A stretch of 43,487 nucleotides of DNA from Ilumatobacter sp. (GTDB lineage: Bacteria; Actinomycetota; Acidimicrobiia; Acidimicrobiales; Ilumatobacteraceae): positions 1-43,487 of the forward strand of contig JABDKP010000112.1 of assembly GCA_013002175.1 (NCBI GenBank). The letters run 5' to 3'. Both the position numbers and the translations under genes were made by a program. The stretch's first letter is position 1. The number at the start of each line of letters is the position of its first letter. The notes below the pieces were generated by a model. It saw nothing but the letters and a program-made list of their open reading frames with translations, ran no database searches and had not been told where the DNA came from. This document shows, in pieces, positions 1 to 43,487 of the stretch.

Positions 1-53
1 ACGGTGACATCATCAGCTTCGGCGCGACGCACGTGCGCTTCGAGGCGTCCTGA
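1..53 (+). CDS. fhaA: C-terminal end of an FHA-domain protein, probably FhaA (partial)
   Basis: Only the last 16 complete codons are present, reading GDIISFGATHVRFEAS and then TGA at 51-53. A GD-(I/V)-I-x-(F/I)-G tail ending in RFE is how FHA domains close, and in actinobacteria fhaA lies directly upstream of fhaB. Identity therefore rests on this short tail plus position. The following gene starts 52 bases later on the same strand, consistent with one operon. Confidence 0.7.
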   Translation, partial: GDIISFGATHVRFEAS

Positions 54-105
54 CCGCCACCGCCCTACCGCGCCGCAACGACCCGCGCCACCACCGCCGA
101 CCGCC

Positions 106-615
106 ATGACCGACCAAGTCCTCAACATCTTGAAGTTCGCCCTCCTCGGGCTGCTCTACCTGTTCTTCGCGCGGGTGCTGTGGGCGGTCTGGAGCGAGGT
201 TCGGATGCCGCGCCGCCGCACCGCCCCGGCGGGCCCGCAGCGCCACCCGGCCGCCACCCGTCAGGCCCAGCCGATGCCGCCACCAACCGCCGCCGGCCGC
301 AAGCCGATGAAGGGACGCGGCGGACGGGTCGGCCGGCTGGTGATCCTCGAACCTCGATCCCGCCGCGGGTTGACGTTCCCGATGGCCGGCGAGATCACGC
401 TCGGCCGCGACGACAAGTGCACCATCTCGATCACCGACGACACGTTCGTCTCTCACCTCCACCTGCGCATCTACGACCACGAGGGCCAGCCGATGCTGGA
501 AGACCTCGGCTCGACGAACGGCACGTTCCACAACGGCAACAAGCTGATCGGCGCGAAGCTGCTCCACCCCGGCGACCGCATCCAGGTCGGCACGACCGTG
601 ATCGAGGCGCAATGA
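106..615 (+). CDS. fhaB: FHA-domain membrane-anchored protein FhaB (FipA)
   Basis: A 169-residue protein with an N-terminal membrane segment (about residues 8-28, rich in Leu and Phe), a basic Pro/Ala-rich linker, and a C-terminal FHA domain (about residues 75-165). The phosphothreonine-binding signature is intact: LGRDD, then SHLHLRI, then DLGSTNGTFHN. In mycobacteria FhaB is phosphorylated by the PknA/PknB kinases and links them to the divisome. It sits between fhaA and pstP as expected. The ATG at 106 is preferred over earlier in-frame starts because those run back through the fhaA end and give a low-complexity Arg/Pro leader. The protein would sit at the inner membrane face and bind phosphorylated partners from this operon. 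Confidence 0.9.
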   Translation: MTDQVLNILKFALLGLLYLFFARVLWAVWSEVRMPRRRTAPAGPQRHPAATRQAQPMPPPTAAGRKPMKGRGGRVGRLVILEPRSRRGLTFPMAGEITLGRDDKCTISITDDTFVSHLHLRIYDHEGQPMLEDLGSTNGTFHNGNKLIGAKLLHPGDRIQVGTTVIEAQ

Positions 616-658
616 CGGTCGCACCCGTGCCTGGCTCGTCGACGACTCGCGCCCGCCG

Positions 659-689
659 CGACAAAGTTGTGCCTGGCACAACTTTGACG
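659..689. repeat. Dispersed palindromic repeat, copy 1
   Basis: Perfect 12-bp arms (662-673 and 675-686) flank a single central T, with core GTTGTGCC-T-GGCACAAC. With one mismatch the arms extend to 659-689. It lies in the 84-bp gap between fhaB and pstP. The same core recurs at 13635, 22484 and 25079, and a related palindrome is at 28533. Confidence 0.85.
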
Positions 690-699
690 GGGGCTGGCG

Positions 700-2115
700 A
701 TGGCTGAGTTGGCGTGGGGGGCGGCGACCCATCCGGGGCAGCTGCGGCCGCAGAACGAGGACAGCCTGCTGGCGATCGACGGCATCTTCGTCGTCGCCGA
801 CGGCATGGGCGGCCACGAGGCCGGCGAGGTCGCCAGCCTGATCGCGGTCGAGCGCGTCCGCGACGACGTGCGCGCCGCCGGGCTGCCGTCGGCGGAGGTC
901 GTCGTCGAGTCGATCGCCAACGCCAACGACGACATCCTCCGCGCCGCCCTCGCCAACCCGGCCCAGCGCGGCATGGGCACCACGCTCAACATGATCGCCC
1001 TGATCGGCGACCCGATGGCCGGGCGCGGCGCTCCCAACCTCGACGTCATGAACGAGCCGGGGGAGGTCACCCCGATCGTGCCGGCCGAGCCGACCGAGGC
1101 CCTCGTGCTCGCCAACGTCGGCGACTCGCGCACCTACCTGATGCGCCACGACCGCCTCCGCCGCGTCACCGTCGACCACAGCTACGTCCAGGAACTCGTC
1201 GCCACGGGCCACATCACCGAGGACGAGGCCCGCACCCACCCCCGCCGCAACATCGTCACCCGTGCCCTCGGCATCGAGCCCGACGTCAAGGTCGACTGGT
1301 GGACGCTGCCGCTGATCCGCGGCGACCGCTTCCTGCTGTGCAGCGACGGCCTCGTCGACGAGATCCCCGACGCCGACATCCGCGACGCGCTGGCGACGAT
1401 CGCCGACCCGCAGGCGGCCGCGGAACGGCTCGTCGACCTCGCCAACGCGGCCGGTGGCCGCGACAACGTGACGGTGATCGTCGTCGACGTGCTGGAGGGC
1501 GACGACCCACCCGACCCGACCCAGGAGGTCGACGTCGTGCCGGTGTGGGCGCACGAGGACGACCCCACCCCCGCCGGCAGCCTGGAGGTCGACGCCGACG
1601 GCCACGCGATCGCCAGGATCGCCGGGCAGGAAGCATCGCCGGAGCCCGCCACCGACGCGCCACCGACCGGCCGTGCCGCGAAGCGCGCCGCGAAGAAGGC
1701 TGCCCGACGCCGCGATCGCGGGCCGCGCCGCTTCCTGATCGGGCTGCTCGTCGCAGCACTGCTCGTCGTGACGTTCGCGTTCGTCGCAGCGTGGGCTCGT
1801 CGCGGCTACTTCCTCGACTTCGACGACGACGACGTCGTCACGATCTACCGCGGCCGCACGGGCGGTCTGTTGTGGTTCGATCCCACCGTGGAGAACAACG
1901 GCCCGCCCCGCGACATCCTCACCGACGAGAGCGTCGACCTGATCGAGGCCCGACCGCGCTTCGACTCGCGGACGAAGGCGGCCGAGTTCATCACCGACCT
2001 GGTGACGATCCCGCCGACCACCGTCCCACCGCCGACCACGACGACCACGACGACGACCACGACGACGACGACCACGACGACCACGACACCTGCGGCGACC
2101 ACCACGGTCCCGTGA
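700..2115 (+). CDS. pstP: PP2C-family Ser/Thr protein phosphatase PstP
   Basis: A 471-residue PPM phosphatase expected to reverse PknB phosphorylation. Visible metal-site motifs are NED at 19-21, VADGMGGHE (D34), NVGDSR (D142), CSDGL (D216) and GGRDNVT (D255). A transmembrane helix (about 345-365) follows the catalytic domain. The outside part is short and ends in an extreme threonine tail (about residues 435-471), encoded by a run of ACG/ACC codons with a few prolines. Most actinobacterial PstP proteins have a longer folded extracellular tail, so this tail is noteworthy; it could be a spacer or a glycosylation target (inference). The next gene starts 7 bases after the stop, so they are surely cotranscribed. 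Confidence 0.95.
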   Translation: MAELAWGAATHPGQLRPQNEDSLLAIDGIFVVADGMGGHEAGEVASLIAVERVRDDVRAAGLPSAEVVVESIANANDDILRAALANPAQRGMGTTLNMIALIGDPMAGRGAPNLDVMNEPGEVTPIVPAEPTEALVLANVGDSRTYLMRHDRLRRVTVDHSYVQELVATGHITEDEARTHPRRNIVTRALGIEPDVKVDWWTLPLIRGDRFLLCSDGLVDEIPDADIRDALATIADPQAAAERLVDLANAAGGRDNVTVIVVDVLEGDDPPDPTQEVDVVPVWAHEDDPTPAGSLEVDADGHAIARIAGQEASPEPATDAPPTGRAAKRAAKKAARRRDRGPRRFLIGLLVAALLVVTFAFVAAWARRGYFLDFDDDDVVTIYRGRTGGLLWFDPTVENNGPPRDILTDESVDLIEARPRFDSRTKAAEFITDLVTIPPTTVPPPTTTTTTTTTTTTTTTTTTPAATTTVP

Positions 2116-2122
2116 CACCGCC

Positions 2123-3583
2123 ATGACGCACGCCGCGGTCGACGACGAGCACGGGGCGGGCAGGCGGACCCCGTCGCCGATCGCCCGCCACCGCCGCAAC
2201 ACCGAGCTGACGCTGGTCGTGATGGCCGCGATGATCACCGGCGCGGCGTACGCCGTCGCGGCACTCGGCACGAACGCCGAGATCCCGCCGGGCATCGTCG
2301 TCTTCGTCGGTGTCCTCCTGGCCCTGCTGCTCTGCGCGCACATCGTCGTCCGCCTCGTCGCCGGCGGTGCCGACGGCACGCTGCTGCCGCTCGCCGCGAT
2401 CCTCCACGGCGTCGGGTTCGTGATGATCACCCGCCTCGACGACCGCCTCGCCGGCCTCCAGGCGACGTGGAGCCTCGTCGCGATCGCCGCGTTCGTCCTC
2501 ACCCTGCTGTTCGTCCAACGCACCACGCTGCTCGCCCGCTACCGCTGGGTGCTGTTCCTCGCCGGCGCGTTCCTGCTGCTGCTGCCGATGGCGCCGGGCG
2601 TTGGCCGGACGATCAACGGGGCGCGGATCTGGGTCAGCGTCGGGCCGATCAACTTCCAGCCGGGTGAGTTCGCCAAGCTCGCCTTCGCGATCTTCTTCGC
2701 CGCCTATCTCGCCGACCGCCGCGAGCTGATCGCGGCCCGGACGTGGAAGGTCGGCCCGATCCACCTCCCCGAGCCGCGCTACATCGCGCCGATCTTCGTC
2801 GCCTGGGGGTTCGCCGTCGTCGTGATGGTCGGCGAACGCGACCTCGGTTCGTCGCTGCTGTTCTTCACGCTGTTCGTCGTGATGATGTGGGTCGCCACCG
2901 AACGCGTCGGGTACCTGCTGCTGGGCGCCGTGCTGTTCGGCGGGGCAGCGTGGTTCTCGTGGTCGCAGTTCACGCACGTGCAGACCCGCGTCACCAACTG
3001 GATCAATCCGTGGGACGACCCGCTCGACAAGGGCTACCAGATCATCCAGGCGCTGTACGGCCTCGCCGACGGTGGCCTGCTCGGCACCGGCCTCGGCCGC
3101 GGCAACCCGAACCAGGTACCGGAGGCGCAGAACGACTTCATCTTCGCCTCGATCGGTGAGGAGTTCGGCCTGATCGGCGCCACCGCCGTGCTGATGTCGT
3201 ACATCCTGATCGTCGGCGCCGGACTGCGCATCGCGCTCCGCACCGAGCGGACGTTCGAGAAGCTGCTCGCAACCGGCCTGACGACGATCGTCGGGGTGCA
3301 GGCGTTCATCATCATCGGCGGTGTGCTGAAGGTGATCCCGCTCACCGGCATCACGCTGCCGTTCGTCAGCTACGGCGGCTCGTCGCTGGTGTCCAACTAC
3401 ATCCTGCTCGCACTCCTGATCCGCGTCTCGGACTCCGCGGCCCGCCGCCTGGGCGAGTTGCCGGACGACCCGACGACCGGCGAGCGATGGACGGCGTGGC
3501 GTCTCTCCCGCCAGATCCGCCGGGACGAGAAGCGCGGCGAGCAGCCGCCGTCCGTCACCGGCCCGGTCGAGGTGGGCTCGTGA
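2123..3583 (+). CDS. rodA: SEDS-family peptidoglycan glycosyltransferase RodA/FtsW
   Basis: A 486-residue polytopic membrane protein of the SEDS family, which polymerises lipid II glycan chains together with a cognate class B PBP. Roughly ten or more hydrophobic segments are visible. Conserved stretches include GARIWVSVGPINFQPGEFAK, GLGRGNPNQVPEAQNDFIF and the C-terminal TGITLPFVSYGGSS. Length and position beside pbpA and pstP match the RodA paralogue of actinobacterial clusters rather than the dcw-cluster FtsW. The ATG lies 7 bases after pstP, and the TGA overlaps the GTG of pbpA by four bases, implying translational coupling with its transpeptidase partner. Confidence 0.95.
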   Translation: MTHAAVDDEHGAGRRTPSPIARHRRNTELTLVVMAAMITGAAYAVAALGTNAEIPPGIVVFVGVLLALLLCAHIVVRLVAGGADGTLLPLAAILHGVGFVMITRLDDRLAGLQATWSLVAIAAFVLTLLFVQRTTLLARYRWVLFLAGAFLLLLPMAPGVGRTINGARIWVSVGPINFQPGEFAKLAFAIFFAAYLADRRELIAARTWKVGPIHLPEPRYIAPIFVAWGFAVVVMVGERDLGSSLLFFTLFVVMMWVATERVGYLLLGAVLFGGAAWFSWSQFTHVQTRVTNWINPWDDPLDKGYQIIQALYGLADGGLLGTGLGRGNPNQVPEAQNDFIFASIGEEFGLIGATAVLMSYILIVGAGLRIALRTERTFEKLLATGLTTIVGVQAFIIIGGVLKVIPLTGITLPFVSYGGSSLVSNYILLALLIRVSDSAARRLGELPDDPTTGERWTAWRLSRQIRRDEKRGEQPPSVTGPVEVGS

Positions 3584-5073
3584 ACCGCGCGATCCGCCAG
3601 CTCACCGTGGGCCTGATGGCGTGCTATGTCGTGCTGTTCGCTGCGCTCAACTACTGGCAGGTGGGCCAGAAGGAGGAGCTGGACGCCAAGTTCGACAACA
3701 CCCGCGCCGTGCTCCGCGAGTTCAACCGCCCACGCGGCAACATCGTCACCGAGGACGGCGTCGTCGTCGCCCAGTCGCTGCCGAACACCACCGACGAGAA
3801 CCTCGACTTCACCCGCGACTACCCCACCGGCGACATCATGTCGAACGTCACCGGGTACTTCACGAAGGACTTCGGCTCGACGCAACTGGAACGGACCCAC
3901 GGTGACGTCCTCACCGGCTCGACCGCCGCTCAGCAGGTGCGCGGGCTGGGCGACATCCTCGCCGGCAACGTCGACAACGCCGGGTCGGTCGAGCTGACGA
4001 TGCGCTACGACGCGCAGCTCGCCGCCAAGTTCGCGCTCGCCGGGCGTGAGGGGTCGGTGACGGTGATCAACCCCCAGACCGGGGCGATCATCGCGATGTT
4101 CTCCAACCCGGCGTACGACCCCACCACGTTCGTCGGCCAGCCGTTCGAGACCGCCCAGCAGGCGATCACCGACCTCCAGAACGCGGACGGCAACCCGCTG
4201 CTCGCCAACGCCTACCAGGAGCGGTACATGCCCGGGTCGACGTTCAAAGTGATCACCACCGGCATCGGCCTGGAAGCCGGCGTGCTGTCGCGCGAGACCT
4301 CGTTCCCCGACGAGCGGGAGTGGACGCCGCCGCAGACCGACGACCCGATCCGCAACTACAACGGCAGCCTGTGCGGCGGCGACATGGCCACCGTGTTCCG
4401 CCGCAGCTGCAACATCCCGTTTGCCAGGACCGCGCTCGAGCTCGGCGTCGAGCGGATGATCGACGGCACCCGGGCGTGGGGCATCGACGAGCAACTGCCG
4501 ATCGACCTGCCGCGCGCCGCGACGAGCACGTTCGGCAACGTGGACGACCTCGACCAGCAGCTCCCGCTGCTCGCGATCCGTGGGTTCGGTCAGAGCGAGG
4601 ACCAGATGGTGCCGCTGCACATGGCGATGGTGGCCGGCGCCGTCGCCAACGGCGGCCAGATGATGAAGCCGTACGTCGTCGAGGCGACATACGACAAGGC
4701 CGGCCGCGTCCTCGACCGCACGTCACCCGAGGTCTGGAAGACGCCGATCTCGCCGCAGACCGCGGCGCTGGAACGAGAGTTCATGATCGGCGTCGTCGAG
4801 TCCGGGACGGCGAGCTGCTGCCTCGACCTCGCCGGCGGCATCCAGGCCGCGGCGAAGACGGGTACCGCCGAGCTCGGCGTGGCGAGCAACCCCGACCTGT
4901 CGCACGCGTGGATCATCGCGTTCGCCCCTGCCGAGAACCCGCAGTTCGCGATCTCGGTCGTGCTGATCAACGTCCAGTCGACCCAGGACGTCGCCGCCAC
5001 GGGCGGCCGCCTCGCCGGCCCGATCGCCCAGGACATGCTCGATTACCTGCTGAGTGGCGCAGGGGCACGTTGA
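3580..5073 (+). CDS. pbpA: Class B penicillin-binding protein PbpA (transpeptidase)
   Basis: A 497-residue D,D-transpeptidase anchored by one N-terminal helix (about residues 9-26). The penicillin-binding triad is complete: STFK with nucleophile S220, SCN at 276-278, and KTGT from K426. GTG at 3580 is chosen because it forms the 4-base GTGA overlap with rodA and starts MNRAIRQLTVG, the typical N-terminus; an upstream in-frame start would lie inside rodA. It would cross-link the strands made by the adjacent SEDS protein. The residues preceding SCN carry two Cys positions (SLCGGDMATVFRRSC), as also occurs in some actinobacterial PbpA proteins. A cluster of hairpins begins on its stop codon. Confidence 0.95.
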   Translation: MNRAIRQLTVGLMACYVVLFAALNYWQVGQKEELDAKFDNTRAVLREFNRPRGNIVTEDGVVVAQSLPNTTDENLDFTRDYPTGDIMSNVTGYFTKDFGSTQLERTHGDVLTGSTAAQQVRGLGDILAGNVDNAGSVELTMRYDAQLAAKFALAGREGSVTVINPQTGAIIAMFSNPAYDPTTFVGQPFETAQQAITDLQNADGNPLLANAYQERYMPGSTFKVITTGIGLEAGVLSRETSFPDEREWTPPQTDDPIRNYNGSLCGGDMATVFRRSCNIPFARTALELGVERMIDGTRAWGIDEQLPIDLPRAATSTFGNVDDLDQQLPLLAIRGFGQSEDQMVPLHMAMVAGAVANGGQMMKPYVVEATYDKAGRVLDRTSPEVWKTPISPQTAALEREFMIGVVESGTASCCLDLAGGIQAAAKTGTAELGVASNPDLSHAWIIAFAPAENPQFAISVVLINVQSTQDVAATGGRLAGPIAQDMLDYLLSGAGAR

Positions 5074-5154
5074 TGTTGCCGTCGGCAACATCGAGCGGCT
5101 GCGCCGCTCCGGCGACTGCGTCGCCCCGTGCCTTTTCTCCGGGCTGCGCCCGGA
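5072..5154 (+). other. Run of four tight hairpins after pbpA
   Basis: Four perfect inverted repeats follow one another: 5072-5092 (9-bp arms GATGTTGCC/GGCAACATC, loop GTC), 5093-5109 (7-bp arms GAGCGGC/GCCGCTC, loop TGC), 5111-5125 (6-bp arms GGCGAC/GTCGCC, loop TGC) and 5138-5154 (7-bp arms TCCGGGC/GCCCGGA, loop TGC). The first overlaps the pbpA stop. No U-tract follows the last stem. It could be a terminator or attenuator between pbpA and pknB, an RNA-stability element, or a repeat. Confidence 0.75.
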
Positions 5155-5233
5155 CTCGCTGCGCTCGGCGGGAAACCCCGTCCACTGCTTCCTCATCCTC
5201 ACCTGGTGGCCCACGCGCGACGACGGGCGTCGA

Positions 5234-5239
5234 TAGCCT
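5234..5239 (+). promoter_or_regulatory. Possible -10 element of pknB
   Basis: TAGCCT matches TANNNT and lies in the 205-bp gap after pbpA. A transcript starting near 5246 would give a leader of roughly 30 bases before the GTG at 5279. No clear -35 is seen. Confidence 0.4.
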
Positions 5240-5278
5240 GACGTGTCGCCGTTTCGGCGCGCAGAGAACAGTGACCCA

Positions 5279-7420
5279 GTGAGCAACAACGGCGAAGCAA
5301 CCGTCATCAACGACCGGTACGAGATCCACAAGCGCATCGGGCGCGGTGGCATGGCCGACGTGTTCTCCGCGCGCGACCTGCTGCTCGACCGGCAGGTCGC
5401 GATGAAGGTGCTGTTCCCCGAGTTCGCCACCGACGCCAATTTCGTCGAGCGCTTCCGCCGCGAAGCGCAGTCGGCGGCCAACCTGTCGCACCCCAACATC
5501 GTCAACGTCTACGACTGGGGGCGCTACGAGGGCACGTACTTCATCGCGATGGAGGAGGTCCAGGGTCGCACCCTCGCCGACATCCTGAAGACGAACAAGC
5601 AGCTCACCGCCAAGCAGGCGGCGGAGATCGCCAGCGAGGTCGCGGCGGCGCTCGGTTTCGCCCACGAGGGCGGCGTCGCCCACCGCGACATCAAGCCGGC
5701 GAACATCCTGATCGGCTCGAACGGGCAGGTGAAGGTCGCCGACTTCGGCATCGCCCGGGCGATGAACGCGCCGACCGAGGCCAACCTCACCCAGGTCGGC
5801 TCGGTGATGGGCACCGCCACCTACTTCAGCCCCGAGCAGGCCCAGGGCGCGCAACCCGACCCCCGCAGCGACCTCTACTCGCTCGGCATCGTGATGTACG
5901 AGATGGTCGCCGGCAAGCCGCCGTTCACCGGCGAGAACCCGGTCAGCATCGCCTACAAGCAGGTCCACGACGCCCCCCAACCGCTCGTCCAGCTCGTCGC
6001 CGACGTCCCCCGCTCGTTCGAGGCGATCGTCGCCAAGCTGCTCGCCAAGGACCCGAAACTGCGCTACCCGAGCGCCGGTGCGCTGCGCGACGACCTCCGC
6101 CGCTTCCGCAACGACGAGCCGGTCCAGGCGCTCACCGCGGCCGCTCAGGCGCAGGGCGTCGAGCTGCCCGAGTCGACCGGCGCGGCAGCAGCCGCAGCCG
6201 CTGCAGCCGCCGCGGCAGCCGGCGCGACCACCGCCGGGCCCGCCGTACCGCGCCGTCCGGCATCGTTCGACGCGCGCACCCAGAGCGGCGTGTGGGACAC
6301 CGGCTACCCGCCGGGCGCGTCGCCGGACGCGATGTACTACGACACCAGCTCGTCGCGCACCGGGTGGTACGCACTGGCTGCGTTCGTCGCGCTGATCGCG
6401 CTCGTCGTCGGCGGCGTGCTGCTGTTCCAGTCGCTCAGCACCGAAGAGCCGACCGCCGCCGAACCCGAGCCGTTCGAGCTCGCCGACTACACCGGCCAGC
6501 CGCTCGAGGCGGTGATCGCCGAGCTCGACCGGCTCAACCTGTTGTTCCGCACCGAGCCGGAGGAGAACGCCGACGTCGGCATCGGCTTCGTCCATCGCAC
6601 CGAGCCGGTCGCCGGCACGATCCTGTTCGAGGGCCAGGAAGTCGTCGTCTACTTCAATCCCGACCCGCAGGTGTCACCGATCCCGAACGTCGTCGGCATC
6701 CCGCTCGACGAGGCCCGTCAGATCCTGGAGGCGGACGGATTCGCGGTCGGCACGATCACGGTCGAGAAGACCGACCAGGTCGCCGAGAACACCGTGATCA
6801 GCATGAACCCGCCGGCGACCACGCAGGCGCTCCAGGGCGACACGGTCGACCTCGTCGTCGCCGGGCCACCGGACGGCGTCACCGTGCCCGGGTTCATCGT
6901 CGGCCAGAGCGAGCAGGCCGCGCTCGACGTCTTGCAGGGCGCCCCCTACGAGTTCGTGGTCACGGTCGAGCGCATCTCGAGCGCGACGATCCCCGCCGGA
7001 ACCGTCATCGAGACGGCGCCGGCCGCCAACCAGCTGATGCCGCGTGGCGGGGCGATCACCATCACGGTGTCCGACGGGCCCGAGCCGATCACGGTGCCGC
7101 CGGTCGTCGGCCAGACCGAGGGCCGGGCGCGCAACACGATCACGTCGGCCGGCCTGACGGTGGCGGTGAACTACGTCAACGTGCCGGCCGGCAGCCCCGA
7201 CGACGGCCGCGTGCGGGCGCAGGACCTGGCGCCGGGCTCGCTCGCCGACCCCGGTACCCGCGTCACCTTGACGGTCGGCCGGTCGTTGGAGGTCGCCACG
7301 ACGCTGCCGCCGACCACCACCACGACCGTGCCTCCGGCCACGACGACGACGGCACCGCCGGTCCAGACGACGACGACGGCGCCGCCCGGGGCGACCACCA
7401 CGACCAGTCCGCCGCCGTGA
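5279..7420 (+). CDS. pknB: PASTA-domain Ser/Thr protein kinase PknB
   Basis: A 713-residue receptor kinase. The N-terminal kinase domain has GRGGMADV, AMKV (K43), HRDIKPAN (D137) and DFG (D155), followed by an activation loop with several Thr. A juxtamembrane region has an unbroken alanine run (near residues 302-315), then a membrane helix (about 362-383) and four PASTA repeats (about 400-670) that bind muropeptides or lipid II. It ends in a Thr/Pro-rich tail like that of PstP. The kinase would phosphorylate FHA proteins and division factors, with PstP as antagonist. GTG at 5279 places the kinase domain about 15 residues from the N-terminus; GTG at 5243 is an alternative. The usual second kinase, pknA, is absent between pbpA and this gene. 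The stop overlaps trpG by four bases. Confidence 0.95.
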   Translation: MSNNGEATVINDRYEIHKRIGRGGMADVFSARDLLLDRQVAMKVLFPEFATDANFVERFRREAQSAANLSHPNIVNVYDWGRYEGTYFIAMEEVQGRTLADILKTNKQLTAKQAAEIASEVAAALGFAHEGGVAHRDIKPANILIGSNGQVKVADFGIARAMNAPTEANLTQVGSVMGTATYFSPEQAQGAQPDPRSDLYSLGIVMYEMVAGKPPFTGENPVSIAYKQVHDAPQPLVQLVADVPRSFEAIVAKLLAKDPKLRYPSAGALRDDLRRFRNDEPVQALTAAAQAQGVELPESTGAAAAAAAAAAAAAGATTAGPAVPRRPASFDARTQSGVWDTGYPPGASPDAMYYDTSSSRTGWYALAAFVALIALVVGGVLLFQSLSTEEPTAAEPEPFELADYTGQPLEAVIAELDRLNLLFRTEPEENADVGIGFVHRTEPVAGTILFEGQEVVVYFNPDPQVSPIPNVVGIPLDEARQILEADGFAVGTITVEKTDQVAENTVISMNPPATTQALQGDTVDLVVAGPPDGVTVPGFIVGQSEQAALDVLQGAPYEFVVTVERISSATIPAGTVIETAPAANQLMPRGGAITITVSDGPEPITVPPVVGQTEGRARNTITSAGLTVAVNYVNVPAGSPDDGRVRAQDLAPGSLADPGTRVTLTVGRSLEVATTLPPTTTTTVPPATTTTAPPVQTTTTAPPGATTTTSPPP

Positions 7421-8001
7421 CCCGCCCGGCGCGCATCCTGGTGATCGACAGCTACGACAGCTTCGTCTACAACCTCGTCCAGTACCTCGGAGAACTCGGC
7501 GCCGAACCGCTCGTCGTGCGCAACGACGAGGTGACCGTGAACGACGCACTGGCATTCGACGCCGACGGCGTGCTGCTGTCGCCGGGCCCCGGGCGGCCCG
7601 AACACAGCGGCATCATCTGCGCCGCGATCCCGGCATTCGCCGAGCGCCGCACGCCGGTGCTCGGTGTCTGCCTCGGCCACCAGGCGATCGGCCACGTCTA
7701 CGGCGCGGAGGTCGTCGGCGCACCCGAGCTGATGCACGGCAAGACGTCGCTCGTCGAACACGACGGCACCGGTGTCTTCGCCGGTCTCGTCTCACCGCTG
7801 ACCGCGACGCGGTACCACTCGCTGACACTGGAACCGTCGTCGATCCCGGACTCGCTCATCGTCACCGCACGCAGCGTCGACGGCGTCGTGATGGGCGTGC
7901 GCCACCGCGACCAGGACGTCGAGGGCGTGCAATTCCACCCGGAGAGCATCCTCACCGGGCAGGGCCACGAGCTGTTGCGCAACTTCCTCGGCCGCTGCTG
8001 A
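7417..8001 (+). CDS. trpG: Class I glutamine amidotransferase, anthranilate/aminodeoxychorismate synthase component II
   Basis: A 194-residue amidotransferase that supplies ammonia to a TrpE or PabB partner. The triad is complete: nucleophile Cys in GVCLGHQ (C85), with His and Glu in FHPES (H174, E176). The oxyanion region LSPGPGRPE is also present. GTG at 7417 overlaps the pknB stop (GTGA). Actinobacterial kinase clusters often carry this gene next to pknB. Whether it serves tryptophan (TrpG) or folate (PabA) synthesis cannot be told here, since no trpE or pabB is in the window. Confidence 0.9.
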   Translation: MTRPARILVIDSYDSFVYNLVQYLGELGAEPLVVRNDEVTVNDALAFDADGVLLSPGPGRPEHSGIICAAIPAFAERRTPVLGVCLGHQAIGHVYGAEVVGAPELMHGKTSLVEHDGTGVFAGLVSPLTATRYHSLTLEPSSIPDSLIVTARSVDGVVMGVRHRDQDVEGVQFHPESILTGQGHELLRNFLGRC

Positions 8002-8068
8002 GCGCCGCCGGGACGCCCGATCGCGGCCCCGATCGGCGCCTCGTGACTCGATGACCGCGTTCATCACC

Positions 8069-8074
8069 TATGCT
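8069..8074 (+). promoter_or_regulatory. -10 element of crgA (near-leaderless)
   Basis: TATGCT is followed by nine bases and the ATG at 8084. A transcript would begin at or just before the start codon, which supports 8084 over the upstream in-frame ATG at 8051. Confidence 0.6.
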
Positions 8075-8083
8075 TCTCGACCG

Positions 8084-8386
8084 ATGGCACCCCCGAAGCG
8101 AAAGACCGGCGGACGAGTCACCGCGAAGGGGACGCGCCCGGGCGACCGTCCGGCGCCGGCGCGGGCCGAGCACGAGGTCGCGGCCTCGTCGCGCTACACG
8201 CCGAAGCAGCAGCGCCGCCAACTGGTGCCGCCGTCGTGGATCCCGGTGATCATGCTCGTGCTGTTGATCGGCGGCGGGCTGCTGATCATGGCGCGCTATC
8301 TGCTCTTCACGAACAGCAACTGGCCGACGCTGGCCGGCCTGCTCGCCATCCTGGGTGGCCTGTACACCGCCACCAAGTGGCAGTAG
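8084..8386 (+). CDS. crgA: Cell division protein CrgA
   Basis: A 100-residue protein with a basic hydrophilic N-terminus (MAPPKRKTGG...), the conserved RYTPKQQRR-to-PPSW stretch, and two membrane helices (about residues 48-70 and 78-97). This is the CrgA architecture. CrgA is an actinobacterial membrane protein that binds FtsZ, FtsQ, FtsI and CwsA and helps assemble the septal machinery. Its place at the end of the fhaA-pknB cluster agrees with mycobacteria and Streptomyces. A -10 element lies nine bases upstream of this ATG. Confidence 0.92.
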   Translation: MAPPKRKTGGRVTAKGTRPGDRPAPARAEHEVAASSRYTPKQQRRQLVPPSWIPVIMLVLLIGGGLLIMARYLLFTNSNWPTLAGLLAILGGLYTATKWQ

Positions 8387-8413
8387 CACCCCGTCGTACC
8401 CGCGCGCCCAGAC

Positions 8414-8431
8414 TTATCCACATGATGTGGA
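8414..8431. other. DnaA-box-like inverted pair
   Basis: TTATCCACA at 8414-8422 is a perfect DnaA box. It is part of the palindrome TCCACAT-G-ATGTGGA (8417-8431), whose other strand gives a weaker box, ATGTCCACA. A single pair cannot mark an origin, but this gene cluster lies near oriC in many actinobacteria. Confidence 0.4.
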
Positions 8432-8445
8432 CATCGCGCCCTTGT

Positions 8446-8465
8446 GTCACCACGGGTGACGTTTT
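8446..8465 (+). terminator. Intrinsic terminator after crgA
   Basis: GTCACC-ACG-GGTGAC forms a 6-bp stem with a triloop and is followed by GTTTTC. It sits 60 bases after crgA, in the right direction to end the operon, and just before the convergent gene at 8472-8738. Confidence 0.65.
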
Positions 8466-8471
8466 CGGCGC

Positions 8472-8738
8472 TCAATCGTAGAGCGGCGCGACTTCGACCA
8501 TCTCTTCGAGGCAATGACGAGGCGGCGGGGGGTCATCATCAGGTGCCATGGTCATTTTCAGCTCGACGCCACAGACGTCGCAGCGGTACTTGCGGCTGAC
8601 CTTGCGCAGCTCGCCACTGGGTGGCGGCTCGGGCGGGAGGCTGGTCATACTGCGCAACATCGCGAGCCCACTTTTCCACAGGACGACGCCGAAGAACACC
8701 CCGAACGCCACCCAGATGATCGTCGAGACTGCCGGCAC
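8472..8738 (-). CDS. Small membrane protein with a C-terminal zinc-ribbon-like half
   Basis: An 88-residue protein with one N-terminal membrane helix (about residues 5-25), a Pro-rich linker, and a soluble tail holding CDVC (about 54-57) and later an HC pair (about 74-75), a plausible Zn or Fe site. I do not recognise a named family; it looks like a conserved small actinobacterial membrane protein. The GTG start at 8738 is fixed by TAGATT six bases upstream. It faces crgA tail to tail and diverges from the PAP2-type gene. No function can be stated. Confidence 0.75.
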   Translation of the reverse strand: MPAVSTIIWVAFGVFFGVVLWKSGLAMLRSMTSLPPEPPPSGELRKVSRKYRCDVCGVELKMTMAPDDDPPPPRHCLEEMVEVAPLYD

Positions 8739-8744
8739 GGGTCC

Positions 8745-8750
8745 AATCTA
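8745..8750 (-). promoter_or_regulatory. -10 element of the 8472-8738 gene (leaderless)
   Basis: On the minus strand TAGATT is followed by six bases and GTG at 8738, so the transcript should start at the initiation codon. Confidence 0.6.
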
Positions 8751-8791
8751 CCGGGCTTGCCAGGACCGCCGGGAGTGGGCACAGTGTGCCC

Positions 8792-9658
8792 ATGAAGTGG
8801 CCGACCTGGGAGCACGCGGCGATCGCCGCGGTCATCAGCGGCCTCCTGGCGCTCGCCGCCCGCCGGGGGCGGACCGGGCGGGCCCGATTCGTCGAGCAGG
8901 CGTCGATCGAGTTCGCGTTGCTCTCCGCGCTGTACGCGGTGTGGCGCGTCGCGCGGAAGCTGCCGCTGGCCCAGGACGAGGGTGCGATCGAGCGGGCTCG
9001 CCAGATCGTCGACGTGCAGAACGCGCTGCACTTCCCCACCGAGCTCTCGCTGCAACAGTTCGTGCTGCGTCACGACTGGCTCGGTTGGCCGACCACGCTG
9101 TACTACGCGACGTTGCACGTGCCGGCACTGCTGGCGTTCCTGGTGTGGCTGTTCGTGCGACATCGTGAGCACTACGCCCACTGGCGCAACGGGCTGGCGA
9201 TCCTCACTGCCGCGTGTCTCGTGATCCGCTTCGTGCGCGTCGCGCCGCCGCGCTTCCTCGTCGACCTCGGCTACGAGGATCTGTCGGAGATCTACGGCCC
9301 GTCGATCTACGGCCCGGTCGGCACCGGCGTGTCCGACCAGTTCGCGGCGATGCCGTCGATCCACGTCGGGTGGGCAGCGGTCGTGTCGTTCGGCATCGTC
9401 GCCGTCAGCACCAGCCGCTGGCGATGGCTGTTCATGCTCCACGTGGTCATCACGATGATCGTCGTGTCGGCGTCCGGCAACCACTGGTGGCTCGACGGCA
9501 TCGTCGCGATCGCGCTGCTGTGGGCCGGCCTCGCGATCGACACCGCGGTACGCCGGAGGGTGGCGCCGGCCGAGATCGTCGAACCTCCCGTCGAACCCGT
9601 GGCGCTCACGGTTCAGTCGAGCACTTCCAGCGGTGGCGACGGCTCGACGATCTCCTGA
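8792..9658 (+). CDS. PAP2-superfamily membrane phosphatase / inositolphosphotransferase-like protein
   Basis: About 288 residues with five to six membrane helices. The C-terminal half has the PAP2-like catalytic motifs: SDQFAAMPSIHVGW (Ser and His) and then SGNHWWLDG (His and Asp). The wording resembles the PAP2_3 group, which includes inositol phosphorylceramide synthases. It probably acts on a lipid phosphate or transfers a phospho-head group at the membrane; the substrate is unknown. ATG at 8792 is preferred to GTG at 8786 because CACAGT lies six bases upstream, a weak -10 match. The 3' end overlaps the convergent MarR gene by 46 bases. Confidence 0.8.
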   Translation: MKWPTWEHAAIAAVISGLLALAARRGRTGRARFVEQASIEFALLSALYAVWRVARKLPLAQDEGAIERARQIVDVQNALHFPTELSLQQFVLRHDWLGWPTTLYYATLHVPALLAFLVWLFVRHREHYAHWRNGLAILTAACLVIRFVRVAPPRFLVDLGYEDLSEIYGPSIYGPVGTGVSDQFAAMPSIHVGWAAVVSFGIVAVSTSRWRWLFMLHVVITMIVVSASGNHWWLDGIVAIALLWAGLAIDTAVRRRVAPAEIVEPPVEPVALTVQSSTSSGGDGSTIS

Positions 9659-10098
9659 CCCGCGGCGACGAGGAGGTCGAGCACGCGCTGCATCGCGCGG
9701 ATGTCGTCCGCGTCGAGATGCACCGCGAACAGCGCTTGCAGCGCCCGGCGATACGTGACGTTCATCTCCCGCCAGAGCCGTCGCCCGGTACGCGTCAGCT
9801 CGACCTCGACCGCCCGGTGGTCGGCCTCGTCGATGTGCCGGTGCCGCGCGACCCACCCCTCCTCCTGGAGCCGGTCGAGGCGACGACTGACGCTGGACGC
9901 CGGCAGCCGCAGGTCAGCGGCCACGTCCAGCGGCCGGGCCCGTCCACCGAGCCGCTGCAGCGACGCGAGGACGTCGAACCATCCGAGCGCGATGTCCCAC
10001 TCCGCCCGCAGCTCCTCGTCGATGCCGCGCTCGATCTCGCCGACGAGTGCCTGCATCCCGCGCCACACGCCGACCCGGGCGGCATCGAGGCGGGCCAC
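9613..10098 (-). CDS. MarR-family transcriptional regulator
   Basis: 161 residues with the MarR winged-helix layout: an N-terminal dimerisation helix, a recognition region reading LPASSVSRRLDRLQEEGW (about 65-83), the wing with DEADHRAVEVELT, and C-terminal dimerisation helices. It starts with GTG seven bases after the stop of the aminotransferase gene, so both share a transcript. It may control that aminotransferase or a compound it metabolises (inference). The ligand is unknown. Confidence 0.88.
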   Translation of the reverse strand: MARLDAARVGVWRGMQALVGEIERGIDEELRAEWDIALGWFDVLASLQRLGGRARPLDVAADLRLPASSVSRRLDRLQEEGWVARHRHIDEADHRAVEVELTRTGRRLWREMNVTYRRALQALFAVHLDADDIRAMQRVLDLLVAAGQEIVEPSPPLEVLD

Positions 10099-10105
10099 CG
10101 CAGCC

Positions 10106-11347
10106 TCAGCCCGTGGCGCGAATCGCCGACGCGAAGGCTGCGATCGCTTCGTTGATCTCGTCGGACGAGACGACGAGCGGCGGCATCCACCGGATCGTGC
10201 GCTTGCGGGTGCCGGCGGTCATCAGGATCACGTTGCTCTCGTGCAGGCAGTGCTCGACGATCGCCTGGGCCCGTTCGGCCGAGTCGAACTCGGTGGCCAC
10301 CATCAGCCCGCGCCCGCGCACGTGGAGCAGCGCGTCGTCGAGTTGCTGGAGGTCGAGCAGTGCATCGAGCAACTGCTCGCCGCGGCTCTGGACGTTCTGG
10401 AGGAACCCCGGCTCGGTGAGCACTTCGATCGTGGCCAGCGCAGCCGCGCAGCCGATCGGCGTGCCGTTCGACGAGCCGCCGTGGCTTCCCGTGCGCCACT
10501 CGTCGTCGACCGTCCGGCGCAGACCGAGCGCCGCGAACGGGAAGCCGGATGCGATGCCCTTGGCCATGCACATGATGTCGGGCTCGACGTCGTGGGCGTC
10601 GATCGCGAACATCCTGCCCGTACGCCCGAACCCGCTCTGCGTCTCGTCCGCGACGAACAGGATGCCGTGCTCGCGGCACCGCTCGGCGATGCCGGCGATG
10701 AACGCGGCCGGCGTCGGGATGTACCCACGTTCACCGATCACCGCCTCGATGACGATCGCCGCGACGTCGGTGGCTGCGACCTGCGTCAGGAAGAGCCGGT
10801 CGAGACCCCGCAGGGCGCGGCTGATCTCGGCTTCCTGGTCGGACGCATGGGGATCGGGGAACGGCGCGACGTAGACGCCGCTCGGAAACGGGCCGTACCC
10901 GTCGCGATCGATCGAGCGCGACGACGACATCGCCATCGTCAGCAGTGTCCGGCCGTGGAAGGCGCCGTCGAACGTGACGATGCTCGACCGCCGCGTCGCG
11001 TGCTTGGCTGCCTTGATCGCGGCTTCGAGGATCTCGTCGCTGGAGTTGCTGAAGAAGAACGTGTCGATCGACGGCGGCGTCAACTCGGCGAGGCGGGCGG
11101 CCACCGGCTCGAGCAGGTCGTGCTGGTACACGTTGACCTGTGCATGGACGAACCGGGTGGCCTGCTCGGCGATCGCCTGCACGACCTTCGGGTGGCAGTG
11201 CCCGGTGGATGCGGCGGCGATGCCGGCGGTGAAGTCGAGGTACGCGTTGTCGTGCTCGTCGTACACGCGACAGCCCTGCCCCCTGACGACTTTCAGGCCG
11301 GTCACCTGCGCCCACACGCCGGACAAGTGCGAACCGGTTGAATTCAT
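10106..11347 (-). CDS. Class III (omega) PLP aminotransferase, GabT-like
   Basis: 413 residues with the class III fold: N-terminal YDEHDNAYLDFTAGIAAAS, FHGRT, the Asp region FVADETQSGFGRTG, and the Schiff-base lysine in CMAKGIASG (K263). The usual NSGAEAVEAA stretch reads NSSDEILEAA, an unusual variant near the PLP phosphate site. The family includes 4-aminobutyrate, ornithine and related aminotransferases that move a terminal amino group to 2-oxoglutarate or pyruvate; the substrate cannot be fixed. ATG at 11347 has TAGGCT six bases upstream. The MarR gene follows directly. Confidence 0.85.
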   Translation of the reverse strand: MNSTGSHLSGVWAQVTGLKVVRGQGCRVYDEHDNAYLDFTAGIAAASTGHCHPKVVQAIAEQATRFVHAQVNVYQHDLLEPVAARLAELTPPSIDTFFFSNSSDEILEAAIKAAKHATRRSSIVTFDGAFHGRTLLTMAMSSSRSIDRDGYGPFPSGVYVAPFPDPHASDQEAEISRALRGLDRLFLTQVAATDVAAIVIEAVIGERGYIPTPAAFIAGIAERCREHGILFVADETQSGFGRTGRMFAIDAHDVEPDIMCMAKGIASGFPFAALGLRRTVDDEWRTGSHGGSSNGTPIGCAAALATIEVLTEPGFLQNVQSRGEQLLDALLDLQQLDDALLHVRGRGLMVATEFDSAERAQAIVEHCLHESNVILMTAGTRKRTIRWMPPLVVSSDEINEAIAAFASAIRATG

Positions 11348-11353
11348 CCTGGG

Positions 11354-11359
11354 AGCCTA
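11354..11359 (-). promoter_or_regulatory. -10 element of the GabT-like gene (leaderless)
   Basis: On the minus strand TAGGCT is followed by six bases (CCCAGG) and ATG at 11347. The rest of the 11360-11498 gap holds nothing I can name. Confidence 0.6.
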
Positions 11360-11498
11360 GGGCGCGGCCGTGCGTCGCCAGCCACTCCGCACGCTCGGCG
11401 GTGGTGTCTCGATGGACACCAGCTGCACCTTCGTGTCGGTGTTCAAGGTGCCCGAGTCGCTCCCCGGCGAGGTCGTCGGGCATCGTGCTGTGCCGGCC

Positions 11499-12686
11499 TC
11501 AGGCGAGCGTGGCCGCGTGCTCGACGGCGGCTGCGAAGTCGCCGCCCATCCGGGCCCGCATCGGCATCACCCAGCGGGGCGCGTTGAGGCCGAACGCGCC
11601 GTGCAGGGTGCCGTCGCGGCCGTACAGCGCGAGGAGCTTGCCGTCCGCGACCGATCCTGCCGCGACCACCACGTCGTCGTCGGGCCCGCCGTGGCCGAGG
11701 TACTGCAGACGCTGATCGAACTGGTCGCTCCAGAAGAACGGGATCGGCGCGTACGGCTCGGGTTCGTCGCCGGCCGATGTCGCAAGCAGGTTCGTCGCCG
11801 CAGCCGCGCCCTGCTCGGCCGCGTTCGTCCAGTGTTCGACGCGCATCTCCTCGCCGAACGCCGAGTTGTGCCAGCGCGCCACGTCGCCGGCGGCGTACAC
11901 GCCGGGCGCGGCCCGCAGCGTGGGGTCGCACACGACGCCGTTGCGCAGTTCCAGGCCACTGCCCTCCAGCCAGTGGGTCTGGGGCTCGACGCCGATGCCG
12001 ACGACGACGAGGTCCGCATCGACGTGTTCGCCGGCGAGCCGTACGCCGTCGTCGGTCAGGCCCTCGATCACGACGCCGCAGCGGACGTCGACGCCGCGCG
12101 CCCGGTGGATGTCGCCGACCGCTGCGCCCATCTCCGCGCCGAGGCCACGGATCAGCGGCGCCGATGCCGCTTCGAGCACGACGACGTCGTTGTCGAGTTG
12201 GCGGGCGGTCGCAGCGACCTCGAGCCCGATGAAGCCGGCGCCGATCACGACGACGCGCCGGCCTCCCTGGGCGATGACGGACCGCACGGCGAGCGCGTCG
12301 TCGAGCGTGCGCAGCACGTGGACGTCGTCGAACCGGTCCTGGTCGGGCAGGCGCCGCGGGGTTGCGCCGGTGGCGATCACCAGGCCGTCGAAGTCGAGGG
12401 ACCCGCCGTCGACGCCGACCTGCCGCCGATCGAGGTCGAGGTGCGTCGCGGTCGTGCCGAACCGCCACTCGACGTCGAGTTCGTCGAACGTGTCGGGCCG
12501 GCGGAGGTGGATGCGGTCCGGCTCCCACTCCCCTGCCAGCAGCTTCTTCGTCAGCGGCGGCCGGTCGTACGGCCGGTGCGGTTCGGCACCGATGACGGTC
12601 ACCGCGCCGGCGAACCCCTTCGTGCGCAACGTCTCGGCGGCCCGCAGCCCGGCGAGCGACGCGCCGACGATCACGACACGTTCCAT
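11499..12686 (-). CDS. FAD-dependent NAD(P)H ferredoxin/rhodocoxin reductase
   Basis: 395 residues of the class seen in P450 and dioxygenase systems (ThcD, HcaD). An N-terminal FAD motif VVIVGASLAGLRAAETL is followed by the PYDRPPLTKKLL signature and ATGA, a central NAD(H) motif VVVIGAGFIGLEVA, then YAAGDVA for the flavin and a C-terminal reductase domain with FFWSDQFD. ATG at 12686 opens directly into the FAD motif; longer versions run antisense through the thioesterase gene. It would pass electrons from NAD(P)H to a ferredoxin, but none is encoded next to it. It is divergent from the thioesterase gene with a 99-bp gap. Confidence 0.9.
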   Translation of the reverse strand: MERVVIVGASLAGLRAAETLRTKGFAGAVTVIGAEPHRPYDRPPLTKKLLAGEWEPDRIHLRRPDTFDELDVEWRFGTTATHLDLDRRQVGVDGGSLDFDGLVIATGATPRRLPDQDRFDDVHVLRTLDDALAVRSVIAQGGRRVVVIGAGFIGLEVAATARQLDNDVVVLEAASAPLIRGLGAEMGAAVGDIHRARGVDVRCGVVIEGLTDDGVRLAGEHVDADLVVVGIGVEPQTHWLEGSGLELRNGVVCDPTLRAAPGVYAAGDVARWHNSAFGEEMRVEHWTNAAEQGAAAATNLLATSAGDEPEPYAPIPFFWSDQFDQRLQYLGHGGPDDDVVVAAGSVADGKLLALYGRDGTLHGAFGLNAPRWVMPMRARMGGDFAAAVEHAATLA

Positions 12687-12773
12687 GGTCAGCGGACCGT
12701 GGGGGCGGGTCGGGGCGGGGTCACGCCGCCACGATGGCACATCGACGCCTCGCGCGGCCGCGCCGGCGCTCGC

Positions 12774-12779
12774 TAGCGT
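12774..12779 (+). promoter_or_regulatory. -10 element of the thioesterase gene (leaderless)
   Basis: TAGCGT is followed by six bases and ATG at 12786. Confidence 0.6.
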
Positions 12780-12785
12780 CGCGGG

Positions 12786-13196
12786 ATGGCCAGACCGACG
12801 CCCGCTGAGGTCAACGCGATGCTCGACGAGCAGTTTTCCGGCACCGGCAACTCGTGCGCCGAGCTGGGCCCGACGCACGCGCTCGCCGTCTCCGACATCG
12901 ATCAGCTGAATCTCCGCCCGGGCGGCTTCGTCTCGGGGCCCACCCAATTCGGCCTCGCCGACGCCGCGCTGTGGTACCTCGTGTTCGGTGCGCTCGGGCG
13001 GATCGAGCCGATGTCGCTGACGTCCGAGCTGTCGATCCGCTTCCTCCGCCCGGCACAGGGATCTCGCCTGTGGGCGCGGGCGACGTTGGAGAAGGCGGGG
13101 CGGCGCAACATCGTCGGGTCGGTGCACCTGTGGTGCGACGATCGCACCGACAAGATCACGGCGACCGCGCAGGGCACGTACGCCCTGCCGATGTGA
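12786..13196 (+). CDS. Hotdog-fold thioesterase, PaaI-like
   Basis: 136 residues resembling acyl-CoA thioesterases of the PaaI/4HBT superfamily: [19 protein letters not shown] in the hot-dog helix region, then strands with [15 protein letters not shown] and a final [11 protein letters not shown]. Such enzymes hydrolyse CoA thioesters in aromatic or fatty-acid metabolism. The ATG start is supported by a leaderless -10. The VOC gene starts seven bases after the stop, so the two are cotranscribed. Confidence 0.8.
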
Positions 13197-13203
13197 GGTA
13201 CCG

Positions 13204-13635
13204 ATGAGCGAACGACCGCGGTTCCACCTGGCGATGCCCGTGCACGACCTCGCGGCGGCCCGTGCGTTCTACGGCGAGTTGCTCGGCTGCCCCGAGGGCC
13301 GGTCGGCCGAGCGGTGGGTCGACTTCGACCTGTTCGGGCACCAGTTCGTCGCGCACCTCGACGCCTCGCTCGCCGAGCGCGGCGCTCGGGCCGCGACGAA
13401 CGCGGTCGACGGCGACGATGTACCGGTGCCGCACTTCGGTGTGCTGCTGTCGCCCGCCGACTGGCACGCCCTCGCCGACCGGCTGCGCGCCAGCGGCACG
13501 TCGTTCGTCATCGAGCCGCACACGCGTTTCGCCGGCGAGGTCGGCGAGCAGTCGACGATGTTCCTGCTCGACCCCTCCGGCAACGCCCTCGAGTTCAAGG
13601 CCTTCGCCGACGACACCCAGGTCTTCGCCCACTGA
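13204..13635 (+). CDS. VOC-superfamily (glyoxalase/dioxygenase-like) protein
   Basis: 143 residues with two beta-alpha-beta-beta-beta modules: [18 protein letters not shown] at the N-terminus with the first ligand His, PHFGVLLS with a second, and [13 protein letters not shown] with the C-terminal Glu. The His-His-Glu set suggests a divalent-metal enzyme, but the superfamily is too varied to name a reaction. GAGGT five bases before the ATG serves as ribosome-binding site. It is the second gene after the thioesterase. The palindromic repeat begins on its stop codon. Confidence 0.8.
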
Positions 13636-13667
13636 CGACAACGTTGTGCCAGGCACAACTTTGTCGT
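13635..13667. repeat. Dispersed palindromic repeat, copy 2
   Basis: Arms of 16 bp with one mismatch around a central A at 13651; the core is GTTGTGCC-A-GGCACAAC. It begins on the last base of the VOC stop codon and ends before the promoter of the next gene, so it could act as a terminator-like hairpin here. Confidence 0.85.
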
Positions 13668-13695
13668 GCTGAACACCGACGTTCGCACGCAGACC

Positions 13696-13701
13696 TACGA
13701 T
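13696..13701 (+). promoter_or_regulatory. -10 element of the 13709 aminotransferase (leaderless)
   Basis: TACGAT is followed by seven bases and GTG at 13709. Confidence 0.6.
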
Positions 13702-13708
13702 TGCGGAC

Positions 13709-14998
13709 GTGACGACCAGCGCCGATCTCCACCACCGCTACCGCCGGGCCCTGCCCTCGTTCGTGGCGCCCCTCTACGCCGAGCCGATCTCGATCGACCG
13801 GGGCGAGGGCAGCTACGTGTGGGACCTCGAGGGCAACAAGTACCTCGACTGCTTCGGCGGCGTGCTGACGACGATGATCGGCCACGACAACCCTGCCGTC
13901 ACGAAGGCGGTGCAGGAGCAGGCGGCGAAGGTGATGCACACGTCGACGCTGTACCTGTCCGAGCCGATGATCGAGCTCGCCGAGAAGATCGGCGCGCAGT
14001 CCGGCATCCCCGACGCCCGCGTGTTCTTCACGACGTCGGGCAGCGAGGCCAACGACACCGCGGTGCTGCTGGCCACGAGCTACCGCAAGTCGAACCAGAT
14101 GCTGGCAATGCGCAACAGCTACCACGGCCGGTCGTTCACCACGCAGGCGATCACGTCGCACTCGACCTGGTCGTCGACGTCGCTGAGCGGGTTGCAGGTG
14201 ACGTTCGTGCAGGGCGGGTACCGCCTGCGGTCACCGTTCCGCGACCTCGACGACGACGAGTACACGACGGCGTGCGTCGACGACCTCGTCCAGCTGCTCG
14301 ACATGACATCGGCCGGTGACGTCGCCGGCCTGATCGCCGAGCCGATCCAGGGCGTCGGCGGGTTCGCCACACCGCCCGACGGGTTCTTCGGCCAGATCCA
14401 GAAGGAGCTGGCGAACCGCGGCATCCTGTTCATCTCCGACGAGGTGCAGACCGGCTGGGGCCGCACCGGCGAGCACTTCTGGGGCTACGAGGCGCACGGT
14501 GTGGTCCCCGACATGCTGACGTTCGCGAAGGGCGTCGGCAATGGCATCACGCTCGCCGGCATCGTGGCGCGGGCCGACATCATGGACACGATCAAAGCCC
14601 TCAACTTCTCGACGTTCGGCGGCAACCCACTGTCGGCCGCCGCCGGGCTGGCCACGCTCGACCAGGTGCTCACCAACGACCTCCAGGCCAACGCCAAGGA
14701 GATGGGCGCCCGGTTCCACGCCGGGTTCGCCCCCGTCGCCGACGCGACGCCGTGGATCGCCGAGCTGCGCGGGCGCGGCCTGATGTGGGCGCTGGAGATC
14801 TGCCACGAGGGCGGGATCGAGCCGGACAAGGACCGCACCGCCGCGGTGCTCGAAGCGTGCAAGGACCACCACCTGCTGGTCGGCAAGGGCGGCCTCTACG
14901 GCAACGTGATCCGCCTGTCGCCGATGCTGAACAGCACAGCCGAGGAGATCGACGAGCTCGTCGCCGCCCTCACCGCCGCCGTCGCCGACGCCTCCTGA
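13709..14998 (+). CDS. Class III PLP aminotransferase, AGXT2-like
   Basis: 429 residues with a full class III set: YVWDLEGNKYLDCFGG, FFTTSGSEANDTA, SYHGRSF, LIAEPIQGVGG, FISDEVQTGWGRTG and the PLP lysine in LTFAKGVGNG (K274), closing with IRLSPMLNST. It resembles alanine-glyoxylate aminotransferase 2 and bacterial beta-alanine or taurine-type aminotransferases. A role in amino acid or pyrimidine-derived amine breakdown is plausible, but the substrate is not determined. GTG at 13709 is supported by a leaderless -10. It has its own promoter and no obvious operon partner. Confidence 0.87.
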   Translation: MTTSADLHHRYRRALPSFVAPLYAEPISIDRGEGSYVWDLEGNKYLDCFGGVLTTMIGHDNPAVTKAVQEQAAKVMHTSTLYLSEPMIELAEKIGAQSGIPDARVFFTTSGSEANDTAVLLATSYRKSNQMLAMRNSYHGRSFTTQAITSHSTWSSTSLSGLQVTFVQGGYRLRSPFRDLDDDEYTTACVDDLVQLLDMTSAGDVAGLIAEPIQGVGGFATPPDGFFGQIQKELANRGILFISDEVQTGWGRTGEHFWGYEAHGVVPDMLTFAKGVGNGITLAGIVARADIMDTIKALNFSTFGGNPLSAAAGLATLDQVLTNDLQANAKEMGARFHAGFAPVADATPWIAELRGRGLMWALEICHEGGIEPDKDRTAAVLEACKDHHLLVGKGGLYGNVIRLSPMLNSTAEEIDELVAALTAAVADAS

Positions 14999-15071
14999 CG
15001 CCCTTCTGAAATCTGGCGGTCACGACCCGCTCCGCGAAGCACGAGCGACAAGATTCGGGGAGGGTGTCCGG

Positions 15072-15698
15072 TCACGTCGACGCGGTGTCGTGGCGGTAGG
15101 TGATCGACAGACGGGGCCCGACCGCCCGGCGGAGCTTGGGCACGCTGTGCTCCCACTCGTGCTGGCACGCACCGCCCATCACGAACAGATCGCCGCCGCC
15201 GAGGTTCCAGCTGTGCGACGGCCCGCCGCCGCGCGGCCGCAGCCGCAGCGCCCGGGCCTGGCCGACGCTGAGAATCGCCACCACCGGGTCGGTGACGTGA
15301 TGACGATGCCGATCGCCGTGCCACGCGACCGAGTCGTTGCCGTCGCGGTAGAGGTTGAAGCCGATCGAGTCGAACGGGCGGTGATAGCGGTCGATCAGCA
15401 GCCTCAGGATGTCGCCGAGCAGCGTGGTGGGGCCATCGCCCGGCCCGCCGTCGGCGGGGGCCCGCCAGCTCGCCGTGAGCCGCGGCTCGTCGACGAGCGA
15501 GTCGTACATCGGGATGTTCGTCCGCTGGCGCAGTTCGAGCCGGTCGAGCAGCTCGTCGAACACCGCATCGGCCCCGACGAGCCACCCGGGCACGAACTCG
15601 ACCCACGAGCGGTCGTCCAGGTCGACGCGCCGGGCCTCGGCGAACCGCTCGTCGACCGCGGGGTCGCACACCCCGAACAGCGAGCCTTGGAGGAACAC
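15072..15698 (-). CDS. alkB: AlkB-family 2-oxoglutarate/Fe(II) dioxygenase
   Basis: 208 residues. The iron triad is visible as HGD in AWHGDRHRH (H127, D129) and the distal His in CQHEWEHSVPK. The 2-oxoglutarate-binding arginines lie in RAVGPRLSITYRHD near the C-terminus, and NLYRDGNDSVAWH is a typical AlkB stretch. The enzyme would oxidatively remove alkyl groups from damaged bases; similar ALKBH2/3-type proteins repair 1-meA and 3-meC. GTG at 15698 begins VFLQGSLFG; longer readings overlap the promoter of the M23 gene. It converges with the aminotransferase and diverges from the peptidase gene. Confidence 0.87.
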   Translation of the reverse strand: MFLQGSLFGVCDPAVDERFAEARRVDLDDRSWVEFVPGWLVGADAVFDELLDRLELRQRTNIPMYDSLVDEPRLTASWRAPADGGPGDGPTTLLGDILRLLIDRYHRPFDSIGFNLYRDGNDSVAWHGDRHRHHVTDPVVAILSVGQARALRLRPRGGGPSHSWNLGGGDLFVMGGACQHEWEHSVPKLRRAVGPRLSITYRHDTAST

Positions 15699-15821
15699 GT
15701 GTTCGATCTTGCCACGTCCGGGCCTATCGGCGCAAGGGCCCGACGACTGTAGGGCCGATGTTGCGACTCCTGCCACGCGTGACGACCGACACGAATCCGA
15801 TGGTTTTCCGTAACGCAACCG

Positions 15822-15827
15822 TAATCT
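15822..15827 (+). promoter_or_regulatory. -10 element of the M23 peptidase gene (leaderless)
   Basis: TAATCT is followed by six bases and ATG at 15834. The region just upstream is unusually AT-rich for this window. Confidence 0.6.
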
Positions 15828-15833
15828 CGCTCG

Positions 15834-16487
15834 ATGCATTCGAACCCTTCGAGACTCTGGCGCGCCCTCGGCGCCGCCTCCGTCGCGTCCACGGCCGCAC
15901 TGGTCGTCGTCGCCGGGCCGGCGCTGGCCGCACCGGTGTCGCGCGACGCGCCCCGCGCCGCAGCCGACAGCGCCGACCCGTCCACCATCGCCTGCCCGAT
16001 CCCCGACGGCAGCGAATTCATCGACAGCTTTGGCGCCAAGCGCAGCGGCGGACGGCGCCACAAGGGCGTCGACATGATCGCCGAACGCGGCACGCCGATC
16101 GTGGCCGTCCAGGCCGGCGACGCGACGTTCAAGCAGAGCCGCCTCGGCGGCAACGCGGTGTGGCTGATCACGGAGTCGGGCAACAAGTTCTACTACGCCC
16201 ACCTCGACGGCTTCGAGGGATCGAGCCGCGAGGTGGTCGCGGGCGAAGTGATCGGCTACGTCGGCAGCACCGGAAACGCACGCGGCCCGCACCTCCACTT
16301 CGAGACCCACTTCGACGGATCGGTCGGCAACCCGTACGACGCGACGCACACCGCATGCACCGAACCGGCGTACGTCCCGGACCCGAACGGGGCCGAACTG
16401 TACGAACGCGTGCGTTCGTCCTTGCGGATCCGGCCCGGCGGCCTCCCGCTCGCGAGCACCCTCGTTCCGACCGACCGCCTACTCTGA
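15834..16487 (+). CDS. Secreted M23 (LytM-type) peptidoglycan endopeptidase
   Basis: 217 residues. A signal peptide is clear (basic start, hydrophobic stretch about residues 11-30, AxA site near ALAAP). The zinc site is complete: HKGVD (H76, D80) and HLHFE (H153, H155), with YYAHL in between. Members cut peptide cross-bridges in the cell wall. The mature region before the domain is short and there is no wall-binding repeat, so it is probably a freely secreted or periplasmic-space hydrolase. The ATG is fixed by a leaderless -10. The lipoprotein gene follows with its own promoter. Confidence 0.9.
   Translation: MHSNPSRLWRALGAASVASTAALVVVAGPALAAPVSRDAPRAAADSADPSTIACPIPDGSEFIDSFGAKRSGGRRHKGVDMIAERGTPIVAVQAGDATFKQSRLGGNAVWLITESGNKFYYAHLDGFEGSSREVVAGEVIGYVGSTGNARGPHLHFETHFDGSVGNPYDATHTACTEPAYVPDPNGAELYERVRSSLRIRPGGLPLASTLVPTDRLL
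16480..16485 (+). promoter_or_regulatory. -10 element of the beta-propeller lipoprotein gene (leaderless)
   Basis: TACTCT overlaps the end of the M23 gene and is followed by seven bases and ATG at 16493. Confidence 0.6.
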
Positions 16488-16492
16488 CCGCG

Positions 16493-17590
16493 ATGGATTC
16501 GCGGATCGGCACGACGTGGCTCGTCGGCGCCGCCGTCGTGGCCGCGTCGTGCGCGAGCGACGGCGGACCGGCAACCGACGCAGCCGACACTGCGAATCCA
16601 GGATCAGCCGCCGACGTCGTGGTCACCGACCCGACTTCGGAGGTGACGACCACTGCTGCGGCGCCCCCGTCGACCATCGTCGAGACCACGACGACGACTG
16701 CGGCCACCACGACGACCGAGCCGCCGCTGCCGGTGCCGGAGGCGCTGCAGCAGTACAACTTCCCGGTGTCGGACGAGTGGGTCGTCGAAACCGTCGTCGC
16801 CGACATCGACAGCGGGACCGGCGGCCTGGCGATCGATGCCAACGGGGTGATGTACGTCGGCGACTTCGGTCAGCCCGACAAGCCCGGTACCCAGGTCCGC
16901 CGTATCCAGCCCGACGGGACGATCGACGCGTTCGCCACCGCCGAGGGCATGCGCAGCCTGACGATGACCACCTTCGGCGCCGACGGCACGATGTACCAGA
17001 GCAGCTACGGCTCGGACGAGGTCTACACGATCGACGCGGAGGGCAACGCCACGCTGCTGACGTCCTCGGTCCGCAGCCCCACCGGCCTCGCGCCGCTCGA
17101 CGACGGGTCGGTGCTCGTGGCGTCGTACGGCACGGCCAAGATCTTCCGGGTCGCGCCCGACGGCGAGGCGTCGGAGTGGGTGGCCAGCCGCCGCTTCCGG
17201 GGGCTGAACTCGCTCGCGCTGGGTCCGGACGGCACCGTCTACGCCGCCGACCACCGCGACGGGCAGGTCTTCGCGATTCCGCCGGACGGCGAGGTCGAGC
17301 TGCTGGTCAATTTCCCGAAGCCGACATCGCACGTCGCGTACCTCGACGGCTCGCTGTTCGTCACGAGCCGCGGCGCCTATCTCGTGTTCCGCTACGACCT
17401 CGCCACCGGCGACGTCGAGATCATCGCCGGCAACGGCGAGCCCGGCGATGCGGACGGCCGCGGCGTCGAGGCGTCGTTCGGCCGGCCGAACGCGATCACG
17501 GTCGGCCCGGACGGCGCGCTGTACATGAACCACGGCGACGGCGACAGCAACTTCCCCGTCACGATCCGGCGGATCTCCCACCAGCCGTGA
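16493..17590 (+). CDS. NHL/SMP-30-like beta-propeller lipoprotein
   Basis: 365 residues. The N-terminus is a lipoprotein signal with a lipobox-like VAASC (Cys about residue 20). A Thr/Pro-rich spacer (about 40-78) follows and then a six-bladed-type propeller with recurring DGTxY or DGxVY blade motifs (ANGVMYVGDFG, DGTMYQSSYG, DGSVLVASYG, DGTVYAADHR, DGALYMNHGD). Such extracellular propellers bind ligands or act as lactonases; no catalytic set is obvious, so I do not assign an activity. The spacer resembles the Thr-rich tails of PstP and PknB. The start is fixed by its -10. Confidence 0.82.
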   Translation: MDSRIGTTWLVGAAVVAASCASDGGPATDAADTANPGSAADVVVTDPTSEVTTTAAAPPSTIVETTTTTAATTTTEPPLPVPEALQQYNFPVSDEWVVETVVADIDSGTGGLAIDANGVMYVGDFGQPDKPGTQVRRIQPDGTIDAFATAEGMRSLTMTTFGADGTMYQSSYGSDEVYTIDAEGNATLLTSSVRSPTGLAPLDDGSVLVASYGTAKIFRVAPDGEASEWVASRRFRGLNSLALGPDGTVYAADHRDGQVFAIPPDGEVELLVNFPKPTSHVAYLDGSLFVTSRGAYLVFRYDLATGDVEIIAGNGEPGDADGRGVEASFGRPNAITVGPDGALYMNHGDGDSNFPVTIRRISHQP

Positions 17591-17623
17591 CCCACCCGCG
17601 GCCCGGCGAGTACCGTCGCATCC

Positions 17624-17994
17624 ATGGACACCTTCGCCGTCATCGCCGACGAGCGCCGTCACCTCGCCGACGACCTCGACGCGCGGACCGACGAGCAGTG
17701 GACGACCCCGAGCTGCTGCGCCGGCTGGACGGTTGAAGACGTCGCTGCGCACCTGACGGTCGTGTGGAACTACTCGGCGAGACGGCAGTCGGGCGGCGCT
17801 TCTCGCTGTTCAACAATCGGTCGCAGCTGAACGGGCCGCGGTTCACGGCGACCGACACCGACTGGTCGCACGGCGATGGACCGGAGGTCGCCGGCCCGGC
17901 GCTCGTGATCGCCGATGCGACGTGCGGACGGGCGGCCTCGCTCGACGTCGGTGGCGCCGGCGCCGACCAGCTGCGCACGCGCCTGGCCCGCTGA
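17624..17994 (+). pseudogene. Decayed maleylpyruvate-isomerase-family (DinB-like) gene
   Basis: The first frame reads DDLDARTDEQWTTPSCCAGW and then VEDVAAHLTVVWN, the N-terminal metal-helix region of the mycothiol-dependent maleylpyruvate isomerase family. The family's C-terminal part (ATDTDWSHGDGPEVAGPALV, then ADQLRTRLAR) continues in a different frame from about 17764 to 17994. The joined length is about 120 residues against roughly 200 for the family, so the middle helices are missing and the frame is shifted. A TACCGT -10 (17611-17616) seven bases before the ATG survives. An internal deletion with frameshift is the simplest reading; a sequencing error alone would not explain the missing middle. 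Confidence 0.6.
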
Positions 17995-18046
17995 CCTCGG
18001 TCGCTCCCCTCGTTCGGAGACGGCCCCCGGTGCAAAGCTCGCGGGC

Positions 18047-18880
18047 ATGACTCGCGACATCGACACCGGCACCACCGACCTGCTCGCCCACGTCGACGGC
18101 CACGTCGGAGTGATCACGTTCAACCGCCCCGACCGGCGCAACGCGCTGTCCGACGCGATGTACGAGGCATTCGGCGCCGTGCTGCCCGAGTTCGCCGCCG
18201 ACCCGGAGGTACGGGTGGTGATGCTCACCGGAGCCGGTGGCGCGTTCTGTGCCGGCGGCGACGTGAAGCAGATGAACGACAGCCATCAGCCCGGCGCCGG
18301 ACCCCGGCGCAGCGGGGGCGTCCGCGGTGCCACCGATCAGCTCCGCACCTACCAGTCGAAGGTGTCGCTGGCGATCCACCGGCTGCCGAAGCCGGTCGTC
18401 GCCGCGATCCCCGGCCCGGCGGCCGGCGCCGGGATGTCGATCGCGCTCGCCGCGGACATCCGCCTCGCCGCCGAGCGGGCGATCATCGTGCCGGCATTCG
18501 CCAACGTCGGGGCGCCCGGCGACTTCGGCGGCAGCTGGTTCCTCACCCAGCTCGTCGGCACGGCGAAGGCGAAGGAGCTGTACTTCACTTCGCCCCGGCT
18601 CGGCTCGGCCGAGGCGCTCGACCTCGGCATCGTCAACCAGGTGTTGCCCGACGACGGCTTCGACAAGGCTGCGCTCGACTGGTGCCACAGCCTCGCCGAG
18701 CGGGCTCCGATCGCGATGCGCTACATGAAGGAGAACCTCAACCGCGCGATCACGTGCGACCTCCAGACCGCACTCGACGCCGAGGCCGCGAACATGGTGC
18801 TCGGGATGAGCACGTCCGACCACCGCGAGGCGGCTGCGGCGTTCGTCGAGAAGCGGCCGCCGGTGTTCACCGGCGAGTGA
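18047..18880 (+). CDS. Enoyl-CoA hydratase/isomerase (crotonase family, PaaG-like)
   Basis: 277 residues with the crotonase fold: GVITFNRPDRRNALSDAM, the first oxyanion-hole region GAGGAFCAGGDVKQM, and the second AAIPGPAAGAGMSIALAADI. In the catalytic loop it reads NVGAPGDFGGSWFLTQLVG, with Asp rather than a hydratase-type Glu, which resembles PaaG/isomerase-type members. It would act on an unsaturated acyl-CoA, but the substrate is unknown. ATG at 18047 is chosen because homology begins just after it; the upstream in-frame stretch overlaps the decayed gene. Confidence 0.85.
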   Translation: MTRDIDTGTTDLLAHVDGHVGVITFNRPDRRNALSDAMYEAFGAVLPEFAADPEVRVVMLTGAGGAFCAGGDVKQMNDSHQPGAGPRRSGGVRGATDQLRTYQSKVSLAIHRLPKPVVAAIPGPAAGAGMSIALAADIRLAAERAIIVPAFANVGAPGDFGGSWFLTQLVGTAKAKELYFTSPRLGSAEALDLGIVNQVLPDDGFDKAALDWCHSLAERAPIAMRYMKENLNRAITCDLQTALDAEAANMVLGMSTSDHREAAAAFVEKRPPVFTGE

Positions 18881-18885
18881 GCCCG

Positions 18886-18891
18886 TACCGT
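18886..18891 (+). promoter_or_regulatory. -10 element of the trmH-family gene (leaderless)
   Basis: TACCGT lies five bases before GTG at 18897 and eight before ATG at 18900. Confidence 0.55.
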
Positions 18892-18899
18892 CGGGGGTG

Positions 18900-19721
18900 A
18901 TGGCCCCCGACGAAACGACCACCATCGCCGACCCGGACGACCCCCGGCTCGACGACTACCGGCGGCTCAACGAGCAGGCCGCGCGCCGCCGGATCGAGCG
19001 CGACGAGTTCTTCATCACCGAGGGCTACGTCGCGATCGACCGGCTGATCGAGTCCGGCCACACGATCCGTTCCGTCGTGCTCGCGCCGTCGCGGGTCGAG
19101 CGCTTCCGGCCGCACCTCGGCGCGCTCGCGGACCGAAGCGTGCCGGTGTTCGTCGCCGAACGGGACGTGATCGCATCGGCGATCGGCTTCGACCTCCACC
19201 GCGGCGTGCTTGCTTCGGCCGATCGGCGCGATCACCCATCGGTCGAGAACGTTGCCGCATCGACCCGGCGGGTCGCCGTGCTCGAAGGCCTCAACGACGC
19301 CGAGAACCTCGGCGCGATCGCCAGGGCGGCACGCGCCCTCGGCATCGAGGCGTTCGTCACCGACCCGACCTGCACCGACCCGTACAGCCGCCGTACCGTG
19401 CGGGTCAGCATGGGCGAGGTCCTGACGCTGCCGATCGCGACCACCACGGCCGATCGGTGGCCGTCGGTGCTCGACGTGCTGCACGGGCACGGCTTCGAGA
19501 CGTGGGCGATGACGCCGGCGGCCGATGCGGACGACCTGTGGGCGCTGGACGTGCCGGAGCGGGTCGCCGTCGTGTTCGGGGCCGAGGGCCCCGGCCTCGA
19601 TGCGCGCACGGTCGCCGCCGCAGATCGGCGGGTGCGGATCCCGATCTCCGCCGACGTCGACTCGCTGAACGTCGGCCACGCCGCCGCGATCACGTTCGCG
19701 GCGATCGGGCGACCCCGCTGA
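18900..19721 (+). CDS. SpoU/TrmH-family RNA 2'-O-methyltransferase
   Basis: 273 residues from ATG 18900 (GTG at 18897 would add one residue). The N-terminal half is the substrate-binding domain; the C-terminal half is the SPOUT knot, with motif 1 NDAENLGAIARAARALG, motif 2 VVFGAEGPGL and motif 3 IPISADVDSLNVGHAAAI. These enzymes methylate ribose 2'-hydroxyls of rRNA or tRNA using SAM bound in the knot. The exact target nucleotide cannot be deduced. It has its own promoter; the SAM-methyltransferase gene follows 20 bases downstream. Confidence 0.9.
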   Translation: MAPDETTTIADPDDPRLDDYRRLNEQAARRRIERDEFFITEGYVAIDRLIESGHTIRSVVLAPSRVERFRPHLGALADRSVPVFVAERDVIASAIGFDLHRGVLASADRRDHPSVENVAASTRRVAVLEGLNDAENLGAIARAARALGIEAFVTDPTCTDPYSRRTVRVSMGEVLTLPIATTTADRWPSVLDVLHGHGFETWAMTPAADADDLWALDVPERVAVVFGAEGPGLDARTVAAADRRVRIPISADVDSLNVGHAAAITFAAIGRPR

Positions 19722-19741
19722 CCGGGTGGCATGCTCGGCCC

Positions 19742-20374
19742 GTGCTGGAACACCTTTCCGACCATCCGAGCGCCCGGCCGCCCGAGCGCTTCGCGGGACC
19801 GGACAACCCGATGCGCCAACTGACCCGCGCGGTGGCCGACGGCGGCGCGTGGACGGCGGCGAATGCCGACTCGGTCGCCGAGTTGTTCGACGGGATGGCC
19901 GAGGACTGGTCTGCGACGCACGTCGATCCCGTGAAGCGGGCACCGGTCGACGACGCCCTCGACCGCGGCGACGTGCCGCTCGCCGGGTCATGGCTGGAGC
20001 TCGGCGCCGGCACCGGCGCGGGAGCGCGCGTGCTGTCGGGCCGCGTCGGCTCCCTGATCACCACCGACCTCTCATTCGAGATGCTGTCGCACGCCCCCGG
20101 CGACCTGGCGCCGCGGGTCCAGGCAGACGCCGCTGCGCTGCCGTTCCCGGCGGAATCGTTCGACGCGATCCTGCTGATCAACATGCTCCTCTTTCCGGGC
20201 GAGGTGGATCGCGTCCTGCGAGGCCATGGCGTGGTGTTGTGGGTCAACACGATGGGCGACCAGACGCCGATCCACCTGCCGGCCGACGACGTGCTCGTCG
20301 CCCTTCCAGGTTCGTGGCACGGCCGGACTGCCCAGGCCGGCACGGGCTTCTGGCTGACCGCGCGGCGCCACTGA
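19742..20374 (+). CDS. SAM-dependent methyltransferase (class I, UbiE-like)
   Basis: 210 residues. SAM motif I is SWLELGAGTGAGARVL (about residues 82-97), followed by the acidic strand end TTDLSFEML, motif II region QADAAALPFPAESFDAILLIN and a terminal GFWLTARR strand. This is the generic UbiE/Methyltransf_11 design and the substrate is unknown. GTG at 19742 begins just after the SpoU gene; CATGCT six bases upstream is a weak -10, so it may be leaderless or read through from the preceding gene. Confidence 0.8.
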   Translation: MLEHLSDHPSARPPERFAGPDNPMRQLTRAVADGGAWTAANADSVAELFDGMAEDWSATHVDPVKRAPVDDALDRGDVPLAGSWLELGAGTGAGARVLSGRVGSLITTDLSFEMLSHAPGDLAPRVQADAAALPFPAESFDAILLINMLLFPGEVDRVLRGHGVVLWVNTMGDQTPIHLPADDVLVALPGSWHGRTAQAGTGFWLTARRH

Positions 20375-20439
20375 CGACCCACTGCCCACTGCTGAGCCCG
20401 CTCGGACCGTCAGCGGGGAACCTGCCCCGAACGGTGCGC

Positions 20440-20445
20440 TACCAT
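20440..20445 (+). promoter_or_regulatory. -10 element of the universal stress gene
   Basis: TACCAT lies 46 bases before the ATG. Unlike most genes here, this one has a leader with a strong ribosome-binding site (GAGAGGGG, just before 20489). Confidence 0.5.
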
Positions 20446-20491
20446 CGCTCGTCAGGGCCTCTCCGTTCGAGCAGGGCCGAGAGGGGACACG

Positions 20492-20860
20492 ATGAAACTC
20501 ATCCTGGTCGGCGTCGATCGTTCCGACACGGCGCGCCAAGCCGCCGAGCGAGCCGCGGAGCTTGCCTCGAGCACTGATGCCACGTTGCACGTGATGACGT
20601 GCTCCAAGAAGGCCGACGACGACAACCGTGCCTTCCTCGACGGTCTGGCCCAGGCGCTGCCGCACGACCGCGTCACGACGGTGGCTGCGGTCGGTGATCC
20701 GGCCACGGTGATCTGCGAGGAGGCAGCGCGCCTCGGCGCGGGCATGATCGTCGTCGGGAGCAAGCGGACGCAGGGCGCGACGCGCGTGCTCGGTTCCATC
20801 GCCTCGGACGTCATCAAGCAGTCGCCCTGCGACGTGCTGGTCGCCCACACCGGGTCCTGA
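20492..20860 (+). CDS. Universal stress protein (UspA family, nucleotide-binding type)
   Basis: 122 residues, a single Usp domain. The N-terminus ILVGVDRSDTARQAAERAAE has the conserved Asp, and the C-terminal VVGSKRTQGATRVLGSIAS fits the G-x2-G-x9-GS ATP-binding pattern in relaxed form. Such proteins accumulate in stress and bind ATP or AMP. It is one of the few genes here with a clear Shine-Dalgarno leader, which may allow different control from the leaderless neighbours. Confidence 0.88.
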   Translation: MKLILVGVDRSDTARQAAERAAELASSTDATLHVMTCSKKADDDNRAFLDGLAQALPHDRVTTVAAVGDPATVICEEAARLGAGMIVVGSKRTQGATRVLGSIASDVIKQSPCDVLVAHTGS

Positions 20861-20902
20861 CGCCGCCCGCCGTCAGCACCATCCGGTCGTCCGCGCGCCC
20901 GA

Positions 20903-20930
20903 CGGCCCGCACCGGGCCCGACACGGGCCG
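20903..20930 (+). terminator. Possible terminator hairpin after the usp gene
   Basis: CGGCCCG at 20903-20909 pairs with CGGGCCG at 20924-20930; an alternative GCCCG-CAC-CGGGC stem is nested inside. There is no T-run, so this is tentative. Confidence 0.35.
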
Positions 20931-20944
20931 GGTCCGCAACGAAC

Positions 20945-20950
20945 TACGTT
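20945..20950 (+). promoter_or_regulatory. -10 element of the mttB-like gene (leaderless)
   Basis: TACGTT is followed by six bases (GACGAC) and GTG at 20957. Confidence 0.6.
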
Positions 20951-20956
20951 GACGAC

Positions 20957-22483
20957 GTGACGACCGGTCGACGGGCACGGGGGACGAAGCGCACGCGCAG
21001 CGTCGTCGGTGATCAACCGCCGTTCCGGCAACCGAGGCGACGGTTGCCCGCGACGGAGATCGTGTCGCACGACGAACTGGAGGCGATCCACCTCGCGTCG
21101 CTGCGTGTCCTCGCCGAGACCGGAATCGACATCCTCCACCCCGAGGCGTGCCGGCTGCTCGGCGCGGCCGGAGCCCGCGTCGACGGCGAGCGGGTGCGGT
21201 TCGACCCGGAGATGGTCGCCGCGCACCTCGCGACGATCCCCGCCGAGTTCACACTGCACGGCCGGTTGCCCGAACGCGACCTGCGGATCGGCGGCGACTG
21301 GGTGGCGTACTCGTCGGTGGCGAGCGCGCCGAACTACGTCAGCCTCGACGGTGACCGCCGCACCGGCGACCGAGCGGGCTTCCAGGACTTCCTCCGCCTC
21401 GCGCAGATGCTCACGTCGATCCACACGATCGGCGGGTTCCCGGTCGAGCCGATCGACCTTCACGCCTCGATCCGCCACCTCGAAGCGGCCTACGACGCGC
21501 ACACCCTGACCGACCGGTCGTTCCACGTCTACAGCCTCGGCAAGCAGCGCAACCTCGACGCGATCGAGATGGCCCGGATCGCCCGCGGCATCGACGACGA
21601 GACCCTCGAACGCGAGCCGAGCCTGTTCTCGGTCATCAACGCCAGCTCACCGCTGCGCTACGACCACCCGATGGTCGAGGGCATCCTCCAGATGTCGGCC
21701 CGCAACCAGGTGATCATGATCACCCCGTTCACGCTCGCCGGGGCGATGGCCCCGATCACGATCGCCGGCGCCCTGGTGCAGCAGAACGCCGAGGCGCTCG
21801 CGGGCCTGGTGCTGACCCAGGTGGTGCGCCCCGGATCACCGGCGGTGTACGGCGGGTTCACGTCGAACGTCGACATGCGCACCGGCGCGCCCGCGTTCGG
21901 TACACCGGAGTACGCGAAGGCGTGTCTCGTCGGCGGCCAACTCGCCCGCCGGTACGGGCTGCCGTACCGGTCGTCGGCGGTCAGCGCATCGAATGCGGTC
22001 GACGCCCAGGCCGGCTACGAGACGACGTGGGCGCTGTGGGGGGCGATCATGGGCGGCGCCAACTTCGTGATGCACGGAGCCGGGTGGATGGAGGGCGGTC
22101 TCCACGCGAGCTACGAGAAGATGGTGATCGACGCCGACCTGCTGCACATGGTCAGCACGTTCCTCGAACCGCTCGACCTGTCCGACGACGCGCTCGCCGT
22201 CGACGCGATCGCGGGCGTCGGCCCGGCCGGCCACTTCTTCGGCGAGACGCACACGCAGTCGCGGTTCACGACCGAGTTCTACGAGCCGATGGTCAGCGAT
22301 TGGCGCAACTGGGAGACCTGGACCGAGGCCGACGCGCCGGACGCCCGGACTCGTGCCAACGCGCTCGCCCGCGACATCCTGGCCCACTACGAAAAGCCGC
22401 CGATCGACGATGCGATCGAGGCCGAACTCCGCGACTTCGTCGACCGCCGCATCGCGGAAGGTGGCGTCGAAACCGACTTCTGA
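20957..22483 (+). CDS. Trimethylamine-methyltransferase (MttB) superfamily protein, non-pyrrolysine type
   Basis: 508 residues with the MttB TIM-barrel sequence pattern: LASLRVLAETGIDILHPEA near the N-terminus, NASSPLRYDHPMVEG and ITPFTLAGAMAPITIAGALV centrally, and GAIMGGANFVMHGAGWMEGG near the end. There is no in-frame TAG, so this is not the pyrrolysine enzyme but the wider family that includes the glycine-betaine methyltransferase MtgB. Such proteins pass a methyl group from a quaternary amine to a corrinoid protein. No corrinoid-binding protein is encoded nearby. The dimethylglycine-dehydrogenase-like gene follows, supporting a betaine-type substrate (inference). A palindromic repeat abuts the stop codon. 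Confidence 0.85.
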   Translation: MTTGRRARGTKRTRSVVGDQPPFRQPRRRLPATEIVSHDELEAIHLASLRVLAETGIDILHPEACRLLGAAGARVDGERVRFDPEMVAAHLATIPAEFTLHGRLPERDLRIGGDWVAYSSVASAPNYVSLDGDRRTGDRAGFQDFLRLAQMLTSIHTIGGFPVEPIDLHASIRHLEAAYDAHTLTDRSFHVYSLGKQRNLDAIEMARIARGIDDETLEREPSLFSVINASSPLRYDHPMVEGILQMSARNQVIMITPFTLAGAMAPITIAGALVQQNAEALAGLVLTQVVRPGSPAVYGGFTSNVDMRTGAPAFGTPEYAKACLVGGQLARRYGLPYRSSAVSASNAVDAQAGYETTWALWGAIMGGANFVMHGAGWMEGGLHASYEKMVIDADLLHMVSTFLEPLDLSDDALAVDAIAGVGPAGHFFGETHTQSRFTTEFYEPMVSDWRNWETWTEADAPDARTRANALARDILAHYEKPPIDDAIEAELRDFVDRRIAEGGVETDF

Positions 22484-22508
22484 CAAAGTTGTGCCAGGCA
22501 CAACTTTG
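22484..22508. repeat. Dispersed palindromic repeat, copy 3
   Basis: Perfect 12-bp arms around a central A, starting on the base after the mttB stop. The core is GTTGTGCC-A-GGCACAAC. Identical over the core to copy 1 read from the other strand. Confidence 0.85.
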
Positions 22509-22537
22509 ACGCATCGACCACCGACCCGGAGACAGCG

Positions 22538-25036
22538 ATGAAAACACAGGCACAGGTGGTCGTCATCGGCGGCGGGGTCGTCGGCGCGTCGGTGCTGTAC
22601 CACCTCACGCTCGCCGGCTGGACCGACGTGATGATGGTCGAGCGCCGCGAGCTGACCCACGGCTCCACGTGGCACTCCGCGGGCGGCATGCACACCCTCA
22701 ACGGCGACCCGAACGTGTCCGCGCTCCAGCGGTACACCGTCGACCTGTACAAGCAGATCGAGGCCGAGTCCGGCCGGGACTGCGGCATCCACCTCACCGG
22801 CGGGCTGGTCCTCGCCGACTCGCCCGAGCGGATGGACTTCCTGCGGATGGCGCACGCCCGCGGGCGCTATCTCGGCATGGAGACCGAGTTGATCTCGCCG
22901 GCCGAAGCGCATGCAATGGTGCCGTTCCTCGACCCGCAGTACTTCGTCGGCGCGATGGTCGACCAGCACGAGGGCCACGTCGACCCGTCCGGTGTCACCC
23001 ATGCCTACGCCGAGGCGGCGAAGCAGCGCGGTGCCGAGGTGAACCGCTTCGTATGGGCCCACGACATCACCCGCGCCACCGACGGTGGCTGGGACATCCA
23101 CGTCCACGACACCCGCGAGGGCCCCGACAACCGTGGCGCCCTCGGCACGATCCACTGCGAGCACTTCGTCAACGCCGGCGGCCTGTGGGCGCGCGAGGTC
23201 GGGCGGATGACCGGGCTGGAACTGCCGGTCCTCGCGATGGAGCACATGTACCTGCTGACCGAGGCGGTGCCGCAACTCGCCGAGTGGCGCGAGCAGTCGC
23301 CGCTGCGCGGCTTCCACGTGATGGACCTCGGCGGCGAGATCTACATGCGTGAGGAGGGCGACGGGCTCCTGCTGGGCACCTACGAACGCGGCGGCGTGCC
23401 GTGGTCGCCGCAGACGACCCCGTGGGACTTCGGTGCGCAACTGCTCGCCCCGGACCTCGACCGGATCGCGGACAACCTCGAGGTCGGCTTCAAACACTTC
23501 CCGATCTTCAACGAGGTCGGCATCAAGCAGACGATCAACGGTCCGTTCACGTTCGCCCCCGACGGCAACCCGCTGATCGGGCCGGTCTGCGGACAGCCCG
23601 GCGCCTGGTTGGCGTGCGGCGTGATGGCCGGCTTGAGTCAGGGCGGCGGCGTCGGCTTGGCGATGGCCAACTGGATGACGACCGGCGACCCAGGCTTCGA
23701 CGTGTGGGCGATGGACAACGCCCGCTTCGGCGCGTGGGCGACGCCGCAGTACACGAACGAGAAGGTCCGCGAGAACTACGCCCGCAGGTTCCGGATCACC
23801 TTCCCGAACGAGGAGCTGCCGGCGGCCCGCAACCACATCACGTCGCCGATCCACGACCGCCTCGCGGCACGCAACGCGGTCTTCGGCGCGTCGTACGGCC
23901 TGGAGCATGCGCTGTGGTTCCAGCGTCCAGGCGAGGTCCCCGAGGAGACGGTGACATTCCATCGATCGAACGCGTTCGACCTCGTCGCCGAGGAGGTCGC
24001 TGCGGTCCGCAGCGGCGTCGGGATGTTCGAGACGACGATGTACGCGAAGTACGAGTTCACCGGTCCGGGCGCACGCTCGTTCCTCGACTCGATCCTCACG
24101 AACCACATCCCACCGCCCGGGCGGCTGGCGCTGTCGCCGATGCTCGACGAGCTCGGCAACCTGATCGGTGACTTCACGGTCGGCGCGCTCGACGGCGAGC
24201 GGCTGCTGGTCGTCGGTTCGGGGCCCGCGCAGCGGTTCCACGAGCGCTGGTTCCGCGAGCGGCTGTACACCGCCGGGCTCGACCGCGCCGCCGTCGACCT
24301 TCGGGTGTGCGGTCCGGAGCTGACCGGCCTGTCGATCGCCGGCCCACGCGCGCGCGACGTGCTCGCGGAACTGACCGACGTCGACGTCTCGAACGATGCG
24401 CTGCCGTTCCTCGACATTCGCGAGATGTGGGTCGGCGCGGTGCCGGTCACCCTCGGACGGATGACGTTCACCGGCGACCTCGGCTACGAGCTGTGGTGCG
24501 ACGCGGGGTATCAGCGACGGCTGTTCGACGCGTTCGTCGAAGCGGGCGAGCCGTACGGGCTGCGGCCGTTCGGGTTGCGGGCGCTCGACTCGATGCGCTT
24601 CGACAAGCTGTGGGGCGCGTGGGGGACCGAGTACCGCAACATCTACAACCCGTACGAGGCGAACATGGGTTGGATGGTCCGCCTGGACAAGGAGTTCGTC
24701 GGCCGCGACGCGGCCGCGGCGGTCGAGCGGGCAGGACCGCAACGCCGGATGGTCGGGTTCGCCATCGACCCCGGCGAGGGTGACGATGCAGCCGACTGCG
24801 TCGGCAACGAGCCGATCTGGCACCGCGCGGCGGGCGGCGAGTGGAGCGTCGTCGGCTGGATCACGTCGGGCGCCTACGCCCACCACAGTGCGCTGTCGAT
24901 CGCGCTCGGCTACGTGCCGATCGAGTTCGCCGGCGGCGACGGTGACTGGGAGATCGAGGTCGTCGGCGTGCGCCGGCACGCGACGATCCTGCCCTCGGCC
25001 CCCTTCGACCCCGCCGGCACCCGCATGCGCAGTTGA
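22538..25036 (+). CDS. FAD-dependent dimethylglycine/sarcosine dehydrogenase-GcvT fusion
   Basis: 832 residues. An N-terminal DAO flavin domain has VVVIGGGVVGASVLYHLT, and GSTWHSAGG with the His (H46) that carries covalent FAD in the dimethylglycine/sarcosine dehydrogenase family. The C-terminal half (about 420-825) is a GcvT-like folate domain with a GcvT_C end; SGVGMFETTMYAKYEFTGPG and GDLGYELWCDAGY are typical. The enzyme would oxidise an N-methyl amine and pass the C1 unit to tetrahydrofolate. ATG at 22538 follows GGAGAC at good spacing. It sits behind the MttB gene and is bracketed by palindromic repeats. Dimethylglycine, sarcosine or a related N-methyl acid is the likely substrate. Confidence 0.87.
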   Translation: MKTQAQVVVIGGGVVGASVLYHLTLAGWTDVMMVERRELTHGSTWHSAGGMHTLNGDPNVSALQRYTVDLYKQIEAESGRDCGIHLTGGLVLADSPERMDFLRMAHARGRYLGMETELISPAEAHAMVPFLDPQYFVGAMVDQHEGHVDPSGVTHAYAEAAKQRGAEVNRFVWAHDITRATDGGWDIHVHDTREGPDNRGALGTIHCEHFVNAGGLWAREVGRMTGLELPVLAMEHMYLLTEAVPQLAEWREQSPLRGFHVMDLGGEIYMREEGDGLLLGTYERGGVPWSPQTTPWDFGAQLLAPDLDRIADNLEVGFKHFPIFNEVGIKQTINGPFTFAPDGNPLIGPVCGQPGAWLACGVMAGLSQGGGVGLAMANWMTTGDPGFDVWAMDNARFGAWATPQYTNEKVRENYARRFRITFPNEELPAARNHITSPIHDRLAARNAVFGASYGLEHALWFQRPGEVPEETVTFHRSNAFDLVAEEVAAVRSGVGMFETTMYAKYEFTGPGARSFLDSILTNHIPPPGRLALSPMLDELGNLIGDFTVGALDGERLLVVGSGPAQRFHERWFRERLYTAGLDRAAVDLRVCGPELTGLSIAGPRARDVLAELTDVDVSNDALPFLDIREMWVGAVPVTLGRMTFTGDLGYELWCDAGYQRRLFDAFVEAGEPYGLRPFGLRALDSMRFDKLWGAWGTEYRNIYNPYEANMGWMVRLDKEFVGRDAAAAVERAGPQRRMVGFAIDPGEGDDAADCVGNEPIWHRAAGGEWSVVGWITSGAYAHHSALSIALGYVPIEFAGGDGDWEIEVVGVRRHATILPSAPFDPAGTRMRS

Positions 25037-25078
25037 ACCCATTGGCGTCGAGCATCGTCAACCGAGGTCGACGCGAGC

Positions 25079-25107
25079 GTCAAAGTTGTGCCTGGCACAA
25101 CTTCGAC
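25079..25107. repeat. Dispersed palindromic repeat, copy 4
   Basis: Arms around a central T at 25093 with core GTTGTGCC-T-GGCACAAC, pairing out to 25079 and 25107 with one mismatch. It lies between two converging genes, directly after the stop of the SelW-like gene. Confidence 0.85.
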
Positions 25108-25368
25108 TCAGGTGCCGTAGCGCTGGGTTCCCGCGGGGAGGAGGGGTTCGAGGGCGGTGAGGACCTCACCGTCATCGGCCTGACGGCCGGTCTCGTGCTT
25201 CGAATAGATGCGTTCGCCGTCGACGACGACGTCGAACACACCCTTGCTGCCGGTCACCAGCGTCAGTTCGTCGATCACGTGGTGGTAGTTGGCCATGATC
25301 TCGTCGGACACGCGCACGGCGTGCGGCCAGTAGTTTCAAGGCACGCAATAGGTGATGCTGATCTTCAC
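25108..25368 (-). CDS. SelW/Rdx-family selenoprotein with in-frame UGA (CxxU)
   Basis: 86 residues if the in-frame TGA at 25338-25336 (codon 11) is read as selenocysteine. The N-terminus is then VKISITYCVPUNYWPHAVRV, with C8-V-P-U11, exactly where SelW/SelT/Rdx proteins carry their redox CxxC or CxxU. The rest (DELTLVTGSKGVFDVVVDGE, then ETGRQADDGEVLTAL) is an ordinary Rdx thioredoxin-like fold. The start is fixed independently: GTG at 25368 has TAGGTT six bases upstream. A hairpin follows the UGA at SECIS-like distance. Taken as a stop, the TGA would leave a 10-residue peptide and a 69-residue remnant without its active site. A nonsense mutation of a Cys codon is the alternative. Probable role: thiol/selenol redox protein. 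Confidence 0.8.
25313..25325 (-). promoter_or_regulatory. Candidate bacterial SECIS hairpin
   Basis: In the mRNA, CGCAC-GCC-GTGCG forms a 5-bp stem whose triloop starts 16 bases after the UGA with a G as first loop base. Bacterial SECIS models need an apical loop roughly 16-37 bases downstream with a G among the first two loop positions. The stem is short and could extend in ways I cannot compute. Confidence 0.5.
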
Positions 25369-25374
25369 GGAGCC

Positions 25375-25380
25375 AACCTA
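25375..25380 (-). promoter_or_regulatory. -10 element of the SelW-like gene (leaderless)
   Basis: On the minus strand TAGGTT is followed by six bases (GGCTCC) and GTG at 25368. This places initiation upstream of the UGA and argues that the full reading frame is the real gene. Confidence 0.6.
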
Positions 25381-25403
25381 CCGGCGCAGGCGAAGACGGC
25401 CGA

Positions 25404-27176
25404 CTACCAATACTCCTCGTAGTGGATGTTGCCCGGGGCGTTGCGGCGGTCGAGCGTGAAACCTCGCTCGGACAGCAGCTGCACGACACCGACCGGTTCG
25501 GGATACACGACCTCGCCGTCGTCGCCCTCGGGCAGTCCGATCATCGCCGGGTTGCCACAGAGGAACACGTGGCTCGACCCGGGCGACAGCGGCACGCCCA
25601 TCGCCGCGAAGTCGTCGTCGCGGATCAAATCCTGGAGGTAGCGCTTCGGCACGTCCGGTTCACGCGTCGGCATCGGGAGATAGTGGTAGTTGGGATACCG
25701 CCGTTCGAGCTCGCGATGCTTGTCGGCATAGCCGAGGTCGGCCGACTTCCGCACCGTCACCGCCGACACGATCGGACCGGTGTGGCCCTTGCGCAGCAGC
25801 TCGACGACCATCCCGTTGTGCGGTGCCTCCCCGGTACCGGTCGAGAAGAAGACGACCTCCGCCGCTGGGTCCTTGACGGCGTTCAACGTGTAGCGCCCTG
25901 CGACCTTCGGGCCGAGGTAGATCCGATCGCCGACCCGCTTCAGCGCGAGGCGCGGCGTCAGGGCCGGCGTGTTGTCCTCGGTCGGTGGGACGAGCACGAT
26001 GTAGAACTCCAGCTCGCCGACGCCGTCGTCGTCGCTGAGATACCCGTACTCGTCGAACATCCGGCTGGAGATCGAGTACGAGCGGCGGATCAGCTTGTCC
26101 CATCGCTGCTCGGCGTCGGGATCGGGGGCGTCGTCGATGCGCTCCTCCCAGTGCCCGAGGCCGAGCGATGCGTACTGGCCCGGAAGGTACGACGTGTCGC
26201 CGTGATCGGGCCGCACCCGCAGCACCCACAGGTCGGAGTGGGTCGGCTCGAAGTGCGTGATCGTCGCGTTGTAGTGCTCGGCGCGCAGCTCCTCGATCGC
26301 CCCGACGTGTCGCGTCCGCCGTTCCAGCGGCGACGGCACGGGCGCCACGTCGAGCTCCGGGAAGCACGCCTGGGCGAGCGCGATGCCCACCTGCCAGCCG
26401 GGTGCGGTGGTCGCCGGCCGATCGGGGCCCGGGTCGCCGATGAACCACACCTTGCCCGAAGCGAGTGCATCGTCGGTGACGCCGACGTCGGCCGGCGTGA
26501 ACATGACCCGCGGCGGGGCGAAGAAGACGTGATCGAACTGGAGGTCGGGCGTCCGCCGGTCGCCGAAGTCCGCCATCGGGTACCCGTCGACGAGCGTGAG
26601 GTGCCGCGGTGTCGAGCGGTACAGGAGCGTCGCCTGGCGGTCGCGTTCCAGGCGGCGCAGCACGCTCGCCCCGGCCGGCGACAGCTTCGACGGGTCCATC
26701 CCGCTCGCCGCGAGCACGACGCGGTTGCCGGCGCTCGCCAGCTGGGCGGTCAGCTCGACGGCGTGATCGGACGCACCGACGACGAGCACGTCGTGGTCGT
26801 GACCGACATCGAAGCGATCGAGGTGGATCCGATCGCTCTCGGGCAGCGCGATGTCGGGCTGCCACGACCGGTCGTCGTGCCGGTCGGCGACGAGCACGGC
26901 TCGCGTGCGGTAGCTCAGCCGATTCGTGTCGACGACGAGATGCTCGCCGTGCCGCGCGACCGACGTCGCGTGCTCACCGAAGCCGATGTCGAGCTGGTTC
27001 GGCCCGACGAGGTCGGGGAACGCGACGTGATCGGACGTCTCGATGATTCGGATGCGTTCCAGGCCGGACCGCAGCGACGAAATCGCGGTCGACAGCCCGC
27101 CGGCCGACGCGCCGACGATCACCAGGTCGTACACGGCCGCGCGCACGCCGTCGCTGATCGGTCCGTCCCCTCCCAT
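25404..27176 (-). CDS. Fused flavoprotein reductase: TrxR-like module plus ferredoxin-NADP reductase module
   Basis: 590 residues. The first half (about 15-290) looks like a thioredoxin-reductase-type FAD/NAD(P)-binding module: YDLVIVGASAGGLSTA, DVLVVGASDHAVELT, and a late KVWFIGD; it has no CxxC. The second half (about 300-590) is a bacterial FNR: RRSYSISS for FAD (about 365), VVFFSTGTGEAPHNGM for the pyridine nucleotide (about 440), HVFLCGNPAM, and the C-terminal HYEEYW typical of Fpr proteins. No iron-sulfur domain is present. The ATG shares one base with the stop of the Rieske gene (TGATG), so translation is coupled and this is very likely the electron donor of that oxygenase. The double-flavin build is unusual for such a partner. 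Confidence 0.82.
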   Translation of the reverse strand: MGGDGPISDGVRAAVYDLVIVGASAGGLSTAISSLRSGLERIRIIETSDHVAFPDLVGPNQLDIGFGEHATSVARHGEHLVVDTNRLSYRTRAVLVADRHDDRSWQPDIALPESDRIHLDRFDVGHDHDVLVVGASDHAVELTAQLASAGNRVVLAASGMDPSKLSPAGASVLRRLERDRQATLLYRSTPRHLTLVDGYPMADFGDRRTPDLQFDHVFFAPPRVMFTPADVGVTDDALASGKVWFIGDPGPDRPATTAPGWQVGIALAQACFPELDVAPVPSPLERRTRHVGAIEELRAEHYNATITHFEPTHSDLWVLRVRPDHGDTSYLPGQYASLGLGHWEERIDDAPDPDAEQRWDKLIRRSYSISSRMFDEYGYLSDDDGVGELEFYIVLVPPTEDNTPALTPRLALKRVGDRIYLGPKVAGRYTLNAVKDPAAEVVFFSTGTGEAPHNGMVVELLRKGHTGPIVSAVTVRKSADLGYADKHRELERRYPNYHYLPMPTREPDVPKRYLQDLIRDDDFAAMGVPLSPGSSHVFLCGNPAMIGLPEGDDGEVVYPEPVGVVQLLSERGFTLDRRNAPGNIHYEEYW

Positions 27177-28450
27177 CAGCGCTCGACGAGTTCGGTCAGC
27201 TCGATCGTCGGCGGGTTGGGGTTGACGCCCGACCCCCAGCGGTCGGCCTCGACGCCGCTGCGATCCCCTCGCGGGACGTCCAGCTGGTCCAGCGACGCCG
27301 ACGTCATGCAGTCGGCGAGCATGTTGTGGAACCGGTGCAACGGTTCCTCGAATCGCGGCGCCAGCGGCCCGGCCGGTACCGCCCCGCGGGTCAGTCCGCG
27401 CTGGCTGCGCTGCACGATGTCGACGTCCTCGGCGTTGACCGCCACCCAGAATTCGCTGGTCGGCCCGACCGCCTCGTCGGTGGTCGCACCGGTCGCCGCG
27501 GGGAGCAGCAAGGTGCACGTCTCGCGCGTCCGGCCCGGGGCGACGGGGTCGAGCCGCATCGTCCAGATGTGATTGGGCAGCACCGAGAGCAACACGTTCG
27601 GGAAGATCGCCACGAACCGGCCGCTGACGAGGTCGGACGCGTCGAGTTCCGGCGCCGGCGGGAGCGCCAACCACTCGTCGCGGGCATCGCCGGACACCGG
27701 CGTCGTCGTCTGGCCGCAGTACATCCCCGGGCCCTGGTAGCGGTAGTGGTCCGGCACCCGCGACACCTTCGCCAGCTCCGGGTGGATCCACCGGAGGTGG
27801 TAGTACTCCTGGAAGTTCTCGCTGATCAGCTTCCAGTTCGCGTCGATGTCGATCGTCTGCTCGCTTCGGCTGACCCAGTCGTCGAGGTGGTAGCCCGCCA
27901 TCCGCTCGGGCAGGTCACCCAGCCAGTCGAGCAGCGGTGGCGTGTCGGCGGCGAGACACGCGAACAGCAGCACCCCCCACGTGTCGACGCGGACGCGGTG
28001 CAGGCCGTGGTCGCCGCGGTCGAAGTCGTCGCGGGGCACGTCCTCGAACCCCGGCGTCGCGATCAGCTCACCGTCCAGCGAGTAGCCCCAGCGGTGATAC
28101 GGGCAGCGGATCGTGTTCGCGACGTCGCAGTCGGCCTCGGCCAGTTCGGTGCCACGATGGCGACAGGAGTTGAGGAACCCGCGGAGGACTCCGTCGCTGT
28201 TGCGGGTGACGACGATCGAACGCGAACCGAGACGGCGCACCAGCATCCGGCCGGGCCCCGCGATCTCGTCGGCGACCCCGATGCACACCCAGGCCCGATC
28301 GAAGACGTGTTGCTGCTCGACGTCGAAGAACTCCGCACCCGCATAGGCGGTCGGGTCGAGGCCGGTCGCCGACGTCAGCGGACGCCGGGTGCCCGTCCAC
28401 TGGCGTGCGGCGGTCCAGTCGACCTCGCCCTGCTCCACCCGACTCGACAT
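27176..28450 (-). CDS. Rieske non-heme iron oxygenase alpha subunit (GbcA/carnitine-type demethylase-like)
   Basis: 424 residues. The Rieske [2Fe-2S] ligands are in NSCRHRGTEL (C96, H98) and RCPYHRWGYS (C116, H119). The mononuclear iron site is NFQEYYHLRWIHPEL (H218, H223), with the carboxylate probably in NAEDVDIVQ (near residue 340). The family includes glycine-betaine monooxygenase, choline monooxygenase and other quaternary-amine demethylases. With a dimethylglycine-dehydrogenase homologue and MttB nearby, a quaternary ammonium substrate is likely (inference). ATG at 28450 is chosen over GTG 28453 because CAGCGT lies six bases upstream. The downstream reductase is translationally coupled. 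Confidence 0.85.
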   Translation of the reverse strand: MSSRVEQGEVDWTAARQWTGTRRPLTSATGLDPTAYAGAEFFDVEQQHVFDRAWVCIGVADEIAGPGRMLVRRLGSRSIVVTRNSDGVLRGFLNSCRHRGTELAEADCDVANTIRCPYHRWGYSLDGELIATPGFEDVPRDDFDRGDHGLHRVRVDTWGVLLFACLAADTPPLLDWLGDLPERMAGYHLDDWVSRSEQTIDIDANWKLISENFQEYYHLRWIHPELAKVSRVPDHYRYQGPGMYCGQTTTPVSGDARDEWLALPPAPELDASDLVSGRFVAIFPNVLLSVLPNHIWTMRLDPVAPGRTRETCTLLLPAATGATTDEAVGPTSEFWVAVNAEDVDIVQRSQRGLTRGAVPAGPLAPRFEEPLHRFHNMLADCMTSASLDQLDVPRGDRSGVEADRWGSGVNPNPPTIELTELVER

Positions 28451-28532
28451 CACGCCACGCTGTCAGCCGCACGATGCCGATGTCAAACACGCGGGCCGCG
28501 GCCGAGCTGCCATGATGACGCCAGACACCACC

Positions 28533-28569
28533 GGTGTTCCATCTGGTGCCAGGCACCAGCTGGAACACC
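28533..28569. repeat. Variant palindrome sharing the repeat core
   Basis: Arms of 18 bp with one mismatch around a central A at 28551; the inner core is GGTGCC-A-GGCACC and the outer arm begins GGTGTTCC. It shares GTGCCAGGCAC with the other repeats but has different arms. It lies between the divergent Rieske and dddP-like genes, in the leader of the latter. Confidence 0.8.
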
Positions 28570-28596
28570 TCGCCCAGACGTCATCGGGAGACCGCA

Positions 28597-29916
28597 ATGC
28601 CGGGAAAGATCGCTGCGTCGCTGCGGCAGGCAGCGCACGAGGTCCGCCATGCGGCCGGCGACGGCCACCATCTCGTGATCGGCCCGGGGCACCCGGCGAT
28701 CGACGAGTGGGCGGCGGCGGGCCTCACGCTGCCCGATCTGGCGGCGATGCGCCGCTCCCGCGTCGACCGGATCACCGGCCAGCTCGCGGCGCACGGCTAC
28801 GACGGGATCATCCTGATGGACCCGATGAACATCCGCTACGCCACCGACTCGACGAACATGCAGGTCTGGGTGATGCACAACGGCGCCCGGTATGCCTGGG
28901 TCGGCGCGGACGGCCACGTGATCCTGTGGGACTACTACAACTGCGAGTTCCTCGCCGCGCACAGCGAAGTCGTCGACGAGGTGCGGCCTGCGATCGGCTC
29001 GACGTACTTCCTCGCCGGGCCACGCCACCGCGAGCAGGCGGAGCGTTGGGCCGACGAGCTGCTCGCGGTGATTCGCAGCCGCGCCGGCCGGGCGCCGCGG
29101 ATCGCGATCGACCAGTGCCACCACACCGGGTATTCACTGCTCGAAGCGGCGGGCGTCGAGCTGGGCTTCGGGCAGGAGGTGATGGAGCTCGCCCGGTCGA
29201 TCAAGGGGCCCGACGAGATCCTCGCGATGCGCTGCGCGGTCCACGCCTGCGAGACGACGATCGACGAGATGTACGCCGCGATGTCACCGGGGATGACCGA
29301 GCGGGAGCTGTGGTCGATGCTGCATGCGGGCAACATCCGTCGGGCCGGCGAGTGGATCGAGACCCAGATCATCGCGTCCGGCCCGCGTACGAACCCGTGG
29401 ATGCAGGAAGCATCGAGCCGGGTCATCGAGAACGGCGACATCGTCGCCTACGACACCGATCTGGTCGGGGCGTACGGGATGATGGTCGACATCAGCCGCA
29501 CCTGGATCTGCGGCGAGGGTCGCGGCCCCGGTGGCGAGCCGACCGCCGCCCAACGCCATGTGCACGACCTCGCGTGCGAGCAGCTCGACCGCAACCTGCA
29601 GCTGCTGACCCCGGGGCGCAGCTACCGGGAGTTGACGTTCGACTCGTGGCATCCGCCGACCGATGCGTACCGCCACTACTCGTGCCTGTACCACGGCGTC
29701 GGCCAGTGCGACGAGTACCCGGAGATCTACTTCCCGGAGATCTGGGACGAGTGGGGCTACGACGGCGTGCTGGAGGAGGGCATGGTGCTGACCGTCGAGG
29801 CGTTCGTCGGTTCGATGCGAGGCGGCGAGGGGATCAAGCTGGAGAACCAGGTGCTCGTCACCGAGCACGGCCCCGAGCTGCTGACGGCCAACTCGTTGGA
29901 CCTGCAGCGCGGCTGA
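28597..29916 (+). CDS. dddP: M24-fold enzyme, probable DMSP lyase DddP
   Basis: 439 residues with the pita-bread (creatinase/M24) fold. Metal ligands are DTD (D286, D288), D298 in VDISRTW, H366 in YHGVG, E401 in VEAFVG and E416 in KLENQ. DddP, as I recall it, uses D295, D297, D307, H371, E406 and E421 with catalytic D377; the gaps (2, 10, 35, 15) are the same here, and D372 sits six residues after the His just as D377 does. Stretches such as LDPMNIRYATDSTNMQVW-like wording and GEWIETQIIASGPRTNPW also match DddP as I remember it. DddP cleaves DMSP to dimethyl sulfide and acrylate in the cytoplasm. ATG at 28597 follows GGGAG; an upstream in-frame start would translate the palindrome. Another creatinase-type hydrolase is the alternative. 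Confidence 0.75.
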   Translation: MPGKIAASLRQAAHEVRHAAGDGHHLVIGPGHPAIDEWAAAGLTLPDLAAMRRSRVDRITGQLAAHGYDGIILMDPMNIRYATDSTNMQVWVMHNGARYAWVGADGHVILWDYYNCEFLAAHSEVVDEVRPAIGSTYFLAGPRHREQAERWADELLAVIRSRAGRAPRIAIDQCHHTGYSLLEAAGVELGFGQEVMELARSIKGPDEILAMRCAVHACETTIDEMYAAMSPGMTERELWSMLHAGNIRRAGEWIETQIIASGPRTNPWMQEASSRVIENGDIVAYDTDLVGAYGMMVDISRTWICGEGRGPGGEPTAAQRHVHDLACEQLDRNLQLLTPGRSYRELTFDSWHPPTDAYRHYSCLYHGVGQCDEYPEIYFPEIWDEWGYDGVLEEGMVLTVEAFVGSMRGGEGIKLENQVLVTEHGPELLTANSLDLQRG

Positions 29917-29955
29917 GCCCCGGACCGCCGAACCGGGCCCGACCCGAAAACGCAG

Positions 29956-29981
29956 ACCGCCCCGGCCGGAGCCGGGGCGGT
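29956..29981. terminator. Bidirectional terminator between dddP and the cspA operon
   Basis: ACCGCCCCGGC-CGGA-GCCGGGGCGGT is a perfect 11-bp stem with a 4-base loop between two converging genes. Reading leftwards it is followed by CTGCGTTTTC, which gives a weak T-tract for the minus-strand operon. Confidence 0.75.
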
Positions 29982-30005
29982 GTACGAAGAATCTGTTCCC
30001 GAAGG

Positions 30006-30326
30006 TCAGTCGGCCGACTGAGCCGCTTCGTCAGCGGCGTCGGCGGCATCTTCGCGAGGTTCCGGGGGATCACCCAGACCCATCGCCGCGAAGATCTCGG
30101 CCTTGCGGTAGTCGAAGTCGTCCTGGCTGACCCCGCCGTCGGCGAAGGTCTCGTTGAGCACGCGGAACTCCTCGAGCAGCGCGTCCTCGTCGGGACCGTC
30201 GTCGTTGTCGTCTTCTTCCTTCTTCGCAGCGGTCTTTCCGTGGCGAATGGCCTGTTTCTCGGCCTTCTTCTCCTTCTTGCGGAGTTCGCGCTGACGCTTC
30301 TGGTACGACTGGGGGCTAGAGGCCAA
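30006..30326 (-). CDS. Small charged protein with SHOCT-like C-terminal helix
   Basis: 106 residues. The N-terminal third is strongly basic (KRQRELRKKEKKAEKQ), then an acidic Asp/Glu stretch, then LLEEFRVLNETFADGGVSQD followed by DFDYRKAEIFAAMGL, which resembles the SHOCT short helical domain, and an acidic tail. I know no defined role. It follows cspA by 13 bases on the same strand, so it is cotranscribed with a cold-shock protein and may bind RNA or ribosomes through its basic part (inference). It ends just before the bidirectional terminator. Confidence 0.7.
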   Translation of the reverse strand: MASSPQSYQKRQRELRKKEKKAEKQAIRHGKTAAKKEEDDNDDGPDEDALLEEFRVLNETFADGGVSQDDFDYRKAEIFAAMGLGDPPEPREDAADAADEAAQSAD

Positions 30327-30339
30327 TCAGATCGCCTCC

Positions 30340-30543
30340 TCAGACAACTTTGACGTCGACGGCCTCCGGGCCCTTGCGGCCAGGTGCGATGTCGAACTCG
30401 ACCGTGTCGCCGTCGTTCAGTGAACGGCGGCCGGTTCCGGCGATGTTGGAGTAGTGGACGAAGACGTCGTCGCCATCATCGCGAGAGATGAAGCCGAAGC
30501 CCTTCTCATCGTTGAAGAACTTGACGGTACCCGTGGTTGCCAT
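30340..30543 (-). CDS. cspA: Cold-shock protein, CspA family
   Basis: 67 residues, a single cold-shock OB-fold domain: [20 protein letters not shown] with RNP1 (KGFGFI) and VFVHY as RNP2, closing [15 protein letters not shown]. It binds single-stranded RNA or DNA and melts RNA structure. It has a textbook ribosome-binding site (AAGGAG, seven bases before the ATG) and a leader with a small hairpin, so unlike most genes here it is not leaderless. The small SHOCT-like gene follows in the same operon. Confidence 0.95.
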
Positions 30544-30565
30544 TGCGGCTCCTTATTCTTTTTCA

Positions 30566-30581
30566 GAGCCACTGTTGGCTC
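30566..30581 (-). promoter_or_regulatory. Hairpin in the cspA leader
   Basis: GAGCCA-ACAG-TGGCTC forms a 6-bp stem with a 4-base loop, about 22 bases upstream of the cspA ATG, followed by an A-rich stretch and AAGGAG. It overlaps the stop codon of the transporter gene upstream. Leader hairpins are common in cold-shock mRNAs. Confidence 0.5.
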
Positions 30582-31200
30582 ATGTTGCGCTGCCCACCCT
30601 AATGAGCCGGACGGCAGAACCCACCACGGGCAGGGCAAGGCGGAAGATGATGGCACCGGCCATGACGATGCCCATCACCCCGCCCGCGACGAGCGCCCTG
30701 TCGCCGATGCCCACCCCGTAGCCCAGCCACAGCGCCGCCTCGGTGAACGAGATCGCCCACGTGGCGGGGGAGATCCCGTCGACGGTGGGGGCGCGATACG
30801 CGGCGGCGACGGCGGGTGCGAGCTGGATGCCGTAGCAGAGGCCGACCGTGACGCCGGCGACGGTCCAGCCGCCCACCAGCAGCGCGGGGAGCGGTGTCAT
30901 CCCGAGACCGAACGCACCGCCGATGACGGGCAGCAGCGCAGCCCGGGTGACCCGGAGGAAAACGACGCCGATCCAGACGTAGAGCAGCAGCGAGACGACG
31001 GCGACCGGGAGCAGCGTCCACAGGGACACCGCGACGGCATAGGCCGCCCACCACGCATTGATCGCGACGCTGACACCGATCCACACCGGCGACACGCCAT
31101 CGGTACGTCCGGTGCGGAACAACCGCAGGGCCTGCGGGAGCGCCATCCCCGAACCGAGCACGCTCGCTGCCACGGCCACGACCGTCAGTGTGATGTTCAT
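30580..31200 (-). CDS. PQ-loop/SWEET-like membrane transporter
   Basis: 206 residues with about seven hydrophobic helices and two PQ-loop-type motifs: SGMALPQALRLFRTGRTDGV in the first repeat, and IQLAPAVAAAYRAPTVDGIS (Ala for Pro-Gln) in the second. This two-repeat layout matches SWEET/PQ-loop transporters, which move sugars or amino acids passively. ATG at 31200 has GGAGGAGG upstream. It diverges from the CGNR-type regulator with an inverted repeat between them, so it is probably the regulator's target. Confidence 0.78.
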   Translation of the reverse strand: MNITLTVVAVAASVLGSGMALPQALRLFRTGRTDGVSPVWIGVSVAINAWWAAYAVAVSLWTLLPVAVVSLLLYVWIGVVFLRVTRAALLPVIGGAFGLGMTPLPALLVGGWTVAGVTVGLCYGIQLAPAVAAAYRAPTVDGISPATWAISFTEAALWLGYGVGIGDRALVAGGVMGIVMAGAIIFRLALPVVGSAVRLIRVGSAT

Positions 31201-31224
31201 CTCTCGCCTCCTCCATGTCGGAAC

Positions 31225-31256
31225 TGTAAGGTTCTATTAAGCTTTCGTACCTTACA
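31225..31256. promoter_or_regulatory. Operator between the PQ-loop transporter and CGNR-type regulator genes
   Basis: TGTAAGGT (31225-31232) and ACCTTACA (31249-31256) form a perfect 8-bp inverted repeat with a 16-bp AT-rich spacer. The left arm overlaps TACAGT on the minus strand (31223-31228), a likely -10 of the transporter. The right arm falls at the -35 position of the regulator's promoter. Binding would affect both genes. Confidence 0.65.
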
Positions 31257-31270
31257 CGAGGCATCAGCGG

Positions 31271-31276
31271 TACGCT
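31271..31276 (+). promoter_or_regulatory. -10 element of the CGNR-type regulator (leaderless)
   Basis: TACGCT is followed by six bases and GTG at 31283. Confidence 0.6.
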
Positions 31277-31282
31277 GGGAGC

Positions 31283-31861
31283 GTGTATGTGACGTCTGGC
31301 ATCGACACCGAGGTGCAGCACACCCTCGAAACCCTCGTCGAGTTCGTGAATGCGCTCGCCGATGCCGACACCGCAGACGACGACGTCGACGTCGACACCC
31401 GGGCACTGCTCGAACAGCACGGCTTCGGGCGGGCGGCGGCGGCCCCCGAAGCGGCGATCCGGCGCACGACCGCCCGCGTCCGGGACCTCACTCCCCGCGT
31501 CATGTCCCTGCCTGACAGCAATGTGTCGGCCGCCACCGACTGGATCAACGCCGAGCTGACCGAGTTGCGCGTCGCACCGGCGCTGAGCGCCCACGACGGG
31601 TCCGAACTGCACATCCACTGGACGCCGCCGTCGGCCACGTTCGACGACCAGGTGCTCGCCGACGTGCTGATGTCACTCGCACAGGAGCTGTGCGACCACG
31701 GCACGGAGCGGTTCGGGCGGTGCGCCGCGACCGATTGCGAGCACCTCTTCTACGACGCCACCCGTAATGGGTCTCGACGGTTTTGCTCCGACCCACGCTG
31801 CGCGAGCCGAACCCACACCGCCGATCACCGCAAGCGCCGCAAGCGCCGCGCAGCGTCCTGA
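31283..31861 (+). CDS. ABATE/CGNR zinc-finger transcriptional regulator
   Basis: 192 residues. The N-terminal ABATE-type ligand region includes ETLVEFVNALADAD near its start, and the C-terminus is a treble-clef zinc finger with FGRCAATDCEHLFYDATRNG then RRFCSDPRCASRT and a basic tail. Four Cys are present in the right arrangement, but the family's CGNR tetrad reads CASR here. Such proteins are thought to be DNA-binding regulators sensing small molecules. GTG at 31283 is supported by a leaderless -10. It is divergent from the PQ-loop transporter with a shared operator and converges with the ABC gene at its 3' end. Confidence 0.82.
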   Translation: MYVTSGIDTEVQHTLETLVEFVNALADADTADDDVDVDTRALLEQHGFGRAAAAPEAAIRRTTARVRDLTPRVMSLPDSNVSAATDWINAELTELRVAPALSAHDGSELHIHWTPPSATFDDQVLADVLMSLAQELCDHGTERFGRCAATDCEHLFYDATRNGSRRFCSDPRCASRTHTADHRKRRKRRAAS

Positions 31862-31886
31862 CCGATCACCGGTCCGGGCAGCTGGA

Positions 31887-33653
31887 TCACGCTCCGAGAC
31901 GGATGATCTGATCGGCTCGCTCGAGCGCGACGGCGCGGTGGGACACGGCGATCACGGTCATGTTCACCGCCGAGAGGTTGCCCCACAGCCGCAGCTCGGT
32001 CTCGACGTCGAGCGCGCTCGACAGATCGTCGAGCACGACGAGTTCCGGCGCGTGCACCAGCGCCCGCGCCGTTGCGAGGCGCTGACGCTGGCCACCGGAC
32101 AACCGCAGCCCACGGGGCCCGATCAGCGTGTCGAGACCGTTGCGCATCTCGGCGACCTCTGCGGTCAGTTCCGCGAGTTCGAGTGCGGTCGTCAGCTGCG
32201 CCGGATCGACCGGCCCGAGGCCGACGTTGTCGGCAACCGAGTCGGAGATCAGCTGCGGGACCTGCGGCAGGAATGCCGCGTTGGGCGGCACGAAGAAGGC
32301 GGCCCGGTCGTCGATCTCGGCGCCGTTCCAGCGCACCAGCCCGGTCACGTCGGCCTGCCACGCGAGGCCGAGCATCGCCCGCAACAGGGTGCTCTTGCCC
32401 GATCCGACCTCGCCGGTCACGACAACGAACTCGCCCCGCCGCACCGAGAACGACGACGGACCGACCGCCGGCCGCTCACTGCCCGGGTACCACACGGTCA
32501 GGTCGACGACGTCGAGCCGGTCGAGCGGTACACGGGGGCGCCGCAGTACGTCGGGTCGAACCCGGACGTCGGCCGGGCCGATCGGAAGCGACCGGGGCCG
32601 CACAGCGTTCTCCACTTCCCGATCCGCGACGAGACCGCGCATCCGGTCGTACGCGACCGCCGACTGCTTGCGGCGGGCAAGCAGCCGGCCGACCATCCGG
32701 GGCAGGAAGCTGAGCCAACCGAGATATGCGACGAACAGCGCGAGCCGGCCGACGTCGAACGCCCCGGACGCGAGTGCCCCCGCGCTGACGAGCAGCACGA
32801 GGCCGAGGCCGACGTCAGCGGCACCCTGGCTGAACGCCTGCACGCTCTCGTCGAGCACGCGGTCGCGCACCGCTGTCGCACGGCGGCGCTCGACGAGTAC
32901 ACCGAGTCGCGCGATCAGCGAGTCGGCCGCATCGTTGACCTTCACGGTGGTCGCCGCGGCCATCACGTCACCGAGCAGACCGCTCACCTCACCGGACGCC
33001 TGACGGTCTGCGGCGCGGTACTCCTTGATCCGCCGATCGAGCGTGCGCGTCGCCGCGGCGACCGCCACGAGCGGGATCACGAGCACCGCCGCGGCGCCGA
33101 GATCTGCGGCGCCGAGGACGAAACCGGCCGCGACTGTGAACATCAACGCCCCGGTGCAGTCGAGCATGATGTCCACGAAGTTCGCGGCGTCCTCGGTGTC
33201 GTCGCGGAAGTGGGTGATCGCGCCGCCCGCCGACCCGACCGGCTGACCGGCCTCCGGACCGCCACTCGCCATCTGCGCCGCCAACATGTTCGCCCGCAGC
33301 AGCGATTGCATGTGCAGCCACGCCCTCGTCCAGATCAGCGCGCCGTAGTGGACCGACATCATCCGGGCGAATTCACTGGCACCGACGGCGGCGGCCCACC
33401 AGTACGTCTCGACCCGGTCGCGGGCTGCGAGCGACTCGTACCCCTGGCTCAGCAGGTAGCCGCTCAGCGCCGGCAGCACGAAGAACATCATGAACAGGGC
33501 CGACCCCAGCCAGAACTCCTTCGGGCGATGCTGTGCGATCCGCCACGACAGCTGCCACACGTTCAAGGTGCGCGGCGGCAAGTCCGCGGCGGGGTCCGCA
33601 GCGGCATTCACCTCGGAGTGCGGGCTCGGCGTCTCGACGAGGTCAACGCTCAT
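31887..33653 (-). CDS. ABC exporter half-transporter, second subunit (non-canonical Walker B)
   Basis: 588 residues: N-terminal six-helix exporter domain (about 30-320) and C-terminal ATPase with Walker A GEVGSGKST, signature LSGGQRQ, and Walker B LVVLDDLSSALD. The residue after the Walker B Asp is Asp, not the catalytic Glu, so its own site should be weak. The signature is canonical and thus completes the partner's site. The start overlaps the end of the first subunit gene by 11 bases. Type IV heterodimeric exporters move drugs, lipids or peptides; the substrate is unknown. Confidence 0.87.
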   Translation of the reverse strand: MSVDLVETPSPHSEVNAAADPAADLPPRTLNVWQLSWRIAQHRPKEFWLGSALFMMFFVLPALSGYLLSQGYESLAARDRVETYWWAAAVGASEFARMMSVHYGALIWTRAWLHMQSLLRANMLAAQMASGGPEAGQPVGSAGGAITHFRDDTEDAANFVDIMLDCTGALMFTVAAGFVLGAADLGAAAVLVIPLVAVAAATRTLDRRIKEYRAADRQASGEVSGLLGDVMAAATTVKVNDAADSLIARLGVLVERRRATAVRDRVLDESVQAFSQGAADVGLGLVLLVSAGALASGAFDVGRLALFVAYLGWLSFLPRMVGRLLARRKQSAVAYDRMRGLVADREVENAVRPRSLPIGPADVRVRPDVLRRPRVPLDRLDVVDLTVWYPGSERPAVGPSSFSVRRGEFVVVTGEVGSGKSTLLRAMLGLAWQADVTGLVRWNGAEIDDRAAFFVPPNAAFLPQVPQLISDSVADNVGLGPVDPAQLTTALELAELTAEVAEMRNGLDTLIGPRGLRLSGGQRQRLATARALVHAPELVVLDDLSSALDVETELRLWGNLSAVNMTVIAVSHRAVALERADQIIRLGA

Positions 33654-35397
33654 CGGACACCTCCTCGGCGGTCGGTTCGAGCGCGGTGCTCAGCAGACGC
33701 GCATACCGGCTGTCGTCGTCACCGGCCAGGGCCGCCCGCGGACCGAACTCGACGACCCGGCCCCGGTCGAAGACGAGGATGTCGTCGACCCGACGCAGCG
33801 TCGACAGGCGGTGGGCGATCACCAGCGCGGTCCGGCCGGCGATCAACTTCGCGATGGCCGCCTCCAGCCGCTGCTCGGTCACGGGATCGACGCGGGCGGT
33901 CGCTTCGTCGAGCACGACGAGGTCGGGTTCGCGCAGCCACACGCGCGCCAGCGACAGCAGTTGTGCCTCACCCGCCGACAGCCCGGCGCCGCCCGATCCG
34001 AGCGCCCGATGGATGTCGCCGTCGGCCAGTTGGTCCAGCCCGACGGCGCGCAGCGTCGCGACCACCTCGTCGTCGGTCGGCCTGGGATCGAACAGCGTGA
34101 CGTTGTCGCGGACCGTGCCGGCGAACAGCTCGACCTCCTGCGACACGAGCGCCACCCGTCGCCGGAGTTCGTCGAGCGGGATGTCGGCGATCGGCACGCC
34201 GCCGAGGCAGACCAGGCCCCGCGTCGGCTCGACCAGCCGCAGCACGAGTCTCGAGAACGTCGTCTTGCCGCTGCCGGTCCGCCCGACGATGCCGACCGAG
34301 CGGCCGGCCGTCAGGTCGATGTCGAGGTCGTGCAGCACCGGCTGGTCGTCGCCGTAATCGAAGTCGACGCCGACGCACTCCACCGACAGTGGCCCGGTCG
34401 ACGGTGAGGTCGTCCCGTCGTCGACGATCGTCGCCGAGGTGGCGAGGAGATCCTGCACCCGGACCATCGCGCCGTTCGCCTTCTGCACGGTCTCCAGCAT
34501 GTGGACCACGTCCTCGAGCGGGCGTGACACGGTGAGCACGTACTGGTACAGCAGGAACGCCGTTCCGATCGTGATCGCATCCGCCGAGACGAGCGTGACA
34601 CCGACGACGAGCACGATCACCCATCCCGCAGTGACCGCCGACTGCACGATCCACCACATCGTCAGGAAGGCGCGTTCGCGCCGCACGCTGGTCGTCATCG
34701 CGTCCGTGCTGTCCTCGATGAACCGCCAGGCGACGTGGTCGGCGGCGCCGTTGGCGCGGAGGTCCTCCGCGGCGGTCAACCGCTCTTCGATCCCGCCGTA
34801 CAGGCGCGCCAGCGCCCCCATCTCGTCGGAGGACTCGAGCACCGCACGGTGCCGCGACCGCACGACGACCGCGACCGCCATCGACAGGTAGATGGTCATC
34901 CCGATCGCGACTCGCCAGTCGATGAACACCAGCACCGCCACCATGCCGACGAGGGTCAGCACCGCGCCCGCGGCCTTCGGCACGACCTGGCTGAGGAAGT
35001 CGGACACCGACGTGACATCGCCGTCGACGCGTTGGATCAGCTCACCGGGCGTGTGCCGCCGGTGGAACTCGTGGTCGAGCCCGAGCACGTGGGCGGTCAT
35101 CTGGATGCGCAGCGAGTTGGTGGTGCGCCACGCCGACACCGTGGCGAACCACGCCACCGCGACGGCGATCAGCTGCGTCGCGACCGCGATCGCCAGGAAC
35201 AGCCCGGCGAGTCGGGTGAGTTCGGCGGCGGTGGCCCCTGCGGTGGCGCGGTCGACGATCCGCCGGACGATCAGTGGCCCACCGAGCGTCAGCCCCGCAC
35301 CGGCGGCGACCAGCACGCCGAGCGCGACCCATCGCCCGGCGTCGGGGCGCAGCAGCGCGCCGAGCGCTCGCCAGCGGGGGTTTCTCGGGTTGGACAC
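33643..35397 (-). CDS. ABC exporter half-transporter, first subunit (canonical Walker B)
   Basis: 584 residues with an exporter membrane domain (about 15-310; HRRHTPGELIQRVDGDVTSV is a typical coupling stretch) and an ATPase with Walker A GRTGSGKTT, Walker B VVLDEATARVD with the catalytic Glu, and H-loop IAHRLSTL. The signature is altered to LSAGEAQ. Together with the partner this predicts one active and one degenerate ATP site, as in TM287/288-like transporters. GTG at 35397 is chosen because the helical domain begins right after it; earlier in-frame codons cross the palindromic intergenic region. Confidence 0.87.
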   Translation of the reverse strand: MSNPRNPRWRALGALLRPDAGRWVALGVLVAAGAGLTLGGPLIVRRIVDRATAGATAAELTRLAGLFLAIAVATQLIAVAVAWFATVSAWRTTNSLRIQMTAHVLGLDHEFHRRHTPGELIQRVDGDVTSVSDFLSQVVPKAAGAVLTLVGMVAVLVFIDWRVAIGMTIYLSMAVAVVVRSRHRAVLESSDEMGALARLYGGIEERLTAAEDLRANGAADHVAWRFIEDSTDAMTTSVRRERAFLTMWWIVQSAVTAGWVIVLVVGVTLVSADAITIGTAFLLYQYVLTVSRPLEDVVHMLETVQKANGAMVRVQDLLATSATIVDDGTTSPSTGPLSVECVGVDFDYGDDQPVLHDLDIDLTAGRSVGIVGRTGSGKTTFSRLVLRLVEPTRGLVCLGGVPIADIPLDELRRRVALVSQEVELFAGTVRDNVTLFDPRPTDDEVVATLRAVGLDQLADGDIHRALGSGGAGLSAGEAQLLSLARVWLREPDLVVLDEATARVDPVTEQRLEAAIAKLIAGRTALVIAHRLSTLRRVDDILVFDRGRVVEFGPRAALAGDDDSRYARLLSTALEPTAEEVSDER

Positions 35398-35468
35398 GGT
35401 GTCAGTCTCCCACCGCGCGTCGGCGGGTGCGCACGAGGTTTGCACGCCGCTGCCACACGTCAGCCACA

Positions 35469-35519
35469 CGTTCTGTGGACCGATCGGTGCGGAATCCGCA
35501 TCACAACGTCCACAGAACG
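35469..35519. repeat. Nested palindrome between the ABC exporter and a VOC gene
   Basis: Outer arms CGTTCTGTGGAC (35469-35480) and GTCCACAGAACG (35508-35519) are perfectly complementary. Inside the 27-bp spacer lies a second palindrome, TGCGGA-A-TCCGCA (35488-35500). The element is 51 bp and sits between two divergent genes. It could be an operator, a cruciform-forming site or a small mobile remnant; no flanking duplication is seen. Confidence 0.7.
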
Positions 35520-35588
35520 CTCGAACGCCGACGCGCCGCCGCATCGTGGCGCCCGGAATAGCGTCATCGGTGCGACGTTGTATGGGGC

Positions 35589-36098
35589 ATGGCGATCCAG
35601 CGTTTGAACCATGCAGTGCTGTACGTGCGAGACGTCGACCAGTCGGCGCGGTTCTACACCGACGTGCTCGGCTTCCACGTCGTCAGCGAGTTTCCCGGCG
35701 CGGCGTTCCTCCAGGCGGACGGTTCGACGAACGACCACGACCTCGGCCTCTTCCAGATCGGCTCCGAAGCCCGGGCCAGCGACGCCGGCCGCGGCACCGT
35801 CGGGCTGTACCACCTCGCCTGGGAGGTCGACACGCTCGGCGAGTTCGAGCGGCTCGCGGGCGTGCTCGCCGACGGCGGCCACCTCGTCGGTTCGAGCAGC
35901 CACGGCACCACCAAGAGTCTGTACGGGAAGGATCCCGACGGTCTCGAGTTCGAGATCGCGTGGATCATCCCGGCCCACCTGCTGACCGATGATGACCGCG
36001 GCGCCCGCGCCGGCGTCCACCCCCTCGACATCGCTGCTGAGATCGCCCGGTTCGGGCGCGACGAACGCAGCGGCGTCGGCATCTCGTCGCCCGCCTGA
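35589..36098 (+). CDS. VOC-superfamily dioxygenase-like protein
   Basis: 169 residues with the extradiol/VOC pattern: RLNHAVLYVRDVDQSARFYT with the first His (H8), GLYHLAWEVDTLGEF with the second, and DPDGLEFEIAW with the Glu. It resembles catechol-2,3-dioxygenase-like small VOC proteins, and iron-dependent ring cleavage is possible but unproven. The C-terminal 40 residues extend beyond the second module (DIAAEIARFGRDE). TAGCGT at 35559-35564 is a plausible -10 with a leader of about 20 bases. Confidence 0.8.
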   Translation: MAIQRLNHAVLYVRDVDQSARFYTDVLGFHVVSEFPGAAFLQADGSTNDHDLGLFQIGSEARASDAGRGTVGLYHLAWEVDTLGEFERLAGVLADGGHLVGSSSHGTTKSLYGKDPDGLEFEIAWIIPAHLLTDDDRGARAGVHPLDIAAEIARFGRDERSGVGISSPA

Positions 36099-36105
36099 CA
36101 GAGCG

Positions 36106-36555
36106 TCAGCGGCGCCGGCTCGCTTCGTAGAAGCCGATGAAGTCGTCGACGCTGATCGACCGCAACGCCTCGGCGACCGCCTCCTCGTGGAGGTCGTCGT
36201 ACCGTTTGAAGCGCAGGCAGCTCTTGCCCATGTCGAACTTCTTGCCCGCCTCCGCGTAGGCATCACGCAGCGCGTCGCGCGCGGGGTCGGATGCATATGC
36301 ACCGTTCAGGTACAGGGCGTAGTGGTGCTTCTGCGCGGCGAGCGCGGCGTACATCAGCGGCTGCCCGTTGTACGTCTCCGGGTAGCGCTCCAGCGGGATC
36401 TCGTACGCGATCATCCCGAAGTTGACCGTCTCCTCGACGCCCGGCGGAAGGTTGTCGAGCACGAACTGCCGGACTCGCTCGACCACGTCGGCCCGCTCGG
36501 GCGGCAACTCGGCGATGTACTCGTCGGCATTCGCCGCCCCGCTGTGCACCATCAC
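36106..36555 (-). CDS. DUF1801 / iron-chaperone-like (YdhG-type) protein
   Basis: 149 residues starting NADEYIAELPPERADVVERV, the usual opening of DUF1801 proteins, with MIAYEIPLERYPETYNG, then HHYALYLNGAY and GKSCLRFKRYDDL. The domain is compared with the YdhG/frataxin-fold iron chaperones, but function is poorly known. GAGGAG precedes the ATG. The 3' end is seven bases from the convergent VOC gene. Confidence 0.8.
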   Translation of the reverse strand: MMVHSGAANADEYIAELPPERADVVERVRQFVLDNLPPGVEETVNFGMIAYEIPLERYPETYNGQPLMYAALAAQKHHYALYLNGAYASDPARDALRDAYAEAGKKFDMGKSCLRFKRYDDLHEEAVAEALRSISVDDFIGFYEASRRR

Positions 36556-36601
36556 GTCTCCTCTTCGTCACGTGTGTCTCGACAGCGTAGATCGCGTGCC
36601 A

Positions 36602-36607
36602 TAACGT
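36602..36607 (+). promoter_or_regulatory. -10 element of the 36617 VOC gene (near-leaderless)
   Basis: TAACGT is followed by nine bases and ATG at 36617. Confidence 0.5.
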
Positions 36608-36616
36608 CGCGAGCCG

Positions 36617-36973
36617 ATGGAGTGCTCAGGGGTGCATCACGTGTCGATCAACGTGACCGACGCCGCCGTCGCGGCGCGGTTCTACATCGACGTGCTCGGC
36701 ATGACCGAGCGTTCCGACCGACCCGACTTCCCGTTTCGGGGGTCGTGGTTGCAGGTCGGGGCCCAGCAGGTGCACCTGCTCGAGGTAGAGGGTTTCATCC
36801 CGCCCGAGGGCCAGCACTTCGCGATCCACGTGGACGACATCGAGGCGGCCCGAGAGGAACTGGCGACGCACGGCGTGGCGCTGTCCGACACGATCGAGAT
36901 CGCCGGCGTCTGCCGACAGGCCTTCCTGAAGGACCCGACCGGCAACCTGATCGAGCTCAACGAGCCACGCTGA
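36617..36973 (+). CDS. VOC-superfamily glyoxalase-like protein
   Basis: 118 residues, compact two-module VOC protein: GVHHVSINVTDAAVAARFYI with first His (H7/H8), GQHFAIHVDDIEAAREEL with the second, and LKDPTGNLIELNEPR with the Glu at the end. It resembles small lactoylglutathione-lyase-like proteins of actinobacteria. The reaction is unknown. It has its own promoter. Confidence 0.82.
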   Translation: MECSGVHHVSINVTDAAVAARFYIDVLGMTERSDRPDFPFRGSWLQVGAQQVHLLEVEGFIPPEGQHFAIHVDDIEAAREELATHGVALSDTIEIAGVCRQAFLKDPTGNLIELNEPR

Positions 36974-37004
36974 CACGGCACACGCGGCTCGTTCCCCGGC
37001 GCGG

Positions 37005-38030
37005 TCAGGCGATGTCGAGGATCACCTTGTTCGCCTCGCCCGCGAGGAGCGCCTCGAACGCCGCCTCGAATTGGTCGAGCGGGAAGTGATGGCTGATCAC
37101 CGGGTCGATGGTGAGGCCCGAGTTGAGCATCGCCACCGCCTTGTACCACGTGTCGAACATCTCCCGGCCGTAGATCCCCTTGATCGTCAGTCCTTTCAGG
37201 ATCGCCTGGTTCAGGTCGATCTCCGCCGGATGCGCGAACAGCCCGAGCAGCGCCACCTTCGCACCGTGGTTGGCGTGCTGCAGGATGTCGGACACGGCAT
37301 GCGGACTGCCGGACATCTCCAGGGCGATGTCGAAGCCCTCGGTCATTCCGAGATCCTCCATCGCGTCGCGGATCGCGCCGGCCCCGGCCACGACGGCACG
37401 GGTCGCGCCCATCTGTTTCGCGGTTGCCAGGCGGGACTGCTCGACGTCGGTGACCACGATGTGCCGGGCGCCGGCATGGCGGCTGACCGCGCAGGCCATC
37501 TGGCCGATCGGGCCGGCGCCGGTGATCAGGACGTCCTCGCCGACGAGGTCGAACGACAGTGCCGTGTGCACCGCGTTGCCGAGCGGGTCGAGGATCGCGG
37601 CGATCCGATCGGGGACCGAGTCGGGGATCGGGTAGGCGTTGCGGGCCGGGATCACCACGTACTCCGCGAAGCCACCGTCGCGCTGGATGCCGACGCCGAC
37701 GGTCGCCCGGCAGAGGTGGCCGTCGCCGGCCCGGCAGTTGCGACAGTGACCGCACACGATGTGCCCCTCGCCGGCCACCCGGGTGCCGGGCTCGATGTCG
37801 TCGACCTGTGCGCCGACCGCCTCGACGACGCCGACGAACTCATGGCCGACGACGACCGGCGGGGTCATCGTCTCCTGCGCCCACTCGTCCCAGTTGTAGA
37901 TGTGCAGATCCGTACCGCAGATCGCCGCGTGCGTCACCTTGATCAACACGTCGGCCGGGCCGGGTTCCGGCCGGGGCACGTCGGTGAGCACGAGGCCCTT
38001 CGCCGGTTCGGCCTTGACGAGCGCCTTCAC
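37005..38030 (-). CDS. tdh: L-threonine 3-dehydrogenase
   Basis: 341 residues, zinc-dependent medium-chain dehydrogenase. The catalytic zinc ligands are in AAICGTDLHIYNWDEW and VVVGHEFVG, and the structural zinc is in CGHCRNCRAGDGHLC. The NAD motif is ITGAGPIGQMA. NWDEWAQETMTPP is characteristic of threonine dehydrogenases. It oxidises threonine to 2-amino-3-oxobutyrate, which Kbl then splits to glycine and acetyl-CoA. The GTG start overlaps the kbl stop by four bases, so the two are coupled. Confidence 0.93.
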   Translation of the reverse strand: MKALVKAEPAKGLVLTDVPRPEPGPADVLIKVTHAAICGTDLHIYNWDEWAQETMTPPVVVGHEFVGVVEAVGAQVDDIEPGTRVAGEGHIVCGHCRNCRAGDGHLCRATVGVGIQRDGGFAEYVVIPARNAYPIPDSVPDRIAAILDPLGNAVHTALSFDLVGEDVLITGAGPIGQMACAVSRHAGARHIVVTDVEQSRLATAKQMGATRAVVAGAGAIRDAMEDLGMTEGFDIALEMSGSPHAVSDILQHANHGAKVALLGLFAHPAEIDLNQAILKGLTIKGIYGREMFDTWYKAVAMLNSGLTIDPVISHHFPLDQFEAAFEALLAGEANKVILDIA

Positions 38031-39235
38031 GTCGCGGCCCCGATGACACCGAGCTCGGTTCCGACTGCGGTGAACGCCTCGACGGTTCGATCGAGGTCGG
38101 CGTCGGTGTGGGCCGCGTTCATCTGCGTCCGGATGCGCGCCGTCCCGTGCGGCACGACCGGGTACGAGAACGCGGTGACGTAGATCCCCCGGTCGAGGAG
38201 CCGGGCCGCCATCTCGGCGGCGAGCGACGCGTCACCGATCATCACCGGGATGATCGGGTGGCCCTCACCCGACAGGGTGAACCCCGCCGCGGTCATCGCC
38301 GCACGGAACCGCGCCGCATTGGCGACCAGCCGGGCGCGCAGTGCATCGCCGTCGGCGACGAGCCGCAGCGCCTGCCGCGCGCCGCCGAGCAGGGCCGGCG
38401 CGAGCGCGTTGGAGAACAGGTACGGACGGGCGCGTTGACGCAACAGGTCGACGATGTTCTGCCGCGCGGCGACGAATCCGCCCATTCCCCCGCCGACCGC
38501 CTTGCCGAGCGTGCTCGTGACGATGTCGACGCGGTCGGCGACGCCGTGCAGCGCGGGCGTCCCCCTACCGTTCGGGCCGATGAAGCCGGTGGCGTGACAG
38601 TCGTCGACCATCACCAGCGCGTCGTGCCGGTCGGCGAGCTCGCAGATGCCGGCGAGATCGGCGATGTAGCCGTCCATCGAGAACACGCCGTCGGTGACGA
38701 TCAGCACGTGGCGGGCACCGTCGGCGCGGGCCTGCCGCAGTTGGGCGTCCAGGTCGTCCAGATCGCGAGTCGCGAAGCGGTAGCGCATCGCCTTGCACAA
38801 CCGGACGCCGTCGATGATCGACGCGTGGTTCAGCGAGTCGGAGATGATCGCGTCCTCGGCGCCGAGCAGCGGTTCGAACACACCGCCGTTGGCGTCGAAG
38901 CACGCCGCGAACGTGATCGCGTCGTCGGTCCCGATGAACTCGGCGATCTCGTGTTCCAGCGTGCGGTGGAGGTCGAGCGTGCCGCAGATGAAGCGCACCG
39001 ACGCCATCCCGTAGCCGTACGTCTCCATCGCCTCGTTGGCCGCCGCGACCAGCGACGGGTCGTCGGCCAGACCGAGGTAGTTGTTGGCACAGAAGTTGAG
39101 CACCTCACCGCCGTCGACAACGGTGATCGTGGCACCCTGCGGAGAGACGATCGCCCGTTCGGCCTTCCAGAGCCCGTCGTCACGGATGCCGGCGAGTGTC
39201 GTGTCGACCTGTTCGTAGAAGCTGGCCCGGGTCAT
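38027..39235 (-). CDS. kbl: 2-amino-3-ketobutyrate CoA ligase (glycine C-acetyltransferase)
   Basis: 402 residues of the alpha-oxoamine synthase family: NFCANNYLGLADDPSLV, SDSLNHASIIDGVRL, VMVDDCHATGFIGPNGRG and PLP lysine in TSTLGKAVGGGMGGF (K245). It converts 2-amino-3-oxobutyrate plus CoA to glycine and acetyl-CoA. The ATG at 39235 is fixed by TACGGT six bases upstream. The order kbl-tdh with a 4-base overlap is the standard threonine catabolic pair; glycine formed here would enter the same C1 pool as the methyl-amine island. Confidence 0.94.
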   Translation of the reverse strand: MTRASFYEQVDTTLAGIRDDGLWKAERAIVSPQGATITVVDGGEVLNFCANNYLGLADDPSLVAAANEAMETYGYGMASVRFICGTLDLHRTLEHEIAEFIGTDDAITFAACFDANGGVFEPLLGAEDAIISDSLNHASIIDGVRLCKAMRYRFATRDLDDLDAQLRQARADGARHVLIVTDGVFSMDGYIADLAGICELADRHDALVMVDDCHATGFIGPNGRGTPALHGVADRVDIVTSTLGKAVGGGMGGFVAARQNIVDLLRQRARPYLFSNALAPALLGGARQALRLVADGDALRARLVANAARFRAAMTAAGFTLSGEGHPIIPVMIGDASLAAEMAARLLDRGIYVTAFSYPVVPHGTARIRTQMNAAHTDADLDRTVEAFTAVGTELGVIGAAT

Positions 39236-39241
39236 GGCGGA

Positions 39242-39247
39242 ACCGTA
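39242..39247 (-). promoter_or_regulatory. -10 element of kbl-tdh (leaderless)
   Basis: On the minus strand TACGGT is followed by six bases (TCCGCC) and ATG at 39235. Confidence 0.6.
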
Positions 39248-39302
39248 CCCAACATCCACCACATTGACCCGTGGCCGGCCGGCCCACCCGCCCCACCCCA
39301 TG

Positions 39303-39353
39303 CGAACGCGTGAGGTTGTTGCGCATCTGGTGCGCAATTACCTCACGCGTTCG
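39303..39353. terminator. Long hairpin upstream of kbl, at the end of the PspC operon
   Basis: CGAACGCGTGAGGT (39303-39316) pairs with ACCTCACGCGTTCG (39340-39353), and inside it TTGCGCA pairs with TGCGCAA around the loop TCTGG, leaving a 2-base internal mismatch. The roughly 21-bp stem covers the stop codon of the gene ending at 39338. No T-run follows, so a terminator role is likely from position rather than sequence. Confidence 0.6.
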
Positions 39354-39544
39354 TGGTCGGCGGCGCGCGACCACCGGCCCCACGGCAGCATCAGCAGGCC
39401 GACGGCGAGCCCCGCGAGGGTGACCCAGACCCCCACGTCGGCACCGTCGAACGGGTCGATCGCTCCGGAGATCGTGATCGCGCCGGCGGCGATGGCGAGC
39501 ACACCGAGCAGCGCGGACATGACGTCGAAGGGGTGGCGTTTCAC
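39338..39544 (-). CDS. Small two-helix membrane protein
   Basis: 68 residues with two hydrophobic helices (about 9-28 and 37-55) separated by an acidic loop, and a basic tail. No family recognised. It follows the PspC-type gene by 43 bases and has GAGGAAG eight bases before its GTG, so it is probably an accessory membrane subunit or passenger of that operon. Confidence 0.65.
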   Translation of the reverse strand: MKRHPFDVMSALLGVLAIAAGAITISGAIDPFDGADVGVWVTLAGLAVGLLMLPWGRWSRAADHERVR

Positions 39545-39587
39545 GAGCTTCCTCGATTCGGGGTTGGCCTTGACATGGTCATCGTGA

Positions 39588-41039
39588 TCATTCCTCGACG
39601 ATCGAGGGCGAGTCCCCCGCGAGCGTGGTGACCGGTGCGCCCGCGCCGCGGATGTCGTCGAGTCGGAAGACCTGGAGGTCGGGCGTCAGCAGCACGTTGT
39701 CGATGATCAGGTACTCGCCGAAGGCCGTCGACACGGCGAAGCTGGCATCGCCGCGCCACGCCCCGTCGCCGAGGATCATCTCGAAGTCCTGCGTGACGAT
39801 CGCCTCGCGCTCACCGAGTACCAGCCAGCCGTCCGGCGTCACCGCCACGCCGTCCGCGACGACGGTCACCTGGTCGATCGCGGGCGGGCCATCACTGATC
39901 AGCAGGTCATCGGCGTCGACGTCGTCGACGACGGCATCGGAGAACAGCTGCCGGATCTCGAGCTTGCCGCGAAGCAGGGTTGCGATGACGATGACGTCGG
40001 GCTCGCGATCCGGCCCGAGCGTGACTCGGTCACTCGTGATCCGTTGGCCGTCGCGGCGGACCGTCACGTGGTCACTGACGATGCGGATCTCCATTGCGAC
40101 GTCGTCGCGTGCCTCGACGGTCAGTTCACCCATCGCCATCCGGGCGTCGACAACCACCTGTTCGCGTGGCGGCTCGAAGGCGGACACGAGCGATCGTCCG
40201 AAACCCACGTCGGTCGACAGTTCACGGGGCGAGTCGGAACTGACGTAGAGGTACTGGTCGCCGAACGCATCGGCGACGCTGACGCCGGATCGGGCGAGCA
40301 GGCCACCGCCGTACCCGACCACCGCGAACAGGAGAGCGGGGACGATCAGCCAGCGGGCGTGCCCGCGCACCGCGCCGACGAGCAATCCCAGACCGCACAC
40401 CAGGCCGGCCGCGCCGAGCCACTGTTCGGGGTGCATCCGGCCACCGTTGAGCTCGTCGATCAGCGCGCCTGCTGCCGCCACGATCACCGCGAGTCCGAGC
40501 GTGAGCTGCCCGAGAAACGTGGGCTCGCGTCGGACACGCGGTGACCGCCGGGGGGAGGGCGTCGGCGAGTGGGGGGCGGTGACCGTCGACTCGGCGTGGC
40601 GGGTGATCGCGGGTGCACGCCGTTCGGCGTCGGGGGCGCTGCGCCACAGTGCAACCGCCAGGCCGCCGAGCAGCGCGATCAGTGCGAGGGGGCCCGACGC
40701 GAACTCGACGTCGGCCGCGGCAATCATCAACGGCACGGCGACGAGGAGGATCGCGCCGCCGCCGATGCGAGCCAGGACGGCTGACTCGTCGCCGCCGACG
40801 ACGAGCACGAGCCACAACCCGAAGTAGACGAGCAGCCCGAGGCCGCTGATCAGCGTGAGGACGACGAAGCCGAGCCGGATCCACAGCGGGTCGAGCCCGA
40901 GACGATCCGCGATGGTGGCGGCGACGCCGGCGACGATCGAGTCGGGATGGCGGGTCGACACGGCGACGCCGTCGGCCTCGGCGGGCACCTGGTCCTCGGT
41001 GAGCAGGTCGCCTTCGGGAGGGGAGAACGGGCTGTCCAT
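39588..41039 (-). CDS. PspC-domain membrane protein with C-terminal LiaF-like region
   Basis: 483 residues. After an N-terminal acidic stretch, a PspC domain (about 30-80: GVAATIADRLGLDPLWIRLG then VVLTLISGLGLLVYF) precedes further membrane helices and a long Asp/Val-rich beta region (about 260-480: MGELTVEARDDVAMEIR, then DGPPAIDQVTVVADGV) like the extracellular or cytosolic beta-helix of LiaF-type proteins. ATG at 41039 has TACCTT seven bases upstream. It diverges from a PspC-histidine kinase and its regulator, forming a LiaFSR-like envelope-stress module (inference). Confidence 0.8.
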   Translation of the reverse strand: MDSPFSPPEGDLLTEDQVPAEADGVAVSTRHPDSIVAGVAATIADRLGLDPLWIRLGFVVLTLISGLGLLVYFGLWLVLVVGGDESAVLARIGGGAILLVAVPLMIAAADVEFASGPLALIALLGGLAVALWRSAPDAERRAPAITRHAESTVTAPHSPTPSPRRSPRVRREPTFLGQLTLGLAVIVAAAGALIDELNGGRMHPEQWLGAAGLVCGLGLLVGAVRGHARWLIVPALLFAVVGYGGGLLARSGVSVADAFGDQYLYVSSDSPRELSTDVGFGRSLVSAFEPPREQVVVDARMAMGELTVEARDDVAMEIRIVSDHVTVRRDGQRITSDRVTLGPDREPDVIVIATLLRGKLEIRQLFSDAVVDDVDADDLLISDGPPAIDQVTVVADGVAVTPDGWLVLGEREAIVTQDFEMILGDGAWRGDASFAVSTAFGEYLIIDNVLLTPDLQVFRLDDIRGAGAPVTTLAGDSPSIVEE

Positions 41040-41046
41040 GCCATCG

Positions 41047-41052
41047 AAGGTA
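41047..41052 (-). promoter_or_regulatory. -10 element of the PspC-type gene (leaderless)
   Basis: On the minus strand TACCTT is followed by seven bases and ATG at 41039. Confidence 0.6.
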
Positions 41053-41072
41053 CGGAACCGCGACGATCGGCA

Positions 41073-41125
41073 CATCGGGGATGACCCTGGAATTCACCCT
41101 GGAGTTCCCAGGGGACATCCCGATG
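41073..41125. promoter_or_regulatory. Operator-like repeats between PspC and the two-component genes
   Basis: CATCGGGGATG (41073-41083) and CATCCCGATG (41116-41125) form an imperfect inverted pair. Between them the 12-base unit ACCCTGGA(A/G)TTC occurs twice in tandem, and CCTGG-AGTTC-CCAGG is a further palindrome. The block lies between the two divergent -10 elements, just upstream of both -35 positions, which suits an activator such as the adjacent LuxR-type regulator. Confidence 0.55.
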
Positions 41126-41145
41126 TCGGATCACCGCGGAGGTGC

Positions 41146-41151
41146 CAGAAT
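41146..41151 (+). promoter_or_regulatory. Weak -10 element of the histidine kinase gene
   Basis: CAGAAT (four of the TANNNT positions are free; first base differs) is followed by seven bases and GTG at 41159, consistent with a leaderless start. Confidence 0.4.
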
Positions 41152-41158
41152 TGACGTC

Positions 41159-42385
41159 GTGGAAGATCTCGAACCCACCGCCGTCGCGTCGCCGCGACAG
41201 GACGTCGCAGGGCGGCTGGCGCGGTACGGCGTCGTTCCCGCTGCGCGCAGCAGCGACCGGGTTCTGACGGGTGCGGCGGCTGGGTGGGCGCAGCGATGCG
41301 GCGTCGAGCCGGCGGTCTTCCGTGCCGCGCTCGGGCTGCTCGGCCTCGTCGGTGGCCTCGGTGTCGTGCTCTACGGTGCGCTCGTCGTCGCGTCGGAACC
41401 GACGTCGTCGTCGACGCCCCGCCCGACCCCGCCGAATCGGCGCCGGGACGTTGCGATCGGATGCATCACGGCGCTCGTCCTGATCGCCGCCCGCGAGATC
41501 GGCGTGTGGCCGAGCGACGGCATCATGATCGCGGCGTCGGCGGTGGCGCTCGGAATCGGCCTGGCCTGGGCTCAGCCGGACAGCCGGGTCGTCGCGTGGT
41601 CGCGTCGACAGCGCATCCGACAGCTGCTCCAACTCGTGGCCGGCCTCGGTCTGCTCGGCGCAGGTGTCATCTCGCTCGCGAGCCGGACCGGGGGTCTCGG
41701 CAACGTCGGTGCGTCGGCAGCCGCGATCGCGGTCTTCGTCGGTGGTCTGGCGATGTTCGGTGCGCCGGCGCTCGGCCGCCTCCTGCGGTCGCTGGACGAG
41801 GAACGTTCAATGCGCATCCGCGAGGACGAGCTCGCCCGGGTGTCCGCCCATCTCCACGACTCCGTCCTGCAGTCGCTCGTGCTCATCCAGCGGAGTGAGG
41901 ACCCGCGGCGGATGTCCAGCCTCGCCCGCCGCCAGGAGCGCGAGTTGCGCGCATGGCTGTACGGCATCACCCCGGCCGGCGACCCGAACTCGGTCCACGA
42001 GGCGGTCGCGGCATTGACGAGTGAGATCGAGGCCGACCACGATCTGCGCGTCGAGGCCGTCGTCGTCGGCGACCAGCCGCTCGACGACGCGGCGCGATCG
42101 CTGGTTGCGGCGCTGCGCGAGGCGATCGTCAATGCAGCCCGCCATGCCGGCGTCGATCGGATCGACGTGTTCGTCGAGGCCGACGATGCGGAGCTGACCG
42201 GGTTCGTACGCGACACCGGTGTCGGCTTCGACACGTCGGCGAACCGGGAGTCGGCCAACGGCCACCGAGGCATCGCCGACTCGATCGTCAAGCGCATCGA
42301 GCGGGCCGGTGGTACCGCGGTTATCGAGTCGCGGCCGGGTGTCGGGACCGAGGTCGAACTGCGGGTCCCGCGGGTGCGCGCATGA
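41159..42385 (+). CDS. PspC-containing sensor histidine kinase
   Basis: 408 residues from GTG 41159. It begins with a PspC domain (about 20-80: LTGAAAGWAQRCGVEPAVFR), then several membrane helices, then a HisKA_3 dimerisation helix with ARVSAHLHDSVLQS (phospho-acceptor H233) and an HATPase domain with LREAIVNAARHAG (N-box), VRDTGVGFD (G1) and GVGTEVEL. This is the NarL/LiaS-type kinase common in actinobacteria. ATG at 41123 would add 12 residues (MSDHRGGARIDV) and GTG/ATG at 41081 is less likely as it lies inside the operator. The response regulator overlaps it by four bases. Confidence 0.88.
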   Translation: MEDLEPTAVASPRQDVAGRLARYGVVPAARSSDRVLTGAAAGWAQRCGVEPAVFRAALGLLGLVGGLGVVLYGALVVASEPTSSSTPRPTPPNRRRDVAIGCITALVLIAAREIGVWPSDGIMIAASAVALGIGLAWAQPDSRVVAWSRRQRIRQLLQLVAGLGLLGAGVISLASRTGGLGNVGASAAAIAVFVGGLAMFGAPALGRLLRSLDEERSMRIREDELARVSAHLHDSVLQSLVLIQRSEDPRRMSSLARRQERELRAWLYGITPAGDPNSVHEAVAALTSEIEADHDLRVEAVVVGDQPLDDAARSLVAALREAIVNAARHAGVDRIDVFVEADDAELTGFVRDTGVGFDTSANRESANGHRGIADSIVKRIERAGGTAVIESRPGVGTEVELRVPRVRA

Positions 42386-43053
42386 CGACCCGACCGATCC
42401 GACTCGTCCTCGTCGACGACCACGCGCTGTTCCGAGCCGGTGTGCGCGGCGAGTTGACCGAGCTCGCGGCATCGCGCGACGACGGGCCCGGCATCGACAT
42501 CGTCGGCGAGGCCTCGGACCGCGACGCGGCGATCGACGTGATCCGGCGGGTGCGGCCCGACGTCGTGCTGCTCGACGTCCACCTGCCCGGCGGCGGGGGC
42601 CACACGGTGATCGCAGAACTCGCCGGCGACGACCTTGCCTGCCGGTACCTCGCGCTGTCGGTGTCGGACGCTGCCGAAGACGTGATCGCCGTCGTCCGCG
42701 CCGGCGCCCGCGGCTACGTCACCAAGACGATCACCGTCGACGAGCTGCTGGACGCAATCGTGCGCGTCCACGGCGGCGACGCAGTGTTCTCGCCGCGCCT
42801 CGCCGGGTTCGTCCTCGACGCGTTCTCCGGCGACGTCCCCGCGCCGTCGAACCCCGAACTCGACCAGCTCACTGCGCGCGAGCAGGACGTGCTGCGCCTG
42901 ATCGCGCGCGGCTACACGTACAAGGAGATCGCCGGCCGGCTGCACCTGTCGGTGAAGACGATCGAGACCCACGTGTCGGCCGTGCTGCGCAAGCTGCAGC
43001 TGTCGAACCGCCACCAGATCACCGCCTGGGCCAACGAACGCAAGATCGTCTAG
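42382..43053 (+). CDS. NarL/LuxR-family response regulator
   Basis: 223 residues. The receiver domain has LVDDHALFRAGV with the acidic pair, VVLLDVHLPGGGG with the phosphorylated Asp (D65) and the Lys in GYVTKT. The C-terminal LuxR helix-turn-helix is QLTAREQDVLRLIARGYTYK then LSVKTIETHVSAVLRKLQ. It is the partner of the preceding kinase (ATGA overlap) and is the best candidate to bind the repeats at 41073-41125 and control both divergent transcripts. Confidence 0.93.
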   Translation: MTTRPIRLVLVDDHALFRAGVRGELTELAASRDDGPGIDIVGEASDRDAAIDVIRRVRPDVVLLDVHLPGGGGHTVIAELAGDDLACRYLALSVSDAAEDVIAVVRAGARGYVTKTITVDELLDAIVRVHGGDAVFSPRLAGFVLDAFSGDVPAPSNPELDQLTAREQDVLRLIARGYTYKEIAGRLHLSVKTIETHVSAVLRKLQLSNRHQITAWANERKIV

Positions 43054-43059
43054 CAGGGA

Positions 43060-43078
43060 GCCCGACGAAACGCCGGGC
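43060..43078 (+). terminator. Weak terminator-like hairpin after the response regulator
   Basis: GCCCG (43060-43064) pairs with CGGGC (43074-43078). No T-run follows; tentative. Confidence 0.3.
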
Positions 43079-43130
43079 GTAGGCGTGCTCGAACGACGGC
43101 GGCCGGCGGTCGAATTCTTATTGCGAGACG

Positions 43131-43487
43131 TCAGTGCTGAAACTCGTGCACATAGTGCTCGAAGGGTTCGGGACGCCGCGGAACATGATGACCGGCGTTG
43201 TCCTCCCACACGTGCGTTTCCGTCCGATCGGCGTAGCTATACGTGATCGAGCCGAACAAACTTGCAGACCCAATGTCGTTGAACGCTTTCACCTCGAGCT
43301 TGTTCGCGCCGCCTTGTAGCTCAAGCGTGTGCGTTTGGGCTTCGTCGGTGTGGCGAAGAATGCCGTGCTTCCAGACTGGATCCTGGCTGTCGTTGTGAAA
43401 GACCTGTACTTCGTCGTCGATCTGGGTGAACTTCAGCACGACCTGGGTCACCTCGGACGCCGGCGAATCTTCAACGCGGAGAACGAT
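43131..43487 (-). CDS. C-terminal part of an unrecognised beta-rich protein (partial)
   Basis: The frame is open from the window edge to the stop at 43131 (about 118 codons seen; the true start lies outside). It reads VTQVVLKFTQIDDEVQVFHN, then DPVWKHGILRHTDEAQTHTL, then GGANKLEVKAFNDIGSASLF and a His-rich end. Alternating hydrophobic residues suggest a beta-sandwich, perhaps a binding domain at the end of a larger protein. GC content is clearly lower than in the rest of the window, and codon use is less GC-biased. I do not recognise a family. Confidence 0.55.
   Translation of the reverse strand: MVLRVEDSPASEVTQVVLKFTQIDDEVQVFHNDSQDPVWKHGILRHTDEAQTHTLELQGGANKLEVKAFNDIGSASLFGSITYSYADRTETHVWEDNAGHHVPRRPEPFEHYVHEFQH

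Follow-up and report, generated by a model that had tools for sequence, protein, structure and literature searches.

A SelW-like gene with an in-frame UGA

The window (the whole analyzed stretch of 43,487 nt from an Ilumatobacter sp. contig) carries on its minus strand what is almost certainly a genuine SelW-like selenoprotein gene, with a probable leaderless start, a UGA at which SelB and a downstream hairpin would direct the insertion of selenocysteine, and an Rdx-family product with a CxxU redox site. Such a gene had been proposed in an earlier note made from the letters of the DNA. That observation is correct in substance, and its interpretation is supported here except for the exact hairpin. 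The features of the gene outside the hairpin are the following:

25108..25368, minus strand: selW-like (Rdx family) selenoprotein gene, with GTG start, 86 codons including one predicted Sec-UGA, and TGA stop
25375..25380, minus strand: TAGGTT, a -10-like box with six bases between it and the GTG, matching the TANNNT pattern of relatives
25345..25347, minus strand: TGC codon of Cys8, the first redox residue in CVPU
25336..25338, minus strand: in-frame TGA, residue 11, predicted to be read as selenocysteine (conserved TGA in relatives, Cys in non-TGA homologs)
25108..25317, minus strand: truncated ORF from mechanical calling, 69 aa, GTG start

The frame runs from GTG 25368 through VKISITYCVP to the TGA at 25338-25336, and on through NYWPHAVRV to RYGT and the terminal TGA at 25110-25108, the redox-site TGA being its single internal stop. 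This frame had been described and assigned to Rdx/SelW before, and the read-through protein indeed matches Pfam Rdx with E 1.3e-16 (61.0 bits, cut-off 22.6). It also matches TIGR02174 (44.4 bits, cut-off 34.2), and scores 79.7 bits with the narrower model NF041051, which is below the cut-off of 88.

The AlphaFold2 model of the protein, built from 20 aligned sequences, has a mean pLDDT of 95.9 and a pTM of 0.86, and the CVPU site follows strand 2-8 in it. Foldseek comparison of the model with the PDB retrieves 22 chains at E <= 0.001 from seven entries (2obk, 2fa8, 2p0g, 3dex, 2oka, 2ojl, 2ljk), and the identical seven entries are found by a sequence-profile search of the PDB. In particular, 3dex from Streptomyces, 2fa8 from Agrobacterium and 2obk from Pseudomonas share the fold with the window protein (query TM 0.77-0.87), and their profile matches have E-values of 3.1e-11, 8.3e-10 and 6.2e-6, respectively. 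3dex and 2fa8 have Cys in the second redox position (YCTQC), whereas the window gene has UGA there. Mouse selenoprotein W (2npb) is a fold match of rank 23 (E 6.1e-3, query TM 0.68), with 18% identity to the window protein over the match. With its profile match, its predicted thioredoxin-like Rdx fold and its CxxU redox site, the protein is a member of the Rdx/SelW family.

As the earlier note had expected, mechanical calling yields a truncated protein, the 69-aa ORF without the redox site. Here a UGA called as a stop plainly costs a selenoprotein its active site, in a host group of mostly uncultured bacteria. A further ORF, an antisense shadow of 129 aa at 25033-25422 on the plus strand, covers the selW gene; comparable antisense ORFs overlie SelW in relatives and could mislead gene callers.

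SelW-like selenoproteins with CxxU have long been known, as had also been recognized, and the window gene adds a member. The passages on this family in PMC1794560 (2006) describe 10 SelW-like selenoproteins, one of them in Symbiobacterium, and give very few or no Cys homologs in Sec-using organisms. A table of the Global Ocean Sampling data (the relevant part of PMC2398784) has 427 Sec and 56 Cys forms for SelW-like (CxxU) proteins, which is the highest count in that table. The window gene and the known bacterial SelW-like selenoproteins (Pfam Rdx) have in common the family, the CxxU site, the UGA at the second redox position and a downstream SECIS, while the host differs, being here of the Acidimicrobiia type. 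The literature search, covering titles and abstract openings, found no selenoprotein paper for Acidimicrobi-.

Start codon and -10 box

GTG 25368 is the sole in-frame start codon between the upstream stop and the UGA, and the same position carries a start codon in relatives (ATG in L019 and L040, GTG in L018). The argument made before from this start and its -10 box is borne out by the relatives. Of the 86 SelW genes of the order (the window gene included), 62 show TANNNT at a distance of 5-8 nt from a downstream in-frame start, most frequently at 6 nt (34 genes) and 7 nt (22 genes). As background, 102 of the 3646 ATG and GTG triplets in these loci are so preceded, each gene having about 1.6 candidate starts. 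Actinobacteria commonly have leaderless mRNAs. Given the frequency of TANNNT over this background, a leaderless start fits the SelW group, and the mRNA of the window gene would start at or beside the GTG.

Another reading accepts the selenoprotein and gives its mRNA a normal leader with a ribosome site instead of a leaderless GTG. Some genes of the group may be of this type: 24 of the 86 have no TANNNT at the right distance, and in 12 of these 24 a ribosome-site-like motif (GGAG, GAGG or AGGA) precedes the start. In the window, however, none of these three motifs was found before the GTG, the TAGGTT lies at 6 nt as in the common pattern, and the only in-frame start upstream of the UGA is the very codon at which the three relatives named above start. 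A normal leader is therefore improbable here, and the leaderless start is preferred.

The UGA column in relatives

When 298 genomes from the order (the window's own included) were searched with the protein and with the family model, each search gave 86 SelW matches in 85 genomes; those of the protein search are spread over 43 of 171 genera. Each match contains one or two internal TGAs. All 86 loci could be read at the second redox column, and all have TGA there. A scan of named genomes, several of which seem to coincide with genomes of the order set, confirmed 122 relatives, and the best 80 of these all have TGA at the redox column (78 CxxU, 2 UxxU). These 80 are mostly labeled Acidimicrobiales, Acidimicrobiia, Acidimicrobiaceae or Actinomycetota, and a few Ilumatobacter, Microthrix, Anaerolineae or Acidobacteria.

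The 396 genomes of the phylum that were searched include 56 with SelW matches; of these 57 matches, 40 contain TGA and 17 lack it. Among the latter, 16 (from 15 genomes) could be read, and all 16 have Cys exactly at the U column; the remaining match (G555) was left out because it does not cover the redox site. The Sec and Cys forms at this column are a classical Sec/Cys pair. Whether homologs hold Cys or Sec here had been raised before as a check, and the answer depends on distance: no Cys form turned up in either search of the 298 order genomes, where SelW was found in the Sec form only, while the non-TGA homologs further out in the phylum carry Cys.

A diverged group of SelW genes was observed in the relatives (L092-L101), mostly with EFCVPUNY or EFCVPUDY at the redox site and with a different sequence following the UGA (GCCGTCGGTCTG in most).

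SECIS hairpin

Two overlapping hairpins can be drawn downstream of the UGA, and they differ in conservation:

25308..25324, minus strand: conserved SECIS hairpin GCACGC-CGUGC-GCGUGU (minimum-energy fold, pair counts, near-fixed codons)
25313..25325, minus strand: hairpin CGCAC-GCC-GTGCG of the earlier note, present, pairing not conserved

The second hairpin exists as described, its loop starting at the 16th base after the TGA with a G. Its pairing, however, is no better than in shuffled alignments (69.8% of cells paired against a shuffled mean of 70.1%), and it is rejected as the conserved SECIS. The conserved helix (alignment columns 16-20 paired with 26-30) is offset from it by two bases, and 17 nt separate the UGA from its loop, CGUGC. 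This helix is paired in 88.8% of cells, compared with 82.2% in shuffles; 34 cells have both sides changed, compared with 14.4 in shuffles; and it scores above every version of itself slid along the alignment. Two of the five covariation measures are weak, both-sides-changed pairs being matched by 20 of 500 shuffles and pair types by 106 of 500. The counts are from 82 distinct rows representing the 86 genes, with the diverged L092-L101 included. RNAalifold picks four of the five pairs of the same helix.

The helix is also a part of the minimum-energy fold of the window strand (-12.3 kcal/mol), an energy that is not special for this GC-rich DNA (z 0.40, 127 of 200 shuffles being equally stable). 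According to the part of PMC13188914 that deals with bSECIS rules, these comprise a loop of 3-9 nt with G in the first two bases, located 16-37 nt after the UGA, an upper stem of 4-16 bp and an MFE <= -7.5. The window hairpin conforms to them with its loop, spacing and energy, and so do 80 of the 86 genes (6 do not), as well as 137 of the 255 control windows taken from these genes.

The codons at positions 6-8 past the UGA are nearly fixed: GCC accounts for 70 of 75 Ala, GTG for 74 of 76 Val and AGC for 57 of 58 Ser codons (76 main-group rows, positions -8 to +39; L092-L101 left out as diverged). In other columns the commonest codon makes up 33-63% for Leu, Val and Gly, and 47-80% for Thr; some two-fold columns are equally fixed, such as Asn (AAC 46 of 46) and His (CAC 67 of 73). 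Since the energy is unremarkable and the bSECIS rules are loose, the assignment of the SECIS rests on the covariation and the codon constraint.

The position of the element is a difference from mouse SelW. SECIS elements of eukaryotes are in the 3'UTR, as given in the pertinent text of PMC13188914; the hairpin of the window gene is downstream of the UGA within the gene.

Selenocysteine machinery and the reading of the UGA

The genome of the window is a draft (3.33 Mb, 191 contigs, 89% complete), and all four machinery genes that the earlier note had named for a search are present in it. Of the two findings that the note would have taken as refuting, a genome lacking this machinery and close relatives with a Cys codon in place of the UGA, neither was made. 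selA (397 bits, C21:1891-3039) and selB (266.9 bits) are over their cut-offs and on the same contig, the selB ORF starting at 3051 and overlapping the last four bases of the selA ORF; selB carries the SelB-wing_3 domain. The tRNA-Sec (selC) match has 65.1 bits against a gathering score of 47 and is called tRNA-SeC with anticodon tca (UCA). selD (376 bits, over cut-off) has one in-frame TGA, and the SelD of this genome is probably itself a selenoprotein:

L015:2392-2394 (G000:C113), minus strand: in-frame TGA of selD, HGAG-U-GCKL

SelW goes together with selA in the order. At E <= 0.001, selA is detected in 185 of the 298 genomes (175 of these matches being over the cut-off), namely in 83 of the 85 genomes with a SelW gene vs 102 of the 213 without (Fisher p 1.1e-18). 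The two SelW genomes without a detected selA, G170 and G197, are fragmented drafts (some 520 and 630 contigs), and a repeat search found none in them either. Elsewhere in the phylum, 34 TGA-bearing genomes were tested: 30 have a selA match over the cut-off, and none was detected in the other 4. Of the 16 genomes whose SelW matches lack TGA, 5 have selA over the cut-off.

These data bear on two readings without selenocysteine. The gene could be a Cys-type Rdx gene inactivated by a nonsense mutation, with translation restricted to the 69-aa downstream fragment; under translation table 11 the TGA does stop the frame, and the downstream ORF does exist. The same TGA, however, is found in every one of the order genes and of the best 80 relatives, with matches across 43 of the 171 genera, the window frame has no further stop before its end, the codons after the UGA are constrained, and selA co-occurs. 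The pseudogene reading is thereby refuted and hardly credible. Least credible of all is a changed code, in which UGA would be a sense codon for Trp or Gly throughout the genome: it would explain an in-frame UGA that has to be read, but is rejected since TGA is a common stop here, since the 16 non-TGA homologs read carry Cys and not Trp or Gly, and since the best tRNA-Sec match has the tca anticodon. Seven other genes or ORFs of the window were checked for TGA: it ends six of them, the seventh ending with TAG, and is internal in none; it also ends SelW itself, so that UGA is an ordinary stop. Pfam domains were found in five of the seven, the other two being short ORFs.

Proposed mechanism

Decoding of the UGA as selenocysteine is thus the preferred reading. 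Judging from the anatomy of the gene and the established pathway, SelA would make Sec-tRNA(UCA) using selenophosphate from SelD, and SelB with this tRNA would bind the hairpin, which begins 11 bases after the UGA, the ribosome then inserting selenocysteine. This would yield a thioredoxin-like Rdx protein of 86 residues with CxxU as its center, most likely a small thiol/selenol oxidoreductase. By analogy with the family, the selenolate at residue 11 may attack peroxides or mixed disulfides, while Cys8 would resolve the selenylsulfide. Functions of such SelW-like selenoproteins are described as largely uncharacterized in the section of PMC13188914 that concerns them.

Probable UxxU variants of SelW in one genus

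In genus g43 (family f35, same order) a SelW gene is present in 20 of 22 genomes. Two TGAs are found in 16 of the 20 genes (all UVPU) and one in the other 4 (all CVPU). In the UxxU genes the two TGAs are nine bases apart and are followed by one hairpin, whose loop is 17 nt after the second UGA and 26 nt after the first; when the UxxU rows are folded, the hairpin is retained with one bulge. An additional Cys, in a loop some 50 residues further on, is shared by the 16 UxxU proteins and missing from the 4 CxxU sisters of g43; some CxxU genes outside g43 also have this Cys, e.g. L075 and L077. A selA match was found in all 7 UxxU genomes tested, of 16. Over the whole set of loci, the UVPU form is at:

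L052, L054, L060, L065, L066, L079, L081, L183, L185-L191, L193, L194, L196-L200, L202, L170, L180: UVPU loci (several are the same gene fetched twice)

On the DNA tree UxxU needs one change, and the group has 83% SH-aLRT support from a short search. For this tree the redox codons were masked and 76 distinct rows used, leaving out L092-L101, the insertion rows L077, L083, L084, L086, L089 and L090, as well as L197-L199 and rows that were too short. It is fairly likely that one genus turned the CxxU center of SelW into UxxU, with one hairpin for two UGAs. If both UGAs are read, a single SECIS would direct two Sec insertions, and the product would be a diselenide SelW. In the relevant text of PMC13188914 and PMC9312934, SelW-like proteins are given as CxxU, and UxxU is given for other families. 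A UxxU SelW was not found in the literature search, no title or abstract opening among the matches listed being on such a protein. With these relatives one could test how a single bacterial SECIS serves two UGAs close together, and in what way a diselenide extends the chemistry of SelW.

Gene neighborhood

In the window, SelW is surrounded (20957-29916) by genes for an MttB-like methyltransferase, a DAO/GCV_T oxidoreductase, a Rieske oxygenase with a reductase, and an M24 peptidase, which together look like a methylated-amine breakdown cluster. This neighborhood was not found to be conserved: tblastn of three window neighbors against 109 loci (sets of 29 and 80, with some same genomes, the own locus left out) gave one match only, a Rieske protein in L112 (34% identity, E 4.2e-30), and no functional partner is claimed.

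Clustering of the flanking ORFs in these 109 loci shows that some neighbors are common to parts of the set, among them ORFs that we take to be rubrerythrin-like and RNA methyltransferase-like. The largest cluster consists at least partly of antisense shadow ORFs of SelW. The rubrerythrin-like ORF is near SelW in 19 of the 109 clustered loci, some from the same genomes (e.g. L132, near 1865-2330), and such a neighbor would fit an oxidative-stress role of SelW.
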